In this document: piece by piece, positions 1 through 64,000 of the stretch
How the letters are laid out: the number at the start of each line of letters is the position of its first letter
Numbering within the stretch: the stretch's first letter is position 1
Source: Marasmitruncus massiliensis
GTDB lineage: Bacteria; Bacillota; Clostridia; Oscillospirales; Ruminococcaceae
DNA length: 64,000 nucleotides
Reading direction: 5' to 3'
Assembly: GCF_900186535.1 (NCBI RefSeq)
Contig: NZ_FYDE01000004.1
Location: 62,001 to 126,000 of the forward strand
Notes under the pieces: model-generated
Databases searched by the model: none
The model's input: the letters and a program-made list of their open reading frames with translations, nothing else
Told to the model about the DNA's origin: nothing
Position numbers and translations under genes: made by a program

Positions 1-1
1 T

Positions 2-1141
2 TCAGATGATAACAAAATGGCCACAATTGCTGCTGCTACCAATGAGATAGGGACATCTATCACCGGCATCTACTGTAATGATGAGCTAATCGTGGGCAAT
101 CCGGTCACTTACACAATTCCTGTTGACAACAGCCAATACCTGAAGGTGCAGGCGGTAAACAACGAAGGGGACCGCTCTGAGATTGTCACAAAACGTGTTC
201 CCGGCTGGAGTGAAGTGGTGGATACCATCGCGGTGACCAGTGTTGAGTTCCTGAATGGCAACAGGCTGGCACGGGTACGCGCGGATACGACACGGCTCAA
301 TGCTTCCATTCTCGGTATTTACGTTAATGGTGTTTTCCATGAGGGCAATCCGATAGAGTGTGAGGTGGCGTCCGGGACAGAGTATCTGGAGTGCCAGGCG
401 GCGGATGACGTAGGGGATCTGTCTCAGCCAGTGGTACGTCAAGTCCCTCGAAACACTGGAAGCGGTGGTGGCGGACATCATAGCAGCGGCGGCTCCGGCT
501 CCACCACATCGATCTCTATCTCGGAACCGGTTCTGCAGGACGATGGCCAGTACCGCATTGGCATTTCCGCAAAGGACAGTGAATGCGAGATTGAGAAAAT
601 AGTCGCCGTTTGGGACGGCCACAAAGAGAACATTACAAAATCTCACTTTATTTTGCTGGAAAACGATACACTTTTGCAGGTCATCGCCGTAAACAGTGAC
701 GACAGAATGACTTACAAAAAGGTGCGCATCCAGTTGTCCGGCGACGAACCGATCGAGGAGGAGCCTGTTTCAGAAATACCGGCAGCGGAGAAAACAAATC
801 CGACAGCGAAACAGGATTTCTATGCGGGGCAGGTTACTCCGGCAAAAGAAAATTCTGCAGATTCCGAAAGTGGCAGTACGGCGGATCCGCGCGAGCAGCT
901 GGAGGGACTGCTGCGCCGACAGCAGCTGAAGCACAAAGAACAACCGGCACAGGCTGCTAACGTTCAGCAGGTAATTCCCGAAACCATCCGCAGATCTTCT
1001 GCAGGTTCTAACAGGCCGGGCGCGGCGGCTGTTGTGGCGTCCTTGCTTTGCTTTCTGGCACTGATGGTGATGATCGTTCTTCTGGTGCGCAGGCAGCACA
1101 AACAGAGCGCGTATTGCTTGCCGAATATCCCGAAAAAATAA
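2..1141 (+). CDS. Repeat-containing cell-surface protein, C-terminal membrane anchor (5' end outside window)
   Basis: The frame is open to the window edge, so the N-terminus is missing. Two tandem modules of about 60-80 residues are visible, each with a GIY-x-N-x(4)-GNP core, then a Q-A-x(4)-GD turn and a V-P end; a third, weaker copy follows a Gly/Ser/His-rich linker near residue 150. After these comes an acidic, Pro/Gln-rich stalk and one hydrophobic segment near residues 335-357 followed by RRQ and a short basic tail, with no LPXTG motif. This layout suits a membrane-anchored extracellular protein with Ig-like repeats, as found on conjugative elements. The function is not recognised. A terminator follows the stop at once. 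Confidence 0.6.
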   Translation, partial: SDDNKMATIAAATNEIGTSITGIYCNDELIVGNPVTYTIPVDNSQYLKVQAVNNEGDRSEIVTKRVPGWSEVVDTIAVTSVEFLNGNRLARVRADTTRLNASILGIYVNGVFHEGNPIECEVASGTEYLECQAADDVGDLSQPVVRQVPRNTGSGGGGHHSSGGSGSTTSISISEPVLQDDGQYRIGISAKDSECEIEKIVAVWDGHKENITKSHFILLENDTLLQVIAVNSDDRMTYKKVRIQLSGDEPIEEEPVSEIPAAEKTNPTAKQDFYAGQVTPAKENSADSESGSTADPREQLEGLLRRQQLKHKEQPAQAANVQQVIPETIRRSSAGSNRPGAAAVVASLLCFLALMVMIVLLVRRQHKQSAYCLPNIPKK

Positions 1142-1150
1142 TAAGCGTGG

Positions 1151-1183
1151 GCAGGCGGGAACAAAACTGTTTCCGCCTGCTTT
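1151..1183 (+). terminator. Rho-independent terminator after the surface protein
   Basis: A 12-bp stem beginning GCAGGCGG (one G-U pair, 6-nt loop) ends in CCGCCTGC and is followed by TTT. It starts ten bases after the stop codon. Confidence 0.7.
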
Positions 1184-1229
1184 GGATTGTGTTATGATGC
1201 GTCTTATTTTGTAGAATGGAGAAAACTGA

Positions 1230-1373
1230 ATGACTTATTTGCTGATTTTGGAAACCATCCTGATGCTTCTGCTCGTCTTTTATACACGTCTCCTAAAACG
1301 AACAATTCAGACAAAAAATATAGACATTGCGTTTCTAAAAAGAAGGTTAGAGGAAAGCGAGGGGAAACGCTAA
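1230..1373 (+). CDS. Small single-pass membrane protein, 47 aa
   Basis: An ATG preceded by GGAG with about eight bases of spacing opens a 47-codon frame. The peptide starts MTYLLILETILMLLLVFYTR, a clear hydrophobic helix, and continues with a strongly charged tail rich in Lys, Arg and Glu. The topology is that of a small membrane-bound regulatory or accessory peptide. An overlapping 63-codon frame (1187-1378) lacks this organisation and is judged a shadow. The function is unknown. Confidence 0.45.
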   Translation: MTYLLILETILMLLLVFYTRLLKRTIQTKNIDIAFLKRRLEESEGKR

Positions 1374-1439
1374 TTTAACGGTTATGTGTTCACCGCGGTC
1401 TGAAGCCACGGTTATTTTTAAGAAGAAAGGGGTAACAAA

Positions 1440-2246
1440 ATGAATTATTTCAGCATTGGCAACAAGCTGTTCAGCTTTGGCCTATCTCCAGCTGAAGCTA
1501 TTGTTTTCTGCGCAGTGCGCAGTTTCCGCAATCCTCTTTCTTTTGCCGTATGCTGTGCGAACACAATCAGCAACAAGACGGGTTTGTCAGTTCGCACCAT
1601 CTATCGCGCGCTGGAAGACCTCCAGAATAAGGACTTGCTGTGCAAGGCAAAACGGTACCGGTATGATGGCAGCAGGGCTGCAAATGGCTACCATGTGGCT
1701 CGCGTGGGCGGCGGCCAGTTTAAAGTGGAACGCAACATCTGGAAGTATAAACTGGATGCTGCGAGTTTCCTGGTTTATCTGTACATAACCAAATGTATCA
1801 ACAATCATTCCAGAGAGGGCTTCCCCAGCTTGCGCAAGATGGAGAAGGTGCTGGGGCTGTCTAGAACCACCATCATCGCGAAAATCAGGGAGCTGCACCG
1901 GCTCGGCGTACTCCGGAAGTATCACCAGCGTCATAAGCAAGGCTATCACTGCAACAGGCACTGTGTGCCGCTGCTGAACTACAAACCTCATATTGCAAAG
2001 CAAAAAGGACGCACGGCAATGCGTCCTTTTCTTATGCGTCATCCAGCTTTTGCCCTCACCACAAGGCGTATTGCAAGGATACCGTCTATTTGCAGTGTAG
2101 CGCATTTAGATGAGAATTTCAAGAGGGCAAAGAAGAAACGAAGATGCAAGTTGTTTTCTTATTTTAGGTGGTTCAGATTTGGCAGAGCAGGTATTATACC
2201 CATCTCAGTTACAGCAAAAGAAAGAATAGCTTTAGATTCTACATAG
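1440..2246 (+). CDS. Helix-turn-helix (winged-helix) protein of mobile-element type
   Basis: The AAGAAAGGGG ribosome site sits about seven bases before the ATG. Residues about 10-85 form one HTH unit (TISNKTGLSVRTIYRALEDL) and residues about 110-165 a second (PSLRKMEKVLGLSRTTII, followed by a KIRELHRLGVLRK wing). Proteins with two such units occur on integrative elements as replication-initiator-like or regulatory proteins. The convincing sequence stops near residue 185 (position about 2000). The last 75 codons run straight through a terminator-like hairpin at 2003-2030 and are basic and unstructured, so the native stop may have been lost by mutation. DNA binding is inferred from the fold only. 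Confidence 0.6.
   Translation: MNYFSIGNKLFSFGLSPAEAIVFCAVRSFRNPLSFAVCCANTISNKTGLSVRTIYRALEDLQNKDLLCKAKRYRYDGSRAANGYHVARVGGGQFKVERNIWKYKLDAASFLVYLYITKCINNHSREGFPSLRKMEKVLGLSRTTIIAKIRELHRLGVLRKYHQRHKQGYHCNRHCVPLLNYKPHIAKQKGRTAMRPFLMRHPAFALTTRRIARIPSICSVAHLDENFKRAKKKRRCKLFSYFRWFRFGRAGIIPISVTAKERIALDST
2003..2033 (+). terminator. Terminator-like hairpin inside the reading frame of the HTH gene
   Basis: An 11-bp perfect stem, AAAAGGACGCA with TGCGTCCTTTT and a 6-nt loop, is followed by CTT. It has the form of a rho-independent terminator but lies about 215 bases before the stop codon of the frame that contains it. Confidence 0.6.
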
Positions 2247-2313
2247 CTTAGTGGAATAGATAGAACAATGCGGATGATAAAAAATTTGCAAGACTGTTCT
2301 GACTCCACGGATG

Positions 2314-2336
2314 AAAGGGCAACTGCCCTTTTTCTT
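2314..2336 (+). terminator. Rho-independent terminator upstream of ku
   Basis: AAAGGGC, a 4-nt AACT loop, then GCCCTTT followed by TTCTTTTT. It separates the HTH gene from the ku-ligase pair. No convincing promoter was seen in the 60 bases between this hairpin and ku. Confidence 0.7.
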
Positions 2337-2402
2337 TTTGCAGAAAACAAGTTATATCGCTGCCCGGGGAAGCCATACTAGGGAAAAAGGAGTTGAAACC
2401 GT

Positions 2403-3218
2403 ATGGCAGTCTCGCACAAATCCGTCATATCGTTTGGGTTGGTCGCAATCCCAATCGCAATGTACACGGCCACGCAGGATAATGATATCCACTTTAACCA
2501 GCTGCACAAAGAAGACCATGCGCGGATCAAATACAAAAAAACCTGCGCCCATTGCGGTCAGGAGATCACCTCTGGCGACATCGTTAAGGGGTATGAGTAC
2601 GATAAAGACCAGTATGTTGTGGTGACGGACGAGGAAATCGAGAAGATTAAAACCGAAAAGGAAAAGTCCATTCAGATTCTGCACTTTGCGCAGTTAAACC
2701 AGATATCCCCTGTTTACTATGATAAGACCTATCAGGCCGTACCCGAGGCCGGCGGCGAAAAGGCGTTTGAACTGCTGCGCGCTGCTTTGATGAGTGAACA
2801 AAAAATTGCGATTGGCAAGACAGTTCTCGGAACCAGCGATACGCTCATGGCAATTATCCCACGGGAAAACGGCGTTCTGATTTCGACGATGTTCTATGCA
2901 GACGACATTAAGGGGCTGCAAAAGTCCTATAACAAACCGGAAGTTTCTGAGCAGGAGCTGACAATGGCCAAGACGCTGATCAGCTCTATGGACACACCTT
3001 TCGACCCGTCACAGTACAAGGACGAATACCAGGACAAGCTTCGTGCCTTGATTGAAACCAAGATATCCGGGAAAGAGGTTGTTGCCGCGCAGCCGGAAAG
3101 CGCGGGCAATGTCATCAGCCTGATGGACGCGCTGAAAGCGTCCATCGAGCAGACGAAGCCTGCATCTTCAATAGAACCGGAAAAGCCCAAACGCGGGCGG
3201 CCTAAGAAGGGCGCATAA
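2403..3218 (+). CDS. ku: Ku protein, non-homologous end joining
   Basis: This is a bacterial Ku homodimer subunit that binds double-strand DNA ends and recruits a ligase. The 271-residue length is normal. The start region SHKSVISFGLVAIPIAMY matches the Ku N-terminal beta-barrel core (usually W/S-x-G-x-I-x-FGLV-x-IP-V), followed by a CxxCGxEI zinc-like pair (C48, C51) and GYEYxKDQYVVV. The C-terminus is basic (KPKRGRPKKGA), like the DNA-binding tails of other bacterial Ku proteins. AAAGGAG precedes the ATG by about nine bases. The stop overlaps the ligase start as TAATG, so the two are translationally coupled. Confidence 0.93.
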   Translation: MAVSHKSVISFGLVAIPIAMYTATQDNDIHFNQLHKEDHARIKYKKTCAHCGQEITSGDIVKGYEYDKDQYVVVTDEEIEKIKTEKEKSIQILHFAQLNQISPVYYDKTYQAVPEAGGEKAFELLRAALMSEQKIAIGKTVLGTSDTLMAIIPRENGVLISTMFYADDIKGLQKSYNKPEVSEQELTMAKTLISSMDTPFDPSQYKDEYQDKLRALIETKISGKEVVAAQPESAGNVISLMDALKASIEQTKPASSIEPEKPKRGRPKKGA

Positions 3219-4156
3219 TGGGCATCTTTGAAGAGCGCAATGTCAAGCCCATGCTGATCGGAGAGATGCGGGACGCCTTTGATTCGCCGGATTACATTTA
3301 TGAACTCAAGCTGGACGGGATTCGCGCGGTGGTTTATCTTGATAGTGTGCGCACTGATTTGCGCAACAAGAGAAATTTAATGGTAACCTCTATATATCCA
3401 GAATTGAGAGACATTCACAAACAGGTGAAAAAACGCTGTATTCTTGACGGTGAAATTGCTGTCATCAATAACGGAAAACCGGACTTTTCTGAAATGCAGC
3501 GCAGGTCGCTCATGAGCAATAAATTCAAGATTCAGATGGCGGTGGCGAAACTGCCGGTATGCTTTACCGCCTTTGACATTCTGTACCTTGATGGGCAGCA
3601 GCTTACCGATCTGCCGCTCATGGAACGCAAGAAGCTGCTGGAGGAAACCGTCGATGAGAGCCCGCGCCTTGCAATATCCCGTTATATCGAGGAAAAAGGC
3701 GTGGCCTTTTATGCACTTGCGGAACAGAACGGCTTGGAGGGCATCGTAGCAAAGCGAAAAGACAGCAGGTATTATTTTGATAAGCGGACAAAGGATTGGA
3801 TCAAGATCAAAAACCTGCAGGACGATGATTTTGTAGTCTGCGGCTATATTGAAAAAGAACGCAATGTCGTGAGTATCGTGTTGGGCCAATATCGAGACAA
3901 TCAGCTCATTTATAAAGGGCATGTGACTTTAGGCATTTCCGGTGATGATTTCAGGCTCATACAACAGCAAAAAAGAACAGATTGTCCTTTCTCCCCTGCC
4001 CCAAAAGGAAATGAGAAGGCTGTCTGGCTTGCTCCGGATCTGGTCTGTACGGTGAAGTATATGGAAAAGACGGAGAGCGGCTCCCTTCGTCAGCCGGTGT
4101 TCAAAGGATTAAGAGTAGATAAATTACCAGGGGATTGCATAGAAAAGGATGGCTGA
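3218..4156 (+). CDS. ligD: ATP-dependent DNA ligase (LigD ligase-domain type), end joining
   Basis: This is a stand-alone nucleotidyltransferase plus OB-fold ligase that seals breaks held by Ku. Motif I is ELKLDGIRA with the adenylated Lys31. The DGE motif (LDGE, E79) and FDILYLDG motif III follow, then EGIVAKR motif IV and DWIKIKN motif V. At 312 residues it is the ligase core only, without the primase-polymerase and phosphoesterase domains of full LigD. ATG overlaps the Ku stop by one base, which sets the start and ties the two proteins into one operon. The symbol follows the family; ligC-type naming is equally possible. Confidence 0.9.
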   Translation: MGIFEERNVKPMLIGEMRDAFDSPDYIYELKLDGIRAVVYLDSVRTDLRNKRNLMVTSIYPELRDIHKQVKKRCILDGEIAVINNGKPDFSEMQRRSLMSNKFKIQMAVAKLPVCFTAFDILYLDGQQLTDLPLMERKKLLEETVDESPRLAISRYIEEKGVAFYALAEQNGLEGIVAKRKDSRYYFDKRTKDWIKIKNLQDDDFVVCGYIEKERNVVSIVLGQYRDNQLIYKGHVTLGISGDDFRLIQQQKRTDCPFSPAPKGNEKAVWLAPDLVCTVKYMEKTESGSLRQPVFKGLRVDKLPGDCIEKDG

Positions 4157-4172
4157 TGCCGTCCTTTTTTCT
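4143..4172 (+). terminator. Terminator of the ku-ligase operon
   Basis: AAAAGGATGGC, TGAT loop, GCCGTCCTTTT, then TT and CTTTT. The 5' arm overlaps the last codons of the ligase gene. Confidence 0.75.
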
Positions 4173-4190
4173 TTTGGTGTCATTTTCCGC

Positions 4191-4218
4191 TTTACTTTTC
4201 AAAATATCCGCATATAAT
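4191..4218 (+). promoter_or_regulatory. Sigma-A-type promoter of the Y-family polymerase gene
   Basis: -35 TTTACT, 16-bp spacer, -10 TATAAT. Transcription should begin near 4225, inside the LexA boxes that follow, so an ATG at 4227 cannot be the translation start. Confidence 0.7.
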
Positions 4219-4219
4219 A

Positions 4220-4246
4220 AGAACAAATGTTTCGAACAATTGTTCT
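4220..4246 (+). promoter_or_regulatory. Two abutting LexA (SOS) boxes
   Basis: Box 1 (4220-4233) reads AGAACAAATGTTTC and box 2 (4233-4246) reads CGAACAATTGTTCT. Both fit the Gram-positive consensus CGAAC-N4-GTTCG and share one base. They lie on the predicted transcription start, where a bound LexA dimer would block initiation. A box with the same AGAACAAATGTT core lies before recA (55182). Confidence 0.85.
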
Positions 4247-4262
4247 TGATTGGGGTGGAAAA

Positions 4263-5510
4263 GTGGAGCGGGTGATCTTGCATATCGACCAGAACAATTT
4301 TTATGCCAGCGTGGAATGTCTGTACAATCCGGCATTGCGGGATAAACCCGTGGCGGTCGGCGGTGACGTGGAGCAACGGCACGGCATTGTCCTGGCGAAA
4401 AATATGATTGCGAAGCGGTTTGGAGTCAAGACAGGCGAAGCGCTGTGGCAGGCACGGCAGAAATGCCCCAATATTGTATTTGTCCCGCCCCACTTTGACC
4501 GCTATTTGCGGTTCTCCAAACTGGCCAAAGAACTCTATCTGCAATACACCGATCAGGTAGAGGCGTTCGGTTTGGATGAATGCTGGCTGGACATCACCGG
4601 CAGCACTCATCTGTTCGGGGACGGCAAGACAGTAGCCGATCAGCTTCGGGAACGGGTTAAGTTTGAATTGGGACTGACCGCTTCCGTTGGCGTATCATTT
4701 AACAAGATTTTTGCCAAGCTGGGCAGTGACTATAAAAAGCCGGATGCCACTACCGTCATCACAAAAGAGAATTACAAACAGATCGTCTGGCCGCTGCCTG
4801 TCAGTGATTTGCTGTACGTTGGGCGGGCGACGGAAGCAAAGCTTCGGCGATATGGCATCTGTACGATCGGAGAGCTTGCCAACGCAAATCCGGATTTGAT
4901 TCAAAGATGGCTGGGCAAGAACGGGGTCATGATCTGGAGATTCGCCAATGGACTAGACTACTCCCCTGTTGCAACCATAGAAAGCAAAATCCAAATCAAG
5001 AGCATCGGCAACAGCACGACCACGCCGCGCGACCTTGTAACCGATGAGGATGTAAAAGTGACTATGACCGTGCTCTGCGAGAGCGTGGCCGCGCGATTGC
5101 GGGAACAGCAGGCAAACTGCTCTACGGTGCAGATCAGTATCCGGGACAACGAGCTTTATTCCTATGAGCGGCAGGCAAAGCTGGACTTTCCGACCTGCGT
5201 CTGCTCCGTAATTCAGGATAAAGCCTTTATGCTCTATAAGCAACACCATAAGGATGGTAAGCCGATCCGCAGCATTGGTGTGCGTGCCTGCGACCTTTCG
5301 AGCGCAGACATCCGGCAAATCTCTTTGCTGCCGGAAGAACTGAAGGCGCAGAAATTGAATGATTTGGAATGCGCAATGGACACGATTCGACGGCGGTTTG
5401 GCAACTTTGCGGTCCGGCGGGGGAATACTTTAGTTGATACCAAACTTTCCAATCTCGACCCGAAGAAAGACCACACGATTCACCCGGTTGCGTTTTTGAA
5501 CGGAGGCTGA
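4263..5510 (+). CDS. Y-family DNA polymerase (DinB/UmuC type), SOS translesion synthesis
   Basis: The enzyme copies damaged templates. The chosen GTG start gives VERVILHIDQNNFYASVE, the classical DinB N-terminus; the upstream ATG (4227) would fall at the transcription start, and its 12 extra residues match nothing in the family. GGGGTGG precedes the GTG closely. Catalytic acidic residues are D9 and D105-E106 (FGLDECWLDI). The steric-gate region NNFYASVE, a helix-hairpin-helix (YGICTIGELANAN) and a little-finger domain follow, for 415 residues. The gene is likely cotranscribed with the next two and is placed under LexA control by the boxes. It is closer to clostridial UmuC/DinB homologues than to Pol IV of enterics. 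Confidence 0.9.
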   Translation: MERVILHIDQNNFYASVECLYNPALRDKPVAVGGDVEQRHGIVLAKNMIAKRFGVKTGEALWQARQKCPNIVFVPPHFDRYLRFSKLAKELYLQYTDQVEAFGLDECWLDITGSTHLFGDGKTVADQLRERVKFELGLTASVGVSFNKIFAKLGSDYKKPDATTVITKENYKQIVWPLPVSDLLYVGRATEAKLRRYGICTIGELANANPDLIQRWLGKNGVMIWRFANGLDYSPVATIESKIQIKSIGNSTTTPRDLVTDEDVKVTMTVLCESVAARLREQQANCSTVQISIRDNELYSYERQAKLDFPTCVCSVIQDKAFMLYKQHHKDGKPIRSIGVRACDLSSADIRQISLLPEELKAQKLNDLECAMDTIRRRFGNFAVRRGNTLVDTKLSNLDPKKDHTIHPVAFLNGG

Positions 5511-5516
5511 TAATTA

Positions 5517-5756
5517 ATGGTAAGAAAAGTAAATGTAGAAGTAGACGTACATTTTGATGTCGATGGTAACATGCAGCCGACCGCAATCAAGTGGGAGGAT
5601 GGCCGCGTATTTTCCGTTGACCGTGTGCTGGACGTGCGGCAGGCGGCAAGCCTGAAAGCGGGCGGCCAGGGCATCCGGTATCTGTGCCGGATTCTTGGGA
5701 AACAAACCTATTTGTGGTTTGAGAATCCGAACTGGTTTGTTGAGGGCAAGCAATAA
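5517..5756 (+). CDS. Small conserved-looking protein between polymerase and SRAP genes, 79 aa
   Basis: The product is not recognised. It begins six bases after the polymerase stop and ends 18 bases before the SRAP gene, so it is almost certainly in the same SOS-regulated transcript. It is rich in beta-strand-forming residues (VNVEVDVHFDVDGNMQP, then WEDGRVFSVDRVLDVRQAAS) and ends with GQGIRYLCRILGKQTYLWFE, suggesting a compact beta-sheet fold. No catalytic motif or membrane segment is seen. The position suggests an accessory factor for translesion synthesis, but this is inference from context only. Confidence 0.7.
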   Translation: MVRKVNVEVDVHFDVDGNMQPTAIKWEDGRVFSVDRVLDVRQAASLKAGGQGIRYLCRILGKQTYLWFENPNWFVEGKQ

Positions 5757-5774
5757 AAAGAGGAGGCAAATCGT

Positions 5775-6344
5775 ATGTGCGGCAGATACCAGTTTACGGC
5801 TGAAGAGAGCCAGGATATCCGCAATATCATTGCGGAGGTGGAACGCAAATGCGGGGTAACCGGCATGAAAACCGGAGAAGTCTATCCGACGAATCTCGTT
5901 CCTGTTCTTTTGCCGTCCGGATCCGATATAGTGCCGGAGCTGCTGTCCTGGGGCTTCCCCAATTTCAGGAACAAGGGTGTGATCATCAACGCCAGGGCTG
6001 AAACCGCCCAGGAAAAGCCGATGTTCAAGCGATGCCTGTCAGAGCGGCGCTGTGTGATTCCGACCACAGGCTTCTATGAATGGGATACGACAAAAAAGAA
6101 ATACCTGTTCCGGCTTCCGGAAGCTCCGGAACTTTATCTGGCCGGGTTGTACAATGACTTTGCCGGAGAGCAACGATTCACAATCCTGACGACTGCCGCG
6201 AATACATCCATTGCAGATGTGCACAACCGAATGCCGCTGGTGCTGCCGAAGGAAGATGTAAGTTTATGGCTGCAGAATACAGCAGCTGCCGTGCTAATTC
6301 TGAATAGAGAGCCGCCGATGCTGGTAAAACAGCCGGTTGCATAA
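5775..6344 (+). CDS. SOS response-associated peptidase (SRAP/YedK/HMCES family)
   Basis: SRAP proteins form a thiazolidine cross-link between an N-terminal cysteine and abasic sites in single-stranded DNA, shielding them. All key residues are here: Cys2 (MCGRY, exposed after Met removal), N72 in NARAET, E102 in GFYEW and H150 in VHNRMP. The length, 189 residues, is slightly below the usual 200-230. AGAGGAGG precedes the ATG. Its place after the polymerase fits the family's known association with SOS genes. Confidence 0.93.
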   Translation: MCGRYQFTAEESQDIRNIIAEVERKCGVTGMKTGEVYPTNLVPVLLPSGSDIVPELLSWGFPNFRNKGVIINARAETAQEKPMFKRCLSERRCVIPTTGFYEWDTTKKKYLFRLPEAPELYLAGLYNDFAGEQRFTILTTAANTSIADVHNRMPLVLPKEDVSLWLQNTAAAVLILNREPPMLVKQPVA

Positions 6345-6349
6345 AATAG

Positions 6350-6384
6350 CTGCCCCACATGTACGAACTGTACATGTGGGGCAG
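6350..6384 (+). repeat. Perfect 15-bp inverted repeat after the SRAP gene
   Basis: CTGCCCCACATGTAC, 5-nt GAACT loop, then its exact complement. The stem is terminator-like and starts six bases after the stop, but no T-tract follows (TTGTCTG). It is probably the 3' end of the repair operon, acting as an RNA-stabilising hairpin or weak terminator. Confidence 0.65.
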
Positions 6385-6558
6385 TTGTCTGTATGAACCT
6401 GTATTGGCAGAAAGCACAACAGGGAAGAAGAATTTCGGATATATGGTCGAAATTACCAGTTTTAGGTTGTTTTCACCTGCCTGTTGTCTTATAGTAAATA
6501 TATGGATTTCAATTCTGATGATACTTGCATAATTGCGAGTCATAGCAATAATGGGAAG

Positions 6559-6586
6559 TTGATATTGGCATAGGCGAACCTATAAT
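6559..6586 (+). promoter_or_regulatory. Promoter of the DUF262-AlbA_2 gene; remainder of 6385-6662 is empty
   Basis: -35 TTGATA, 16-bp spacer, -10 TATAAT, 76 bases before the gene. The rest of 6385-6662 is AT-rich, with no ORF of note and no further repeat. The composition shift into the AT-rich island begins here. Confidence 0.6.
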
Positions 6587-6662
6587 TTGAGTTCGATAAT
6601 AGCGTATGTTTCTAGAGATTATAGCATGGAATTTGATACTGTAAGAGAAAGAGGTAATGAAT

Positions 6663-8456
6663 ATGAGTAGTGGAAATGAACCTTTAATCAAATCAATAAG
6701 TGTCTCTCAAATGTTTGGCTTATATACTCAAAATAAATTAATTGTTAACAGAAAATATCAGCGTAAACTTTGCTGGACAATCGAAGAAAAGCGCAACTTC
6801 ATTGATACAATCATGAATAATTTACCGGTCCCAATGTTTTTACTCGCTGAGGTTGATAATGGGAACTTAGAAATTATTGATGGTATGCAAAGACTTGATG
6901 CGATTTGTTCACTTATTGAGCAAAAATATAGTTTGAAGTCTGGCTTTTTTGATCTCGAAACAATGCCAGATACAATTGATTTAGTTCGCAAAGGAAAACT
7001 GCTTCAAAAGGGAGGGAAAATAACATCGGACATATGTAAAACTATAGCAAATTACCCTTTGCCTGTTTCGATATTTACTGAAAATTCGAGTCGAATAGAA
7101 GAAGCATTCAAAAGAATTAATTCTACAGGAAAGCATTTGTCCCTTCAAGAACTTAGGCAAGTAGGGGTAAATAGCAAATTTGCTAATTTGGTAAGAGAAT
7201 TATCCGCTGAAGTACGTGGAGATATTTCAGAAGATATATTGTTGCTAAACAATATGTCAAACATTAGTTTGAGTAATCATCGATTAAATTATGGTATATA
7301 TACCGGAAATATCTTTTGGATTAATCATGAGGTAATAAACACAACTGCGCTCAGAGCATCTCGAGATGAAGAAATAATTGCTTTTATTATAGCCAATATG
7401 ATATTAGCTCCTGGAGATCGAGATGCATATAATGCTGACACTTTAAATAAATATTACGGATACGACGCTAACCCACTTAATTCTAAAGTTCCATTGGAAA
7501 TGACGAAAATCGAGGATGCTGTTGACAGAATTTCCCTCAAAATTATAAAAACACAATTTAACACAATTTTTTCATTAATAAAAGAAATATTAGAAGAGAA
7601 TAAAAGCACAGTTAAAAACTGCATTTTTACTTCTTTTACCAAATTGAAAGACCTAGCTTATCCATTTCAAGCAGTGTTTATGGCCATTTATACACTAATC
7701 TATAAAGAAAACTTGCAAGCTGTTGACCATACATTATTATATAAAAATTTGAAAGGAATTGGAAATGACCTTTTTTCTGATGATACACTAGATCAGCTAC
7801 GTTTTGTTGTAAAAATGAATTCTACAATATCTTTCATTTCTGGGAAAATTAGACCCGCTTTCTCGATTGCAAGGGTTAGTGATCCTGCAGTTGATGATTG
7901 GACAATGCAATGTACAAGTATAATCATGAAATCAAGAACGGAACAAAATTTTTATGATTACAAAATTGGACTTACAACATTTGGAGCAAAAAAGTTCAAT
8001 ATAGAGTGCTTGGAGAAAATTATAAAATCACTAACAGCGATAAATAATATAGGACCTAATCATATAGGCTATATTTTAATAGGGATTGCAGATAATTTGG
8101 AAGCTGCAGAAAATTATAAAAAGGTATATGGAGAAAGTTATAAAACAGTTGACAGAGTTTTTATTACAGGCATAGAAGCGGAAGCTGCAGCATTACACCA
8201 ATCAATTGATAGATATACTCATAATTTTAAAGAGTACATACAGAATACATTGTCAATACCTACAGCTTATAAACTACATATTATTCAAAATATGTTTACT
8301 CCATTATACTATGGAAAGCAGCTAATTGTCTTGAAAACAGATTTTGGTGAACCTGTTATGTATAACAAAAAATTGTATCAAAGAATGTTTACGGATGTGG
8401 ATGAAGTAGACCCCACTCAGTATAATTTGATTTATAAAAAATTTTATTCAGTATAA
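6663..8456 (+). CDS. DUF262 protein with C-terminal AlbA_2 (Schlafen-like) domain, putative defence protein
   Basis: Residues about 20-180 (numbered from the upstream ATG at 6657) form a DUF262 ParB/Srx-like domain: YQRKLCW, then the DGMQRLDAI nucleotide-binding motif at 75-83 and FKRINSTGKHLS at 151-162. DUF262 is the N-terminal part of GmrS-type and many other phage-defence proteins. No HNH (DUF1524) domain follows. Instead residues about 425-590 resemble AlbA_2: TEQNFYDYKIG with E429, D434 and K436, then LTAINN, YILIGIADN and a final GEPVMYNKKLYQRM strand pair. The start is placed at the second ATG because AAAGAGG is eight bases before it but only two before the first. Codon use is AT-rich, unlike the repair genes. 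DNA or RNA cleavage is possible but unproven. Confidence 0.75.
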   Translation: MSSGNEPLIKSISVSQMFGLYTQNKLIVNRKYQRKLCWTIEEKRNFIDTIMNNLPVPMFLLAEVDNGNLEIIDGMQRLDAICSLIEQKYSLKSGFFDLETMPDTIDLVRKGKLLQKGGKITSDICKTIANYPLPVSIFTENSSRIEEAFKRINSTGKHLSLQELRQVGVNSKFANLVRELSAEVRGDISEDILLLNNMSNISLSNHRLNYGIYTGNIFWINHEVINTTALRASRDEEIIAFIIANMILAPGDRDAYNADTLNKYYGYDANPLNSKVPLEMTKIEDAVDRISLKIIKTQFNTIFSLIKEILEENKSTVKNCIFTSFTKLKDLAYPFQAVFMAIYTLIYKENLQAVDHTLLYKNLKGIGNDLFSDDTLDQLRFVVKMNSTISFISGKIRPAFSIARVSDPAVDDWTMQCTSIIMKSRTEQNFYDYKIGLTTFGAKKFNIECLEKIIKSLTAINNIGPNHIGYILIGIADNLEAAENYKKVYGESYKTVDRVFITGIEAEAAALHQSIDRYTHNFKEYIQNTLSIPTAYKLHIIQNMFTPLYYGKQLIVLKTDFGEPVMYNKKLYQRMFTDVDEVDPTQYNLIYKKFYSV

Positions 8457-8661
8457 TTTGCTTGTTATTTGAGATGAAAGGAAAAGTTCTATTTTTGTCC
8501 GACTCTAAACTATATGGTTAGTTTAATTCCCCATTGGTACAAGAAACGAATTGCTGATTATTGTTTATGACATGCTCAAACTCGAGAAGGCCGTTGTTCA
8601 TATACCCTGCATAGGAGGTATCAAGGAAAACGCGAGCTGCCCATTATGTTTATACAGGCAT

Positions 8662-8685
8662 AGCGCAAGGGGTACCCCTTGCGCT
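8662..8685 (+). repeat. 24-bp perfect palindrome in the 8457-8725 spacer
   Basis: AGCGCAAGGGGT followed directly by its complement ACCCCTTGCGCT, then TTT. It may act as a terminator. Just upstream, 8569-8661, a GC-richer 30-codon frame without a start (ending GKRELPIMFIQA) looks like the end of a lost gene. The rest of the spacer is featureless AT-rich DNA. Confidence 0.55.
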
Positions 8686-8725
8686 TTCCAATAGTAGAAT
8701 AATAAATAGGCAAAAGGAGATCAAG

Positions 8726-9913
8726 ATGGAGCAAATCTCTTTTAATGATCTTGAACGAGAGAGATCATTATTTTCCTTGCCAGGCCGAACCGCATATATA
8801 GATGAATGTGGCAACTTTGGTTTTGATTTCAATAATGGAGGATCAAAGTTCTATATCTTATGTGCAGTTGTTGTAAAAAACTCTGATATTGACAAACTCC
8901 ATGCTGCTGTGTCTGTTGTAAAGCTAAATAATGGCTTCGGTCAAACTGAAATGAAATCGAGTGCAATTGGCAGCAACTATCAAAGAAGAAGTAAGATAGT
9001 TGCAGAATTATTGCCAATCGAGTTTAGAGTAATTCTGTTTGTGGCAGATAAGCAGGCATTTATAAGTGGTAGCCCACTTACTTCCTACAGGCAATCCTTC
9101 ATTAAATTTCTTCACCAGCGCTTATATAATGTCCTTTATAATGCATATCCAAAACTGAATATAGTTGAAGACAAAATAGGGACTTCAGAATTTCAGGATT
9201 CCTTTAAAAAATACGTCCGAGAGCATCGGCCCGCGAATCTGTTTAATGAATATGATTTTGATTATACTGACAGTAAGGACTCGTTGCTAGTTCAGTTGGC
9301 TGATATAGTTGGTGGCACAATAAACAAAGTATATATTGATGACCATGCACCACATTATCTGGAAATGCTAAAGGGTAAAATCCTTTGCATCGAAGACTTT
9401 CCGAATAGAACCATTCCATATTTTTCTTCAGCCATTTCTAAGAACACGCAATATGACGAAACTGTTTTTAGCCTTGCCATCCAACAGGCTAAATCGTTTA
9501 TTACTAAATATGAGTATAACGAACTATTTGAAAAAAAGCTACAGATTGCGTTGTTAAAACACCTAATATTTCAAGTCTACAACGTTGATCCATATAACTA
9601 TATTTCATCGCCTCAGTTATTGTCAGTCTTAGAAGAATACGCTGATTCGAGAATCCGTCCAAATTATTTATATCGAAGAATTATAGCTCCTTTGCGAGAC
9701 GCAGGGGTTATTCTTGCTAGTTGTGCACATGGGTATAAGATACCAATATCAGTTGAAGATATTACAACGTATCTTAATCAGACACATACCATAGTGTCTC
9801 CTATGCTTCATAGAATTGAGATATGTAGGAACTTAATTAGACAGAATACTGAGAATGCATTGGATGTGCTGAATGACCCCGCTTTTTTAAAATATAAAAA
9901 CTACTTTGATTAG
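8726..9913 (+). CDS. DUF3800 domain protein with C-terminal winged-helix-like region
   Basis: The N-terminal signature YIDECGNFG (residues 24-32) matches DUF3800 (usual form YIDESG), and DSLLVQLADIVGGTI (185-199) matches the second family block with its D-x(7)-D acidic pair; together these suggest an RNase H-like metal-binding fold. Residues about 285-340 (LLSVLEEYADSRIRPNYLYRRIIAPLRDAGVI) read as a winged helix. AAAAGGAG precedes the ATG by seven bases. DUF3800 genes are common in defence islands and near restriction systems, but the activity is not established. It stands alone with large spacers on both sides. Ser-to-Cys in YIDESG is the one variation in the core motif. Confidence 0.75.
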   Translation: MEQISFNDLERERSLFSLPGRTAYIDECGNFGFDFNNGGSKFYILCAVVVKNSDIDKLHAAVSVVKLNNGFGQTEMKSSAIGSNYQRRSKIVAELLPIEFRVILFVADKQAFISGSPLTSYRQSFIKFLHQRLYNVLYNAYPKLNIVEDKIGTSEFQDSFKKYVREHRPANLFNEYDFDYTDSKDSLLVQLADIVGGTINKVYIDDHAPHYLEMLKGKILCIEDFPNRTIPYFSSAISKNTQYDETVFSLAIQQAKSFITKYEYNELFEKKLQIALLKHLIFQVYNVDPYNYISSPQLLSVLEEYADSRIRPNYLYRRIIAPLRDAGVILASCAHGYKIPISVEDITTYLNQTHTIVSPMLHRIEICRNLIRQNTENALDVLNDPAFLKYKNYFD

Positions 9914-9960
9914 GGCTCAAATGAACTTCTTATAATGTTTAATTTGTGGCGTTTCAATCG

Positions 9961-10060
9961 GTCGCACCTCGCATGAGGTGAGTGGATTGAATTGAAATTA
10001 TCGAGAGAAATCTTGCTTTAATGGCGTGTAGCACCTCGCATGAGGTGCTTGGATTGAGAT
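9961..10060 (+). CRISPR. Degenerate type I-C-like CRISPR mini-array: two repeats, one spacer
   Basis: Repeat 1 (9961-9993) and repeat 2 (10028-10060) agree at 28 of 33 positions and enclose a 34-bp unique spacer (9994-10027), the size normal for type I-C. Both carry the hairpin CACCTC-GCAT-GAGGTG and a GGATTGA 3' end, like the known I-C repeat pattern GTCGC-hairpin-GTGGATTGAAAT. Repeat 1 has a 5-bp ATTGA duplication at its end; repeat 2 differs at positions 3, 21 and 22. No cas gene is present in the window. Strand is set by the GGATTGAAAT-like end. A pair of unrelated regulatory hairpins is the alternative. Confidence 0.5.
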
Positions 10061-10146
10061 TTGTAAAAAGCTGTTTGTTTATACAAGTTATAGCTATACC
10101 GTAAAGCAAAAGCACATACTAAAGAAAGGTAATGAGAGGAAAAGAC

Positions 10147-12177
10147 ATGCCATATATGACCATAGACTTTACGTATGACCAAAAAGATAAAAAAGAAAAA
10201 TTAGATCGCATTACTCAAAAAACATGGAATTTTTTTATACGTGATGCAAGGCGGCAACGAGGATTTGAGAACCGCGAAGGTCAACAGAATATGGCATTAG
10301 ATATTATTCAAGCAATAGAATCTAACCAGCATATAGCGGTGGAGGCGGGAGTTGGTATTGGAAAATCTTTTGCTTATCTTGTGCCTGCCTTACTTTACAA
10401 TCGTGAGTTTGCAACTCCAGTTGCAATTGCGACTTCAACAATTGCTCTGCAGGAACAATTAAAATCAGATATTAAGGTTCTAAAAAAACTTCTCAATTTG
10501 CACCCGGAAGTAATTCTGGCAAAGGGCCAGACTCACTACGTTTGTCGTATGAGGGCTGATAATTATCTGAGTCAAAAAAAGGACAAATTAACAGAAATGC
10601 TCCGCCGAGATATTAAACAAGGTAAAAGTGATCGAAGAGACTTCGAATATGACATTGAAAATAGAATTTGGGATAATATTAATATTAGAGATTATGGTTT
10701 TAAAACGTGTGATCGCTGCCACTATAAAAAGCGTTGTTCGTTTAAAATCATGAGAGATGCTATGATAAGCACTAATGGAATTGTTCTTTGCAATCAGGAT
10801 CTCCTAACGGTTCATCTTCAAAAAATAAGCGGGGGATTTTCGCCTCTTTTCAATCCTAAACTATCGCTAATTGTAATAGATGAGGCTCACAATTTGGAGG
10901 ATAAGGTTCGTAATGTGTTTATTAAAAGGTATGGTAAGGAACAAATCATGGCTCATATTGTTCAGGCCAGTAAAAGTGTACGAAAACACGGTACAAATAT
11001 AGATGTACTTATCGACAAACTAAATTTAGTATTAGATAAATTCTATGATCATTTGCAAAGATTAATTCGAATACAAATCAATACAGCAATGAATGATATG
11101 AAGTATGCAGATAGATTTTTTCTGCCTTTTGACGATGAAACAAAATTATTGATAAAAGACACTTACAGAGTTATCTCAAGAATTTCTGAAAACGTTCAGC
11201 TTCATTCCGCAATGAATAACAGATTATTTGACGCAGCAATTGATGAAGTAATCACGATCGAGAATTTTTTTGCAAAATTAAATTAACAAAACAAAAAGAA
11301 CTTGTATTGGCTTGAACAGAACAATAAAAGTGTAGGTATAGTTTCTTGCCCCAAAAATACTGCGGCGCTGGTGAGCCGGTTATATTTTGAAAATGAAAAA
11401 TTTAGAACTATCATGACTTCGGCAACTCTTACTAACACTGTTTATGGAAGTGAAGAAGAAAAATATGCCTACTTCATGTCTAATACTGGTTTTCCAATCA
11501 AAAACGGTAAAGGTTTTCTATCTGAACCAAAGCCATCTCCATTTCCTTACGACGAACATGCGATGATTTATTACTGTGCTGATCTTCCACACCCAACAAA
11601 ACAGCACAAAGAGTTCATGGATAAAGCGGTTAATAGGCTTGTTGAACTTTTCGAAATTTCCCATGGGAAAGCCCTTGTATTGTTTACAGCGAAATCCGAT
11701 CTGGAACAAGTCTATAAGTTGTTGTCGGGAATGAACTTGCCTTATAAAATACTTAGGCAACAAGGTAATTCATCTCAGGAGAAAATTACAGGGGAGTTCC
11801 GTGAGAACACAGATTCAGTATTGCTTGGCACAGGAGCCTATTGGGAAGGGATTAATATTAAAGGAGAGAGTCTCTCTAATCTAATAATCTTTCGATTGCC
11901 GTTTCCTATACCGGATCCGATTATCCAATATAAAGGTTCTATGGCAAAAGACGCTCTTATGGATGTTAATGTTCCTGAGATGATTTTGAAATTAAAGCAA
12001 GGAATAGGCAGGCTGATTAGAAATTTTGATGATAAGGGCATTGTTTCTATTGTAGATTCCCGCCTTAATGACAATTCTACAGCCCCATATAAAGATATGG
12101 TATGGGCCGCGCTTCCGATCCATAATCGCACAAGCAGTTTAGAAGAAATCAGGACTTTTTATAGAAAACTTTTTTAA
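10147..12177 (+). pseudogene. DinG/XPD-family helicase interrupted by one in-frame stop
   Basis: The two halves (10147-11286 and 11287-12177) lie in the same frame, separated only by a TAA at 11284-11286. The first half has Walker A EAGVGIGKS, the four iron-sulphur cysteines (C138, then C193-x2-C196-x5-C202, counted from the ATG at 10132) and the DEAH box. The second has TSATL, the GTGAYWEG motif V region and QGIGRLIR motif VI. All helicase motifs are intact, so the stop is recent or suppressed. The second half has no credible start (a TTG without a ribosome site). The ATG at 10147 is preferred because GAGAGG precedes it by eight bases. This is a 5'-3' ATP-dependent DNA helicase by family. 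Confidence 0.8.
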
Positions 12178-12187
12178 ATATATCAGT

Positions 12188-12217
12188 AAAAGACCTGATA
12201 ATGAAATCAGGTCTTTT
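12188..12217 (+). terminator. Terminator of the DinG-like gene
   Basis: AAAAGACCTGAT, 6-nt loop, ATCAGGTCTTTT: a 12-bp perfect stem starting ten bases after the stop. Confidence 0.8.
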
Positions 12218-12230
12218 GTGTATATCTATA

Positions 12231-12259
12231 TTGCAATTTTTGGAATAGCATGGTATAAT
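12231..12259 (+). promoter_or_regulatory. Strong promoter of the candidate small RNA
   Basis: -35 TTGCAA, 17-bp spacer, -10 TATAAT (with a TGG just before it). Predicted start is near 12266. Confidence 0.65.
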
Positions 12260-12265
12260 ATTCCT

Positions 12266-12476
12266 ATGGAGTTATATTATGACAGCAAAAAAACTCCCAC
12301 AGCATACCGATTGCTTCCAACAACCGGTATGCATGCGCCTTAAAAGATGTTAAAGCACAACATCCATAAGACTTATGAGAGGTTCTTTCCATGATATTTT
12401 ATCATGGTTAAGATACATTTTTCAAGGGCTTTTAGATGTTTCAGTGAAAGGTAACATCTGGAAGCTCTTATTTTTT
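12266..12476 (+). ncRNA. Candidate structured small RNA, about 210 nt
   Basis: Between a good promoter and a terminator lie five consecutive hairpins: GGAGTT/AACTCC (12268-12297), GCATACCG/CGGTATGC (12302-12332), GATGTT/AACATC (12346-12364), CCATGATA/TATCATGG (12389-12407) and the terminator stem (12424-12469). The only reading frames are 18 and 25 codons and overlap the first two stems; the ATG at 12266 would sit on the predicted transcription start. No known RNA family was recognised by eye. The call rests on geometry only. Confidence 0.4.
12424..12476 (+). terminator. Terminator ending the candidate small RNA
   Basis: AAGGGCTTTTAGATGTT pairs over 17 positions (three G-U) with AACATCTGGAAGCTCTT across a 12-nt loop, followed by ATTTTTT. 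Confidence 0.65.
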
Positions 12477-12570
12477 GGTGTTAACGTCTACCCGGCGTTT
12501 TCACATACAAGCAAGTACCCGCCCTGAGCGGCGCTCCTTGACAACTTATGTCACACACGAGGTTAGATAC

Positions 12571-12748
12571 ATGAATCCAGAGCAATTCATCTAGTTGGTG
12601 AATCTGCCATGACGCTTTCATGAAATACGCCGCTGAGATGGGGCAGGAACGCGCCTTATATGTGATGACACATGGTGAGCATTGTCTACACAGCAATGCT
12701 CTGTATCACGCGCACGATGCGATTGGGGACGGCTTTGGCCATCCGTAG
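12571..12748 (+). pseudogene. Decayed short gene, unrecognised
   Basis: GAGG precedes an ATG at 12571 (MNPEQFI), which meets TAG after seven codons. One frame over, from 12602, an uninterrupted stretch (HDAFMKYAAEMGQERALYVM and on to DGFGHP) runs to a stop at 12748 and has the amino-acid balance of real protein. A nonsense change plus a frameshift in a gene of about 58 codons would explain this. No family was recognised. Confidence 0.3.
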
Positions 12749-12949
12749 CAGGCAGTTAGCGAAAATCAAAAGTGTGGTGCCTTTGAACTGCGATGACAAC
12801 CAATTCGCTGGTTACGCTTCAGGCGGTCTGTCCGATACCAACGGACAAGCTCGTGGTATTCCATTATTTTGGAGCGTGCAAGTATGTGTAAGTTTATATA
12901 AAACGGTGGGGCGTTGTTTACCCAATGCCCTGCCGTTTATATACTAATC
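12749..12949. other. Spacer with a weak short ORF and a hairpin
   Basis: A 32-codon plus-strand frame at 12793-12891 (starting MTTNSLVTLQAVCPIPTDK) has no ribosome site and is doubtful. At about 12893-12943 arms TATATAAAACGG and CCGTTTATATA enclose GGGC/GCCC pairs, a terminator-like hairpin. Nothing else was seen. Confidence 0.35.
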
Positions 12950-12993
12950 TTAACAGAAAATGAGCCTGAACGCTCAGACTCGTTTTCTGTTAA
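12950..12993 (-). terminator. Terminator of the tRNA-Val/tRNA-Ala transcript
   Basis: On the minus strand, GAG-T-CTGA and TCAG-G-CTC pair around a short loop, followed by ATTTTC, only a few bases past the tRNA 3' end. Outer arms TTAACAGAAAA and TTTTCTGTTAA extend the symmetry, so it could also stop plus-strand transcription. Confidence 0.65.
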
Positions 12994-12997
12994 CAAT

Positions 12998-13073
12998 TGG
13001 TGGAGACGAAGAGGATCGAACTCTCGACCTTACGGATGCGAACCGTACGCTCTCCCAGCTGAGCTACGCCCCC
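12998..13073 (-). tRNA. tRNA-Ala (anticodon CGC)
   Basis: Full cloverleaf with encoded CCA. The acceptor GGGGGCG pairs with CGTCTCC and contains the G3-U70 pair that identifies alanine. The D-arm is GCTC-AGCTGGGA-GAGC; the anticodon stem TACGG/CCGTA holds loop TTCGCAT (anticodon CGC, codon GCG); the T-arm is GAGAG-TTCGATC-CTCTT. Confidence 0.93.
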
Positions 13074-13081
13074 AAATGGTA

Positions 13082-13104
13082 CCGGACAAGCAGAACCTGT
13101 CCGG
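13082..13104 (-). repeat. Hairpin between the two tRNA genes
   Basis: CCGGACA and TGTCCGG enclose a 9-nt loop. It is likely a processing or spacing structure within the common precursor. No T-run is placed to make it a strong terminator. Confidence 0.4.
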
Positions 13105-13111
13105 ATTTTGC

Positions 13112-13188
13112 TGGTGGGAATAGAGGGACTCGAACCCGCGACTTCCTGCGTGTGATGCAGGCACTCTAACCAGCTGAGCTATACTCCC
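13112..13188 (-). tRNA. tRNA-Val (anticodon CAC)
   Basis: Cloverleaf with encoded CCA. Acceptor GGGAGTA/TATTCCC, D-arm GCTCAGCTGGTTAGAGT, anticodon stem CCTGC/GCAGG with loop ATCACAC (anticodon CAC, codon GUG), T-arm GCGGG-TTCGAGT-CCCTC. It is upstream of tRNA-Ala in the same direction. Confidence 0.93.
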
Positions 13189-13256
13189 GACGCAAGAAAT
13201 AGTATAGCATTTTTAAGGGGGCTTGTAAAGACCAAATTTGCAAAAATTGAAATAAA

Positions 13257-14303
13257 TTAAGAAGGCAAATTTGCAAAAGTAACTATTTTTTGTGGAACCC
13301 ATACATATCTTCCATCCAGTTCTGGAACTGATTCTTTGGGGTCTGAACCTGTTGCAAGCGCATAGGCAATATTGAAAATCGCTTCGGCCTGCCCTTTGGA
13401 ATCATTTAAGACGCTGCCGGTGAGCGTCCTGTCCCTAATTGCTTCAAGCGCGGGAGGAGTTGCGTCAATTCCGACGATTACCGGCAATTGGTCCAATTCG
13501 GCGGCGGAGTAAGCGTCAATCGCGCCAAGAGCCATGTCGTCATTATTGCAGAAAATCACTTCGATCCGGTCCCCTAAATCCTCTATCCAGCGGGACATGA
13601 TAGCCGATGCCTGTGACCGCTGCCAGTTCGCGGTCTCATTTGCCAGTTTTTCAACTTCAACTCCGGCATTGGTTACTTCCTTTACAGAATACTCTGTCCG
13701 GATCAGTGCGTCCTGGTGCCCCTGTTCGCCTTCCAGCATGACATACTGGAGCCTCCCGTCGCCATTCCGGTCAACGGCTTGAGGGGAGGACTGATAAGCC
13801 CTGACAACAACCTGCCCCTGCATTTGGCCGGCTTCCCGGGCGTCGGAGCCGACATAATAAACTTTTTCCCAGCGCTGCAAATCCTCTTCGACAGGTTCCC
13901 GGTTAAAAAACACAACCGGGATATCCGCGGACTTTGCTTTGTCGATAATGACAGACGCCGCGGTACGGTCGACTTCGTTCACACAGATCACATCATAGCC
14001 CTGAGATAAAAATTTGTCTACCTGGTCGTTTTGGACGCCCTGGTTCCCCTTGCCGTCCAGAATATTGACTATGATTTTGACATTTTCCGATGCCTCGCGG
14101 TTTTTTACAATTGCCTCAAAATTTTTTTGAATGGTAGAGATAAATGTGTCATCCTGTCTGTAAAGGGTCATGCCGATCTTGATTTGCCGCATATGGCTTT
14201 CCGATTCCGAACTGGTCTGGAGGGCACACCCATTTGTCAGGGCGCACAAGCAGACTGCTGCCGCAAGCGGCAGAACAAAAGCCATCAGGGGGTGCTTTTT
14301 CAT
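13257..14303 (-). CDS. Galactose-type sugar-binding lipoprotein, probable sensor subunit
   Basis: This is a periplasmic-binding-protein type I lipoprotein (N-terminal hydrophobic helix, lipobox ending NGC) closely resembling the MglB encoded at 21715. The calcium-loop block DRNGDGRLQYVMLEGEQGHQDA-like, CNNDDMALGAIDAY and VGIDATPPALEAI are all shared. The ATG at 14303 is chosen because GGAGG lies nine bases upstream. It has no ABC partner of its own; it ends a row of response regulator, kinase and another binding protein. The likely job is to present bound sugar to the kinase rather than to transport. Confidence 0.8.
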   Translation of the reverse strand: MKKHPLMAFVLPLAAAVCLCALTNGCALQTSSESESHMRQIKIGMTLYRQDDTFISTIQKNFEAIVKNREASENVKIIVNILDGKGNQGVQNDQVDKFLSQGYDVICVNEVDRTAASVIIDKAKSADIPVVFFNREPVEEDLQRWEKVYYVGSDAREAGQMQGQVVVRAYQSSPQAVDRNGDGRLQYVMLEGEQGHQDALIRTEYSVKEVTNAGVEVEKLANETANWQRSQASAIMSRWIEDLGDRIEVIFCNNDDMALGAIDAYSAAELDQLPVIVGIDATPPALEAIRDRTLTGSVLNDSKGQAEAIFNIAYALATGSDPKESVPELDGRYVWVPQKIVTFANLPS

Positions 14304-14332
14304 GTGACGCGCCTCCAATTGATAAATTTGTG

Positions 14333-15298
14333 TTAACGGATGAATGGAAAGAGCAAACGCTGGTTTTCTGTGTCGTACATATTTTCAATGTTGATTAAAC
14401 GGTGCTCAACCTCAAAGGTCGAAGCAACCGGCCGTGCCTCAATCGCGTCTACTGCGTATTTTACGCCAAGATATCCGATACCGAAATCATTCTGGACGAT
14501 CGTTGCCGAGATCGTGCCCTGTTCAATGAAGGACGCCACCCGCCCGGTGGAACCGATGCCGAACAGTTTCACGGACTCGGTATAAGAGCCGGAAATCGCC
14601 TGCGCGGCGAGCTCCAGCGCGGTGACATCCAGGGCGATCACCACATCGGCTTCCCCTTTTTCCAGCTGTTCGGCAATCTTCTGCGACGCCTGCATGGAAT
14701 TGTCCGGAAGCGGCCAGTGAATCATTTTACCGCCCAGAGAGCCAAGCGCGCTGGCCAGTCCCTCCATGCGCTGCCGGACGTTATCGCACTGCCAGCTGCT
14801 TTCAATAACGGCGATCCTTTTGCGGGCGTTGCCGGAATCCATGATTTCCTGCCCGAGCTGTACGCCCATTTGATAATTGTCCGCGGAAATAAAAGAAGAA
14901 ACCCGGCTGCTGTTTACCGGAGACTCAATGCAGATCACGGGAATTTTAACGGCGGCCTGTTCAACCGCCGGCACAAGCCTTTCACTGTCCGCGGCAGCGA
15001 GTATGGCGGCATCCGCGCCGCCCTCCAGTTCACGGTTCAGCAGGGCGGCCTGTTCTGCGGCGTCATTTTCTTCCGACAGGGTAATAAAACTGAGTTCCAC
15101 ATTCATTTCACTTGCGGCCTGATCACAGCCCTGTTTAACGGAATCCCAGCTTTCGCTGTTTTTTCCCCGGACGATTACGGAAATATTGTAGACGCGCGGC
15201 GGGTTATCTTCCACCAGGATTCCAAAAGCATAAACAGAAAAACAGATGCAGAAAGCTGCCAAAAGCAAAAGAAAAACAAGAATCCGCTTTTTGTTCAT
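14333..15298 (-). CDS. Membrane-anchored sugar-binding protein, putative co-sensor of the adjacent kinase
   Basis: A 321-residue type I periplasmic-binding fold protein (RbsB/YtfQ-like: SVIVRGKNSESWDSVKQGC, GGADAAILAAADSERLVPAV, VIALDVTALELAAQAI). The N-terminus is one uncleaved-looking helix (residues 5-27) without a lipobox cysteine, so it probably stays anchored. Its start overlaps the end of the kinase gene by four bases, making joint expression certain. Comparable arrangements (XylFII with LytS/YesN in clostridia) use such proteins as the extracellular ligand sensor. The ligand cannot be read from the sequence. Confidence 0.75.
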   Translation of the reverse strand: MNKKRILVFLLLLAAFCICFSVYAFGILVEDNPPRVYNISVIVRGKNSESWDSVKQGCDQAASEMNVELSFITLSEENDAAEQAALLNRELEGGADAAILAAADSERLVPAVEQAAVKIPVICIESPVNSSRVSSFISADNYQMGVQLGQEIMDSGNARKRIAVIESSWQCDNVRQRMEGLASALGSLGGKMIHWPLPDNSMQASQKIAEQLEKGEADVVIALDVTALELAAQAISGSYTESVKLFGIGSTGRVASFIEQGTISATIVQNDFGIGYLGVKYAVDAIEARPVASTFEVEHRLINIENMYDTENQRLLFPFIR

Positions 15299-17103
15299 AA
15301 AACAGCCCCCCTTTCGGGCGCGCCGTCGTATTCGACTTGCGGAAGCCGGATTCTGACGGTGGTTCCTTCGTCCGGCTCACTGAAAATTGTGAGCCCGTAT
15401 GGGCGGCCGTAACAGAGCTGGATACGTTCATGGACGTTGCGCAGCCCAATGCCGGAACCTTTGGAGCGGATGCGGCTTTGGTCGGTCAGCAGGGTTTTAC
15501 AAAGCTCTGCCGGGATCCCCATGCCGTTATCGGAAACGTCAATATAAAGGTCGCCGTCTTTGCGGTAAGCATGAACGGAAATTTCGCCGTCGCCGTCCAT
15601 ACATTCCATGCCGTGGTGAATCGCGTTTTCCAGCAGCGGTTGAATAATCAATTTAATTGTGGAAAGCCGCAGCGTTTCCGGCTCGGCGTTGATATCCACC
15701 TGAAATTTGTTTTTGTAGCGCACCATCTGAATGGTCAGATAGTTGCGGGCATGTTCAAGTTCATCGCTGACAGGGATGATGTTGCGGCCTTTGCTCAGGC
15801 TGATGCGGAACAGACGTGCCAGCGCCGTAACCATGGAGATGGCTTCCGGATAGCGCTCGTTTTCAATCATCCAGACGATGGAGTCCAGCGTGTTATACAG
15901 GAAGTGGGGATTAATCTGGCTTTGCAGTGCGTCCAGCTCGCTTTTGCGTTTGGACTCCTGCTCCGCGACAATATCGTCCATCAGTTTGCGCATCTGCGCA
16001 ACCATGGACCGGATTGTTTTTCCCAGATGCTGAATTTCGTAAGAACCGCCAATGGCAATCTCAACGTTCAGATCGCCATTTTCAAGTTCTTTCACCGAAC
16101 GTTCCAAAGTCTTGATCGGGTCGGCGATGCGGGAGGAAAGATAGAGGTTGGCATAAACCATCAGGAACATCAGAAACGACAGGATAAACACCGCGAACAT
16201 ACGGATATGGTAATAATCCGATGTCATGTCCGACATGGGGGTTACGCCGATAATTTTCCATCCCGTGTAGCCCACGGTCTTGATTGTGACAACACGTTCT
16301 TCCCCCTGAAACTTTTCCACATGGCTTCCGTCCTCATAACGTGCGGCGTCAAGGTTATTTTCCTTAATCAGGTTGGAAAAGAGAAGCTGCTGGCGGGGAT
16401 GATAGATAATTTCGCCTTCGCTGTCGGTCAGGTAGATATACCCTTTTCCGCCGGGGCTCACATCTTTAAACAACTGTTCAATCCCGGAAAAATTCATATC
16501 AACCAGCAGGACACCGTGCCGGACGCTGCCGTTGCTGGTCAGTTCCACCGCGCGGGACAGGGAGATCACCCAGCGGTAACGAAAATCGGGATCTTCAAAC
16601 AGGTTCTGGACATGGGGGGAGGAAAAGTGCAGGTTTTCGATCTTGTTCATGGCGCGCATATACCATTCCTGCTCCTCAGGCCGGGCCGTTTTTTTCAGCT
16701 TTGAAACGGGGGAAACTCCCACCAGTTCTCCGTTTTCATCCAATACCACAATGCTGATCAGCAAGTCCCGGTTCGTTTCGTAAAGCAGGTTCATCGACTT
16801 GTCAATCGGTTCCACGGCAAGATCGGAGTTCTTAATCACACGGTAATACATGGAATCCGATACACGCATCATATTGCGCAGATAAACATCCAGGTTTATG
16901 TTCACCTGGTCGATCACGCGGCGGTTTTCTTCCTTCAGCATAGTTTCCGTGGCGGAGGTGAACCGCAGGTACAGGGCCATCCCCAGAAAAACCATCCCCG
17001 CCATTGCGACAACCGTAAACGACAGAGAGATCATAAACTGAATGCTGCGCTTTTGATAGGATTTTACAAGCCGCCGGAACCTGTCTTTCAGCGTATCGGA
17101 CAT
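15295..17103 (-). CDS. Sensor histidine kinase, YesM family
   Basis: The protein has 602 residues. TM1 lies near residues 20-45, an extracellular Cache-like sensor between, TM2 near 290-310, HAMP, then the His_kinase block QINPHFLYNTLDSIVWMIEN (phosphoacceptor His in NPHFLYN) and a GHKL ATPase (DNGMGIP, SKGSGIGLRNVHERI). The ATG at 17103 begins one base after the regulator's stop, and a coherent MSDTLKDRFRRL start follows; the longer frame upstream is a shadow of the regulator. It pairs with the AraC-type regulator and the two binding proteins around it. Confidence 0.9.
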   Translation of the reverse strand: MSDTLKDRFRRLVKSYQKRSIQFMISLSFTVVAMAGMVFLGMALYLRFTSATETMLKEENRRVIDQVNINLDVYLRNMMRVSDSMYYRVIKNSDLAVEPIDKSMNLLYETNRDLLISIVVLDENGELVGVSPVSKLKKTARPEEQEWYMRAMNKIENLHFSSPHVQNLFEDPDFRYRWVISLSRAVELTSNGSVRHGVLLVDMNFSGIEQLFKDVSPGGKGYIYLTDSEGEIIYHPRQQLLFSNLIKENNLDAARYEDGSHVEKFQGEERVVTIKTVGYTGWKIIGVTPMSDMTSDYYHIRMFAVFILSFLMFLMVYANLYLSSRIADPIKTLERSVKELENGDLNVEIAIGGSYEIQHLGKTIRSMVAQMRKLMDDIVAEQESKRKSELDALQSQINPHFLYNTLDSIVWMIENERYPEAISMVTALARLFRISLSKGRNIIPVSDELEHARNYLTIQMVRYKNKFQVDINAEPETLRLSTIKLIIQPLLENAIHHGMECMDGDGEISVHAYRKDGDLYIDVSDNGMGIPAELCKTLLTDQSRIRSKGSGIGLRNVHERIQLCYGRPYGLTIFSEPDEGTTVRIRLPQVEYDGAPERGAVL

Positions 17104-17104
17104 C

Positions 17105-18715
17105 TCACTCACCCTTGCTGCCGCGATACCGGGTGGGCGACATACCGAATTGCTTTTTAAAGACATAACTGAAATAATTCGGTTCCGTATAGCCGATTTT
17201 GAGCGATATCTCGTATGTTTTGTCTTCGGTAGTCGAGAGCAGCTTGATGGCCTCCTCCATGCGTACATTGGTCAGGTAGGCGACAAAGCTCATGCCGGTT
17301 TCCTTTTTAAACAGGGTGGAAAAATAAGCGGGGGAGACATGCAGATGATCGCACAGCATTTCCACGGAGATGTCCGGGTTCTGAAAATTCTGGGCAATGA
17401 ATTGCCGTGCCCTGTCCGCCATTGCACGGGTTGAATTTGTGCGTTCCCGGCGTATCAGGGAACTGATTTTCAGGCAGGTCTCCGAAAACCAGCCCCACAG
17501 CTCATCAGGAGATTTAAACTGGGTAAGGTGAAAATTGCCGTCAAAATCTTTCCCGAAAACTTCGGACGGGTCGATCTGGTAAGCGCGAATAACGCGCAGC
17601 AGCTCTGCCATCATTTCCATCAGGTAAAGCTGGTACTGGCCCAACGAAAGGCGCACAGCTTTAAACTGCCCGATAAACTGCTCCGCGGCGCGGATGATTT
17701 CATCCGGCGTGCCAAGCTTGATTGTGGAAATCAGGCTGCGTTCGCTTTGTTCGTCAAACTGCAGGAGTCCGGTAGGGTCCGGCTCCACGTCATCAATATA
17801 AATCGTCTTGCCGCGGCCCATCAGTACCCTGTAATCCAGCGCCGTGCGGGCTCCGGATGTGGAAAAATGAAGGTCGGTAAGCGCGGAACAGGGAGAACCG
17901 ACCCCGATAGTGAGGGTCAGCTCCAAAAACCGCCTTGCCAGCTTACAGACCTGATTCATGTCGTTAATAAGAGCAAGAATCTGGCCGCGCGATTCAAAGC
18001 TGGCAATGACAGCCACGTTATCGTTAAAAATAAGGCTTTTAAAATTGTAACGGCGCAGGCTCTCGTCTATCAGCTGTTTGAGCGACAGCGGAATCAGTTC
18101 GCTGTCGCTGATTGGCGTGTTTTCGTCCTCATCGCTGTCATAATGGACAAGCGCAACCGTCCAAAAATTACCTGACAGATCGATGTCGTAAAGAGCGGAC
18201 TGCTGCCGGATGCGCTCCTGCGAGATGCGGCCGTCCATGAGACGGGTGAAAAACTGCTCCCGCAAAACCGGAAGGCTGTTGAGGTAATGTTTGCGCAGCA
18301 GCTCGAGGTCACGTTTCTGCGCAAATTCCCCGTCGAGCTGTGATTTGAGCTTTTTCAGGACAGCGGTAAGCTCCGCTGCGTTGATGGGCTTGAGAATATA
18401 TTCCGCGGCGTTAATCTGAATGGCCTTCTGTGCATACTCGAAGTCATCAAAACCTGAAAAAATCACGATTTTGACTCCCGGCATCAGTTCCGATAAGCGT
18501 TTGCCAAGCGTCAGGCCGTCCATAAACGGCATTTTGATATCGGTCATGACCACATCGGGATGCAGGCTCTCCGCCATTTCGAGCGCTTCCTGGCCGTTCT
18601 CAGCCGAACCTACCAGTTCAAACCCATTTCCTGCCCAATCGATTTTTCGTTTAATGCCGTCGCGGATTTCTTCTTCATCGTCCGCCAGAATAATGCGGTA
18701 TAAAGACATAGACAT
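17105..18715 (-). CDS. Response regulator with AraC-type DNA-binding domain, YesN family
   Basis: Receiver domain at residues 1-120 with acidic pocket (ADDEEE), phosphoacceptor D59 in MTDIKMPFMDG and the conserved Lys in EYILKPI. A middle region of about 300 residues is followed by two AraC helix-turn-helices (ISVEMLCDHLHVSPAYFSTL and YEISLKIGYTEPNYFSYVFK) in the last 100 residues. It heads the regulator-kinase-binding-protein operon, downstream of mglBAC. The natural target is the mgl promoter, by analogy with related clostridial systems; this is inference. Confidence 0.9.
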   Translation of the reverse strand: MSMSLYRIILADDEEEIRDGIKRKIDWAGNGFELVGSAENGQEALEMAESLHPDVVMTDIKMPFMDGLTLGKRLSELMPGVKIVIFSGFDDFEYAQKAIQINAAEYILKPINAAELTAVLKKLKSQLDGEFAQKRDLELLRKHYLNSLPVLREQFFTRLMDGRISQERIRQQSALYDIDLSGNFWTVALVHYDSDEDENTPISDSELIPLSLKQLIDESLRRYNFKSLIFNDNVAVIASFESRGQILALINDMNQVCKLARRFLELTLTIGVGSPCSALTDLHFSTSGARTALDYRVLMGRGKTIYIDDVEPDPTGLLQFDEQSERSLISTIKLGTPDEIIRAAEQFIGQFKAVRLSLGQYQLYLMEMMAELLRVIRAYQIDPSEVFGKDFDGNFHLTQFKSPDELWGWFSETCLKISSLIRRERTNSTRAMADRARQFIAQNFQNPDISVEMLCDHLHVSPAYFSTLFKKETGMSFVAYLTNVRMEEAIKLLSTTEDKTYEISLKIGYTEPNYFSYVFKKQFGMSPTRYRGSKGE

Positions 18716-18826
18716 AACCTCATTTTCAGAGTGACCGGATTTTCAATCGCTGTGAATCGCTATACTACTATACAAATCATTTAAAACAATGTACGACTTA
18801 ATTATATCATTTTTACAAAAAAAAGA

Positions 18827-18853
18827 AAGAGCCAACTTAAAAAGTTGGCTCTT
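18827..18853 (-). terminator. Terminator of mglBAC
   Basis: AAGAGCCAACTT, three-base loop, AAGTTGGCTCTT; on the minus strand it is followed by TCTTTTTTTTG. It separates mglBAC from the regulator operon, whose own promoter must lie in 18716-18826. Confidence 0.85.
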
Positions 18854-18868
18854 AAAATAAGGAATGCT

Positions 18869-20086
18869 TTATTTCTTGCGATATTTGGAAAGATCGATCG
18901 CGACAGCCACTGCAATAATAACGCCTTTGAAAACCTGTTGCCACATCGGCGATACATTGATGAACTGGAGACCGTATTGAATTACGGTAAAGATCAGGAC
19001 ACCCGATATGATTCCGCCTACTTTGCCGACACCGCCGTTGAGCGATACGCCGCCGACCACGCAGGCCGCGATGGCATCCAGCTCATAGCCCATTCCATAC
19101 TGGTTGGTGGCGCCGGCGGTTCTTGCCGCCTCGAGCACGCCGCCGATGCCATAGAGCAGGGAAGCGAGAATAAAGATTCCCATGATCGTCTTAAAGACAT
19201 TGACACCGGAAACGACCGCTGCCTCGCGGTTACCGCCGATTGCGTATACATTTTTCCCGAATACGGTCTTGTTGAGTACAAACCAGATAATTGCGGTAAT
19301 GAACAGCGCAATCGGAATTAAAACAGAAAATCTGTCAAACAGCTTTGTCAGACCCAGTTTGGAAAAATCGGGGCGGATTCCGCCGATTGGCTGGGAGTTG
19401 TTGGGGGGCATATCAAAATACAGGGAAGTCACGCCGTAAATAATAACCTGCGTTGCCAGTGTCGCGATAAAAGGATGCATATCATATTTCGCCACCAAAA
19501 AGCCATTGAGAACACCGAAAACCATACAGGCGAGAATTGCCAGTATAATCGGGATCGGAACCGGAATCTGCGGCAGGTTGGGATAAAACCGGTTTCCGTA
19601 GTCAGGGGTTTGCAGCATTGAGCAGGAAATGACAGCTGCCAGCCCCACCATACGCCCGGCGGAGAGGTCGGTACCGGCGATCAGCAGGGTAAAGCAGATA
19701 CCGAGCGCAATAATCAGCTTGGTGGATGACATGGTCAGAATGTCGAGCAAAACGCGGAATTGCATAAAACGCGGCTCGATAATGCAGATCACGACAACAA
19801 GCAATAGAAGTGCCAGAATGATTGCGTTGTTTGTTAAAAATGTTCTTGCGGTTTTTCTGGAGAATTCTACATTCCCAAGACTTTCAGAGCGAATGAGCTG
19901 CGCAATTCCATAGATAGCGACGATGGCGCCGATACCCGCGATGATCCACGGCATGTCAAAAATCACTTTTTCCAGTTTGAGTGCCGGCACGGCAAGGCCG
20001 AAGGCTATGCCAAACGCAAATAGAATTACGCCGATAATGATGAACGCGACGGAATACGTCCTGCGGTGAATATTATGTTCTTGCAT
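18869..20086 (-). CDS. mglC: Galactose/methyl-galactoside ABC transporter permease
   Basis: A 405-residue BPD_transp_2-type permease with about ten hydrophobic segments. Family hallmarks are GTDLSAGRMVGLAAV, the long FPIxxA-like segment before GFLVAKYDMHPFIATLATQVI, and near the end AACVVGGVSLNGGVGKVGGI. The ATG at 20086 is chosen because GTGAGG precedes it and MQEHNIHRR begins the soluble tail; the longer frame overlaps mglA. It forms the membrane channel for the sugar delivered by MglB, powered by MglA. Confidence 0.9.
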   Translation of the reverse strand: MQEHNIHRRTYSVAFIIIGVILFAFGIAFGLAVPALKLEKVIFDMPWIIAGIGAIVAIYGIAQLIRSESLGNVEFSRKTARTFLTNNAIILALLLLVVVICIIEPRFMQFRVLLDILTMSSTKLIIALGICFTLLIAGTDLSAGRMVGLAAVISCSMLQTPDYGNRFYPNLPQIPVPIPIILAILACMVFGVLNGFLVAKYDMHPFIATLATQVIIYGVTSLYFDMPPNNSQPIGGIRPDFSKLGLTKLFDRFSVLIPIALFITAIIWFVLNKTVFGKNVYAIGGNREAAVVSGVNVFKTIMGIFILASLLYGIGGVLEAARTAGATNQYGMGYELDAIAACVVGGVSLNGGVGKVGGIISGVLIFTVIQYGLQFINVSPMWQQVFKGVIIAVAVAIDLSKYRKK

Positions 20087-20109
20087 TCCAGTTGCCTCAC
20101 TTTCCTGTT

Positions 20110-21612
20110 TCACTTTATGAATTGGGTCGCCAGACGCATGACTTCGACCTGATCGAACTGGTCTTTTTCCAAAAATCCGGAAACCCTTCCTTCGCACATC
20201 ACCATAACACGGTCGGCCATCCCAAGCAGTTCGGGCATTTCGGAGGAAATCATAATAATGGATTTTCCCTGCCGCACCAGGTCCAGCATGATCGTGTAAA
20301 TTTCATATTTCGCACCGACATCGATTCCGCGGGTTGGCTCGTCTAGAATCAGAATGTCCGGATTGGTCAGCAGCCAGCGGGCAATCAGAACCTTTTGCTG
20401 ATTGCCGCCGGAAAGGTTTTGCATCAGCGTTTCCATAGAAGGCGTTTTGACGTTGAGCTGACGGCAAGAGCTTTTCGCCGCGTCAACGCGTTTTTTCTGC
20501 TGGAGAATACCATTACGCGCGTAGTTTGTCTGGCTGGCGATGACCGTATTGTCCAGCACCGACAAAATCCCGAATACGCCGCTGGCGCGCCGTTCTTCTG
20601 TCAGCAGCGCAATTCCGCGCTCTTTGGAGTCGCGCACACTTTTTACTTTAAACGGCTGCCCGTCTTTTTCCACGGTACCCGAAGTAATTTCCCGCAGCCC
20701 GAAAATTGCTTCGACCAATTCCGTACGCTGCGCGCCTACCAGGCCGCCGATGCCGAGAATCTCGCCTTTGCGCAGTTCAAAACTGACGTTCTGGAAAGAC
20801 TTCGGAAGTGGGGAGGACAACCCATTCACACGCAGGACCGGCTGTTCCGAATAAGTAATTCCGTCTTTGGGCGGAAAACGATTGGTCATATCGCGCCCGA
20901 CCATTCTCTTAATGATCAAGTCGGTCGTCAGATCGGATGCCGGCCAGGTGCCCACATAGCGGCCATCACGCATAATGGTCACTTCATCCGAGATTTTTAG
21001 AATCTCTTCCATTTTATGAGAGATATAGATGATCGACCTGCCCTCACTTTTTAATTTCCGAATAATTCTAAACAGGTGTTCGGTTTCGTTATCCGTGAGA
21101 GAGGAAGTTGGCTCATCCATAATGATTATCTTTGAGTTATAGCTGACAGCCCGGGCAATTTCGACGAGCTGCAGTGTGGAGGCGGACAGGGTACCGGCAA
21201 GCGCCTGTGGGTTGACGTCCAGATCAACCTGTGCAAAAAGCTCTTTGGTTTTCCGGATCATCGCCTTTTTGTCCACAGCGATGCCCTGCATGGGGAACCT
21301 GCCAAGCCAGATGTTTTCCATTACCGGCCGGAAGCGGATTGGATGGAGTTCCTGATGGATCATGGAAATACCCATATCCAGGGCCTGTTTGGAAGTGCCG
21401 ATCTCGACCTTTTGGCCGTCTAAGATGATTTCGCCGCCGTCTTCATGATAGATGCCGAAAAGACATTTCATCAGAGTGGATTTTCCGGCGCCGTTTTCGC
21501 CCATCAAAGCATGAACGCTGCCTGGGCGGACTTTCAGGCTGACATCGTCCAGTGCGGTGACACCGGGGAAAATCTTGGTAATATGATTCATTTCCAGCAC
21601 ATATTCGCCCAT
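20110..21612 (-). CDS. mglA: Galactose/methyl-galactoside ABC transporter ATPase, two nucleotide-binding domains
   Basis: The 500 residues form two fused ABC domains. The first has Walker A GENGAGKST, a degenerate signature LSASTLQLVEIARAV and Walker B IIMDEPTSSLTD. The second has a degenerate Walker A (GLVGAQRTEL), which is normal for sugar-import fused ATPases, then LSGGNQQKVLIARWL and ILDEPTRGIDVGAK. AAGGAGGGCG precedes the ATG. It lies between mglB and mglC in the standard order. Confidence 0.93.
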   Translation of the reverse strand: MGEYVLEMNHITKIFPGVTALDDVSLKVRPGSVHALMGENGAGKSTLMKCLFGIYHEDGGEIILDGQKVEIGTSKQALDMGISMIHQELHPIRFRPVMENIWLGRFPMQGIAVDKKAMIRKTKELFAQVDLDVNPQALAGTLSASTLQLVEIARAVSYNSKIIIMDEPTSSLTDNETEHLFRIIRKLKSEGRSIIYISHKMEEILKISDEVTIMRDGRYVGTWPASDLTTDLIIKRMVGRDMTNRFPPKDGITYSEQPVLRVNGLSSPLPKSFQNVSFELRKGEILGIGGLVGAQRTELVEAIFGLREITSGTVEKDGQPFKVKSVRDSKERGIALLTEERRASGVFGILSVLDNTVIASQTNYARNGILQQKKRVDAAKSSCRQLNVKTPSMETLMQNLSGGNQQKVLIARWLLTNPDILILDEPTRGIDVGAKYEIYTIMLDLVRQGKSIIMISSEMPELLGMADRVMVMCEGRVSGFLEKDQFDQVEVMRLATQFIK

Positions 21613-21662
21613 ATAATCGCCCTCCTTCTAATCAAAATAAATACCCCCAAAAATGCGTAGGA

Positions 21663-21698
21663 CGGGGAACGCGGAAAGCGTGGCTTTCGCGTTCCCCG
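21663..21698 (-). repeat. Long hairpin between mglB and mglA
   Basis: A 16-bp stem (CGGGGAACGCGAAAGC with its complement, one bulged G) and a 3-nt loop, without a T-run. It is probably an RNA-stabilising or attenuating stem that raises MglB relative to the membrane subunits, as in many binding-protein operons. Confidence 0.6.
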
Positions 21699-21714
21699 TG
21701 AATGTTATCCCAAC

Positions 21715-22818
21715 TCAGCTGGCAAACTCTTCATAGTTTTCAGCAGTTACTTTTACATATGGGATCCAGACATATTTCCCATCGGTTACCTCAAAACCAA
21801 CGTTGTCTTTATTGATTTCTTTACCCTGTGCGGCCGCAACAGCGATGTTGATGGTTGCGATACCCTGGTTTTTGCCGTCATTCAGAACGGTGCCAAGCAG
21901 AGAGCCGTCTTTCATAGCGGCCAGAGCAGGAGCGGTCGCGTCAACGCCGACAACCGGGATATATTTCGTGGCGTCGCCGGTGTTGTAGCCTTCCGCTTTC
22001 AGAGCTTCGATGGCGCCCAAAGCCATATCGTCATTATTTGCGAGGACAGCTTCAATTTTGTCAAGGCCGTTCGCGGCGATGAAGGTCTTCATCAGGTCGG
22101 TCGCTTTTACCTTATCCCACATAGCGGTGTCTGCCGCAAGCTTGTCAGCTCCGAATCCGGCAGATTCGATTGCTTTTATGGAATATTCGGTACGCAGAGT
22201 AGCATCCTGATGTCCGGGCTCACCCTGCAGCATCACATACTGGATTTTGCCGTCGCCATTTTTGTCGGCATCTGTATGCTCTTTGAAATAGTCGGCGATG
22301 ATTTCACCGGACATTGTGCCGGATTCCTCCGCTCTTGCACCGACATACCAGGTCTTGTCATATTTCGCCATATCCGCGTCGGAAGGCTGGCGGTTCAGGA
22401 ATACGATCGGAAGATCTTCCGCCATGGCTTTGTCGATGATCGGGCCGGCAGCGGTCAGGTCAACAGGGTTTACTGCCAGAGCGTTAACCCCTTTGGTAAT
22501 ATAGGTGTCAACCTGCTCATTCTGAGTCGGCTGTTTGTTCTGGGAGTCAACGATCTCCAGTGTGGCGCCGAGTGTTTTCGCGGCTTCGGTCATATTGTTG
22601 CGAACGCCGGTCATGAAGGTATCATCAAACTTATAAATGCAGGCACCAACTGTGATATCGGAAGCATCGGCGGCGGGGGCTGCTTCGGAAGACGCGGAAG
22701 CCGCTTCGGAAGCTGTTTCAGAAGCAGCGGCAGACGATGATTCGGCCTTGGAACCGCCGCAGGCAGCCAGGGATGAAACCATCATGGCGGCAAGCACAAG
22801 CGCAAGTGTCTTTTTCAT
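21715..22818 (-). CDS. mglB: Galactose/glucose-type binding lipoprotein
   Basis: A 367-residue lipoprotein with signal MKKTLALVLAAMMVSSLAAC (lipobox LAAC), an Ala/Ser/Glu-rich linker, then the type I binding fold. The calcium loop DKNGDGKIQYVMLQGEPGHQ and sugar-contact blocks ANNDDMALGAIEAL and VGVDATAPALAAM are those of GGBP. AGGAGG precedes the ATG. It is the first gene of mglBAC, with a hairpin after it. Confidence 0.92.
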   Translation of the reverse strand: MKKTLALVLAAMMVSSLAACGGSKAESSSAAASETASEAASASSEAAPAADASDITVGACIYKFDDTFMTGVRNNMTEAAKTLGATLEIVDSQNKQPTQNEQVDTYITKGVNALAVNPVDLTAAGPIIDKAMAEDLPIVFLNRQPSDADMAKYDKTWYVGARAEESGTMSGEIIADYFKEHTDADKNGDGKIQYVMLQGEPGHQDATLRTEYSIKAIESAGFGADKLAADTAMWDKVKATDLMKTFIAANGLDKIEAVLANNDDMALGAIEALKAEGYNTGDATKYIPVVGVDATAPALAAMKDGSLLGTVLNDGKNQGIATINIAVAAAQGKEINKDNVGFEVTDGKYVWIPYVKVTAENYEEFAS

Positions 22819-23091
22819 GTGAATTTTCCTCCTAAATTCTTTTCATTTTGTGGTTGGCATGTTCTCCCAACATGCCCGAATCCACTGACCATATTATAGC
22901 GGCGCATCAAACAGAATACTATTCGATATTCTTTTGTCTTCTATAAAATATCTTTACAATTGCTCTACAATACACCATATAACAGGTCGAGATTTGTGCA
23001 TGTTAACAAAAATGATTCGCTGTGTTTCCCTTTCAGAGCTAGTTTGCCCATCATATGCATAGTTCAATCCGAATTGGCTTTTTAAAAATTT
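22819..23091. promoter_or_regulatory. Divergent control region of mglB and the GGDEF-EAL gene
   Basis: A minus-strand TATAAT (plus positions 22893-22898) lies about 75 bases before mglB and is its probable -10 box; no good -35 was found, which suits an activator-dependent promoter. An 8-bp hairpin GGCATGTT/AACATGCC (22856-22876) lies in the mglB leader. No clear cre or regulator site was identified. The rest is AT-rich. Confidence 0.45.
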
Positions 23092-23120
23092 TTGACGAAA
23101 CGTAAATTTTTAGATATAAT
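23092..23120 (+). promoter_or_regulatory. Promoter of the GGDEF-EAL gene
   Basis: -35 TTGACG, 17-bp spacer, -10 TATAAT, 118 bases before the start codon. Confidence 0.7.
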
Positions 23121-23238
23121 CAGGTATAATTGTTTTTCCATTATTTAGCCATACTGACAGAAAAATCATGAATGGGCTGGTTGAGCGTATTGCAAAGATG
23201 AGAAGTTCTCTGTAATCAAAAGAATCATACTAATTTGG

Positions 23239-26200
23239 ATGTGGAATAGAATGATCAGGCTCAATTTAAAACGCAGTTCGATCAGAAGAAAAATGCTGTT
23301 TCCGATACTGGTTGCCATGATTCTGCAAATGGGGCTGTTCTTTGCCATCATTATGTGGGGCGGAATGGCGGAACGCTTAAATCAAAATGCGTTTGATATG
23401 ATGAGCGAACGGGTGGCCAGCCGCAGGGACTATCTCCAAAATGAAATGATTCATCGCTGGAGCGGCGTTTCAGACTCTGCCCAGATGATTCGCATGGCAA
23501 TTGAACGGCAGCTGTTGATTACCGGATCGGCGTCTGGTGACATCCCTTTGAATGAAGAACTTTCTACCCAAATACTGAACGACAGTATGAAGGAATTAAT
23601 TTATATATTGCGGCGCAATTCCGTGTCGGGTGTGTTTCTGGTTTTGAGCGGGGAGGATGTGGCGCAAGCCGATGAGCAGGGTCAAAAGGAGGAAAAACCG
23701 GGCATCTTAATTCGCAGAACGGGAGCTGACTTTGTTGCGGGCAGCAATTTGGACCTGACGGCGGCAATAGGCCCTCTTTTGACCTTGGAACACTGTGGTG
23801 TAAGCCGAACCCCCAACTGGCAGCCGGCGTTTCAGTTTCCTTCTGACGCTGTGGAAAACGGTCAGGCTGATTTTTATTACAAGCCGCTTTTTGCCGGAGA
23901 ACAGTATCTTGGCAGATCCCCTTCCGATCTGGGATATTGGAGCCACATGGCTGGAACAGAGCATGCAATTACTTATTCCATTCCGGTGAGGAATCGCCAG
24001 GGCGAAGTGCTTGCAGTCCTGGGAGTTGAAGTTGCGCAGGACAGCATACGCCAGATGATGCCGTACAACGAGATAAACGCGGGGGGAAAAGGGGGTTATA
24101 CCCTTGCGGTGGACGATTCGGACAGCCTGCGGTTCAGCCGGGTTGTATCGAGCGGCCCTGTGCTGGACAGCCTGTTCGGCTCGGATGCGGCGGTGGCCTG
24201 CCAGCCGGGGGAAGTGTATCAAGACAGCTATTTGATGGAACGCGGCGGCCACAATTACAAGGATGTTTATGCCAGTGTGCAGTACATGAACCTGTATAAG
24301 GACGATTCTCCATTTTCTCAGGAACGCTGGGCGCTGCTAGGTATTATGGAGGGGGGGACCCTCCTTGAGTTTTCTAACAGGATGCAGGACATCCTGTTAT
24401 TGGGAGTGATCTCATCGTTAATTTTGGGGGCTGCGGGCGCATGGATCACAGGCACACTGCTCAGCCGCCCAATCGCTGCGCTTGTGCGGGACGTGCGGGA
24501 GATCGATACCGACCGCCCCCTGAAACTAAAAAGGGTGCAGGTAACGGAAATTGATGAACTTTCCGCCGCAATAGAAGGTTTAAGCCGCCGGGTCGCGGAT
24601 TCGGCATCAAAACTGACTCAGATCATCCGCCTTGTGGATATCCCGGTCGCAGCATTTGAATATCTGGAAAAGGAAGGAAAAGTGTTCTGCACGGAAGGCT
24701 TTTTTCGGATGTTCGGAAGGGAAAACGCGGCGCTGGATGAGGAGCGATTGCCTGCTGAACAGTTTTTTCGGGAGATGCATGCTCTGAATGATTCCTTTGA
24801 TAAGATCAAGGCTCCCAATATCACGGTTTTCCGCCTGAAACGAGAGACCGGCGAGCAGTTTTGGGTAAAACTCAAAGTGGTCAGGGAAGATGACCGCATG
24901 CTCGGGGTAGCGACAGATATCACGCAGGAAATCCTTGAACGGCGCAAAATTGAACGGGAGCGGGACTATGACCCTCTGACAAACCTGCTGAACAGGCGGA
25001 CGTTTGATGAGCGGATTCGGCACAGGCTGCAAATTGACGGAAAAACCAAGACCGCAGCCTTGATGATGCTGGATCTGGACAATCTGAAGTACATCAATGA
25101 TACCTATGGGCACGACGCCGGGGATGAGTATATCAAATGCTCCGCCGAGGCAATGAAGCGGTTCGCGCCGCCAAACTGCCTTGTATCCCGGATGTCGGGA
25201 GATGAATTTTATGTCTTTTTCTTTGGCCCCGACAGCAGGAAAGAGATCTATGAACAAATCGTTGCATTTTGGAAAGGCGTCTGTTCAACCATTTTTGCCC
25301 TGCCGGACCAGAAGCATCTTCGTGTACGGGCATCGGCCGGTGTCGCGTGGTATCCGTTTGATGCCAACTCGGTGGAATTGCTGATGAAGTATGCCGACTT
25401 TACAATGTATATGGTAAAAAACTCTCAAAAAGGTGAATTTGCGGAATTCGACAAAGAAAACTATATGCACAATTCCTATCTTCTCCGTTACAAAGAGGAG
25501 TTGAACCGCCTGATTGATGACGAGCTGATTGAATATTATTTTCAGCCGATTGTCGACGCAAAGACCGCGGAGGTCTTCGCTTATGAAGCTTTAATGCGCC
25601 CGACGCTTGAAACGATTAAGACGCCGCTGGAAATCCTGATGCTTGCGCGCTCCCAGTTTAAGCTTTATCAGATTGAGCGTCTGACCTGGAAAAATGCGCT
25701 TTCCGCATTCTGCAAACTGGAGGGGATTTCGAAAGACAGCCACCTTTTCATCAATTCCATTGCAAATCAGGTATTGAATGAAATGGACTTTGCGGATATC
25801 GAGCACCGGTATGCCGGATTGCTTGACAGGGTCGTCATCGAACTGACAGAGGAGGAAAAGCAGGGCGAAAACTGTACCCGCATCAAGCAGAAGGTTGCCG
25901 CGCGGTGGGGGGCGCAGGTGGCGCTGGACGATTTCGGAACCGGATATAACAGCGATGTGGCGCTTCTGTCGGTCCGGCCGGATTTTGTGAAGATTGACAT
26001 TTCCATTGTGCGTAATATCGATACTGACATAAATCGTCAGAAGATTTTGCAGAATCTGGTTTCGTATTCGCACAGCAGGGGCATCCGAGTCATTGCCGAG
26101 GGGGTTGAAACGATCAATGAACTCCGAACGGTCATCCAAAATAATGTCGACTATGTCCAGGGTTATTATACAGCCCGGCCGGCCCCAATCTGCCAGCAGA

Positions 26201-26271
26201 TTCCTCCCGCGGTACAGGAGGAAATCCGTCAGATCGCTGCTCACCCGGAAACAGCAGACACAATCAGTTAA
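23239..26271 (+). CDS. Membrane-bound GGDEF-EAL protein (cyclic di-GMP turnover)
   Basis: The 1010 residues comprise TM1 (about 18-42), a large extracellular sensor (Cache-like: AITYSIPVRNRQGEVLAVLGVE), TM2 (about 380-402), HAMP, a PAS-like segment (about 465-570), GGDEF and EAL. The cyclase site reads SGDEF at 653-657, an accepted active variant. The phosphodiesterase site reads EALMR at 783-787, with IELTE, DDFGTGYN, VKID and AEGVET following, so the hydrolase residues look complete. Either or both activities are possible. Start ATG 23239 has a weak ribosome site; ATG 23251 is an alternative. It is divergent from mglB, perhaps linking sugar status to lifestyle. Confidence 0.9.
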   Translation: MWNRMIRLNLKRSSIRRKMLFPILVAMILQMGLFFAIIMWGGMAERLNQNAFDMMSERVASRRDYLQNEMIHRWSGVSDSAQMIRMAIERQLLITGSASGDIPLNEELSTQILNDSMKELIYILRRNSVSGVFLVLSGEDVAQADEQGQKEEKPGILIRRTGADFVAGSNLDLTAAIGPLLTLEHCGVSRTPNWQPAFQFPSDAVENGQADFYYKPLFAGEQYLGRSPSDLGYWSHMAGTEHAITYSIPVRNRQGEVLAVLGVEVAQDSIRQMMPYNEINAGGKGGYTLAVDDSDSLRFSRVVSSGPVLDSLFGSDAAVACQPGEVYQDSYLMERGGHNYKDVYASVQYMNLYKDDSPFSQERWALLGIMEGGTLLEFSNRMQDILLLGVISSLILGAAGAWITGTLLSRPIAALVRDVREIDTDRPLKLKRVQVTEIDELSAAIEGLSRRVADSASKLTQIIRLVDIPVAAFEYLEKEGKVFCTEGFFRMFGRENAALDEERLPAEQFFREMHALNDSFDKIKAPNITVFRLKRETGEQFWVKLKVVREDDRMLGVATDITQEILERRKIERERDYDPLTNLLNRRTFDERIRHRLQIDGKTKTAALMMLDLDNLKYINDTYGHDAGDEYIKCSAEAMKRFAPPNCLVSRMSGDEFYVFFFGPDSRKEIYEQIVAFWKGVCSTIFALPDQKHLRVRASAGVAWYPFDANSVELLMKYADFTMYMVKNSQKGEFAEFDKENYMHNSYLLRYKEELNRLIDDELIEYYFQPIVDAKTAEVFAYEALMRPTLETIKTPLEILMLARSQFKLYQIERLTWKNALSAFCKLEGISKDSHLFINSIANQVLNEMDFADIEHRYAGLLDRVVIELTEEEKQGENCTRIKQKVAARWGAQVALDDFGTGYNSDVALLSVRPDFVKIDISIVRNIDTDINRQKILQNLVSYSHSRGIRVIAEGVETINELRTVIQNNVDYVQGYYTARPAPICQQIPPAVQEEIRQIAAHPETADTIS

Positions 26272-26307
26272 AGGCAGAAGCCCGCACCATGCGGGCTTCT
26301 GCCTTTT
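26271..26307 (+). terminator. Terminator after the GGDEF-EAL gene, convergent with a small minus-strand gene
   Basis: AGGCAGAAGCCCGCA, CCA loop, complete complement, then TTTT. Its right arm meets the stop codon of the minus-strand small gene, so it may serve both directions. Confidence 0.85.
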
Positions 26308-26473
26308 AGAAGAATACAAAGGGCGAAAAGATGACGACCAGTAAGAAGAAGATTCCCAACCCGATCAGAAACGGAGTGAGACATCCGGTACCGCAGCAGC
26401 CGGATGGACGTCTGGAACAGTTTTGCGGTCTGCAGTTGCAGGTGTTTTTATCGGGACAGCCGGGATTGTTCAT
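26306..26473 (-). CDS. Small Cys-rich single-pass membrane protein, 55 aa
   Basis: An ATG preceded by GAGGTG at seven bases opens a 55-codon frame. The N-terminal half carries seven cysteines (MNNPGCPDKNTCNCRP, then C19, CC at 26-27 and C31); the C-terminal half is one hydrophobic helix (LIGLGIFFLLVVIFSPFVFF). The spacing C-x5-C-x-C suggests metal or disulfide chemistry at the membrane face. Function unknown. The plus-strand frame over the same bases has no such organisation. Confidence 0.55.
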   Translation of the reverse strand: MNNPGCPDKNTCNCRPQNCSRRPSGCCGTGCLTPFLIGLGIFFLLVVIFSPFVFF

Positions 26474-26554
26474 TTTGCATCACCTCTCAATGCTTATGCG
26501 CAAAAGAAAGCCAATAGACTGACGGATCGTAAAACTCAAGTTTGATATGCATAT

Positions 26555-26587
26555 CGCCGGGACCAGGCTGATGCACCGGCCCCGGCG
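26555..26587 (-). terminator. Hairpin after the 108-aa gene
   Basis: A 10-bp GC-rich stem, CGCCGGGGCC with GGTCCCGGCG, around a 13-nt loop, 15 bases past the stop of the gene transcribed leftward. No T-run is present, so its strength is doubtful. Confidence 0.4.
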
Positions 26588-26601
26588 GTTTCAGGCAAGG
26601 A

Positions 26602-26928
26602 TCAGATGTTTTGCGCGGTGATCACAATGGAACTGTTGGTCAGGCTGAATAAGATCGTATTATTAGTATTCAGCAGGTTGTCTGCCGCACTTCCTCTTGC
26701 GGTTACACACATTTTTGTGCAGATATACTGTCCGTTGCTGTTCTGATAAGCCAAAATTCCATCGAGGAATGGGTCGGTATCACTGCCGTAGGCGATGGTT
26801 TTGCTTTCATTTGCAATCAGAGTGAACCCGATGCGTCTTCTGATGCATCCCGGATTACTTCCGGCTCTTACGAACAAATAGACCTGCAGGGCAGAGCCGG
26901 TGTTATTCGTAAATGTTTTAATTCCCAT
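26602..26928 (-). CDS. Hypothetical protein, 108 aa
   Basis: The product is not recognised. It has no signal peptide or membrane helix. It begins MGIKTFTNNTGSALQVYLFV and is rich in Asn, Thr and Ser with alternating hydrophobic residues, so it is probably all-beta. Four short blocks end in FSLTNSSIVITAQNI. Three cysteines (PGC, YICTKMC) are the only possible metal or disulfide ligands. A TATAAT-like element and weak GGATG site precede it. It lies 128 bases upstream of the Cys-rich small gene in the same direction, and might form a unit with it. Confidence 0.55.
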   Translation of the reverse strand: MGIKTFTNNTGSALQVYLFVRAGSNPGCIRRRIGFTLIANESKTIAYGSDTDPFLDGILAYQNSNGQYICTKMCVTARGSAADNLLNTNNTILFSLTNSSIVITAQNI

Positions 26929-27036
26929 TATATCATCACATCCATATCAGTTAATCTATGGACATTATATCCATGCTTTATTATATGGCTGTGGCTGTGC
27001 TTCGGTGTATCAGAGCGGTTTTGCGGGGTTAAAACA

Positions 27037-27076
27037 ATGAAGCACCTGCCATGGGAGATGATGGCAGGTGCTTCAT
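27037..27076 (-). terminator. Terminator at the end of the kdpDE transcript
   Basis: A 16-bp perfect inverted repeat beginning ATGAAGCACCTGCCAT with an 8-nt loop, ten bases past the stop of the short frame below. On the minus strand it is followed by TGTTTTAACC. The flanking 26929-27036 holds nothing else. Confidence 0.65.
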
Positions 27077-27085
27077 AAGGAAGCG

Positions 27086-27283
27086 CTATTTGTATTTACA
27101 AGTATAGGAGAAAGAAATATCACAGTCAATACATTCCGGGAAGGTTTGTAAGATTGCATCAATTGCGTCGGATTGATTCGTTCTTCTTGCAATGTGATGT
27201 ATCAATTCATCTAAAAATTCGTTTGATTTTAGATGAATATTGTCATAACAGATCAGGCTGACTGTTTGCAGAACGATGCGGCT
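27086..27283 (-). pseudogene. Short open reading frame downstream of kdpE without a start codon
   Basis: Overlapping the last kdpE codons in another frame, an open frame of about 65 codons reads RIVLQTVSLICYDNIHLKSN, FLDELIHHIARRTNQSDAID and FPECIDCDISFSYTCKYK to a TAG. Its composition is protein-like, but no ATG, GTG or TTG was found in frame. It is either the end of a gene truncated by deletion against kdpE or an extension reached by frameshifting. Unrecognised family. Confidence 0.3.
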
Positions 27284-28002
27284 TACAGATTCGTATTTTC
27301 TTCGGCAATTCGAAGCATTCTGTACCCGATACCGATATGCGTTTGTATATATTTGGGCTGAGAAGGAACCGATTCGATTTTTTTGCGCAGGGTCGCCATA
27401 AAAACGCGCAGGGACGGGGTATCGGCAGGCATTGGATTGCCCCAGACCTCTTTCAGGATGAAATTATGGGTGAGCACCTTACCGGCATTTTTTGCAAGTA
27501 CACATAACAGCTTGTATTCCATGGGGGTCAGATGGATCTCCCGGTTTTCCACAAATACGCAGCCGGCGGCATAGTCAATTTTCAAGTCGCCGTTGATAAA
27601 AACGCTCGAGGACTTTCCCTGTTTTTCCCTGTCATAGCTGATGCGCCGCAAGGTTACGCGCAGCCTCGCCAGAAGCTCATTGACGCTGAACGGCTTCGTC
27701 AGATAATCATCCGCACCCGCGTCCAGTGCCTCGATTTTATCCTGATCATCGCTGCGCGCACTCACTACAATAATCGGGACATTGGACCATGTACGTACCT
27801 TTCGGATGATGTCCATGCCGTCCATATCAGGCAGGCCCAAGTCCAAAATGATAATGTCCGGCTGCTGAGACGCAGCCTCCAGAATGGAAATCGCACCCGT
27901 TTCAGCTGTAAAATACTGATAGCCCTGCGTCTCGAGGGTGGTCGCGATCAGGTTCCGGACAGCCTTGTCATCCTCGACGATTAATATTCTTGGTTTATTC
28001 AT
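27283..28002 (-). CDS. kdpE: Response regulator KdpE
   Basis: An OmpR-family regulator of 239 residues: receiver with ED10-D12 pocket, phosphoacceptor D54 in ILDLGLPDMDG and KPFSVNELLARL, then a winged helix (HLTPMEYKLLCVLAKNAGKVLTHNFILKEVWG, GIGYRM). The KdpE-specific context is certain because it overlaps the kdpD stop by eight bases. It normally activates kdpFABC at low potassium or high osmolarity, but no Kdp ATPase genes lie here, and the nearest potassium genes are trkH-trkA 3 kb away. Confidence 0.92.
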   Translation of the reverse strand: MNKPRILIVEDDKAVRNLIATTLETQGYQYFTAETGAISILEAASQQPDIIILDLGLPDMDGMDIIRKVRTWSNVPIIVVSARSDDQDKIEALDAGADDYLTKPFSVNELLARLRVTLRRISYDREKQGKSSSVFINGDLKIDYAAGCVFVENREIHLTPMEYKLLCVLAKNAGKVLTHNFILKEVWGNPMPADTPSLRVFMATLRKKIESVPSQPKYIQTHIGIGYRMLRIAEENTNL

Positions 28003-30607
28003 GATAAGGTACCTCCTCTGCCGGCAATGTAAAGCAAAAAATGGTTCCATGCGGTTGGTTGTCCTGTACGGAAATTGTTCCGCCATGCGCGTTGATGATC
28101 GATTTGCACAGGAACAGCCCCAGGCCAAGCCCCCGCCGACGGTCGCTGCGCTGGTTGTCGGCGGTGAAAAACATCTCGAACAGGTGTTTTTTCTGGTCAT
28201 CAGGAATCCCGTCCCCGTCGTCCGCAATTTCCACAACCACCATCTGGTGCTCTTTTTTTGCGCTGATGCGGATTGTGGAGCCTAATTTCGTATACTTGAT
28301 GGCGTTATCAATGATGTTGATAACCACCTGTATAATCAGACGGGAATCCATTCTGGCCATCAGCAGGTCGTCCTCGAGCTGCACCTGAATCGGGTGCTCC
28401 GAACTTCTGCGGTTAATATGTGCCAGCGCCTCCTGAATCACCTCATCGAGCAGTTCCGGTTCCATGTGGAGATTCATCGTCCCGTTTTCAATGCGAGTTA
28501 CCGACAGCAGGTTTTCCACAAGGTTGATCAGCCAGATGGAATCATCGTAGATATCGGTATAAAGCTGCTGCTTTTTGCTCTCGCTCAGGATGGCGTTGTT
28601 GCTCATCAGAATTCCGGCGCTGCCGGAAATACTGGTAAGCGGGGTGCGCAGGTCATGGGAAATGGCCCGCAGCAGATTTGCGCGCAGCTGCTCCCGCTGG
28701 GCTTGAATGGCGATCCGGTTTTTTGTGTCGCTCATCTGTTCTTTCTCCAGCGCAAGCGCGCATTCGCTCAGCATAGCAATCAGCAGGTTCTTTTCAAAGG
28801 CATCCAGAATGGGCACGCCCTCCATCACGATGCCTGTGACCGCGAAAACATTGTTTTGGCTCCTGACGGCAAGATACAGGCATTTCGCGTCGGAATGGGT
28901 ATTTGTGGTGGCGCCTGCGTGCTTGCCGTTGCTCAAAACCCATTGTGCGACTTTCCGCTCGGATTCGCTGGTATAACGGCCCCAAACAATTGCTTCTCCG
29001 TCTTTCTCAAACAAAACAGGTACTTTCAGGCGGCCGTCGCCAACCGGATAAAAAAATACGCTCCGGCCCAGCAGCTTAATCATCTGGCGGGCTGTCTGCC
29101 CGATGATTTCCTCGCTGCTTTTCGTCCGTTGCAGCATCTGGCTGGTTTCAAGCAGCACCTCGGTACGGTAGGCTTTTCTGGCGGCCTGAACAGCCTGATC
29201 CTTGACCCGGATGGTCAGTGAACTGGCTACAAAAGAGGCGATCAGCATAACGGTGAAGGTGATCAAATGGCCTGTGTTATAGGCTACTAAGGAAAATCGC
29301 GGCTCTGTAAACAGATAATTAAACACCACAACGCTCAGCAGGGACGCGATACTGCCATAAACCTGTCCGTTTGTGGCGATCGAGATAAGAAGAACGCCCA
29401 GAATATAGACAGTGGTGATATTCGCCTCGCTGAATCCCAAGTGATAAAACCACAGGCCGACCAGCGAGGTCAGGCAGAGGATACCGGCGGTCTTGCATGC
29501 GTCCGCAAAAGACCAGCGGACTTTTTCAGAATGCCGTGTCTCAAATGGCGGCATGGACTCCGGAATAATATAGATATCCATATTCGGCATCATGCCGATC
29601 AGCCGTTCCACAAGCACCGGCTTATTGGCAAACCAACGCCTTTTCCCGTTGGAGCGTCCGATAACGATCTTCGTCACGCCGCTGATTTTCGCATATTCCG
29701 CAATCTGTGTGGCGATATCTCTGCCATACACAGTGGCAACCCGTGCGCCGAGCTGTTCCGCAAGTTTCAGGTTTTCCATCAGGCGGACGTCGCTGCCCTT
29801 TTCTCTGGTATCGTCCGCCTGCTGAACAAAAAGAGCCGTGAAAGAACCATGAAATGCATTGGCAATGCGCGCCGCCGCGCGGATGACTTTCGCGTTGGAC
29901 GGAGAACCGGAAATGCAGGTCAGAATATGCTCTTCCAGATGGGTTTCCTCATGAAAGACCGACTGCTGCGATTTTTCAGCTTTCTTTCCCATCCGGTCGG
30001 CACAGCGGCGCAGTGCCAGCTCCCGCAGGGCGGACAGTTTTTCCAGTAACCGCTCGTCGGGTGACTTACGCATACGAACGATCAGCTCTTCCGGTTCGAT
30101 GTCAATCAGATCGACCTGGTCGGCGCTGTCAAAAATGCTGTCGGGAATCCGATTGGTCTCCTCGTTTCCGGTAATAGATGTTACGGCATCGCTGAGGCTT
30201 TCGATATTCTGGACACCAAGAGTGGTATAAACGTCAATACCGGCCTTGAGCAGTTCTTCAATATCCTGATAACGCTTCCTGTTGCGGCATCCCTGGGCAT
30301 TGGTATGCTCCATTTCATCCACCAAAATCAGCTGTGGATGCCGCCTGATTGCGCGGTCCAGATGAAATTCGCCTGATTTGTAAAGCGGCAGGGCTTCCAG
30401 CCCGTCTAAAAGAGAAACTGTCTGCGAAGCGGAAAGCGGGCTGAGATATCCGGCCACAACGTCGGTCCCACGCGATTTTTCCTCATGAGCCGCTTCCAGC
30501 ATGGCAAAAGACTTTCCCGTTCCGGCCGCGTAGCTGAAATAGATCCTCAGTCTTCCAGGCTTTTTTTCGGGTTCCTCCGCCCGCATTCCCAAAGCTCTTT
30601 TGGACAT
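27995..30607 (-). CDS. kdpD: Potassium/osmotic sensor histidine kinase KdpD
   Basis: 870 residues. The N-terminal KdpD domain has a Walker-A-like YAAGTGKSFAML and the LVDEMEHTNAQG motif, then a universal-stress-protein-like domain (ILTCISGSPSNAKVIRAA), four closely spaced membrane helices (about 405-505), GAF-like region, HisKA (RAISHDLRTPLTSISG) and ATPase (DDGDGIP, GLGLGLFLCKSI). The ATG at 30607 matches the family's N-terminus. The gene is full length. It is followed by kdpE with an 8-base overlap. Its leader contains an unusual set of hairpins. Confidence 0.93.
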   Translation of the reverse strand: MSKRALGMRAEEPEKKPGRLRIYFSYAAGTGKSFAMLEAAHEEKSRGTDVVAGYLSPLSASQTVSLLDGLEALPLYKSGEFHLDRAIRRHPQLILVDEMEHTNAQGCRNRKRYQDIEELLKAGIDVYTTLGVQNIESLSDAVTSITGNEETNRIPDSIFDSADQVDLIDIEPEELIVRMRKSPDERLLEKLSALRELALRRCADRMGKKAEKSQQSVFHEETHLEEHILTCISGSPSNAKVIRAAARIANAFHGSFTALFVQQADDTREKGSDVRLMENLKLAEQLGARVATVYGRDIATQIAEYAKISGVTKIVIGRSNGKRRWFANKPVLVERLIGMMPNMDIYIIPESMPPFETRHSEKVRWSFADACKTAGILCLTSLVGLWFYHLGFSEANITTVYILGVLLISIATNGQVYGSIASLLSVVVFNYLFTEPRFSLVAYNTGHLITFTVMLIASFVASSLTIRVKDQAVQAARKAYRTEVLLETSQMLQRTKSSEEIIGQTARQMIKLLGRSVFFYPVGDGRLKVPVLFEKDGEAIVWGRYTSESERKVAQWVLSNGKHAGATTNTHSDAKCLYLAVRSQNNVFAVTGIVMEGVPILDAFEKNLLIAMLSECALALEKEQMSDTKNRIAIQAQREQLRANLLRAISHDLRTPLTSISGSAGILMSNNAILSESKKQQLYTDIYDDSIWLINLVENLLSVTRIENGTMNLHMEPELLDEVIQEALAHINRRSSEHPIQVQLEDDLLMARMDSRLIIQVVINIIDNAIKYTKLGSTIRISAKKEHQMVVVEIADDGDGIPDDQKKHLFEMFFTADNQRSDRRRGLGLGLFLCKSIINAHGGTISVQDNQPHGTIFCFTLPAEEVPYHE

Positions 30608-30682
30608 GTCCGTTTTCTCCTCTCCGCAGTCATCCGGAACCTGGGGTTTCTCTGTCTGCAATGTGCTTATTATACCATAATT

Positions 30683-30970
30683 ACAAACCGTTTTATGGTT
30701 TGTTTTGCCGCAAAGCGGCGGCAGCCGACTATGTCGGCTGGATTCTGGTTGTAACATCTGCAGCGCGGCGCGTCAGCGCCGCTGACCGCGCAAAGCGCGG
30801 CCACAAACAGATTTGCTGTTTGTTCTGCGGCTATTATACCACAAGTGCAGAGTACGTGTGGTATAATTGGCCATTTGGGCGGAAGCGAGCTTTTGCGAGC
30901 GCATCGCCTTGGCCATAAACGTATAATCGCCCCGGCCATAAACTGATAAAATAACCGTACTGCGGTTATT
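30683..30970. repeat. Array of consecutive short hairpins in the kdpD leader region
   Basis: Eight separate stems follow each other: ACAAACC/GGTTTGT (30683-30703), GCCGC/GCGGC (30707-30719), CAGCCGAC/GTCGGCTG (30722-30740), GGCGC/GCGCC (about 30761-30784), CCGCGC/GCGCGG (30786-30800), ACAAACAG/CTGTTTGT (30803-30823), TATACCACA/TGTGGTATA (30835-30865) and AATAACCG/CGGTTATT (30950-30970). Three of them have three-base loops. GGCCATAAAC also occurs twice (30911 and 30935). TATAAT-like boxes recur on both strands. The spacer 30608-31155 contains no believable gene. It may be the long 5' leader of kdpD, or a decayed repetitive element. Confidence 0.5.
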
Positions 30971-31155
30971 ATATCACATTCCGCAAGGTTGGGAATGCAA
31001 TGATGAATGATTTGCAGGATTAAGATTCTATAAAGAGAAACGGATAAAGCTGATCTTTATATGCTGTTAACACGTTCGCTTCATATTCTAACGCCGTATT
31101 AATCCCGCGCTCTATATAATGATAACGAACTCTTGAAGGATGGGTGTGGTTTTTG

Positions 31156-31302
31156 ATGGATACGGCAATTTTGATCCTGGGAATTCTATACATAGGAGGA
31201 ATCGGTTTTTGGGCAGTGAAAAAACTGGATGCGTTTCTTCAGGGGGGAATTTTTATCGGAGAAGCGGAGCAAAAAGAACGGGAGGCCAGTAACAGGGAAT
31301 AG
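31156..31302 (+). CDS. Small membrane protein preceding trkH, 48 aa
   Basis: The peptide MDTAILILGILYIGGIGFWA is one membrane helix, followed by VKKLDAFLQGG and a charged tail (GEAEQKEREASNRE). AAGGA lies 15 bases before this ATG, and in-frame GTG (31144) or TTG (31153) codons give better spacing, so the exact start is open. A TATAAT box lies at 31115-31120. It may be a small helper of the potassium channel, by analogy with KdpF-like peptides; no homology is claimed. Confidence 0.5.
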   Translation: MDTAILILGILYIGGIGFWAVKKLDAFLQGGIFIGEAEQKEREASNRE

Positions 31303-31423
31303 GAAAAACAAACTGCCTTTATATCATATTAATGCCACAATTCTGATCTTAATATCTTCTTAATATGAAAAATGATATGCTGGTTCATACGGTGAAATTT
31401 TGATTTTATGGATGTGCTTATCA

Positions 31424-32767
31424 ATGCAGCTTTTTTGGCGTAAAATTACCCCTACGAAGTTTTTAACACTTGGTTATCTGGTAATCATTCTGGCAGGTGC
31501 TTTGCTTTTGATGCTGCCTTTTTCCACGCGAAGCGGGCAGAGCACACCGTTTTTTGACGCGCTCTTTACTTCGGCATCCGCAACCTGTGTGACGGGGCTG
31601 GTCATATACGATACATACACCTATTGGTCGGGATTCGGACAGGCGGTTATCCTGTTCCTGATCCAGATCGGCGGCCTTGGATTTGTAACGCTGGCAATCG
31701 CCGTTACCACTTTTACAAAACGGAAAATCGGCCTGAAACAGCGCTGCGTGATGCAGGAGTCGATTGCCGCACCTCAGATGGGTGGAATTGTCCGGCTGAC
31801 GCGGTTTGTTTTTTACGGAACGCTTTTCTGCGAGATAGCGGGAGCACTGGTTTTGTCTTTTCGTTTATGCCCGCTGTTTGGCTTTACAAAGGGAATCTAT
31901 TTTTCCGTTTTCCACAGCATTTCGGCGTTCTGCAACGCAGGGTTTGACCTGATGGGGGCGCTGGAACCTTCCTCGTCGCTGACCCGCTTTTCGGGGGATC
32001 CTCTCATTAATTTGCCGGTAATGTTTTTGATTGTCATCGGAGGCTTAGGCTTTTTTGTGTGGGAAGACCTGTGGCATCACCGGCATCATTGGAATCAATA
32101 CAGACTCCATACCAAGACCGTCCTCGCGGCGACAGGCTTGTTGATCGTCGTTTCGGGGGTGCTTTTCTTTTTTTTAGAGGCAAATGGGGCGGCTTTTGAC
32201 GGGAAAAGCACCGGCGAAAAAATATTGGCTTCCCTCTTTCAGGCAATTACACCCAGAACGGCGGGCTTTAATACGGTACAGCTCACCAAACTGAACGGTG
32301 CCAGTATCTTTTTAACCATTGCCCTGATGCTGATAGGCGGTTCGCCCGGCTCTACTGCCGGCGGTATCAAGACAACGACAGCCGCGCTGTTTGTGTTGGA
32401 TGTTGCTTCTATGTGGAGAAAAAGCCCCTCGATTGAATATTTTAAACGCAGGGTAGATCATGACGTTCTGCGCAATGCGTCGACAGTGCTGACCTTGTAT
32501 TTATTTTTTATCGGTCTGTCAACAATGCTGATTTCCTGGGTGGAAGGCGTCACTATGACGGAATCCATGTTTGAGTCGGTATCCGCAATCGGTACGGTCG
32601 GGCTTTCTCTGGGGATTACCCCGGCGCTGCACGTTCCGTCTAAACTCATACTGACTTTTCTAATGTATTTCGGGCGGGTAGGATGCCTGACCATCCTTTA
32701 TTCCATCGCGGACAGCCGTTCAGCAGCTCCATCCAAAATGCCTTTGGAGCGGATAGTAGTCGGATAA
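31424..32767 (+). CDS. ktrB: Potassium uptake channel subunit, TrkH/KtrB family
   Basis: 447 residues with repeated M1-P-M2 units. The four filter loops are visible: ATCVTGLVIYD, AFCNAGFDLMG, RTAGFNTVQL and AIGTVGLSLG, each with the conserved filter glycine. KtrB-type rather than long TrkH by length. Start ATG 31424 yields MQLFWRKITPTKFLTLGYL, the usual family opening; TTG 31400 and ATG 31412 are alternatives. The next gene encodes its regulatory subunit. Confidence 0.9.
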   Translation: MQLFWRKITPTKFLTLGYLVIILAGALLLMLPFSTRSGQSTPFFDALFTSASATCVTGLVIYDTYTYWSGFGQAVILFLIQIGGLGFVTLAIAVTTFTKRKIGLKQRCVMQESIAAPQMGGIVRLTRFVFYGTLFCEIAGALVLSFRLCPLFGFTKGIYFSVFHSISAFCNAGFDLMGALEPSSSLTRFSGDPLINLPVMFLIVIGGLGFFVWEDLWHHRHHWNQYRLHTKTVLAATGLLIVVSGVLFFFLEANGAAFDGKSTGEKILASLFQAITPRTAGFNTVQLTKLNGASIFLTIALMLIGGSPGSTAGGIKTTTAALFVLDVASMWRKSPSIEYFKRRVDHDVLRNASTVLTLYLFFIGLSTMLISWVEGVTMTESMFESVSAIGTVGLSLGITPALHVPSKLILTFLMYFGRVGCLTILYSIADSRSAAPSKMPLERIVVG

Positions 32768-32797
32768 TTTTCGCAATTCATAACGGAGGGTATCTTT

Positions 32798-33442
32798 GTG
32801 AAATCGATTTTGTTAATTGGTTTGGGCCGGTTTGGAAAACATATGGCTCAAAAGCTCAATGAATTAAACAATGAAGTTCTGGCGGTTGATATCAATGAGG
32901 AACGGGTAAATGAAGTGCTCCCGTTTGTCACCAGCGCGCAGATTGGAGACAGCACCAACGAGCAGTTCATCGCCTCACTCGGTGTGCGCAATTTCGATCT
33001 TTGTGTGGTCGCTATCGGTGATAATTTCCAAAGCTCGCTGGAAACCACGTCGCTTTTGAAGGAGTGCGGCGCCAAGTTTGTGCTGGCACGTGCAAGCAGG
33101 GACGTCCACGCAAAGTTTCTGCTGCGCAACGGCGCTGACAAGGTCGTTTATGCCGAAAAGGAAATGGCAATCCGTATGGCGGTCCGATACAGTTCGAACA
33201 GTATTTTCGACTATATTGAGCTGACCCCGGAATACTCTATTTATGAAATTTCTGTGCCTACATCGTGGATTGGGAAAACCATCATTCAAACGGCAGTAAG
33301 GACCAAATACCATATCAGCATCTTGGCGACCAAGCAGGACGGTGAAATTCTTCCGCTTCCAAAGCCGGACTATGAGTTCAAGGGAACAGAGACGCTGATT
33401 ATCTTAGGCCATCATGCGGATGTAAAAAAGCTGGTGGATTAA
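32798..33442 (+). CDS. ktrA: Potassium channel regulatory subunit, TrkA/KtrA family (RCK domain)
   Basis: 214 residues. RCK-N Rossmann fold starts SILLIGLGRFGKHMAQKL (GxGxxG) with the acidic VDIN ending strand 2, then IGDSTNEQFIASLG. RCK-C occupies about residues 140-214 (EISVPTSWIGKTI). It binds nucleotide and gates KtrB from the cytoplasm. The GTG start is set by GGAGGG seven to eight bases before it. A terminator follows. Confidence 0.92.
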   Translation: MKSILLIGLGRFGKHMAQKLNELNNEVLAVDINEERVNEVLPFVTSAQIGDSTNEQFIASLGVRNFDLCVVAIGDNFQSSLETTSLLKECGAKFVLARASRDVHAKFLLRNGADKVVYAEKEMAIRMAVRYSSNSIFDYIELTPEYSIYEISVPTSWIGKTIIQTAVRTKYHISILATKQDGEILPLPKPDYEFKGTETLIILGHHADVKKLVD

Positions 33443-33457
33443 TCACTTTTAAAACAG

Positions 33458-33494
33458 AAAAGGCAGTTTTGGATTTTTCCAAAACTGCCTTTTT
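33458..33494 (+). terminator. Terminator between ktrA and htrA (convergent genes)
   Basis: AAAAGGCAGTTTTGGA with its complement ending in CTGCCTTTTT. T-runs on both strands make it bidirectional. Confidence 0.85.
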
Positions 33495-33510
33495 CATACC
33501 ATTTTTGGGA

Positions 33511-35208
33511 TCAGCCAAAGAACTGGTTGAAGAAATCTTCAAATTCCTCGTAAGGGTCCTGATACTCGCTGTCATCGTTGCCGGGATTATACTTATTCCC
33601 GCTGTTCGGATCAGTGACTTCCGGCACCGGCTGCTGGTTGTTGGTAGCTGTATTGCCCATATCTTCAATCAGTTTAACCGTTGCAGTGAACTTTTTGCCG
33701 GAAACGCCAGAACGGGCAGCAGGGCGGAAGACTTCCAGTTCGATGGTGTCACCGGGCTTTTTACCTTCCAGCACCTTGCTGAGCGCCTGATTGCTGTCAA
33801 GATCTACCCCGTCTGCTTTGGTGAGGATGTCTCCGGGGACAATGCCTGCTCTCGAAATGTCTGATTCGGGCATGGTAGACTGTACAAACAGCCCGATAGG
33901 CACATTGTTCAGCCGCGCGGCGGAGATATCAACCGGATAAACAGTGATACCGAGCATAGCACGCCCGGTAACACGTCCGTTTTTCACAAGATCATCAATG
34001 ATGGGCTTGACTTCATTGGAAGGAATCGCGAACCCCATGCCCTCCGCGCCGGTGGAAATCATTTTGGCGGAGTTAATGCCAATAACCTGCCCGTATTCGT
34101 TTACCAGCGCGCCGCCCGAGTTGCCGGGATTGATGGCCGCGTCGGTCTGAATCAGCTTGGAATAAGTGGTGGTGGAGCCGCCGGCGCCGGAACTTGCAGT
34201 GAGCTGGCGGTTCAGTCCGGAAACAATGCCCTGCGTCACACTTCCGGCAAATTCCATAGACTGCGGGTTGCCGATTGCGATAACCTTTTCACCGACTTTC
34301 ACCTGATCGGAATTGCCGAAGGATGCGGGAGAGAGCCCTGTCGCTTCCACTTTAATCACAGCCAGGTCAGTCTTTGTATCCGCTCCGACGACGCGACCCT
34401 CATATTTCGTGGTGCCGTCGCTCATTGTGACGGTAATGCCGATGGCCCCTTCCACTACATGAGCATTGGTGGCAATATACCCGTTATCGCTGATTACGAT
34501 GCCGCTGCCCATGCCTTCCGCCTGATACTGCCCATAATTCAGGTAGGTGGTGATTGCCACAATGGAAGGTTCAACTTCATCCACAATCTGTTCGGTGGAC
34601 AGCTTTCCGTCCGGTGACGGTGCTTCGGAGTTTGCGGGCTTATCCTGCAGCGTAATTCCGGGCAGTTCGCTTGCGGGCACATTCAGGCTTGGTTCGTTGG
34701 TATCGGAAACAGATGATCGATTGCCTTGAATCGTGTTAAAAATGCTGACACCGGCCACGGAAACCAGCGAAATGACCACGACTGACGCGAGAATTACCGA
34801 AAAGACAATCAAGCCCTTGCTGCGTCGTTTGGGACTTGCGGCCTGCGCCTGCTGATAATCCTCAAACTTCCACTGATACGGCTCTTTGCCGCGCGACTGG
34901 TTTGAATTCTGCTGCCAGCCTCCGGACGCGCTGTACTGTTGAGGAGGCAGCTCATTTTGCGGGCGGGAAGACTGCCGGTGAGTCTCCGAGTAATAAGGCG
35001 GCCGGTATTCCTCGCCGTTTTGCCGCGGCGAATTCCATCCGTCGTTTTCGTCTGACGAAGGAGCGTTTGTACTGCCGTAATTCTGTGGATTTCCCAGTGT
35101 GCTGCCGCCGGGATTTGGGGTGCTGTTTTCTTCATTGTGCGGGGTCCGCTCTGTATTCTCGTTGTCTTCTGAATTAAGATGGTTAAAATTGTCCTCCATA
35201 TTGGTCAA
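33511..35208 (-). CDS. htrA: Membrane-anchored serine protease, HtrA/DegP family, with PDZ domain
   Basis: 565 residues: a long hydrophilic Asn/Gln/Ser-rich cytoplasmic tail (1-130), one helix (GLIVFSVILASVVVISLVSV), then the trypsin-like domain with His in NAHVV, Asp in DTKTDLAVIKV and Ser in NPGNSGGALVN. A PDZ domain (residues about 430-520, SRAGIVPGDILTKADG) follows, with an acidic end. It degrades misfolded extracellular proteins. The start is TTG 35208 or ATG 35199, with AAAGG upstream. The adjacent two-component genes, transcribed the same way from upstream, may regulate it. Confidence 0.9.
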   Translation of the reverse strand: MTNMEDNFNHLNSEDNENTERTPHNEENSTPNPGGSTLGNPQNYGSTNAPSSDENDGWNSPRQNGEEYRPPYYSETHRQSSRPQNELPPQQYSASGGWQQNSNQSRGKEPYQWKFEDYQQAQAASPKRRSKGLIVFSVILASVVVISLVSVAGVSIFNTIQGNRSSVSDTNEPSLNVPASELPGITLQDKPANSEAPSPDGKLSTEQIVDEVEPSIVAITTYLNYGQYQAEGMGSGIVISDNGYIATNAHVVEGAIGITVTMSDGTTKYEGRVVGADTKTDLAVIKVEATGLSPASFGNSDQVKVGEKVIAIGNPQSMEFAGSVTQGIVSGLNRQLTASSGAGGSTTTYSKLIQTDAAINPGNSGGALVNEYGQVIGINSAKMISTGAEGMGFAIPSNEVKPIIDDLVKNGRVTGRAMLGITVYPVDISAARLNNVPIGLFVQSTMPESDISRAGIVPGDILTKADGVDLDSNQALSKVLEGKKPGDTIELEVFRPAARSGVSGKKFTATVKLIEDMGNTATNNQQPVPEVTDPNSGNKYNPGNDDSEYQDPYEEFEDFFNQFFG

Positions 35209-35352
35209 CTGCCTTTCCGGTTATGTGAAATCATGTTCTCGTTGCTTTGACTGTATTTAGTATAACGGGTAAATGTGAAAATAAAATAACTAAGATTTAA
35301 AAAGATTTGAATATTATGATGAAAAATAGTTGAAATCTTTATTTCTAATTTA

Positions 35353-36822
35353 TTACTGCAGTTCTAATCTTGGCTCCTTTTCTTTTTCTTTCTTCTTTTT
35401 CTGCGGTTTTGGAATTGTGAACACAAACTCGCAGTATTCCCCTTCCACGCTGCGGACAATGATGTCGCCGCCATGCAGATTAATAATGGAGCGGACGATA
35501 TGCAGCCCGAGGCCGGCGCCGCCCTTGTCGCGGCTGCGGGATTTATCAGTTTTATAAAAGCGGTCGAATACATGAGGAATTTCGTCCTTGGGAATCCCGT
35601 CGCCGGAATTTTTGATGGAAACGCTGGTGGCTACGTCGTCCTCCGTGTACTCCACTTCAATATAGCCCCCCTCGCTGGCAAATTTAACCGCGTTTTCAAT
35701 TAAATTGTAGATCACCTGGTGAATCAGGTCGGGGTCGGCTTCTACCATGACCTTACCGTGGTCGAGACCCCGTACCTCAATGTTTTTGGCTTCCAGCGGC
35801 TGCTCAAATGTAAAAACGGTGCGGATAACCGTATCGTTCACATCAAACAGGTCGGGCTTGATCTCCAGCTCGCCGGCCTCAATGCGGGCGATATTCAGCA
35901 TCGAGCGAACCAGGCGGGAAAGCCGTTTGATTTCCTGCGAAACAATGTTCAGATAATAATCCCGCTTGTCGTCCGGAATCGTGCCGTCAAGGATACCGTC
36001 GATGAATCCGCCGATGGTGGTCATCGGGGTGCGCAGCTCGTGGGATACATTGGCCGTAAAGGAACGGCGGGTGGTTTCCGTGGTCGCCAGGGAGGAGGCC
36101 ATGTTATTAAAGGAAATTGCCAGCTGCCCGAGCTCATCATAGCTCTCCACCGGGACGCGGACGGTAAAATCCCCTTTGGAAAAGCTCTGTGTCGCGGCCA
36201 CCATCTTGCGCAGCGGGCGCACGAGATCCGCCGTAATAAAATATACGGCGGCAAACGCCAGAATTAATACCGCGAGAGAGCTGACCATGAACATTTTCAG
36301 AATTTCCTTCAGAAACACCGTGAGCGCTTTTGCGGAGGCGGAAACGAAAACCACAGCGGCCGATGTGCCGTCGTCGCGGTTTACGGAAATGCCTACGGTA
36401 TAATGGGCGTCGGGATAAAGCCCGCCCATTTTACCAAGCTCCTGATAACCGCCTGCTGTGGAGGCTTTTTCGATAATTGCCTTCGAGATCGTCTGGTTTA
36501 CGTGGTTAGCGCCGGTGCCTTCGGCAAACAGCAGCAGTTCCCCTTCCGTATTGGCAAGATAAATATCAGACTCGATGGAATTGGCCAGAATGGTGTACAT
36601 GGGAAGCACGACCTGGGGGGTTACCCTTTCAAACGAGTTGTTCCGGATATTGGAATAGGTCAGCGCCGCAGCCTGATGGGCATTGTGCTCCAAAAGCTTA
36701 TACCGGTCCTGCTTAAAATATTGTGCTGCGAAAACCAGTAGCACCGCGCCCAGAATTGTGATGCTCAGCAGAATAATGGATGCCACAGTGACAAAATGCT
36801 TGCTGAACAGAGTTTTGCGCAT
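35353..36822 (-). CDS. Sensor histidine kinase, HAMP-HisKA type
   Basis: 489 residues: TM1 (about 10-32), an extracellular sensor of some 130 residues, TM2 (about 165-187), HAMP, HisKA (FTANVSHELRTPMTTIGG) and the ATPase (NLIENAVKF, KDKGGAGLGLHIVRSI). GGGGGA precedes the ATG at 36822; the longer frame upstream has no support. The C-terminal tail is Lys/Glu-rich. It partners with the OmpR-type regulator encoded 73 bases upstream. A role in envelope stress fits the neighbouring htrA. Confidence 0.9.
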   Translation of the reverse strand: MRKTLFSKHFVTVASIILLSITILGAVLLVFAAQYFKQDRYKLLEHNAHQAAALTYSNIRNNSFERVTPQVVLPMYTILANSIESDIYLANTEGELLLFAEGTGANHVNQTISKAIIEKASTAGGYQELGKMGGLYPDAHYTVGISVNRDDGTSAAVVFVSASAKALTVFLKEILKMFMVSSLAVLILAFAAVYFITADLVRPLRKMVAATQSFSKGDFTVRVPVESYDELGQLAISFNNMASSLATTETTRRSFTANVSHELRTPMTTIGGFIDGILDGTIPDDKRDYYLNIVSQEIKRLSRLVRSMLNIARIEAGELEIKPDLFDVNDTVIRTVFTFEQPLEAKNIEVRGLDHGKVMVEADPDLIHQVIYNLIENAVKFASEGGYIEVEYTEDDVATSVSIKNSGDGIPKDEIPHVFDRFYKTDKSRSRDKGGAGLGLHIVRSIINLHGGDIIVRSVEGEYCEFVFTIPKPQKKKKEKEKEPRLELQ

Positions 36823-36895
36823 ATTGAATCGTCCCCCTGCACATTGATGCAAAAACGGGCCGGACACCGCCCGACCCGTTCCCCGGTTCTAAAAT

Positions 36896-37588
36896 CTATT
36901 CTTTTACTTCAAATTTGTAGCCGACGCCCCATACGGTTTTGAGCGTCCACTGCTCCGAAACGCCTTCCAGCTTTTCGCGCAGGCGCTTGATGTGGACATC
37001 GACGGTGCGGGAGTCGCCGTAATACTCGAATCCCCATACTTCGTCAAGTAGCTGGTCACGGGTGTAAACGCGGTTGGGGTTGCTTGCCAGATGGTAGAGC
37101 AGCTCCAGCTCCTTGGGCGGCGTATCAATCGCCTTGCCGTCGACCTTCAGTTCATATTTGGTCATGTTGACCACCAGCTTGTCGTAGCTGACTTCCTTGA
37201 TGTCACTCTCGGCCGCGGATTTCCCGGTCCGCCGCATGATGGCCTTGATACGGGCGACAATTTCCTTGGGGTCAAAGGGCTTGACCACATAATCGTCGGA
37301 GCCAAGCTCCAGACCGAGCACTTTATCAAAAGTTTCGCCCTTGGCGGTAATCATAATGATCGGGCAGTTGGATTTTTTGCGGATTTCCCGGCAGACCTGC
37401 CAGCCGTCCAGCTTGGGCATCATGATATCCAGCAAAATCAGATCCGGCGTCTCGGAGGCAAACTTTGCGAGCGCTTCTTCGCCGTCGTTGGCGATTGCGA
37501 GCGCGTATCCCTCTTTTTCGAGATAAAGGCGGAGCAGTTCGCAGATATTACGGTCGTCATCGCAAACCAGTATCTTTCCGGTAGACAT
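36896..37588 (-). CDS. Response regulator, OmpR family
   Basis: 230 residues: receiver with CDDD pocket, phosphoacceptor D54 in LLDIMMPKLDG, Thr in IMITAKG and Lys in YVVKPFDP, then winged helix (TPPKELELLYHLASNPNRVYTRDQLLDEVWG). GGAGGGAAC precedes the ATG. First gene of the regulator-kinase pair. Confidence 0.92.
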   Translation of the reverse strand: MSTGKILVCDDDRNICELLRLYLEKEGYALAIANDGEEALAKFASETPDLILLDIMMPKLDGWQVCREIRKKSNCPIIMITAKGETFDKVLGLELGSDDYVVKPFDPKEIVARIKAIMRRTGKSAAESDIKEVSYDKLVVNMTKYELKVDGKAIDTPPKELELLYHLASNPNRVYTRDQLLDEVWGFEYYGDSRTVDVHIKRLREKLEGVSEQWTLKTVWGVGYKFEVKE

Positions 37589-37752
37589 TTCAGTTCCCTC
37601 CGTTTTATGCTATAGTCTGATGTTCTTTACCTAGCAATATAATACCACAATTATACAGCAAAATGATATACTTTGGTGAATATTTTTTGAACTGGGCTTG
37701 TCCAGTTTCCGAATTATTACCGCTTTCCGCCGAAAGAAAACGGAAAGCCCTC

Positions 37753-37781
37753 TTGTGAAAAAAGGAAAAGAACGCTATAAT
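37753..37781 (+). promoter_or_regulatory. Promoter of ychF; leader 37790-37917
   Basis: -35 TTGTGA, 17-bp spacer, -10 TATAAT. The following 130-base leader has a GC-rich first half and a stem (CTCTTATC with its near complement GATAAGAG, 37832-37865), with no known riboswitch seen. The rest of 37589-37752 is empty. Confidence 0.7.
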
Positions 37782-37917
37782 ATAAAACTGTTTGGATTGC
37801 CGGACGCGGGGAACGGGTTTGCTCTGCGCACGGCCTCTTATCATTCGTTGCTTCGCGGATAAGAGCAGCTATCATCTATTATGTGCCGAGCGCGGAGCGG
37901 CAGATCGGAGTTTCAGA

Positions 37918-39015
37918 ATGAAATTAGGTATTGTCGGGCTGCCCAATGTGGGCAAATCGACCCTTTTTAATGCGATTACCAATGCGGGAGCCCAATCGGC
38001 CAACTACCCGTTTTGCACCATAGAGCCGAATGTGGGGATGGTAGCCGTGCCGGATGAACGTCTGGACGTGCTGGCAAAAATGTACGACCCTGATAAATAT
38101 ACGCCCGCTGTTATTGAATTTGTGGACATCGCCGGCCTTGTGCGCGGCGCGTCAAAAGGCGAGGGGCTGGGAAACAAATTTCTCTCCCACATCCGCGAAG
38201 TGGACGCGATTGTCCATGTGGTTCGCTGCTTTGAGGACGGAGAGATTGTGCATGTGGACGGGGAGATCGGCCCCGAACGGGATATCGAAACGATCAACCT
38301 TGAGCTGATCTTTTCCGACATTGACCTTGTGGACCGGAAGATCGACCGGTCGCTGAAAGCGGCAAAAGGCGGGGATAAGACGCTGGCGTCGCAGGCTGAT
38401 GTGCTCAAACGCCTGAAAGCACATCTCGAAGAGGGCAAATCCGCCCGCAGCTTTGTCTGCGACGAGGAAGAACGGGAAGCCTTTGCGGATGTCCCGCTTT
38501 TGTCTGGAAAGCCGATCATTTATGCCGCCAACATGAGCGAAACCGATTTTGCGGGCGGTATTGAAAAGAATCGTTATTTCCACGAGGTTGAGGAGATTGC
38601 GGCGGCGGAAAACAGCGAGGTACTGCCGATCTGTGCCAGAATCGAGGAAGAGATCGCAGGCATGTCCCCCGAGGACAAGCTGATGTTCCTTGAGGATATG
38701 GGGCTTCACCAGTCCGGCCTTGACCGCCTGATTCAAAAGAGTTACTCTCTGCTTGGCCTGATCTCTTATCTGACCGCCGGAAAACAGGAAGTCCGCGCAT
38801 GGACGATTGAAAAAGGAACCAAAGCGCCGCAGGCGGCGGGCAAAATCCATTCGGATTTTGAAAAAGGCTTTATCCGTGCGGAAATCATCGCATTTGACGA
38901 TCTGGTAAAATGCGGCTCGATGACGGCGGCGAAGGAAAAGGGGCTTGTGCGCTCCGAAGGAAAAGAATATGTGTTTCAGGACGGCGACGTTGTCCTGTTC
39001 CGTTTTAACGTATGA
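37918..39015 (+). CDS. ychF: Obg-like ATPase YchF
   Basis: 365 residues. Walker A is GLPNVGKSTLF, followed by DIAGLVRGASKGEGLGN. The nucleotide-specificity motif reads NMSE instead of NKxD, which is the YchF hallmark for ATP over GTP. A coiled-coil hairpin and TGS domain (RAWTIEKGTKAPQAAGKIHSDFEKGFIRAE) follow. ATG 37918, after CGGAG, fits the universally conserved MKxGIVGLPNVGKS start. It is a ribosome-associated stress ATPase. Confidence 0.95.
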   Translation: MKLGIVGLPNVGKSTLFNAITNAGAQSANYPFCTIEPNVGMVAVPDERLDVLAKMYDPDKYTPAVIEFVDIAGLVRGASKGEGLGNKFLSHIREVDAIVHVVRCFEDGEIVHVDGEIGPERDIETINLELIFSDIDLVDRKIDRSLKAAKGGDKTLASQADVLKRLKAHLEEGKSARSFVCDEEEREAFADVPLLSGKPIIYAANMSETDFAGGIEKNRYFHEVEEIAAAENSEVLPICARIEEEIAGMSPEDKLMFLEDMGLHQSGLDRLIQKSYSLLGLISYLTAGKQEVRAWTIEKGTKAPQAAGKIHSDFEKGFIRAEIIAFDDLVKCGSMTAAKEKGLVRSEGKEYVFQDGDVVLFRFNV

Positions 39016-39536
39016 TGCCCCGCCGGTTTCTTTTGCTCTTTACGGGTCTGTTCGTCTGCGGAGCGGCCGTTGGTGTCGTTGGGTTTTTGCTCAGCCGGCC
39101 CGCAAAAACGGGCTATCTTCCGAAGGCCCAAAATGACTTGATTCTTGCCGCGGTCGGGGTTTCGTCGGAGGAAAGCTCCGGACGCAGCATTGAGGCACGC
39201 ACGGAGCGGGAGAGCTATCCTGCCGGAACAAAAGAAATTGTGCTGATCATCACGAATCACAGCGAGGACGTTCTGGGTTATACCGGATATTATGATTTCC
39301 GGCGCGTGGATGGCGATGTGATCACGCCGCTTGCCGTCCGCCCCGACGTTGTATTCGATATGACGGATCAACAGCTGAACCCAAGCGAAACGGTCCGGGA
39401 AACGGTGCCGGTCGACCTGTTCGACGAGCCTCTGCCTTCCGGTACCTACCGTGCCGCCCAGCTTGCCTGCTTCAGCGGTGCGCAGGGGGAAGCTCTCGCG
39501 TGCACCGAGATTACCGCGGACTTTGTGATCGATTAA
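39012..39536 (+). CDS. Membrane-anchored Ig-like protein, 174 aa
   Basis: The start overlaps the ychF stop (ATGA), so it is translationally coupled. The N-terminal helix FLLLFTGLFVCGAAVGVVGFLL anchors it. The exposed part has an Ig-like beta-sandwich signature: ARTERESYPAGTKEIVLIITN, then a second strand set (LNPSETVRETVPVDLFDEPLPSGTYR), of the kind found in small bacterial surface proteins of the Big_6-like group. No catalytic residues are seen. A terminator follows at once. Confidence 0.6.
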   Translation: MMPRRFLLLFTGLFVCGAAVGVVGFLLSRPAKTGYLPKAQNDLILAAVGVSSEESSGRSIEARTERESYPAGTKEIVLIITNHSEDVLGYTGYYDFRRVDGDVITPLAVRPDVVFDMTDQQLNPSETVRETVPVDLFDEPLPSGTYRAAQLACFSGAQGEALACTEITADFVID

Positions 39537-39572
39537 AAAACCGCTCTTCCGAATTTTGGAAGAGCGGTTTTT
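39536..39572 (+). terminator. Terminator after the Ig-like gene
   Basis: AAAACCGCTCTTCC and GGAAGAGCGGTTTTT with a 7-nt loop. Also faces the convergent FAH-family gene. Confidence 0.85.
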
Positions 39573-39582
39573 GCTGTTTGCG

Positions 39583-40464
39583 TTAATCAATGGGATTGGT
39601 CAGCGTTCCGATTCCCTCGATGGAACATTCCACGATATCGCCTGATTTTAAAAATTTGGGAGGCGTGAACCCTATGCCGACGCCTGCGGGCGTGCCCATG
39701 GAAATGATGGTGCCCGCTTTCAGCGTCATACCCTGCGACAGCTCGTGGATCACATGGGCAATGCCGAAGATCAGAAGTCCGGTCGTGCTGTCCTGCCGAA
39801 GCTCGCCGTTGACGCGGGACTGGATTTTTAAAACGGGCGGCTGCGCAAATTCATCGGCGGTCACAATCCAGGGACCCATTGGGAAAAAGCCGTCGAGACT
39901 TTTTCCGAAATACCACTGCTTGTGGCGGTTCTGCAAAACGCGCGCGCTGACGTCATTGGCGACCGTATAGCCGAGCACATAGTCAAACGCATCTTCTTCA
40001 GAAACATTTTTCGCGTCTTTTTTCAGGATAACAACGAGCTCCGCTTCATAGTCCAGGCGGTCTTCAATATCGGCATGCGCGGGAACCGGGCCGCCGTCAC
40101 AGTTGGCTTCGGTGACACGCTTGGAAAAATAAACCGGATACTGCCGTTCCCCGTCGAAGGTTTCCAGCTTATAGCGGGCGGATTCCTCCGCGTGGGCCAT
40201 GTAATTGATGCCCAGACAGATGACATCCTGGCGGGGATAGGGAATCGGCGCCCGTTTTTCCACACGATCGACGGGGATTGTGGAAAATTTCCCGCCCGCC
40301 AGCTTCGCCTTGATGGATTCCCAGCCGGCGTCGTCGGTTTGTTCAATCAATTCGGACATACTTGCGCAGTTGATTCCCAGTTCCTTTCCTGGAACGATCT
40401 GATCGGTGCCGGCCAAAATACCGACATGGTCGGTTCCGTTTTGGCGATAGGTTAAAAGCTTCAT
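39583..40464 (-). CDS. Fumarylacetoacetate hydrolase family protein
   Basis: 293 residues with the FAH fold: PRQDVICLGINYMAHAEE, DRLDYEAELVVILKK (metal-binding Glu pair), VANDVSARVLQ, KSLDGFFPMGPWIV and SMGTPAGVGIGF. Such enzymes hydrolyse C-C bonds or hydrate/isomerise diketo acids; the substrate cannot be read. ATG 40464 is favoured over 40473 because GGGGG is then nine to ten bases upstream. It is a single gene between convergent and divergent neighbours. Confidence 0.85.
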   Translation of the reverse strand: MKLLTYRQNGTDHVGILAGTDQIVPGKELGINCASMSELIEQTDDAGWESIKAKLAGGKFSTIPVDRVEKRAPIPYPRQDVICLGINYMAHAEESARYKLETFDGERQYPVYFSKRVTEANCDGGPVPAHADIEDRLDYEAELVVILKKDAKNVSEEDAFDYVLGYTVANDVSARVLQNRHKQWYFGKSLDGFFPMGPWIVTADEFAQPPVLKIQSRVNGELRQDSTTGLLIFGIAHVIHELSQGMTLKAGTIISMGTPAGVGIGFTPPKFLKSGDIVECSIEGIGTLTNPID

Positions 40465-40763
40465 AACATTCATTCCCCCTGCTTAGACTGAACTCCGGCC
40501 ACTGCGCACAATCATGCCGCCGCCGGGCTTTTACAAATCCTTCCTTTATTATCCAATATTTTATTCAAATTTGCAACTATAATTTGAGCAGGACTCGGAA
40601 TGGTACTGACAGTTTTGCAGGGAATGCCGTCTGAAATGATAGCCGAACCGACAATTTTCAACATTTTTTTACTATTTTGTCAAATATCCGCTTAATCCCT
40701 TTTCAGATCGCTAAAAAAGTGGTAAAATTTGACCAGTAATTTATGGCAGGGGAGACCGGCATA

Positions 40764-41975
40764 ATGCAAGAAGGACAGGAACCGGAAAAAATGCAAATAC
40801 AGATGCTGGGCGGCTTTCAGATCACAATCGGAGAAATCACTATTAAAGATACCGACAACCATTCCCAGCAGATGTGGAACCTTTTGGAATACCTGATCGT
40901 ATTCCGCAATCAGGCGATATCCCCTAGGAGTCTGGCGGATTCACTGTGGCCGGGGGATAAAAGCAACAATCCTTCCAACGCTTTGAAAAATCTGATTTAC
41001 CGGATCCGCACGATGTTTGCGGGATACGGAGTGCCATTTGCCAGGGAACTGATTCGCTATCATCAAAACACATACTCCTGGAATAACAGCTTTGCCTGCG
41101 AGATAGACATCGAGCAGTTTGCGAACCTGTGCGCGCAGGCGGCGGATGCCGGACAGCCCGATGAAACCCGGATTGCCCTTTATCTGCGCGCGTTCGAACT
41201 TTACCGCGGCAACTTTCTTCCCAATTCCGGCTACCGCGAGTGGGCGGTTGCGCTTGTGAATGATTATCGCAGGCTTTATTTCAGCAGTGTGTATGATGCC
41301 TGTGCGCTTTTGGCAGCGAATAACCGGTTCGACACGATAGAAGCGGTATGTGGGAAGGCTATTGAGTTCGACCCGTTTGAGGAATGTGCCCATCAGTATT
41401 TCATAGAAGCGCTGGTTCGCCAGGGAAAGCAGTCCCACGCACTTGCCCATTATAACGAACTGACGGAATTATTCTATCGGGAACTGGGAGTTTCCCTGTC
41501 GGAAAGTGTTCGAAGCCTTTACCGGGAAATCGTGAAAACCGTCAACAGCGTGCAAACCGATCTGAGCGTGATCAAAGAGGATCTTTGCGAACAGCAGGCG
41601 GCCCAGGGTGCGTTTTACTGCGCATATGAGATTTTCAAATGTATGTACCGCGTCGAGGCGCGGACAGCCACCCGTACCGGCCAGTCGATTTTTATCGCGC
41701 TGCTGACCGTAACCGATCAGAACAACCAGGTTCCTGAGTTGCCGCTGCTCGGCAAAGTCATGGATCAGCTTTTGGAATCCGTCCGGCTGTCTTTGCGGAA
41801 GGGGGATGTCATTTCCCGTTTTTCCGCCACGCAATATGTCCTGATGCTGCCGACGCTCACTTATGAAAACGGCCGGATTGTGCTTTCCCGCATAGAGAAA
41901 CGATTTAAGCAGGATTTCCGCGGAAAGGAAATCAAACTGCACACGGCGCTCCAGCCTCTGGACCCGTTAAAATAG
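40764..41975 (+). CDS. BTAD-type (SARP-like) transcriptional regulator
   Basis: About 403 residues: a winged-helix domain (residues 10-95, MLGGFQITIG, LLEYLIVFRNQAISPRSLADSLWPG, ALKNLIYRIRTMF), then a bacterial transcriptional activation domain of TPR-like helices (FELYRGNFLPNSGYREWAV, FDPFEECAHQYFIEALVRQGKQSHALAHYNEL) and a GGDEF-like, degenerate C-terminal region. GGGGAG nine bases before ATG 40764 favours this start over 40743. The target is unknown; the following gene is the first candidate. Confidence 0.75.
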   Translation: MQEGQEPEKMQIQMLGGFQITIGEITIKDTDNHSQQMWNLLEYLIVFRNQAISPRSLADSLWPGDKSNNPSNALKNLIYRIRTMFAGYGVPFARELIRYHQNTYSWNNSFACEIDIEQFANLCAQAADAGQPDETRIALYLRAFELYRGNFLPNSGYREWAVALVNDYRRLYFSSVYDACALLAANNRFDTIEAVCGKAIEFDPFEECAHQYFIEALVRQGKQSHALAHYNELTELFYRELGVSLSESVRSLYREIVKTVNSVQTDLSVIKEDLCEQQAAQGAFYCAYEIFKCMYRVEARTATRTGQSIFIALLTVTDQNNQVPELPLLGKVMDQLLESVRLSLRKGDVISRFSATQYVLMLPTLTYENGRIVLSRIEKRFKQDFRGKEIKLHTALQPLDPLK

Positions 41976-41990
41976 AAAGGGGTATTTTCA

Positions 41991-42491
41991 TTGCCGATCC
42001 GAGGCGCCTTTCTGCAGCCCAGCACAGTCGCAAAAACGCTGGTATGCATTGATTCGATCGAACCGGCCGGGTTTTCCGGCAGGTTTTACAATCCTCATCT
42101 GCCGGATTGCGTCCCGTTTTGCGGAGCTTTTGACCTTGTGAATCGGATGGACCGGATGTTCGACCAATTGGGATTTCCGCATGCCGCGTTTCGATACCGA
42201 TCCTTTTACAAATCGCGATTGGAGCGGTTCTGCCGCCCGGAACCGGCAGAACCGGCATGTTTCCAGGATGAAAGCGTGTTTGCAAGTGAAAAAGGAGCGA
42301 AGATGACGGTGATTGTGCAGGTAAATACCCGCCGGAGCGCTACATGGCAGGGGACTGCGTTTTGGGTGGAACAAAGCTGCCGTGTTGATTTTCAGAGCGC
42401 CTGCGATTTGATCCGTTTAATATTCAGATCGGTCTCTTCCATGGGAGGAAGAATGGACCTGCTTGAATGGGAAGAAAACGTGCAGGAATAA
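41991..42491 (+). CDS. Hypothetical protein with WQGT C-terminal domain, 166 aa
   Basis: AGAAAGGGG precedes a TTG start, 15 bases after the BTAD gene, so it shares its transcript. The first 105 residues are Cys- and Phe-rich and unrecognised. The last 55 (VIVQVNTRRSATWQGTAFWV, then SACDLIRLIFRSV) resemble a short domain that recurs in clostridial proteins as NATWQGTVTW..FRSALELIKLI. Its role is not known. Confidence 0.6.
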   Translation: MPIRGAFLQPSTVAKTLVCIDSIEPAGFSGRFYNPHLPDCVPFCGAFDLVNRMDRMFDQLGFPHAAFRYRSFYKSRLERFCRPEPAEPACFQDESVFASEKGAKMTVIVQVNTRRSATWQGTAFWVEQSCRVDFQSACDLIRLIFRSVSSMGGRMDLLEWEENVQE

Positions 42492-42514
42492 AGGCAGGGT
42501 TTCCTGCCTTTTTT
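42491..42514 (+). terminator. Terminator of the BTAD operon
   Basis: AAGGCAGG, GTTT loop, CCTGCCTT, then TTTT, directly at the stop. Confidence 0.8.
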
Positions 42515-42617
42515 ACGATTCCGACAGGAAGAAGTAAAGATTTTGCCTGATTGGTCGTTTCAGAAATTGCCCATACTGAAAAAGGCGGGCTGAAAAATAA
42601 AGAAAAACTGGATTTAG

Positions 42618-42646
42618 TTGACAGTTTACGGCAATTTTCATACAAT
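42618..42646 (+). promoter_or_regulatory. Promoter of the YtvI-like gene
   Basis: -35 TTGACA, 17-bp spacer, -10 TACAAT. Confidence 0.7.
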
Positions 42647-42725
42647 AAGGAAAAGAATGGAATAAATGAACAGAAACGAACCGCGCTTTTCCGCAGAATT
42701 CAGCCAGACGGGAGAAGGAGCCAAC

Positions 42726-43829
42726 TTGACAATTGAAAAAAAACGGGCATTTCTGATCAACTGCTTATTTACCGCGTGTATTCTGACACTGGCCTATCTG
42801 TGTTTCAAATATCTTCTGGCATGGATGCTGCCGTTTGTGATCGGCCTGATTACAGCCGCCTGTCTGCAAAGGACCATTCATTTTCTGGCGGAAAAAACCC
42901 ACCAGAATAAACGCCTGCTTTCGCCGATTGTGGCTTTTATCCTGGTTTCCACTGTCGGAATCCTGTTTGTGCTTTTGGTATATAACGCTGCCAATGAGCT
43001 TGGCGAGCTGATCAACCGCCTGCCGGGGCTCTACCAGAGCGCGGCGCCGGCTATCGCGGATGTGCTGAACCGTACGCTGGAGAGCATTGTATTTGCGCTC
43101 CCGGACGAGATGGAAACACAGATTCGCGCGCTGGCCGCTCAAATGATGGCTGATATGCAGTCGAATATTATTGATTTTTCCACTTCGGCTGTCGCCTGGG
43201 CGGCCAACAAGGCTTCCCTGCTGCCGTCCGTGCTCATTTCAATCATTATTACGGTAGTCGCGACCTTTTTTATGACTGTTGAATTTGATAATATCATCAA
43301 GTTCTGTAAACTGCAGATACCGGAAAAATACAGGGCGCAGGTAATCTCCAGCTGGAATTCGTTCAGCAAGACGGTGGTGGGCATGCTTTCGTCCTATCTG
43401 TTGATCATGTTTATTACATTTGTCGAGCTTTCAGCCGGATTGATTCTGCTGAAGGTAAACTATGCGGTCCTTTTGGCGGCGATGATTTCGCTTGTTGATA
43501 TTCTGCCGGTGCTCGGCACAGGAACAATCCTGATTCCGTGGGGCATTATTGCAATGATGATCGGAAAAACAAGTTTTGGAGCCGGAATTCTTGGAATCTA
43601 CTTTGGGATTACAATTATCAGAAATATTCTGGAGCCACGGATTATCGGCAAACGCATCGGCCTTCACCCGCTGGTGACGCTGATGTTTATGTATCTTGGT
43701 CTGCATGTTCTGGGACTGCTTGGAATGTTTCTGTTTCCGCTTACGGTTATCATTCTTAAAAATTTGCAGGATTCCGGCGTTGTCCAATTCTGGAAAACAG
43801 AGAAATCTCTCAACGAGCCCAACCAATAG
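42726..43829 (+). CDS. ytvI: AI-2E family permease, YtvI-like
   Basis: About 367 residues with eight hydrophobic segments in the AI-2E pattern: two N-terminal helices (LFTACILTLAYLCFKYLLAWMLPFVIGL), a central amphipathic stretch, then ILISxxVDxLPVxGTGTxLIPW-like SLVDILPVLGTGTILIPWG and PRIIGKRIGLHPLVTLMFMYLG. TTG 42726 is preferred (GAAGGAG six bases upstream, TIEKKRAF start), though ATG 42666 is possible. YtvI is a sporulation-associated membrane protein in bacilli and clostridia. Its transport substrate is unknown. Confidence 0.75.
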   Translation: MTIEKKRAFLINCLFTACILTLAYLCFKYLLAWMLPFVIGLITAACLQRTIHFLAEKTHQNKRLLSPIVAFILVSTVGILFVLLVYNAANELGELINRLPGLYQSAAPAIADVLNRTLESIVFALPDEMETQIRALAAQMMADMQSNIIDFSTSAVAWAANKASLLPSVLISIIITVVATFFMTVEFDNIIKFCKLQIPEKYRAQVISSWNSFSKTVVGMLSSYLLIMFITFVELSAGLILLKVNYAVLLAAMISLVDILPVLGTGTILIPWGIIAMMIGKTSFGAGILGIYFGITIIRNILEPRIIGKRIGLHPLVTLMFMYLGLHVLGLLGMFLFPLTVIILKNLQDSGVVQFWKTEKSLNEPNQ

Positions 43830-43877
43830 CCGGCGATTTTGAATATGCAGGAATTTTGCTGATAAGGAGTGGTACTA

Positions 43878-45122
43878 ATGGCTACTTTTCAGGAATTATA
43901 TGAAACCTTACTCAAAGCATCTGTTCAGCGCGGACAGGCCAGCGCCGATTCGGTGAAAGGTCTGGATTATGACCCTCAGCATCTGGACTGTCTGCTGCAT
44001 CCGGAAAAGCATCCGGTCATCTGGCAGCTTGCGGACTGTGACTGCCCGCCCGACGCGCCCTGCATGGCTTCCTGCGAGTTTGACGCGATTTCCCGCAAAG
44101 AAGGGGTCCCCCGGGTTGCAATCGATGTTACCCGCTGTGTCGGGTGCGCCGCCTGCGCGGAAAGCTGCCGTTCGGGCAAGCTGACTGCTTCAAAGGATAT
44201 CTTGCCGGCGCTCGAGGCGGTCAGGAACGCCAAGGGGCTGGCCTACGCGCTGATTGCTCCCGCGTTTCAGGGCCAGTTCAGCCCGGATGTAACGCCGGGG
44301 ATGCTGCGCAGCGCCTTTCTGAAGCTGGGCTTTGACGGAATGCTGGAAGTTGCGTTGTTTGCCGATATTCTGACGCTGAAAGAGGCGTTCGAATTTGACC
44401 AGAATATCCATAAGGAGGAAGACTTTCAGCTGACCAGCTGCTGCTGTCCCCTCTGGATTGCCATGCTGCGCAAAAGCTACAGCCAGCTGATGCCCCACGT
44501 GCCCGGCGCCGTTTCTCCGATGATCGCCTGCGGCCGTGCGGTAAAGGCGCTGCATCCTGATGCGGTCACTGTTTTTGTGGGCCCCTGCCTTGCCAAAAAG
44601 TCCGAGGCCAGGGAGCCGGATTTAAAGGGCGCGGTGGATTATGTGCTGACCTTTGAGGAGATGCGGGACGTTTTTGATGCCGCCGGAATCGATCCGTCAG
44701 AAATGGAGGATAAAGAACGCGACCACTCCTCCCGTGCCGGCCGCATTTATGCCCATACGGGCGGTGTGAGCGAGGCGGTCCGCTCAACGGTGGAACGCCT
44801 GAACCCACACCGCAAGATCACGGTGAAGACGCAGCAGGCCGATGGCGTAAGGAACTGCAAGGAAATGCTGGCCGCTTTGACGGCGGGTAACACGCATGCG
44901 AATTTCTATGAGGGCATGGGCTGCGTGGGAGGCTGCGTAGGCGGCCCGAAAGCGATTATCGATAAGGAACAGGGCAGGGACAATGTGGTGGCCTATGGCG
45001 AACAGGCGCTTTATCCGACGCCGATGGACAATCCATATGTGATTGAGCTGCTTCACAGGCTGGGAATCGACACGGTGGAAACCCTGCTGAATGACAGCGA
45101 TATTTTTATCAGAAAGCTCTGA
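43878..45122 (+). CDS. [FeFe]-hydrogenase-like iron-sulphur protein
   Basis: 414 residues. Two ferredoxin-type clusters come first (CDCPPDAPCMASC and CVGCAACAESC). The catalytic-type domain follows: TSCCCPLW in place of TSCCPxW, FVGPCLAKKSEA in place of MPCxxKxxE and YEGMGCVGGCVGGP in place of ExMxCxxGCxxGG. All four cysteines that would hold the H-cluster are present, so catalysis or a sensory role is possible, but the loops are divergent. The maturases HydEFG are not in the window. AAGGAG sets the ATG at 43878. It is followed 74 bases on by a metal-dependent regulator. Confidence 0.8.
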   Translation: MATFQELYETLLKASVQRGQASADSVKGLDYDPQHLDCLLHPEKHPVIWQLADCDCPPDAPCMASCEFDAISRKEGVPRVAIDVTRCVGCAACAESCRSGKLTASKDILPALEAVRNAKGLAYALIAPAFQGQFSPDVTPGMLRSAFLKLGFDGMLEVALFADILTLKEAFEFDQNIHKEEDFQLTSCCCPLWIAMLRKSYSQLMPHVPGAVSPMIACGRAVKALHPDAVTVFVGPCLAKKSEAREPDLKGAVDYVLTFEEMRDVFDAAGIDPSEMEDKERDHSSRAGRIYAHTGGVSEAVRSTVERLNPHRKITVKTQQADGVRNCKEMLAALTAGNTHANFYEGMGCVGGCVGGPKAIIDKEQGRDNVVAYGEQALYPTPMDNPYVIELLHRLGIDTVETLLNDSDIFIRKL

Positions 45123-45195
45123 TCCCCCGCTTGATGCAAAGCGGAAAAGATGATAAAATCATTGCATGACATTCCGCCAAAGGAGGACACCCCAT

Positions 45196-45573
45196 ATGCC
45201 CATGCATGAATCGGGAGAAAACTACCTGGAAACCATTTTGATTCTGGAGAACAAGAACGGTTCCGTGCGTTCGATTGATATTGCAAACGAGCTTGACTAT
45301 TCGAAACCGAGCATCAGCCGCGCGATGGGGATCCTTCGCAAGAGCGGGTTTATCACCATGGAGGACAGCGGGCGTATCCTGCTTACGCCGAGAGGGCGGG
45401 CAAAGGCCTCTGAAATATACGAGCGCCATCTGCTGCTCACCCGGTATCTGGTGCTGACCCTTTCTGTCGATCAGGAAACTGCCGCAAGTGATGCCTGCCG
45501 GATTGAACATGTGATCAGCGCTGAAACGTTCGCAAAGGTCAAGGAGTATGTGGAAAGGGAGGACGGCAAATGA
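45196..45573 (+). CDS. Metal-dependent transcriptional regulator, DtxR/MntR family
   Basis: 125 residues: winged helix (SIDIANELDYSKPSISRAMGIL, GFITMEDSGRILLTPRGRAKA) and a dimerisation helix set with metal-type residues HES near the start and RIEHVIS near 108. There is no C-terminal FeoA/SH3 domain, as in MntR. AAAGGAGG nine bases before ATG 45196 sets the start. It probably senses Fe or Mn. The stop overlaps the next start. Confidence 0.85.
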   Translation: MPMHESGENYLETILILENKNGSVRSIDIANELDYSKPSISRAMGILRKSGFITMEDSGRILLTPRGRAKASEIYERHLLLTRYLVLTLSVDQETAASDACRIEHVISAETFAKVKEYVEREDGK

Positions 45574-45719
45574 GCCTGAACAGTGAGCCGGTGCCGGAGG
45601 AAAATGACCTGCTCCGTCTGATAGATGAAGGAATCTTCGGCTTGAACGGCGATGAAAAAACCACCGTTTCTGTTGATGTGGAGCAGATTATTAAAAGTGA
45701 AGAAAAGAAAAAAGCATAA
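45570..45719 (+). CDS. Small acidic protein coupled to the DtxR-type gene, 49 aa
   Basis: ATG overlaps the regulator's stop (ATGA), and GGGAGG lies ten bases upstream. The peptide (MSLNSEPVPEENDLLRLIDE, ending VEQIIKSEEKKKA) is acidic and helical with a basic tail; no membrane segment. A terminator overlaps the stop, so it is the true end of the operon. Function unknown. Confidence 0.6.
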   Translation: MSLNSEPVPEENDLLRLIDEGIFGLNGDEKTTVSVDVEQIIKSEEKKKA

Positions 45720-45757
45720 AAATGGCTGCCGCTTTCTGCGGCAGCCATTTTTTATAT
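45719..45757 (+). terminator. Terminator shared by convergent genes
   Basis: AAAATGGCTGCCGC, short loop, GCGGCAGCCATTTTTT. A T-run occurs on each strand. Confidence 0.85.
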
Positions 45758-45769
45758 GCTGTACCTCAA

Positions 45770-46141
45770 TCAGGAATGATGTTTGTCCATCAGCTCTACA
45801 ACTTCCGCAAAGAATTTGAAGAGAAAAGGCAGCGAGCAGAACAGAAAGGAGGTAGAGATACCGGCCAGCGTATAAAGCAGCGCAATGCCTATCGACGCTC
45901 CCTGCTGCAGATAGCTAGTGATGCTCAGGTAAAGCTGGAGGATCAAAAAAATGCCCATGACGACCAGAAGAACAACAAAGACACCGTTGAGAAGCTTTGC
46001 AGTTGCATTCTGATAGCCTTTTCCGGAGACAGTGGCAATCGTCTCTGTAACTTCCGGCACATCCGGGGTGTCCGTAAAATTGGGAGTGTTCAGTTCTTCC
46101 GTGGTGGATTCTGCCGTGTCGTTGCTGTTCAGATCATTCAT
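45770..46141 (-). CDS. Two-helix membrane protein, 123 aa
   Basis: An Asn/Thr/Glu-rich cytoplasmic N-terminus (1-45) is followed by two membrane helices (LLNGVFVVLLVVMGIFLILQ and a second near 80-105, IALLYTLAGISTSFLFCSL). AGGAATTG precedes the ATG. The family is not recognised. Confidence 0.6.
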   Translation of the reverse strand: MNDLNSNDTAESTTEELNTPNFTDTPDVPEVTETIATVSGKGYQNATAKLLNGVFVVLLVVMGIFLILQLYLSITSYLQQGASIGIALLYTLAGISTSFLFCSLPFLFKFFAEVVELMDKHHS

Positions 46142-46413
46142 TTCACAATTCCTCCAAATAAAATTGATTTTAATTCATCCATTATAAGAATAGCAGAATT
46201 TGGATCATTCGTAAAGAGCGGATGAAGGACAGCGCCCGCCAATATCTATATTTGTCTGCGGACTCTTTCAGCTATGATATGCTTTTGTAGAATTCCCAAA
46301 TAATGAGCAAATATGAAGAAAAATTCCATTTCTCCGGTTTGGAAAGGTTTTTTGCCGTTAAAGAGGCTTGTCCACCGAAAAATAAAAGTTTTTGTCGTGT
46401 AAAGAAAAAAGCC

Positions 46414-46442
46414 TTGACACTGATATGCCGGTCCTGTATAAT
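46414..46442 (+). promoter_or_regulatory. Consensus promoter of ylxM-ffh
   Basis: -35 TTGACA, 17-bp spacer, -10 TATAAT, a full match to the sigma-A consensus. The rest of 46142-46413 shows no gene. Confidence 0.85.
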
Positions 46443-46458
46443 ACAGCAAGAGGGAACG

Positions 46459-46479
46459 TGTAAAGTCAACTACTTTACA
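46459..46479 (+). promoter_or_regulatory. Inverted repeat in the ylxM leader
   Basis: TGTAAAGT, 5-bp CAACT centre, ACTTTACA. It starts about ten bases after the predicted transcription start. It may be a repressor site or a small 5' hairpin. No known operator consensus was matched with confidence. Confidence 0.4.
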
Positions 46480-46496
46480 TGATTGGGGGCAGGAAA

Positions 46497-46859
46497 GTGG
46501 CTAAAAATCTTGAGATTTCGCTGCTGCTGGATTTTTACGGCGAAATGCTTACCGAAAAACAACGCGATGTGGTGGAGCTATACTACAACGAAGATTTGTC
46601 CCTTGCGGAGATCGCAGCCCACAGCCAGATTACCCGGCAGGGTGTGCGCGACTCCATTAAACGTGCCGAAGGAGTACTGCTGGATCTGGAGGCGCGCCTG
46701 GGCCTTGCAAAAAGATTCCGCAAAATTCAGGATGGGCTGGACCAGATTATCAGCGACGCGCGCTTTATCCAGGAATCCGGGGGCAGGGTCGGCATTTCGC
46801 GCGAGGTTTCCCAGCGCGCGGAAAACATTATCCGGATTGCCGGCAGCCTCAACGAATAA
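46497..46859 (+). CDS. ylxM: YlxM-type DNA-binding protein, SRP-associated
   Basis: 120 residues of the UPF0122 family: LLLDFYGEMLTEKQRDVVELYY and the sigma-region-4-like helix-turn-helix DLSLAEIAAHSQITRQGVRDSIKRAE. GTG 46497 is chosen (GGGGGCAGG just upstream; the upstream ATG 46479 has no ribosome site and falls in the inverted repeat). YlxM acts with Ffh in streptococci and is encoded before it, as here. Confidence 0.85.
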   Translation: MAKNLEISLLLDFYGEMLTEKQRDVVELYYNEDLSLAEIAAHSQITRQGVRDSIKRAEGVLLDLEARLGLAKRFRKIQDGLDQIISDARFIQESGGRVGISREVSQRAENIIRIAGSLNE

Positions 46860-46904
46860 AATCAGTCTTACATACAAAGCTGAACGGGAATGGTGGTGAA
46901 CCCC

Positions 46905-48278
46905 ATGGCGTTTGAAGGACTTTCCGATAAGCTTTCCGCTGTTTTCAAGAAGATGAGGAACAAAGGAAAGCTCAAGGAAGCGGACATTAAGGAAGCAATG
47001 CGCGAGGTTCGCCTTGCGCTTTTGGAAGCGGATGTCAACTATAAGGTGGCGAAAGAATTCGTCGCCAAAGTGACGGAAAAAGCGGTGGGCAACGAGGTGC
47101 TTGAGAGCCTGACGCCCGCCCAGATGGTTATCAAAATCGTCAATGAAGAGCTGACCGCGCTGATGGGCGAAAGCAATGTGCGCGTCAATTTTGCGAGCCG
47201 TCCGCCGACGGTCATCATGATGTGCGGCCTGCAGGGCTCCGGTAAGACGACCCATTCCGCCAAACTGGCGCTGCATTTTAAAAATCAGGGAAAACGCCCG
47301 CTTCTCGCGGCGTGCGACGTATACCGCCCGGCTGCGATCGAGCAGCTTCAGATAGTCGGCGCGAAAGCGGGGGCGCCTGTCTTTGAAATGGGGCAGGGAA
47401 ACCCTGTGGAGATTGCGCGCAAAGCGGTTGCCCACGCGAAGGATCACGGCAACGACGTGGTCATTTTGGATACGGCCGGACGTTTGCATATCGATGAAAC
47501 CCTGATGGGCGAACTGCAATCGATCAAAGAAGAGGTTGCCCCGCAGGAAATCCTGCTGGTCATCGATGCGATGGTCGGTCAGGACGCGGTCAATGTAGCC
47601 TCCAAATTCAATGAGGCGCTTGGAATTGACGGCGTCATTCTCACAAAGCTGGACGGCGATACCCGCGGCGGTGCCGCGCTGTCGGTCCGCGCGGTGACGG
47701 GCAAGCCCATTAAGTTCGCGGGTATGGGAGAAAAGCTCGAAGACCTGGAACCGTTTTATCCGGACCGGATGGCTTCCCGTATTCTCGGCATGGGCGACGT
47801 GCTGACGCTGATTGAAAAAGCGCAGCAGGATTTCGATTCCAAACAGGCCATGGAAATGGCGCAGAAAATGAAGGAAAATTCCTTCGATTTCAATGATATG
47901 CTTGCACAGATGCGGCAGCTTAAAAAGATGGGCCCGCTTTCCAGTGTAATGAATATGATCCCGGGTGTTTCGGGCAAGCTCAAAGAGGAGGACGCTGAAA
48001 AGGGCGAGCGCGAGATGCGCCGCGTGGAGGCGATCATTCTTTCGATGACACCGGCCGAACGCGCCAAGCCCGCGCTTATTAACCCGGCGAGGAAGCGCAG
48101 GATTGCGGCGGGTAGCGGTGCGGAGGTCTCCGACGTGAACCGCCTGCTCAAGCAAAACGAGCAGATTCAAAAACTGTTCCGTTCCGTTTCTGGCAAGAAA
48201 GGCGGAAAACACCGCCGCCTCCCGTTTGGAGGGATGGGCGGCATGCCGCCCGGGGGAATGCCCGGAATGCCTTTTTAA
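46905..48278 (+). CDS. ffh: Signal recognition particle protein Ffh
   Basis: 457 residues: N domain, GTPase with GLQGSGKTTHSAKL, DTAGR, TKLDGD, then the Met-rich M domain that binds 4.5S RNA and signal sequences, ending in a GGMGGMPPGGMPGMPF tail. Family start is MAFEGLSDKL at ATG 46905, with GGTGGTGA upstream. It targets membrane proteins to the translocon. Confidence 0.96.
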   Translation: MAFEGLSDKLSAVFKKMRNKGKLKEADIKEAMREVRLALLEADVNYKVAKEFVAKVTEKAVGNEVLESLTPAQMVIKIVNEELTALMGESNVRVNFASRPPTVIMMCGLQGSGKTTHSAKLALHFKNQGKRPLLAACDVYRPAAIEQLQIVGAKAGAPVFEMGQGNPVEIARKAVAHAKDHGNDVVILDTAGRLHIDETLMGELQSIKEEVAPQEILLVIDAMVGQDAVNVASKFNEALGIDGVILTKLDGDTRGGAALSVRAVTGKPIKFAGMGEKLEDLEPFYPDRMASRILGMGDVLTLIEKAQQDFDSKQAMEMAQKMKENSFDFNDMLAQMRQLKKMGPLSSVMNMIPGVSGKLKEEDAEKGEREMRRVEAIILSMTPAERAKPALINPARKRRIAAGSGAEVSDVNRLLKQNEQIQKLFRSVSGKKGGKHRRLPFGGMGGMPPGGMPGMPF

Positions 48279-48351
48279 TTGATTTCACCCGGGTTCCCGG
48301 TTGAATAAATGTTCAGACGAAAGTTTGCAAATTTTATAGGAGGTGACATAC

Positions 48352-48594
48352 ATGGCTGTTAAAATCAGATTGAGAAGAATGGGTGCGAAGAAAGCTCCTT
48401 TTTACCGTATCGTGGTTGCTGACTCCCGTTATCCCAGAGACGGCAGGTTCATTGAGGAGATTGGTTCCTACGATCCGACCAAGGATCCTTCCGTAATCAA
48501 AGTGGACGCTGAAAAGGCAAAGAAATGGCTTTCGAACGGCGCTCAGCCTACCGATACCGTTAAGGCGCTGCTGAAAATCGAAGGCGTGCTCTAA
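48352..48594 (+). CDS. rpsP: 30S ribosomal protein S16
   Basis: 80 residues, standard [20 protein letters not shown] start and [30 protein letters not shown] lies seven bases before ATG 48352. In the usual position between ffh and khpA. Confidence 0.96.
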
Positions 48595-48617
48595 TATGGA
48601 CGTGGAGGTAAATCGTT

Positions 48618-48851
48618 TTGGATAAGCTGATCGTTACCATAGCACGAGACCTCGTGGAGGATAAGGACGCTGTTCATGTAACTGTCGACGAGCCCAACGA
48701 GGAAGGCCTGGTTGTTTACCACCTTCATGTCGCCCCCGACGACATGGGACGTGTCATCGGAAAGCAGGGCAGGATCGCTAAGGCAATCCGCACTGTTGTC
48801 CGTGCGGCAGCGAATAAAGCCGAAATGAAGGTTGCCGTTGAAATCGACTGA
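48618..48851 (+). CDS. khpA: KH-domain RNA-binding protein KhpA
   Basis: 77 residues with one KH domain carrying the GxxG loop in GRVIGKQGRIAKAIRTVV. The TTG start is set by GGAGG nine bases upstream. KhpA works with KhpB as an RNA chaperone in Gram-positives. Confidence 0.9.
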   Translation: MDKLIVTIARDLVEDKDAVHVTVDEPNEEGLVVYHLHVAPDDMGRVIGKQGRIAKAIRTVVRAAANKAEMKVAVEID

Positions 48852-48852
48852 A

Positions 48853-48884
48853 AAAAGCAGGGAGGCGAAAGCCTCCCTGCTTTT
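48853..48884 (+). terminator. Terminator after khpA
   Basis: AAAAGCAGGGAGGC, GAAA tetraloop, GCCTCCCTGCTTTT. It begins at the khpA stop, so rimM-trmD is partly uncoupled. Confidence 0.85.
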
Positions 48885-48932
48885 GAACACTGTGCTTTCG
48901 GGCAGAAAAGCTTGCAGGGCGAGGAGAAAACG

Positions 48933-49442
48933 ATGAAAAAGCAGTTTTTGGAATGCGGAAAGATTGTAACTACCCAGGGAATCAAGGGCGAAGTGCGCGT
49001 ACAGCCGTGGTGCGATACGCCTGACTTTCTGCTGGATTTTGAGACCCTTTATCTGGACAAAGGCGAAACATCTGTCCGGATTCAGAATTCCCGTGTCCAG
49101 AAAAATATTGTGGTGCTCAAGATTGAAGGCGTGGAGACTGTGGAACAGGCGGTCCTTCTGCGAAACAAGATTATCTATATCAGCCGTGAAGACGCGGAGC
49201 TGGCAGAAGGGGAATATTTTGTGCAGGACCTGATTGGATGCCGGGTAGTGGATGCGGACACCGGGGCGGATTACGGGGAGATATTTGATGTGGAATCCAC
49301 AGGCGCCAACGATGTTTACTGTCTGGAGGATAAGGCGGGTGTCAAGAGATACGTCCCCGCCATCCCGCAGGTTGTGCTGGAACGGGATCTCGACGGCGGG
49401 ATCATCAAAATCCGTCCGCTGGAGGGACTGTTTGATGCTTAA
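48933..49442 (+). CDS. rimM: 16S rRNA processing protein RimM
   Basis: 169 residues. The N-terminal barrel has GKIVTTQGIKGEVRVQPW; a PRC-barrel follows (YFVQDLIGCRVVDADTGADYGEI, and VPAIPQVVLERDLDGGIIKIRPLEGL). GGCGAGGAG precedes ATG 48933. It assists maturation of the 30S head near S19. Its last eight bases overlap trmD. Confidence 0.93.
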   Translation: MKKQFLECGKIVTTQGIKGEVRVQPWCDTPDFLLDFETLYLDKGETSVRIQNSRVQKNIVVLKIEGVETVEQAVLLRNKIIYISREDAELAEGEYFVQDLIGCRVVDADTGADYGEIFDVESTGANDVYCLEDKAGVKRYVPAIPQVVLERDLDGGIIKIRPLEGLFDA

Positions 49443-50190
49443 AATCGATATTGCCACGCTATTTCCGGAAATGTGCGAAGCCGTCCTGTCGGCCAGTATC
49501 ATCGGCAGGGCGCGCAAGGCGGGCTATCTGGATATTGCGTGTTTTCATATCAGGGATTACACGGCGGACAAGCACCGCAATGTGGACGACACCCCGTATG
49601 GGCCGGGGAAAGGGATGCTGATGCAGGCAGACCCGATGTACCGCACCTGGGAAGCCGCCTGCGCCCGGCGCGGCGGAAGGCCGCATGTCATTTACATGAC
49701 GCCGCAGGGGAAAACCCTGACGCAGGAACGCGCCAAAGAACTTTCACAGATGGAACATCTGTATATCATGTGCGGGCACTACGAGGGCGTTGACCAGCGG
49801 GTGATCGATGAAATTGTGGATGAGGAACTTTCCATCGGCGATTATGTCCTGACAGGCGGCGAACTGGGAGCGCTGGTATTGGCCGACTGCGTGGGGCGGC
49901 TTTGCCCCGGCGTTCTGGCGGATGAAAGCTGTTTTACCGAGGAGAGCCATTGGGACGGCCTGCTGGAGTATCCCCAGTATACCAAACCGGCGGTTTGGCA
50001 CGGCGCCGCGGTCCCCGAAATCATCACCAACGGCAACCATGCGGCGATTGCGCGGTGGCGCCGGGAAATGTCCTTAAAAACTACATTTGAGAAAAGGCCG
50101 GAACTGCTGGAAAAGGCGGCGCTCAATGAAAAGGACAAGTGGTATCTGCGGACCATCGGCTGGACGGAACAAACGGAAAAAGAGCCCTGA
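49435..50190 (+). CDS. trmD: tRNA (guanine-37-N1)-methyltransferase TrmD
   Basis: 251 residues, SPOUT fold: DDTPYGPGKGMLMQADPM, YMTPQGKTL, LYIMCGHYEGVDQRVID and the cofactor knot SIGDYVLTGGELGALVLAD. ATG 49435 overlaps the rimM stop by eight bases and fits the family start MLKIDIATLFPEM. A longer frame upstream is a rimM shadow. Confidence 0.95.
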   Translation: MLKIDIATLFPEMCEAVLSASIIGRARKAGYLDIACFHIRDYTADKHRNVDDTPYGPGKGMLMQADPMYRTWEAACARRGGRPHVIYMTPQGKTLTQERAKELSQMEHLYIMCGHYEGVDQRVIDEIVDEELSIGDYVLTGGELGALVLADCVGRLCPGVLADESCFTEESHWDGLLEYPQYTKPAVWHGAAVPEIITNGNHAAIARWRREMSLKTTFEKRPELLEKAALNEKDKWYLRTIGWTEQTEKEP

Positions 50191-50239
50191 CACCTTGCCC
50201 GTTTGCTGTGAATTGACATCTTGAAAGGGGAATTGTGTT

Positions 50240-50980
50240 GTGGGAACAGTTGTAAATGCGATTGGTGTCATACTGGGCGGCCTGATTGGCCTGCTGATAC
50301 GGCGCGGGCTGCCGGAAAAGGTGGAGCAGACCGCGATGAAGCTGCTGGGGCTTTCGGTGCTGATTATCGGGCTGAACGGAGTGATCACGGCCATGATCAC
50401 CGTTGGCAGCGACGGAAAGCTGTCCTCTTCCGGGTCCCTGCTGCTGATTGCCAGCATAGTGATCGGAGGCGTGCTCGGCGAATGCTGGGATCTTGACGGA
50501 AAACTTGTGCGGGGCGGTAAATGGATCGAACAGAAATTTGGCAAAGAAGGGTTTGCCAAAGGATTTATCAATGCGTCGCTGGTTTTTTGCGTCGGCGCAA
50601 TGGCAATCGTCGGATCGCTGGCGGACGGGCTGTCAGGAGACAGCAGTATTTTGTTTATCAAAACTATGCTGGACTTTATCTGCTCGGTCATTCTGGGTTC
50701 TACGCTGGGTTTTGGAGTGATCTTCTCCTTTATCCCGGTTGTGCTCTATCAGGGGGCCATTACCTTGTTTGCCGGTGTATTGTCTCCGCTGATCTCCGAT
50801 TCGCTGCTCGGCAGTATCTGCATGGTGGGCTATACCATTGTGCTGTGCATCGGTATTAATTTTTTGGAGTTTACAACCATTCGTACAGCGAATTTATTAC
50901 CGGCACTGCTAGTCCCGGTCATTTATGAGATAATGAAGCCATTGCTGCATGCAATTGCGGCGGGATTTTCGGCTTTTTAA
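50240..50980 (+). CDS. DUF554 family membrane protein
   Basis: 246 residues with about six hydrophobic segments. The family opening GTVVNAIGVILGGLIGLLI and the blocks SLVFCVGAMAIVGSLADGLSG and STLGFGVIFSFIPVVLYQGAI are recognisable. AAAGGGG precedes GTG 50240. YdfK-like proteins of this family have no firm function. Confidence 0.85.
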   Translation: MGTVVNAIGVILGGLIGLLIRRGLPEKVEQTAMKLLGLSVLIIGLNGVITAMITVGSDGKLSSSGSLLLIASIVIGGVLGECWDLDGKLVRGGKWIEQKFGKEGFAKGFINASLVFCVGAMAIVGSLADGLSGDSSILFIKTMLDFICSVILGSTLGFGVIFSFIPVVLYQGAITLFAGVLSPLISDSLLGSICMVGYTIVLCIGINFLEFTTIRTANLLPALLVPVIYEIMKPLLHAIAAGFSAF

Positions 50981-51126
50981 AGGGTTTCATGCGACGAATA
51001 CAGATATGTTGCTGTAATTGTTGAAAACTTTATAGTTATCCTGCACAATTGCAGCAGAATAGCCTTTCAATGATATGGGAAACAAGCAGAAAAAAATCGC
51101 AAAACGGAAATCTGTCCTAAAAAACG

Positions 51127-51155
51127 TTGACGCTTTCCGGAAATCCGCTTATAAT
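51127..51155 (+). promoter_or_regulatory. Promoter of the HPr gene
   Basis: -35 TTGACG, 17-bp spacer, -10 TATAAT. The stretch 50981-51126 is otherwise empty. Confidence 0.8.
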
Positions 51156-51210
51156 AGTACCATGGTTTGAAAACAATTGCGTGATTTTATAGAAATAGGA
51201 GCGTATCAAA

Positions 51211-51474
51211 ATGTTTGTGAAAGAAGTCGCCGTACAGAATCAAGTTGGTCTGCATGCACGTCCTGCAACATTTTTCATTCAGAAGGCCAATGAATACAAA
51301 TCCTCTATCTGGGTGGAAAAAGAGGAACGCCGTGTCAATGCGAAGAGCCTTTTGGGCGTTCTTTCTCTGGGCATTGTCGGTGGCACAAATATCCGGATTA
51401 TTGCGGATGGTTCCGATGAGCAAGCTGCGGTTGATGGTCTTGTAAAGCTTGTGGAATCCGGTTTCACTGAGTAG
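51211..51474 (+). CDS. ptsH: Phosphocarrier protein HPr
   Basis: 87 residues. H15 in GLHARPAT is the PEP-dependent phosphorylation site, and S46 in NAKSLLGVLSLG is the HPr-kinase site, so this is true HPr and not Crh. No ptsI is adjacent. TAGGAG precedes the ATG. Confidence 0.9.
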   Translation: MFVKEVAVQNQVGLHARPATFFIQKANEYKSSIWVEKEERRVNAKSLLGVLSLGIVGGTNIRIIADGSDEQAAVDGLVKLVESGFTE

Positions 51475-51494
51475 TTTTTGCGCTTTCGAGTCAG

Positions 51495-51529
51495 GATGCA
51501 CCGTTTGATTATCAGGCGGTGCATCTTTT
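51495..51529 (+). terminator. Terminator after the HPr gene
   Basis: GATGCACCG and CGGTGCATC around a 13-nt loop, then TTTTC. Confidence 0.7.
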
Positions 51530-51574
51530 CATTTCTTCAAGACACAACCCTTGGCGTTGGAGGTGTGTGAGACC

Positions 51575-53410
51575 ATGGACAATCCGCGTCTGCCGTTTTT
51601 GGCGGAAAAGGCGCATAAGCTGCCGCTGTTGCCCGGTGTCTATATCATGAAAAACAAAGCGGGCGACATCATTTATATCGGCAAGGCGAAAGCCCTGAAG
51701 AACCGTGTCAGCAGCTATTTCCGCGCGGTGGAAAAGCATCTGCCGAAGGTCTACCAGATGGTCAGCCATGTTTATGATTTTGACTATATCGTGACCGACA
51801 GTGAGTTTGAGGCGCTGGTTCTGGAGTGCAGCATGATCAAGCTGCACACCCCGAAATATAATATCCTGCTGAAGGATGACAAGGGGTATTCCTATATCAA
51901 AATTGCCCCCAGAGAATTCAGCCGTATCCGGCAGACCTTTCAGCGTGACGATGACGACGCGGAATATATCGGTCCGTACATTTCCTCGTTTGTGGTCAGT
52001 GAGACTGTGGATGAGGTGAATCGTGCGTTTATGCTGCCGACCTGCAACCGGAAATTCCCGCAGGAATTCGGCAAAGGGCGGCCCTGCCTTAATTTTCATA
52101 TTAAACGCTGCATGGGAGTCTGCCGCGGAAAAATTTCAAAGGCCGAGTACGACGAGATTATCGAACAGGCGAGAGAATATATTAAAGGCGGCAGTGCGCA
52201 GAGCATTGAACTGCTGAACCGCCGCATGGCGGAATACGCGGAATCGATGCAGTTTGAAAAAGCGGCGCAGCTTCGTGACCGCATCCGCGCCATCAGCCGC
52301 ATCAACGAGTCCCAGAAGGTGGTTTTCACCAGCGTTGCCAATCAGGATGTCATCGCGCTGCAGCGAAGCGACAGCGACACCTGCGCGGTGGTGCTGAAAT
52401 TCCGGGGGGAGCGGCTGGTGGACAAGCAGGATTTCCTGCTGGGGGCTGTGGACGATCTGGACGCGGCGAGGCTGGAATTCCTGCTGCGCTATTATACGAC
52501 CAGACAGGACATCCCCAAAAAGATTCAGCTGGACGGCGGTATCGAGGATATCGAAATTGCATCCCGCCTGCTTTCTGAGCAGGCAGGAACCAAGGTGGAG
52601 GTGCGCATCCCACAGCGCGGGGAACAGCTGAAGCTGGTGGAGATGGCAAAAAAGAACGCCGCGGAGCGCCTTTCCCAGAAATCCCAGCGCACCGGCCGTG
52701 AGGTGGCCGCGCTGGACGAGCTGGCGCGCCTGCTCGGGCTGGAAAAACCGCCTGTCTATATCGAATCCTATGATATCTCCAATATCGGCTCGGAAACGGT
52801 TGTGGCCGGTATGGTGGTTTTTGAAAACGGGCGGCCTCTGCGTAAATGCTACCGCAAATTCAACATCAAAACGGTCGCCGGCACCGACGATTACGCAAGC
52901 ATGAGCGAGGTGCTTCAAAGGCGGTTCCAGCGTTATCTGGACCCGGAGCAGCAGGACGAGGCGTTTGACCGCCTGCCCGATCTGATTTTGCTGGACGGCG
53001 GAAAGGGGCATGTTTCCACGATTGTGCCCATGCTTGCGCAGATGGGAATCCATGTGCCGGTTTTTGGTATGGTCAAGGATGACAAGCACAGAACACGCGC
53101 GATTGCGCGTACCGGCGGAGAGATCGCTATCTCTTCCCACCGCAGCGCTTTTACTTTGGTCTCTACCATTCAGGATGAGGTGCATCGCTATTCAATCTCT
53201 TTTTCGAGGGCGAAGCATCAGAAGAGCTCGTTTGAGCTTTCCCTGACCCAATGCCCCGGAATCGGAAAAACAAGGGCGGCAGAAATTTATAAACAGTTTA
53301 AAACCGCAAAGGCCATCCGGGAGGCTTCTTCGGAGCAGCTTGCTCAGGTGAAAGGAGTTTCCATGCCCGCGGCAAGGAAATTATATGAATTTCTGCATGG
53401 GGAAGATTGA
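51575..53410 (+). CDS. uvrC: Excinuclease ABC subunit C
   Basis: 611 residues. GIY-YIG nuclease (GVYIMKNKAGDIIYIGKAK), UVR domain (MAEYAESMQFEKAAQLRDRI), RNase-H-like second nuclease (YIESYDISNIGSETVVAGMV, LILLDGGKGH) and C-terminal HhH pair (CPGIGKTRAAEIYKQF). It makes both incisions in nucleotide excision repair. ATG 51575 is chosen, with GGAGG about 11 bases before. No LexA box was found upstream. Confidence 0.96.
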   Translation: MDNPRLPFLAEKAHKLPLLPGVYIMKNKAGDIIYIGKAKALKNRVSSYFRAVEKHLPKVYQMVSHVYDFDYIVTDSEFEALVLECSMIKLHTPKYNILLKDDKGYSYIKIAPREFSRIRQTFQRDDDDAEYIGPYISSFVVSETVDEVNRAFMLPTCNRKFPQEFGKGRPCLNFHIKRCMGVCRGKISKAEYDEIIEQAREYIKGGSAQSIELLNRRMAEYAESMQFEKAAQLRDRIRAISRINESQKVVFTSVANQDVIALQRSDSDTCAVVLKFRGERLVDKQDFLLGAVDDLDAARLEFLLRYYTTRQDIPKKIQLDGGIEDIEIASRLLSEQAGTKVEVRIPQRGEQLKLVEMAKKNAAERLSQKSQRTGREVAALDELARLLGLEKPPVYIESYDISNIGSETVVAGMVVFENGRPLRKCYRKFNIKTVAGTDDYASMSEVLQRRFQRYLDPEQQDEAFDRLPDLILLDGGKGHVSTIVPMLAQMGIHVPVFGMVKDDKHRTRAIARTGGEIAISSHRSAFTLVSTIQDEVHRYSISFSRAKHQKSSFELSLTQCPGIGKTRAAEIYKQFKTAKAIREASSEQLAQVKGVSMPAARKLYEFLHGED

Positions 53411-53551
53411 CAAAAAGGCGCAAAAAAAGGATAATAGAGGCATTGCAGCAATCTTTTTTAAAAATCTTTTTTATAGTTTCCGCTGCGTTTTTCCAAACTG
53501 TCTGGATAAAATAAACAGGAAAAACCTTTAGAGAAAACCAGGAGAAGAACT

Positions 53552-54103
53552 ATGAGAGTAATCACCGGAACAGCGCGCAACGCGCGTCTGGAAGCGCCGG
53601 AAGGGCTTACCACCCGCCCGACTTCCGATATGGCAAAGGAAGCGATCTTCAGCATTCTTCATTTTGATTTGGAGCAGGCCGCCGTGCTGGATTTATTTGC
53701 CGGCAGCGGGCAGCTGGGCATTGAGGCGCTTTCACGCGGGGCGAAGTCCTGTATTTTTGTGGATACCTCGCGCGAGGCGCAGGAGGTCATCCGCCGCAAC
53801 CTCGCCGCAACCAAGCTGTCGCCCCAAGCGCGCGTGGCCGCCATGGAAGCCTCCGCGTTTCTGAACGGAACATCGGAGCGGTTTGATATCGCTCTCCTCG
53901 ACCCGCCGTACGGGCAGGACTTGATTCCGGCTGTGCTGCCAAAGCTGGCGGAAAAGATGAAGGACAGCGGCATCATTGTCTGTGAGAGTGAGCGCGGCGA
54001 AACCCTGCCGGAACGGGCGGGGGATTTTTGCGTTTTAAAAATCTACCGGTATGGCAAAGCCAAAATCACCACCTATAAAAAGCAACAGGAAGAGGGAAAA
54101 TGA
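53552..54103 (+). CDS. rsmD: 16S rRNA (guanine-966-N2)-methyltransferase RsmD
   Basis: 183 residues. MRVITGTARNARLEAPEG start, SAM-binding LDLFAGSGQLGIEALSRGA and catalytic LLDPPYG. AGGAGAAG precedes the ATG. The stop directly abuts coaD. Confidence 0.94.
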   Translation: MRVITGTARNARLEAPEGLTTRPTSDMAKEAIFSILHFDLEQAAVLDLFAGSGQLGIEALSRGAKSCIFVDTSREAQEVIRRNLAATKLSPQARVAAMEASAFLNGTSERFDIALLDPPYGQDLIPAVLPKLAEKMKDSGIIVCESERGETLPERAGDFCVLKIYRYGKAKITTYKKQQEEGK

Positions 54104-54616
54104 ATGGAGCGAATCGCAATCTGCCCCGGCAGCTTTGACCCGATCACCAATGGGCATGAAGACATCATCCGCCGGGCCAGCCTGCTGTTCGACAGGGTGA
54201 TTGTCGTGGTGGCGCCCAACGCCGTCAAGCATCCGGTATTTTCGGTGGATGAGCGTGTTGCGTTGATCCAGACTGTCTGCGGGAACATTCCCAATGTAGA
54301 GGTGGACAAGTTTGACGGGCTTTTGGTGGATTATGTCAGGCAGAAATCCGCCTGCGCCATCGTGAAAGGCCTGCGGGCCGTCAGTGACTTTGATTACGAA
54401 TTCCAGATGGCGCTTGCCAATAAAAAAATGATGCCTTATGCGGAAACGGTGTTTTTGACACCCAGCAGCGACAATATGTATCTTTCCTCGAGCCTGGTGC
54501 GGCAAATCGCGCAGTACGGCGGGGATATCAGCGGATTTGTGCCCCGCTCGGTGCTCAAACCGATTTTGGTGCGTATGTGTCCCGGCGAGGACATTCAAAA
54601 TAAACTGATCATCTAG
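54104..54616 (+). CDS. coaD: Phosphopantetheine adenylyltransferase
   Basis: 170 residues. CPGSFDPITNGHEDII carries the TxGH nucleotidyl-transfer motif, and YLSSSLVRQIAQYGGDI the ISSTxVR-like block. It catalyses the penultimate step of coenzyme A synthesis. The rsmD-coaD pair is widely conserved. Confidence 0.95.
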   Translation: MERIAICPGSFDPITNGHEDIIRRASLLFDRVIVVVAPNAVKHPVFSVDERVALIQTVCGNIPNVEVDKFDGLLVDYVRQKSACAIVKGLRAVSDFDYEFQMALANKKMMPYAETVFLTPSSDNMYLSSSLVRQIAQYGGDISGFVPRSVLKPILVRMCPGEDIQNKLII

Positions 54617-54632
54617 TGAGGAGTGAATGGTA

Positions 54633-55088
54633 ATGAATATTGATGAAATACTGGATGTGATTGACGAACTGCTCGACCGCTCCTGGAGCCTGCCGCTTTC
54701 CGGCGGAAGGTGTGTTGTGGACGCTGACAAGGTAAGAGATCTGATTGACGACATCCGCCTGAATATCCCTGCCGAAATCAAGCAGGCCAAGGCGATCGTT
54801 TCCGACCGTACCGATATTATAGAGAGCGCCAAGAAAGAGGCCGAACAGGTGGTCCGGAAAGCCGAGGAACGCGCGCGCAGCCTTGTTTCACAGGAAGAGG
54901 TTGTGAAAGCGGCGCAGGCAAAGGCATCCGAAATCCTCTCCCAGGCACAGATGAAGTCGCGGGAAATCCGTCAGGCCGCGCAGGAATTTTCCGACAACTG
55001 CCTGCTCAAAACCGAGGAGGTGCTTGTTAAATCGCTTACGGAGATCAAGGCGACCAGGCAGGCATTCCGTAACGCTACCAGCCGCTGA
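54633..55088 (+). CDS. Coiled-coil protein, DivIVA-like in appearance
   Basis: 151 residues. After a short globular start (NIDEILDVIDELLDRSWSLP) a continuous charged helix runs from about residue 45 to the end, with AKKEAEQVVRKAEERARSLV and AQMKSREIRQAAQEFSDNCL heptads. GAGGAG ten bases before favours ATG 54633 over 54627. Similar small proteins follow coaD in many Clostridia. A role in division-site or membrane scaffolding is a guess from the coiled coil. Confidence 0.7.
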   Translation: MNIDEILDVIDELLDRSWSLPLSGGRCVVDADKVRDLIDDIRLNIPAEIKQAKAIVSDRTDIIESAKKEAEQVVRKAEERARSLVSQEEVVKAAQAKASEILSQAQMKSREIRQAAQEFSDNCLLKTEEVLVKSLTEIKATRQAFRNATSR

Positions 55089-55091
55089 CAG

Positions 55092-55116
55092 AAAAGGAGG
55101 GGGAACCCTCCTTTTT
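55092..55116 (+). terminator. Terminator before recA
   Basis: AAAAGGAGGG, GGAA loop, CCCTCCTTTTT. Confidence 0.8.
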
Positions 55117-55181
55117 CATGTGGCCCTCGGGATTTGCGCTGTCCACCACAAAAATATGCCAAATAAAATCGGATAATCATT

Positions 55182-55195
55182 AGAACAAATGTTCC
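55182..55195 (+). promoter_or_regulatory. LexA (SOS) box of recA
   Basis: AGAACAAATGTTCC fits GAAC-N4-GTTC. It shares its first twelve bases with the first box of the Y-family polymerase gene at 4220. Confidence 0.85.
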
Positions 55196-55203
55196 GATTC
55201 GCT

Positions 55204-55231
55204 TGCTTTTTACACCCGAACCATGTATAAT
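55204..55231 (+). promoter_or_regulatory. Promoter of recA
   Basis: -35 TTGCTT, 16-bp spacer, -10 TATAAT, just downstream of the LexA box. Confidence 0.75.
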
Positions 55232-55266
55232 ACGGATATGTATGATGAATATGGAGGGTATCAGCG

Positions 55267-56415
55267 ATGGCGGATAAAAAATCGGGCCCGGTAACTGAGC
55301 GTAAAACAAACTTTACGTCGGAGGACAAACAAAAGGCACTGGAGACGGCGCTCGGCCAGATTGAAAAGCAGTTCGGCAAGGGCGCAGTGATGAAGCTGGG
55401 ACAGAACAGCACGCTGAATGTGGAGTCGATTTCCACCGGTTCGCTGTCTCTTGATCTGGCGCTTGGAATCGGCGGCGTTCCCAAAGGGCGCATTATTGAA
55501 ATCTTTGGACCGGAAAGCTCCGGTAAAACGACGGTGGCCCTCCATGTCGTCGCAGAGGCGCAAAAAGCGGGCGGCGACGCTGTTTTTATTGATGTGGAAC
55601 ATGCTCTGGACCCTGTTTATGCACAGGCGCTTGGAGTTGATATTGATTCCCTTCTGGTTTCCCAGCCGGATACCGGCGAACAGACTTTGGAAATCGCCGA
55701 AGCGCTGGTGCGTTCCGGCGCGATTGACGTCGTGGTCATCGACTCGGTCGCGGCCATGGTAACCAAAGCGGAAATTGAGGGGGAAATGGGCGAAAGCCAC
55801 GTGGGCGTGCAGGCAAGGCTGATGTCGCAGGCGCTGCGCAAGTTGACCGGCGCAATCAGCAAATCCAACTGCATTGTAATTTTTATCAACCAGTTGCGTG
55901 AAAAGATCGGCGTGATGTACGGCAATCCCGAAACGACCCCCGGCGGGCGGGCGCTGAAATTTTACGCTTCGGTGCGGCTGGATGTCCGCCGCATTGAAAC
56001 GCTGAAAAACGGAACCGAGATGATCGGCAACCGGACGCGCGTCAAAGTGGTGAAAAACAAGGTGGCGCCGCCCTTCAAAGAAGCGGAATTCGACATCATG
56101 TACGGTACCGGTATTTCCAAGGTGGGGGAAATTCTTGATCTGGCTGTCCGTCTTGAAATCATCAACCGCAGCGGCACCTGGTTCAATTACGGCGAGGTGC
56201 GTTTGGGACAGGGACGGGATAATGCAAAGACCTTTTTAAGGGATAATCCTGAAATTGCCGCGGAGATAGAGACAAAGGTCCGCTCGAATGCGGATCAGCT
56301 GATCAAGTCCTCGAAGGCGGCAGCCGGGAAAAAACCTGTGAAAGTCGGTTCTGCGCTGGCAGAGGATGCCCCGTCTGCGCCGTCGGTCAATATTGATGTC
56401 GAAGCGGACGATTAA
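55267..56415 (+). CDS. recA: Recombinase RecA
   Basis: 382 residues. Walker [26 protein letters not shown]-type opening, [20 protein letters not shown], the L1/L2 loop regions ([40 protein letters not shown]). It coats single-stranded DNA, drives strand exchange and triggers LexA self-cleavage. GGAGGG precedes the ATG. recX follows two bases on. Confidence 0.97.
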
Positions 56416-56417
56416 CC

Positions 56418-57017
56418 ATGCGGATCACTGACTTTAAAAAAACCAAGCAGGGCAGGATCGCGCTGTTTGCGGACGGCGGGTTTCTGTTCAGCGTACATCC
56501 GGATACGTTTGCGTCGATGGGGCTTTGTGTGGGCAGCGAGCTTGACGAGGATGCCCTTCGAGAGCTGGAAGCGGAGACGGAGCTGAAAAAAGCAAAAGAT
56601 AAAGCGCTCACGCTGCTTTCCTATAAGGAATATACCACGCATCAGCTGGAAGACCGGCTGTTGCGGCATGTGCAGGACGACGCGGCGCAGCAGGCAGTCC
56701 ACAGGATGGAAGAACTGGGGCTGCTTGACGACGACGATTATGCAGTCCGCTTTGCCCGGGATCTTTCGCAGCGCAAACAGTTTGGCATTTTGCGGATCAG
56801 GCAGGAGATGCGCCGCCGCGGACTATCCGAAGAACAGATCAGCTACGCGGTCTCTCTGCTGGAGGATAACCCGGAGGAGCAGGTGCGGGAACTGCTGGAG
56901 AAAAAGTACCCGGCGGCGTGGGAAGACGAGAAGGTAAAAAGGCGCGCATTTTCCGCAATGGTGCGAATGGGCTATCGTACCGAGGATATTCGCAGAGTTT
57001 TGCGCATAAAAGAATAG
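56418..57017 (+). CDS. recX: Regulatory protein RecX
   Basis: 199 residues of three-helix repeats: ALTLLSYKEYTTHQLEDRLL, LGLLDDDDYAVRFARDL, GILRIRQEMRRRGLSEEQI. It binds in the RecA filament groove and modulates RecA. It starts three bases after the recA stop. Confidence 0.93.
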   Translation: MRITDFKKTKQGRIALFADGGFLFSVHPDTFASMGLCVGSELDEDALRELEAETELKKAKDKALTLLSYKEYTTHQLEDRLLRHVQDDAAQQAVHRMEELGLLDDDDYAVRFARDLSQRKQFGILRIRQEMRRRGLSEEQISYAVSLLEDNPEEQVRELLEKKYPAAWEDEKVKRRAFSAMVRMGYRTEDIRRVLRIKE

Positions 57018-57041
57018 TAAGGATATGAAATGGAGAAGATA

Positions 57042-58364
57042 ATGGCAATCAAAGTTGGAATGGTTTCCCTCGGCTGTTCAAAAAATCAGGTGGATGCAGA
57101 ACTGCTGCTTGCGCTCGTGGTGAAGGGCGGTTATGAAATCTGCACAAACCCGGAGCAGTGCGACGTGGTAATTATCAATACCTGCGGATTTATTGAGGAC
57201 GCGAAAAAAGAAAGCATTGAGAATATCCTCGAGTTCTGTCAGATGAAAAACGAGGGGAAAATCAAGGTGGTCGCGGTTACCGGATGTCTGGCTGAACGCT
57301 ACCGCGACCAGGTGGCCGGAGAAATTCCGGAAGCAGACGTCGTGCTCGGTATCGGCAGAAATGCGGACATTGCCGGGGCCATCGATGCCGCGCTCCATGG
57401 TAAAAAAACCGTGGCGTTCGGTGAAAAGAATGCTTTGCCGCTGGAGGGAGAACGCATCCTTGCCAACCAGCCGTTTTACGCTTATCTGAAGGTGGCGGAC
57501 GGCTGCGACAACCGGTGTTCCTACTGTGCCATTCCGCTGATCCGCGGCAATTTCCGTTCACGCCCTGTCGGGCAGGTTGTAGAAGAAGCGAAAAGACTGG
57601 CGGCGCGCGGGGTTACCGAGCTGAATGTTGTCGCGCAGGATACTACGCGCTATGGAGAGGATTTATACGGCAGGCTGATGCTGCCGGAGCTTCTGGAAGC
57701 GCTGTGTGAAATTGACGGGATCAGGTGGGTCCGCGTGCTGTACTGCTACCCGGATCGTATTACCGACCGCCTGCTGGACGTGATGGCAAAGGAAGAAAAG
57801 GTTGTCAAATATATGGATATTCCCATTCAGCATGTCAGCGGACGCATTCTCAGGCTGATGAACCGGCGCGGTGGCGCGCAAAGCCTGGAGAGTCTGATGA
57901 GAAAGATCCGGGAGAAAATCCCCGGCGTTGTGCTCAGAACCACGATGATTACCGGGTTCCCGACGGAAAGCGAAGAGGACTTTGCCGAGATGATCGAATT
58001 TATCAGAAAAGTTAAATTTGAGCGTCTGGGATGCTTCGCTTATTCCTGTGAGGAAGATACGCCGGCTTATGAGATGGACGGCCAAATCGACGAGGAGGTC
58101 AAACGGCGCCGCGCGGATCTGGTCATGGAGACGCAGTACCCCATTGTGGAGGCCTTCAATCAGAGCCAGATCGGGCGTGTCCTGACGGTTGCCGTGGAAG
58201 GGCATGAAAGAAATGTTTATTATGGGCGCAGCTATATGGATGCCCCCGATATTGATACCAGGGTTTATTTCACAAGCAGCAAGAAACCGCGTATCGGCGA
58301 TTATGTAGAGGTGGAAGTTACCGGTACGGAAGAATATGATCTGGCAGGAAAGGCGCTGGAGTAA
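57042..58364 (+). CDS. rimO: Ribosomal protein S12 methylthiotransferase RimO
   Basis: 440 residues. UPF0004 domain with its three cluster cysteines (SLGCSKNQVDAE, NTCGFIEDAKKES, TGCLAERY), radical SAM CDNRCSYC, and a C-terminal TRAM domain. GGAGAA favours ATG 57042 over 57030. It modifies Asp of S12 at the decoding centre. It is one base from pgsA. Confidence 0.95.
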   Translation: MAIKVGMVSLGCSKNQVDAELLLALVVKGGYEICTNPEQCDVVIINTCGFIEDAKKESIENILEFCQMKNEGKIKVVAVTGCLAERYRDQVAGEIPEADVVLGIGRNADIAGAIDAALHGKKTVAFGEKNALPLEGERILANQPFYAYLKVADGCDNRCSYCAIPLIRGNFRSRPVGQVVEEAKRLAARGVTELNVVAQDTTRYGEDLYGRLMLPELLEALCEIDGIRWVRVLYCYPDRITDRLLDVMAKEEKVVKYMDIPIQHVSGRILRLMNRRGGAQSLESLMRKIREKIPGVVLRTTMITGFPTESEEDFAEMIEFIRKVKFERLGCFAYSCEEDTPAYEMDGQIDEEVKRRRADLVMETQYPIVEAFNQSQIGRVLTVAVEGHERNVYYGRSYMDAPDIDTRVYFTSSKKPRIGDYVEVEVTGTEEYDLAGKALE

Positions 58365-58365
58365 T

Positions 58366-58941
58366 ATGAATTTACCGAATAAGCTCACTGTGCTGAGGAT
58401 GGCGTTGATTCCGGTGTTTCTGGTTTTTGTGATGTTTTACACAATACCGCATAACTATCTGTGGGCCGCTGTGATATTTGCCGCGGCTTCCTTTACGGAT
58501 TATCTCGACGGGCATATTGCCCGGAGGGACCATTTGGTAACGGATTTCGGCAAGCTAATGGACCCCCTGGCCGATAAGCTGCTGATCTGCTCCGCAATGG
58601 TGTTTTTTGTGGGAATCGGATGGGCAACCTCTCTGGCGGTATTTATTATTTTGGCGCGGGAGTTTCTGGTGACTTCTGTGCGGCTGATCGCCGCCGAGCA
58701 TGGCAGGGTGATTGCCGCCGACAGATGGGGCAAGCTGAAAACGGTGTTCCAGATTATCTGGGTGCTGTTCACGCTCCTCACCATGTGGACGGCGCACAGC
58801 CTGCTTGACCCGTCTGCTATACCTCCCGCGTGGATGGTTTACGGCGTGTTAATCCTGGAATGGGTTGTTGTGCTGCTGACGGTCTTTTCCGGATTCAATT
58901 ATATCTGGAAAAACAGGGAGCTGTTTTCTGATGCAAAATAG
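58366..58941 (+). CDS. pgsA: CDP-diacylglycerol-glycerol-3-phosphate 3-phosphatidyltransferase
   Basis: 191 residues, four to five membrane helices. The CDP-alcohol phosphotransferase signature is DYLDGHIARRDHLVTDFGKL followed by MDPLADK. It makes phosphatidylglycerol phosphate. ATG 58366 follows the rimO stop by one base; the longer frame begins inside rimO. Confidence 0.94.
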   Translation: MNLPNKLTVLRMALIPVFLVFVMFYTIPHNYLWAAVIFAAASFTDYLDGHIARRDHLVTDFGKLMDPLADKLLICSAMVFFVGIGWATSLAVFIILAREFLVTSVRLIAAEHGRVIAADRWGKLKTVFQIIWVLFTLLTMWTAHSLLDPSAIPPAWMVYGVLILEWVVVLLTVFSGFNYIWKNRELFSDAK

Positions 58942-58953
58942 TGCGGTTGGCAC

Positions 58954-58982
58954 TTGCATTTAGTGAACGAATATGGTATAGT
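58954..58982 (+). promoter_or_regulatory. Promoter of the T-box leader
   Basis: -35 TTGCAT, 17-bp spacer, -10 TATAGT. Confidence 0.65.
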
Positions 58983-58989
58983 TTGCATA

Positions 58990-59256
58990 GAATAAAAAGG
59001 GGAAAATTCCCCTGTGTAAGAGGCGCTGACCGGGAGAAGTATCCGTTGGCTCCCCGCACCAGAGAAGACGCGTCACCGGCTGAAAACGCGTCTGGCGGGA
59101 AAAATGGAGAAGTGCGCCCGTGAGCTTGCCGCTTGAAAGGCGATAGAAGCTGAGTATGGCGGTACGTGACCCGCGTTAAGGGATTGAGCGATAAATTCGA
59201 AGTGGAACCGCGGATTCTTCCGCCTTCGTCCGAAAAACACGGACGAAGGCGTTTTT
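58990..59256 (+). promoter_or_regulatory. T-box riboswitch, probably cysteine-specific
   Basis: The T-box core AAGTGGAACCGCGG is at 59200-59213. A terminator follows (CGCCTTCGTCC, 9-nt loop, GGACGAAGGCG, TTTTT; 59221-59256), and its upstream arm can pair alternatively with the T-box. Stem I spans about 59003-59119, closed by GGCGC/GCGCC, with the GAGAAGTA turn on its 5' side. TGC at 59113-59115 on the 3' side is the likely specifier codon (Cys). Uncharged tRNA-Cys would allow transcription into cysE and cysS. Confidence 0.9.
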
Positions 59257-59350
59257 ATTTTATAAAACCGCTGTCAGAGGGCGGATATCTGAACCTACAA
59301 GACCCAGTTAGCTGCCATGCGAGAATAACCGAAGGAGGAATCTTTTCGCT

Positions 59351-60004
59351 ATGTTTGACTCAATTCGTAAAGATATAAAGGCAGTTCAGGAACGGGACCC
59401 CGCGGCACGCAGCAGTCTGGAGACCCTACTGCTTTCCAGCGGTCTGCACGCAATTATACTGCATCGTCCGGCGCACTGGCTTTATAAGCGCAGAGCGTAT
59501 CTTCCTGCACGCATGCTCAGCCAGTTTTCGCGCTTTATGACCGGCATTGAAATTCACCCTGGCGCTCAGATCGGATCGGGAGTGATGATCGACCATGGTA
59601 TGGGTGTGGTGATCGGTGAAACTGCGGAAGTTGGGGACGGCTGCACCATCTATCAGGGTGTTACGCTCGGCGGTACCGGCAAGGACAAAGGCAAACGCCA
59701 TCCCACACTTGGGAAGAATGTGACGGTAGGTGCCGGCGCAAAGGTGCTCGGCCCCTTTAAGGTGGGAGACGGCTCCAAGGTCGCCGCGAACGCGGTCCTG
59801 CTGGAATCTATACCGCCCGACAGCACGGCGGTTGGCGTGCCCGCCCGTATAGCCCGCATCGCGGGGCGCAAACCCACCACCCTCGACCATGTCCACATTC
59901 CCGACCCGGTTGCGCAGGAAATCTGCCGTCTGCAGTTTCACATTGATAAGCTGGAAAAACGTTTGAGACAATTGGAAGAAGCACAGAATACAGCCAGACA
60001 ATAA
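59351..60004 (+). CDS. cysE: Serine O-acetyltransferase
   Basis: 217 residues, the short Gram-positive form. Left-handed beta-helix hexapeptides (EIHPGAQIGSGVMIDHGMGV, GETAEVGDGCTIYQGVTLGG) include the catalytic DHGMG His and the substrate loop GTGKDKGKRHP. The C-terminal tail is helical. It makes O-acetylserine, the cysteine precursor. GAAGGAGG precedes the ATG. It lies directly behind the T-box, so cysteine shortage is sensed at tRNA level. Confidence 0.95.
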   Translation: MFDSIRKDIKAVQERDPAARSSLETLLLSSGLHAIILHRPAHWLYKRRAYLPARMLSQFSRFMTGIEIHPGAQIGSGVMIDHGMGVVIGETAEVGDGCTIYQGVTLGGTGKDKGKRHPTLGKNVTVGAGAKVLGPFKVGDGSKVAANAVLLESIPPDSTAVGVPARIARIAGRKPTTLDHVHIPDPVAQEICRLQFHIDKLEKRLRQLEEAQNTARQ

Positions 60005-60096
60005 ATACCGCCGCGTTGCCGGTGCAAGTGGCTGATGCCGCCTGTACCGGACCTTTTCCGCCCGAACCCATCAAAGAACTATAAAGGAGACTGGAA

Positions 60097-61491
60097 ATGA
60101 AAATCTTCAATACCCTCACCCGACAAAAGGAAGAGTTTGTCCCTCTGGAACCGGGCAAGGTAAAAATGTATGCCTGTGGTCCGACGGTCTATAACTTTAT
60201 CCATATCGGAAATGCCCGCCCGATCTGCGTCTTCGATACGCTGCGCCGCTATCTCGGGTATCGCGGCTATGCTGTTACCTTCGTTCAGAATTTCACGGAT
60301 ATTGATGATAAACTGATCAATAAAGCGAACGAAGAAGGAATCACTGTTAAGGAAGTCGCCGAGCGCTATATTGAAGAATATCTGACAGATACGAACGGGT
60401 TAGGAATTCGTCCCGCATCGATTCATCCGCGGGCGACGGAAAATATCGATACCATTATTGATATGGTGAAGACACTGGAGGACAAGGGCTTTGCCTATGC
60501 CGCGGAGGGCAGCGTTTATTTCCGTTCCAGACGGTTTCAGGAGTATGGGAAGCTGTCCCATCAGCCGCTGGAAGATCTGGAATCCGGTGCGCGTATTGAC
60601 GTCAGCGACGTAAAAGAGGATCCGCTGGACTTTGTGCTCTGGAAAGCTGCCAAGCCCGGAGAGCCAAGCTGGCCGTCCCCCTGGGGAGAGGGACGCCCGG
60701 GCTGGCACATCGAGTGCAGCGCGATGATCCGCAAGCATCTCGGAGAGACGATTGATATCCACTGCGGTGGGCAGGATTTAATCTTTCCGCACCATGAAAA
60801 CGAGATTGCGCAGAGCGAATGCTGTACCGGTGTGGAATACGTCCGCTACTGGATGCATAACGGTTATATCAATGTGGACAACCGCAAGATGAGCAAGTCG
60901 CTGAACAACTTCTTTACGACCCGGGAAGTGGCGAACAAATTCGGCTATGAGCCGATCAAATTTATGATGCTGCAGGCGCATTACCGCTCCCCGATCAACT
61001 ACAGCCTTGAGGTCATTGAGCAATGCAAATCGGCGCTCGAGCGGCTTCATAACTGCCGTGACAACCTCGACTTTGTACTGAAAAACGCCTGTGATGCCCC
61101 GACTGAAGGGGAAGACGCGTTCATGAAGCAGATCGACAGCCGGGTGGCACAGTTTGTTGAAGCGATGGATGACGACCTGAACACAGCCGACGGTATTGCC
61201 GCGCTGTTTGAGATGGCGCGGGATATTAATACGTTTGTCAGTGAAACCCGCTCGAAAGCAGCCGTTTCCTACGCGATTGAAAAATTTGATGAACTGTGCG
61301 ATGTCCTGGGCCTTCTTTATAACCGCAAGCCGAACACGCTGGACGAAGCGGTTGAGGCTTTAATTGAACAGCGGCAGGCTGCCAGAAAAGCGAAGAATTT
61401 TGCCGAGGCGGACCGGATCAGAGACCAGCTGACCGAAATGGGAATCCTGCTGAAGGATACCCCCCAAGGTGTCCAGTGGGGCAGAAAATAA
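60097..61491 (+). CDS. cysS: Cysteinyl-tRNA synthetase
   Basis: 464 residues, class I. HIGH-type motif HIGNARP, zinc ligands C28 (ACGPTVYN), C209-type in HIECSAM and His in FPHHENE, and the KMSKSLNNF loop. AAAGGAGA precedes the ATG. It is the second gene under the T-box. Confidence 0.96.
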
Positions 61492-61505
61492 GTTCCTAAG
61501 AAAAA

Positions 61506-61536
61506 GAAAAACGCCCGCGGCTTGTGGGCGTTTTTT
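61506..61536 (+). terminator. Terminator of cysE-cysS
   Basis: AAAACGCCC and GGGCGTTTTTT around GCGGCTTGT. It also faces the convergent permease gene. Confidence 0.85.
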
Positions 61537-61548
61537 CGTGGGTATCTT

Positions 61549-62823
61549 TTAACGGTCGTTCGTGAGTTTTGCTTTATCAAGCAGGAAGAAGACAAGCCCC
61601 ATCAGCATACCGACGACGCATGCAAGCGCCATGCCTTTGATCTGGATGTTGCCTACGCTGACAGCAATGCCGGAAAGGCCGGTCACGAAGATAACGGAGG
61701 TCATGGCAAGGTTGCGCGACCTGCCGTAGTCCACACGCTGGTCAACGAGAATGCGGAGCCCGGAGGTGCCGATCATTCCGTAGAGCAAAAAGGAGATGCC
61801 GCCGATGACCGCACCGGGGATGGTGCTGATCAGGGCCGCCACGGGACCGACAAAGGAGAGGATGATCGAGAAGACCGCCGCGCCGCCGATGACCCAGACG
61901 CTGTATACGCCGGTAACCGCCATGACGCCGATGTTTTCGCCGTAGGTGGTGGTCGGGACAGAACCGATCATACCGGAAAGCGCGGTGGAAAAGTTATCGC
62001 CGAAGATGGAACGGTGCAGGCCGGGGTCCTTAATCAGGTTGCGGTCAACAATCTGGCTGGTGACCACCTGATGCCCGATGTGCTCGGAAAGAATCACCAG
62101 CAGAACCGGCATCATAACCGTGACGGCGCCGCCGTCAAACACGGGAAACTGAAAGTTGGGAAGTACAAAAAGCGGCGCATCCGATACGATTTTTGCGACA
62201 TCCGCAAAACTGACCAGCCCGGTGGCAAAGCAGCTGATGTAACCGGCCACAATGGCTATTAGAATGGGGATGATGCTCAGGAATCCGCGGAATAGCACCT
62301 GACCGAAAACCGCGAAGCCCAGCGTTACGAGAAAAACGATCAGCGCGCGCGGGTCAATCTTTTCGACGCCGACTAATCCTGCGCTGGAAGCTGCCGTGCT
62401 GGAAAGTTCGAGGCCGATCAGCGCAACCACAGGGCCCATCGCCGCCGGAGGAAGCACAATATCGATCCAGTTGGTGCCGCACTTATAAATGATGAAAGCA
62501 ACCACACAGCCGGCAAGTCCCACCGCAACAAAGCCGCCTTGCGCCGCACGGAATCCGGCCGGATGATTCTGAATCAGGTACAAGGTGGGTGCGATGAATG
62601 CAAAGGACGAGCCGAGATAGGCGGGCGCGCGCCCCTTTGTTACGGCAATGAACAGCAGGGTGCCTAAACCGTTCATAAACAGCACAATGGAGGAATTGAT
62701 GCCGAACAGAAGCGGGACCAGAACAGACGCCCCGAACATCGCAAACATGTGCTGGAGGCTCAAAGGAATGAACTGCCCCAGAGGCGGTCTTTCATTGATA
62801 CCGATGATTCTTTTAGAACTCAT
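61549..62823 (-). CDS. uraA: Uracil permease, NCS2 family
   Basis: 424 residues with 12-14 hydrophobic segments. LSLQHMFAMFGASVLVPLLFG, the first strand QHM block, PTTTYGENIGVMAVTGVYS (the family NxGxxxxT substrate motif) and a final 12-residue tail. GAGGAGAG favours ATG 62823. A minus-strand TATAAT (62863-62868) lies upstream. It imports uracil with protons. Confidence 0.9.
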   Translation of the reverse strand: MSSKRIIGINERPPLGQFIPLSLQHMFAMFGASVLVPLLFGINSSIVLFMNGLGTLLFIAVTKGRAPAYLGSSFAFIAPTLYLIQNHPAGFRAAQGGFVAVGLAGCVVAFIIYKCGTNWIDIVLPPAAMGPVVALIGLELSSTAASSAGLVGVEKIDPRALIVFLVTLGFAVFGQVLFRGFLSIIPILIAIVAGYISCFATGLVSFADVAKIVSDAPLFVLPNFQFPVFDGGAVTVMMPVLLVILSEHIGHQVVTSQIVDRNLIKDPGLHRSIFGDNFSTALSGMIGSVPTTTYGENIGVMAVTGVYSVWVIGGAAVFSIILSFVGPVAALISTIPGAVIGGISFLLYGMIGTSGLRILVDQRVDYGRSRNLAMTSVIFVTGLSGIAVSVGNIQIKGMALACVVGMLMGLVFFLLDKAKLTNDR

Positions 62824-63217
62824 AAACACTCTCCTCATTTTTTGGTCTCAAACATACTTGTACTATTATAGCAAGCATTGCTTTCGATGGATAGCGTTCA
62901 GATTTCACAAACATTTGCAGGAAGAAATCATGAATCCTGCAAAATGTGGAGAAAATGGTTGCAGAAAGCAGATTTTTGTTGCATTGGGGAGAATTGTATG
63001 ATAATATTATCATGAGTTTTTCTGAATGTTTGATAGAAATCCGGCTTGTTTTCAGGCAACGAAGCGTTTGTCTGCAATACGTTGTCGCTGCTGTCCTTCC
63101 GGGGTATTTCACCCGGGCGGGGCGGCGTTTTTTGCTTTTTATGGATGACAGGGCGGTTTCGCAGGAGGAAATCATGGGAAGAATAGGAAAGAGGAACCAG
63201 AGAAAAGGAAAAGCAAG
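62824..63217. promoter_or_regulatory. Divergent region between uraA and comEC
   Basis: Plus-strand promoter candidate: TTGTTG (62976-62981) with TATGAT (62997) or GATAAT (63000). A perfect 16-bp palindrome, ATGATAATATTATCAT (62998-63013), overlaps these -10 boxes and could bind a dimeric regulator. A 26-codon frame at 63141-63221 (MDDRAVSQEEIMGRIGKRNQ, basic end) overlaps the comEC start by four bases and may be a coupled leader peptide. No further gene is seen. Confidence 0.4.
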
Positions 63218-64000
63218 ATGATCCGCATATTTCATACGGCGGGCCTGGTTTGGCTGGCATCGGCTGCCCTTGCGCTGGGTCTTGGGTGGAACTCAGCGAT
63301 CTGTTTGCTGTTTGGCGCGGTCCTGCTGGGAACTTTAGCGGTGGCCGGAAGAAAACTGCCGCGCGGGTTTGCTGTGTGTGCCGCTGCTTTCTGCGCCTGC
63401 ATGTTTTCTGTCGCGGCCTACCGCGCCGCTGTGATTGCGCCGTCGGAACCTTATCAGGGCACCGTCCAAAGAATTACCGGTACGGTAACCGATCAGGTAG
63501 TCTACCAGAATTACAGGAGACTGAGCATCCGCACCTCCGGCGATCTTCCGAGGGGCTTGAAGAATGTCACCATCCGTGCGATCGACTTCAACGCACTTGA
63601 TGTCGGTACCGGAGATGTGGTAAACTGTGTGGTAGAGCTGGAAAACGATCCGGAGCAGATGAACCGGCTTTACAGCGAAAATATCCGCTTTTCGGGGAGA
63701 CTGACGGAAGCCCGGAAGACGGGAAATGCATCTCCATTCTCGGTTCGGCTGGCAGTTTGGCGTGACACCATGAGCCGGGGGATCACCAGGAATCTGACCG
63801 GTGAAGAAGGAACGGTGCTGTCCGCGATGCTGTTTGGCAGGACCGAACAGCTCCCTCCGGAGCTTCGGCGGGACTATTCCCGCGCCGGAGTTTCACACCT
63901 GCTCGCAGTTTCCGGGCTGCATCTTGCCGTTCTGGTGGTGCTGCTTTCCGGTTTCCTGCGTTTTCTGAAGTTGCCGCCGCGCCAAAGCGGCCTGTGCACG
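63218..64000 (+). CDS. comEC: Competence protein ComEC/Rec2 (3' end outside window)
   Basis: 261 codons are present and the frame is open at the window edge. Two to three hydrophobic helices (residues 6-70) are followed by the extracellular OB-like DUF4131 domain (YQGTVQRITGTVTD, VGTGDVVNCVVEL) and then the family block RDYSRAGVSHLLAVSGLHLA that opens the competence membrane domain. ComEC is the channel that passes single-stranded DNA into the cell. GAAAAGGAAAAG precedes the ATG. Confidence 0.92.
   Translation, partial: MIRIFHTAGLVWLASAALALGLGWNSAICLLFGAVLLGTLAVAGRKLPRGFAVCAAAFCACMFSVAAYRAAVIAPSEPYQGTVQRITGTVTDQVVYQNYRRLSIRTSGDLPRGLKNVTIRAIDFNALDVGTGDVVNCVVELENDPEQMNRLYSENIRFSGRLTEARKTGNASPFSVRLAVWRDTMSRGITRNLTGEEGTVLSAMLFGRTEQLPPELRRDYSRAGVSHLLAVSGLHLAVLVVLLSGFLRFLKLPPRQSGLCT

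What the first reader, a model, noticed from the sequence alone, without database searches (positions are those of the whole stretch)
6657..8456. DUF262 joined to an AlbA_2/Schlafen-like domain instead of an HNH nuclease
The N-terminal third has the DUF262 nucleotide-sensing motif (DGMQRL, FKRINSTGKHLS), as in GmrSD-type defence proteins. The C-terminal 165 residues carry E-x4-D-x-K, a LTAINN helix, IGIADN and YNKKLYQRM, which look like AlbA_2. If correct, a phage sensor is fused to a putative RNA-active domain, rather than to the HNH nuclease usual in this family. The middle 240 residues match nothing recognised.
Basis: partly seen in the sequence, partly recalled or inferred. Interest (0 to 1): 0.72.

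Follow-up and report, generated by a model that had tools for sequence, protein, structure and literature searches.

The report
Phage-sensor domain fused to Schlafen-type RNase
A single bacterial gene joins a sensor domain known from anti-phage restriction enzymes to a Schlafen-like nuclease domain of the kind animals use against viruses; relatives occur in many bacteria, one of them in a prophage of the laboratory strain E. coli W.

Summary
Window 6657-8456 encodes a 599-aa protein with a DUF262/GmrSD_N N-terminus and a SLFN_AlbA_2 C-terminus. The C-terminal match is weak in this sequence alone (Pfam E 0.03), but 97 of 102 homologous C-termini match the family (best 9e-13). A confident model of the domain has only AlbA_2/Schlafen-type structures in its first 14 PDB hits. 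The Schlafen catalytic motif E-x4-[D/E]-x-K is complete in 106 of 106 full-length homologues. The fusion has a fixed size (578-648 aa), occurs in at least 8 phyla and has no constant partner gene. This copy is low-GC cargo of a 52.9-kb integrative element; others are on plasmids, and 9 of 29 unbroken viral-contig loci lie in the gpA-gpQ anti-phage hotspot of P2-like prophages, as in E. coli W. Most likely it is a one-protein defence system: an NTP-dependent DUF262 sensor unleashes a Schlafen-type RNase, probably on tRNA. RNase activity, substrate, trigger and defence are inferred, not shown. The literature searches made here found no description of the fusion; a 2025 preprint on bacterial Schlafens could not be read.

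The parts
6657..8456 (+). whole gene: DUF262 - helical middle - SLFN_AlbA_2 fusion protein, 599 aa (Met3 at 6663 may be the true start)
6711..7157 (+). DUF262 / GmrSD_N domain (residues 19-167), ParB/Srx-like fold; putative NTP-binding sensor
   Evidence: Pfam PF03235 E 1.1e-18; Foldseek matches to BrxU and to ParB/Noc N-domains, all above E 0.001
6879..6893 (+). nucleotide-pocket motif DG[M/L]QR (residues 75-79), counterpart of DGQQR
   Evidence: D, G, Q, R in 107 of 107
7107..7142 (+). second DUF262 motif F-x-R-I-N-S-x-G-x-x-L-S (residues 151-162)
7224..7889 (+). mostly helical middle region (residues 190-411); the part up to residue 315 is covered by PADLOC NsnA
7890..8453 (+). SLFN_AlbA_2 domain (residues 412-599); putative nuclease effector
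   Evidence: 97 of 102 homologous C-termini match PF04326 at E<=0.01; Foldseek
7941..7964 (+). putative catalytic motif E429-x4-D434-x-K436, counterpart of Schlafen ExxxxExK
   Evidence: complete in 106 of 106 full-length homologues; SLFN14 E206/E211/K213 (PMC12215978, passages)
8091..8093 (+). D479, candidate third carboxylate (D 93, E 11, N 2 of 106)
   Evidence: compare rSLFN13 D248 (PMC5862951, passages); not superposed
8382..8384 (+). R576, conserved arginine near the end of the domain
   Evidence: 106 of 107, one gap
12998..13134 (.). right copy of a 137-bp perfect direct repeat (tRNA-Ala plus the 3' end of tRNA-Val) that bounds the integrative element carrying the gene; left copy at G000 C1:22128-22264

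Best explanation
A one-protein, mobile anti-phage (or anti-mobile-element) system. The N-terminal DUF262 domain binds and probably hydrolyses an NTP and senses an infection cue, plausibly modified phage DNA as in GmrSD, BrxU and SspE. Through the helical middle region it releases the C-terminal Schlafen/AlbA_2 domain, which cuts RNA, most likely tRNA, with a metal-dependent E-x4-D/E-x-K site. Translation stops and the phage fails (abortive infection or growth arrest). Shown by computation here: domain identity, fold match, conserved catalytic motif, fixed architecture, mobile settings, defence-hotspot location, no constant partner. Inferred: NTPase activity, trigger, RNase activity, tRNA as target, the coupling, the defence itself.
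For: GmrSD_N E 1.1e-18. SLFN_AlbA_2 in 97 of 102 C-termini, best 9.4e-13. Models with pLDDT 92.4 and 94.5. Foldseek: BrxU first, then ParB/Noc, for the whole protein; DIP2311, SAMD9 tRNase domain, SLFN5, SLFN13 for the C-terminus, three chains with E below 0.001. E-x4-[DE]-x-K in 106/106; in SLFN14 each of these three residues is essential for RNA cleavage (PMC12215978, passages). 9 of 29 unbroken viral-contig loci lie between Phage_GPA and Phage_portal genes (7 different proteins), the P2 hotspot reported to hold anti-phage systems (PMC9122126, passages); E. coli W has the same arrangement. Patchy: full-length in 3 of 398 genomes of the phylum, the window's own included, and in the window's genome alone of 61 relatives. 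8 phyla, 18 label changes against a minimum of 7. Window copy: GC 31.1% against 48.9% around it, cargo of an integrative element.
Against: No activity was measured for this family in anything found here. Fold and motif do not settle RNA versus DNA. The window sequence alone is below the Pfam cut-off, and its two nearest relatives, L012 and L014, show no AlbA_2 match at E<=0.05 when scanned as whole proteins; P0002, P0003 and L113 match but below the cut-off. TM-scores of the C-terminal domain to AlbA_2 structures are modest (0.46-0.52 of the query for DIP2311 and SAMD9, 0.33-0.37 for SLFN5/13, the latter with probabilities 0.38-0.90), and all PDB matches of the whole model are above E 0.001. 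SAMD9's acidic residues are spaced differently (E184/E196/D241; PMC11221667). The neighbour signal is weak: 185 against 89 PADLOC profiles matched among 140 near and 140 far neighbours, profiles overlap and proteins with a hit are not counted; phage integrases are equal, 3 of 140 in each. A P2 hotspot is no proof, since it also carries partition and toxin genes (PMC9122126).
Confidence: 0.6

Rival explanations
1. A type IV restriction enzyme with a new nuclease: DUF262 recognises modified DNA as in GmrSD/BrxU and the AlbA_2 domain cuts or nicks DNA in place of the HNH domain.
For: GmrSD, BrxU and SspE, the DUF262 enzymes with described chemistry in the review passages seen, act on DNA (PMC10952713); BrxU is the first Foldseek hit of the whole protein; SAMD9's AlbA_2 binds DNA and the SLFN5-N entry is titled as ssRNA-cleaving and DNA-binding; the SLFN14 paper compares the site with type II restriction enzymes.
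Against: The closest catalytic motif, ExxxxExK, is proved for RNA/tRNA cleavage in Schlafens, and a SAMD9 tRNase domain is among the top structural matches.
Confidence: 0.2
2. The AlbA_2 domain only binds nucleic acid and the protein is a regulator or partition/maintenance factor of mobile elements.
For: DUF262 shares the ParB/Srx fold; the copies examined closely sit on plasmids, prophages and an integrative element.
Against: The three residues whose mutation kills SLFN14 catalysis are kept (D or E at the second) in 106 of 106. No HTH domain was found in the protein. Of 803 E. coli genomes with a match to the IncF-type gene only 105 hold at least 80% of it in one place, so it looks dispensable for the plasmid.
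Confidence: 0.08
3. A plasmid- or prophage-borne toxin module used for element maintenance or exclusion of rival elements rather than phage defence.
For: The IncF copy lies beside pemIK; the copies examined closely are on mobile elements.
Against: No antitoxin-like constant partner; toxicity not known; prophage hotspot position favours competition between phages.
Confidence: 0.1
4. One part of a local multi-gene system with the DUF3800 protein (8726-9913) and the DinG-like helicase downstream.
For: Same strand, same low-GC stretch (31-36%); the DUF3800 protein matches PADLOC candidate PDC-M04A weakly (E 1.3e-5).
Against: A gap of about 270 bp; in 99 loci outside P2-like prophages no neighbour family lies within 500 bp of the gene in more than 2.
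Confidence: 0.05

Closest known systems
GmrSD / BrxU / SspE (type IV and phosphorothioate-dependent restriction enzymes)
   Same: DUF262 N-domain with the D-G-x-Q-R pocket; single polypeptide (BrxU chain 580 residues); BrxU is the top PDB fold match of the whole model
   Different: no DUF1524 HNH nuclease; a SLFN_AlbA_2 domain instead; first Q of DGQQR is M or L
Schlafen N-domain (SLFN13/14) and SAMD9/SAMD9L AlbA_2 tRNase domain
   Same: AlbA_2 fold; the E-x4-E/D-x-K motif of Schlafens; a nearby carboxylate
   Different: one AlbA_2 unit in a bacterial protein, fused to DUF262; motif spacing differs from SAMD9; no RNase test
Menshen (PADLOC NsnA) and PD-T4-2
   Same: the closest DUF262 profiles in PADLOC: NsnA 5.1e-25 over residues 12-315, PD-T4-2_A 2.9e-20
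   Different: in Menshen the DUF262 gene goes with a separate predicted OLD nuclease (PMC10952713, passages); that NsnA is Menshen's and that PD-T4-2 has two genes is recalled; here the effector is in the same chain and no partner recurs
ptuXYZ (DUF262 protein with a separate BECR-fold RNase)
   Same: pairs a DUF262 protein with an RNase effector (PMC11980606, passages)
   Different: three genes, unrelated RNase fold
Bacterial Schlafens in anti-phage defence (Taboada et al. 2025 preprint, known only as a citation in PMC12839542)
   Same: bacterial Schlafen-domain proteins reported as anti-phage
   Different: cannot be compared: the preprint is not held, so overlap with this fusion is unknown

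Membership tests
GmrSD-type restriction enzymes | DUF262 / GmrSD_N domain | tested here: met
   E 1.1e-18, 68.5 bits, cut-off 33.2
GmrSD-type restriction enzymes | (I/V)DGQQR nucleotide motif | tested here: inconclusive
   D, G, second Q and R in 107/107; first Q is M (81) or L (26)
GmrSD-type restriction enzymes | DUF1524 HNH nuclease domain | tested here: not met
   no GmrSD_C match at E up to 1; among 102 C-termini the only widespread family is SLFN_AlbA_2
GmrSD-type restriction enzymes | cleavage of modified DNA, NTP-dependent | not testable with these tools
   needs biochemistry
SLFN_AlbA_2 domain proteins (PF04326) | sequence match to the family | tested here: met
   97 of 102 C-termini at E<=0.01, best 9.4e-13. 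As whole proteins, eight DUF262 members were scanned: P0004 and P0005 pass the 25.3-bit cut-off; P0001 (15.3 bits), P0002, P0003 and L113 are below it; L012 and L014 have no match at E<=0.05
SLFN_AlbA_2 domain proteins (PF04326) | AlbA_2 fold | tested here: met
   first 14 Foldseek PDB chains are AlbA_2/Schlafen-type (DIP2311 as an AlbA_2 protein is recalled); TM-scores 0.33-0.52 of the query
Catalytic Schlafens | ExxxxExK catalytic motif | tested here: met
   E-x4-[DE]-x-K in 106 of 106; D instead of E at the second place in 83 of 106
Catalytic Schlafens | two-lobed (N-lobe and C-lobe) N-domain | tested here: not met
   one AlbA_2 unit in 188 aa; a dimer could supply the second, not tested
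Catalytic Schlafens | endoribonuclease activity on tRNA/rRNA | not testable with these tools
   needs biochemistry
Menshen / PD-T4-2 | DUF262 protein of the same profile | tested here: inconclusive
   matches NsnA and PD-T4-2_A over the N-terminal part only
Menshen / PD-T4-2 | partner gene(s) beside the DUF262 gene | tested here: not met
   outside 11 P2-like loci no neighbour family lies within 500 bp in more than 2 of 99 loci; neighbours were not scanned for the partner profiles by name beyond the top lists

The most novel reading that the evidence does not exclude
A restriction-like sensor of modified phage DNA wired to a Schlafen tRNase: DNA is what is recognised but tRNA is what is cut, in one polypeptide. 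That would make it an RNA-cutting counterpart of type IV restriction enzymes and a bacterial analogue of SAMD9/Schlafen antiviral proteins, with DUF262 acting as a reusable nucleotide switch that accepts DNase or RNase effectors.
Probability: 0.4. Interest if true: 0.8.

Novelty: new variant of a known kind. Interest (0 to 1): 0.62.

Why it matters
Both halves are known separately, but the literature searches made here (listings, and passages of selected papers) did not turn up the pairing. RefSeq labels E. coli members 'GmrSD restriction endonuclease domain-containing protein', which hides the effector. If the reading is right, a common annotation is misleading, DUF262 is a general switch not tied to HNH DNases, and an antiviral RNase domain shared with animal SAMD9/Schlafen proteins has a compact one-gene bacterial form. 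It can be tested at once: an intact copy sits in the P2-like prophage hotspot of the laboratory strain E. coli W.

Tried and rejected
HNH or another nuclease in the C-terminus: rejected, no Pfam match. Chance resemblance to AlbA_2: rejected by family-wide Pfam, fold and motif results. The strongest match of the profiles among PDB sequences, a blue-light photoreceptor (2mwg, E 0.0012 and 0.0006), was set aside: the printed alignment shows no E-x4-D-x-K there and it is not in the 50 Foldseek rows shown. A conserved operon partner: looked for and not found. Relatives in viral contigs with the single sequence: none; the five-sequence alignment found 35. Phage records: 63 with a match, 0 covering 80%; the 20 rows shown are N-terminal. 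That PADLOC's NsnA belongs to Menshen is recalled; a paper search gave only unrelated uses in the 15 of 73 papers listed.

Rows dropped before counts: L013, L026, L051, L086, L118, L119, L121, L123, L124, L126 (internal stops or contig end), duplicates L093, L114, L125 in protein counts, and L103 (452 aa) in the full-length motif count. Of 309 confirmed genome loci only the best 80 were kept by the tool. For the neighbour test 140 of 204 near (under 3 kb) and 140 of 149 far (5 kb or more) proteins were scanned.

Full report
What is there. Window 6657-8456 (+) is one open frame of 599 codons. Pfam finds GmrSD_N/DUF262 at residues 19-167 (E 1.1e-18) and a sub-threshold SLFN_AlbA_2 match at 429-482 (E 0.03); no HNH domain is seen. 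PADLOC's nearest profiles are NsnA (5.1e-25, residues 12-315) and PD-T4-2_A (2.9e-20), so the middle of the protein is partly covered by a known profile. phmmer against PDB sequences finds nothing at E up to 1.

Homologues. The plasmid collection holds 1494 records with a match, 144 of them covering at least 80% of the query; the rows shown that cover 96% or more have 31-34% identity. An alignment of five such proteins (A1) found 309 confirmed relatives in the genome collection (best 80 kept) and 35 in viral contigs. After dropping broken, cut and duplicate ones, 107 unique proteins remained: one of 452 aa (L103), the other 106 between 578 and 648 aa, so the architecture is fixed. The search patterns came from the N-terminus, so only the C-terminal conservation is free of that bias.

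The C-terminal domain. Scanned one by one, 97 of 102 C-termini match SLFN_AlbA_2 at E<=0.01, the best at 9.4e-13. As whole proteins the picture is weaker: P0004 and P0005 (E. coli) pass Pfam's cut-off, P0002, P0003 and L113 match below it, and L012 and L014, the nearest relatives of the window protein, have no match at E<=0.05. AlphaFold2 gives pLDDT 92.4 for the whole protein and 94.5 for residues 412-599 alone. Foldseek of the latter lists in its first 14 places only DIP2311 (3lmm), SAMD9 (9o0d tRNase domain, 7ksp), SLFN5 (7cux) and SLFN13 (5yd0); three chains have E below 0.001, TM-scores are 0.46-0.52 of the query for the first two proteins and 0.33-0.37 for the Schlafens, and the rows after them have probabilities of 0.08 or less (50 rows shown). 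That DIP2311 is an AlbA_2 protein is recalled. The whole model matches BrxU first and then ParB/Noc N-domains, with SAMD9 chains at probability 0.89-0.99, all above E 0.001. Against predicted viral proteins it finds GmrSD_N/DUF262 proteins first.

The active site. The motif E429-x4-[D/E]434-x-K436 is complete in 106 of 106 full-length proteins; position 434 is D in 83 and E in 23. In SLFN14 the motif ExxxxExK (E206, E211, K213) holds the metal-binding glutamates and a lysine that meets the RNA phosphate, and changing any of the three abolishes cleavage (PMC12215978, passages). In rat SLFN13 E205A and E210A are inactive and D248 contributes (PMC5862951, passages). D479 here is D or E in 104 of 106 and is the likely counterpart of that third residue; this is inference, as coordinates were not superposed. 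SAMD9L uses the same fold and its E198/D243 are needed for antiviral activity, but its glutamates are spaced differently (PMC11221667, passages).

The N-terminal domain. D75, G76, Q78 and R79 are 107 of 107. The review passages read give (I/V)-D-G-Q-Q-R as the NTP pocket of DUF262, with NTP-stimulated or NTP-hydrolysing activity in GmrSD, BrxU and SspE (PMC10952713). The first Q is replaced by M (81) or L (26) in this family.

Setting of this copy. The gene has 31.1% GC against 48.9% for the 124 kb held around it; the DUF3800 gene (35.7%) and the DinG-like stretch (35.9%) share the low GC, whereas Ku, ligase, Y-family polymerase and SRAP genes upstream do not (46.6-52.5%). Of nine upstream proteins scanned, six are ParA-like, ParB_N, a type II/IV secretion ATPase (T2SSE), a TraG-like ATPase, a T4SS coupling protein and a tyrosine integrase; no relaxase was seen among them. 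A 137-bp perfect direct repeat containing tRNA-Ala and the 3' end of tRNA-Val occurs at window 12998-13134 and at C1:22128-22264, next to the integrase. The gene is therefore cargo of an integrative, probably conjugative, element of about 52.9 kb. Of 61 relatives searched only the window's own genome has a full-length homologue; four others match over the N-terminus alone. Of 398 genomes of the phylum three have one, the window's included.

Setting of other copies. Nine of 29 unbroken viral-contig loci (7 different proteins) lie between a Phage_GPA replication gene and a Phage_portal gene (clusters; Pfam check on six neighbours from five of the loci). This is the cos-proximal hotspot that Rousset et al. 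define between gpA and gpQ and show to hold anti-phage systems (PMC9122126, passages); the words DUF262, GmrSD and Schlafen do not occur in its main text, and its tables could not be opened. E. coli W has this arrangement; the gene type is in 17 of 5,426 E. coli genomes at >=80% coverage. Another type is in 28 of 5,426 genomes; in the three looked at it lies between baseplate V and virion morphogenesis genes of P2-like prophages, in one of them with a shorter annotated frame, and in two further rows an IS1 lies within it. A third lies beside pemIK on IncF plasmids: 803 of 5,426 genomes have some match, 105 with at least 80% of the gene in one place. Other copies are on Klebsiella and Azotobacter plasmids. 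The setting of most chromosomal homologues was not worked out one by one.

Partners. Outside 11 P2-like loci no neighbour family lies within 500 bp of the gene in more than 2 of 99 loci, and the largest families anywhere in the flanks hold 7 of 99, with first members that look like ABC transporters and other housekeeping proteins. Near neighbours match 185 PADLOC profiles against 89 for neighbours 5 kb or more away, which is suggestive only, since profiles overlap; phage integrases are equal, 3 of 140 in each set. On a quick tree of 106 proteins the 8 phyla of 76 labelled rows need 18 label changes (least possible 7; shuffled mean 42.7), so there is both clustering and mixing across phyla; that is no proof of transfer, and some rows are metagenome bins.

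The effector is modular. In one genome of the same phylum a protein of 413 aa without a DUF262 match ends in the same domain (profile E 7.2e-55), third in a three-gene row.

How it most likely works. DUF262 binds NTP and meets an infection cue, the helical part passes the signal, and the Schlafen-type site cuts RNA, probably tRNA, stopping growth. The identity of both domains, the catalytic motif, the one-gene architecture and the mobile setting of the copies looked at are supported by the calls above. The cue, the NTPase, the substrate and protection itself are inference. The main rival is a DNA-cutting restriction enzyme with an unusual nuclease.

Novelty. Searches for DUF262 with AlbA_2 (0 papers), with Schlafen (one paper, where both stand in separate places as partners of HEPN domains, passages), Schlafen with anti-phage or AlbA_2, GmrSD architectures, bacterial Schlafens and ParB with Schlafen (two papers) gave no description of the fusion in the listings and passages read. 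Machnicka et al. list DUF4268, DUF4357 and DNA_binding_1 as added domains in GmrSD homologues (PMC4619093, passages). Taboada et al. 2025 on bacterial Schlafens is known only from a citation (PMC12839542, passages) and could not be read. Pfam scores both domains above cut-off in two E. coli members, so database users could see the pairing. I therefore call it a new variant of a known kind.

Noticed in passing
window 12998-13134 and G000 C1:22128-22264: 137-bp perfect direct repeat (whole tRNA-Ala plus the 3' end of tRNA-Val) bounding a 52.9-kb integrative, probably conjugative, element with a tyrosine integrase at its left end.
   Followed up: yes
window 12219-12349 and G000 C1:21915-22044: A second, imperfect repeat (131 bp, 85% identical), one copy inside the element and one just outside it; perhaps a trace of an older insertion at the same tRNA.
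   Followed up: no
window 10132-11286 and 11302-12177: DinG/YoaA-like helicase read as two ORFs in the same frame, separated by an in-frame stop; they match the first and second half of the YoaA profile, so the gene looks interrupted.
   Followed up: no
window 8726-9913: DUF3800 protein (E 1.8e-13), weak match to the PADLOC candidate PDC-M04A, in the same low-GC cargo stretch.
   Followed up: partly
window 2403-6344: Ku, an ATP-dependent ligase, a Y-family polymerase and an SRAP protein in a row on the element: a mobile end-joining and translesion set.
   Followed up: no
L133 342-4448: Three-gene row in another genome of the phylum: a 583-aa protein without a Pfam match, a 308-aa protein with a sigma-70 region 4 domain, and a 413-aa protein ending in the same AlbA_2 domain: a possible separate defence operon with the same effector.
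   Followed up: partly
IncF plasmids of E. coli, e.g. L010 4998-6308 and L011 5001-5471: Many copies of the IncF-type gene are partial: of 803 E. coli genomes with a match only 105 keep at least 80% in one place; the two stretches looked at carry drug-resistance genes and IS26 nearby.
   Followed up: partly
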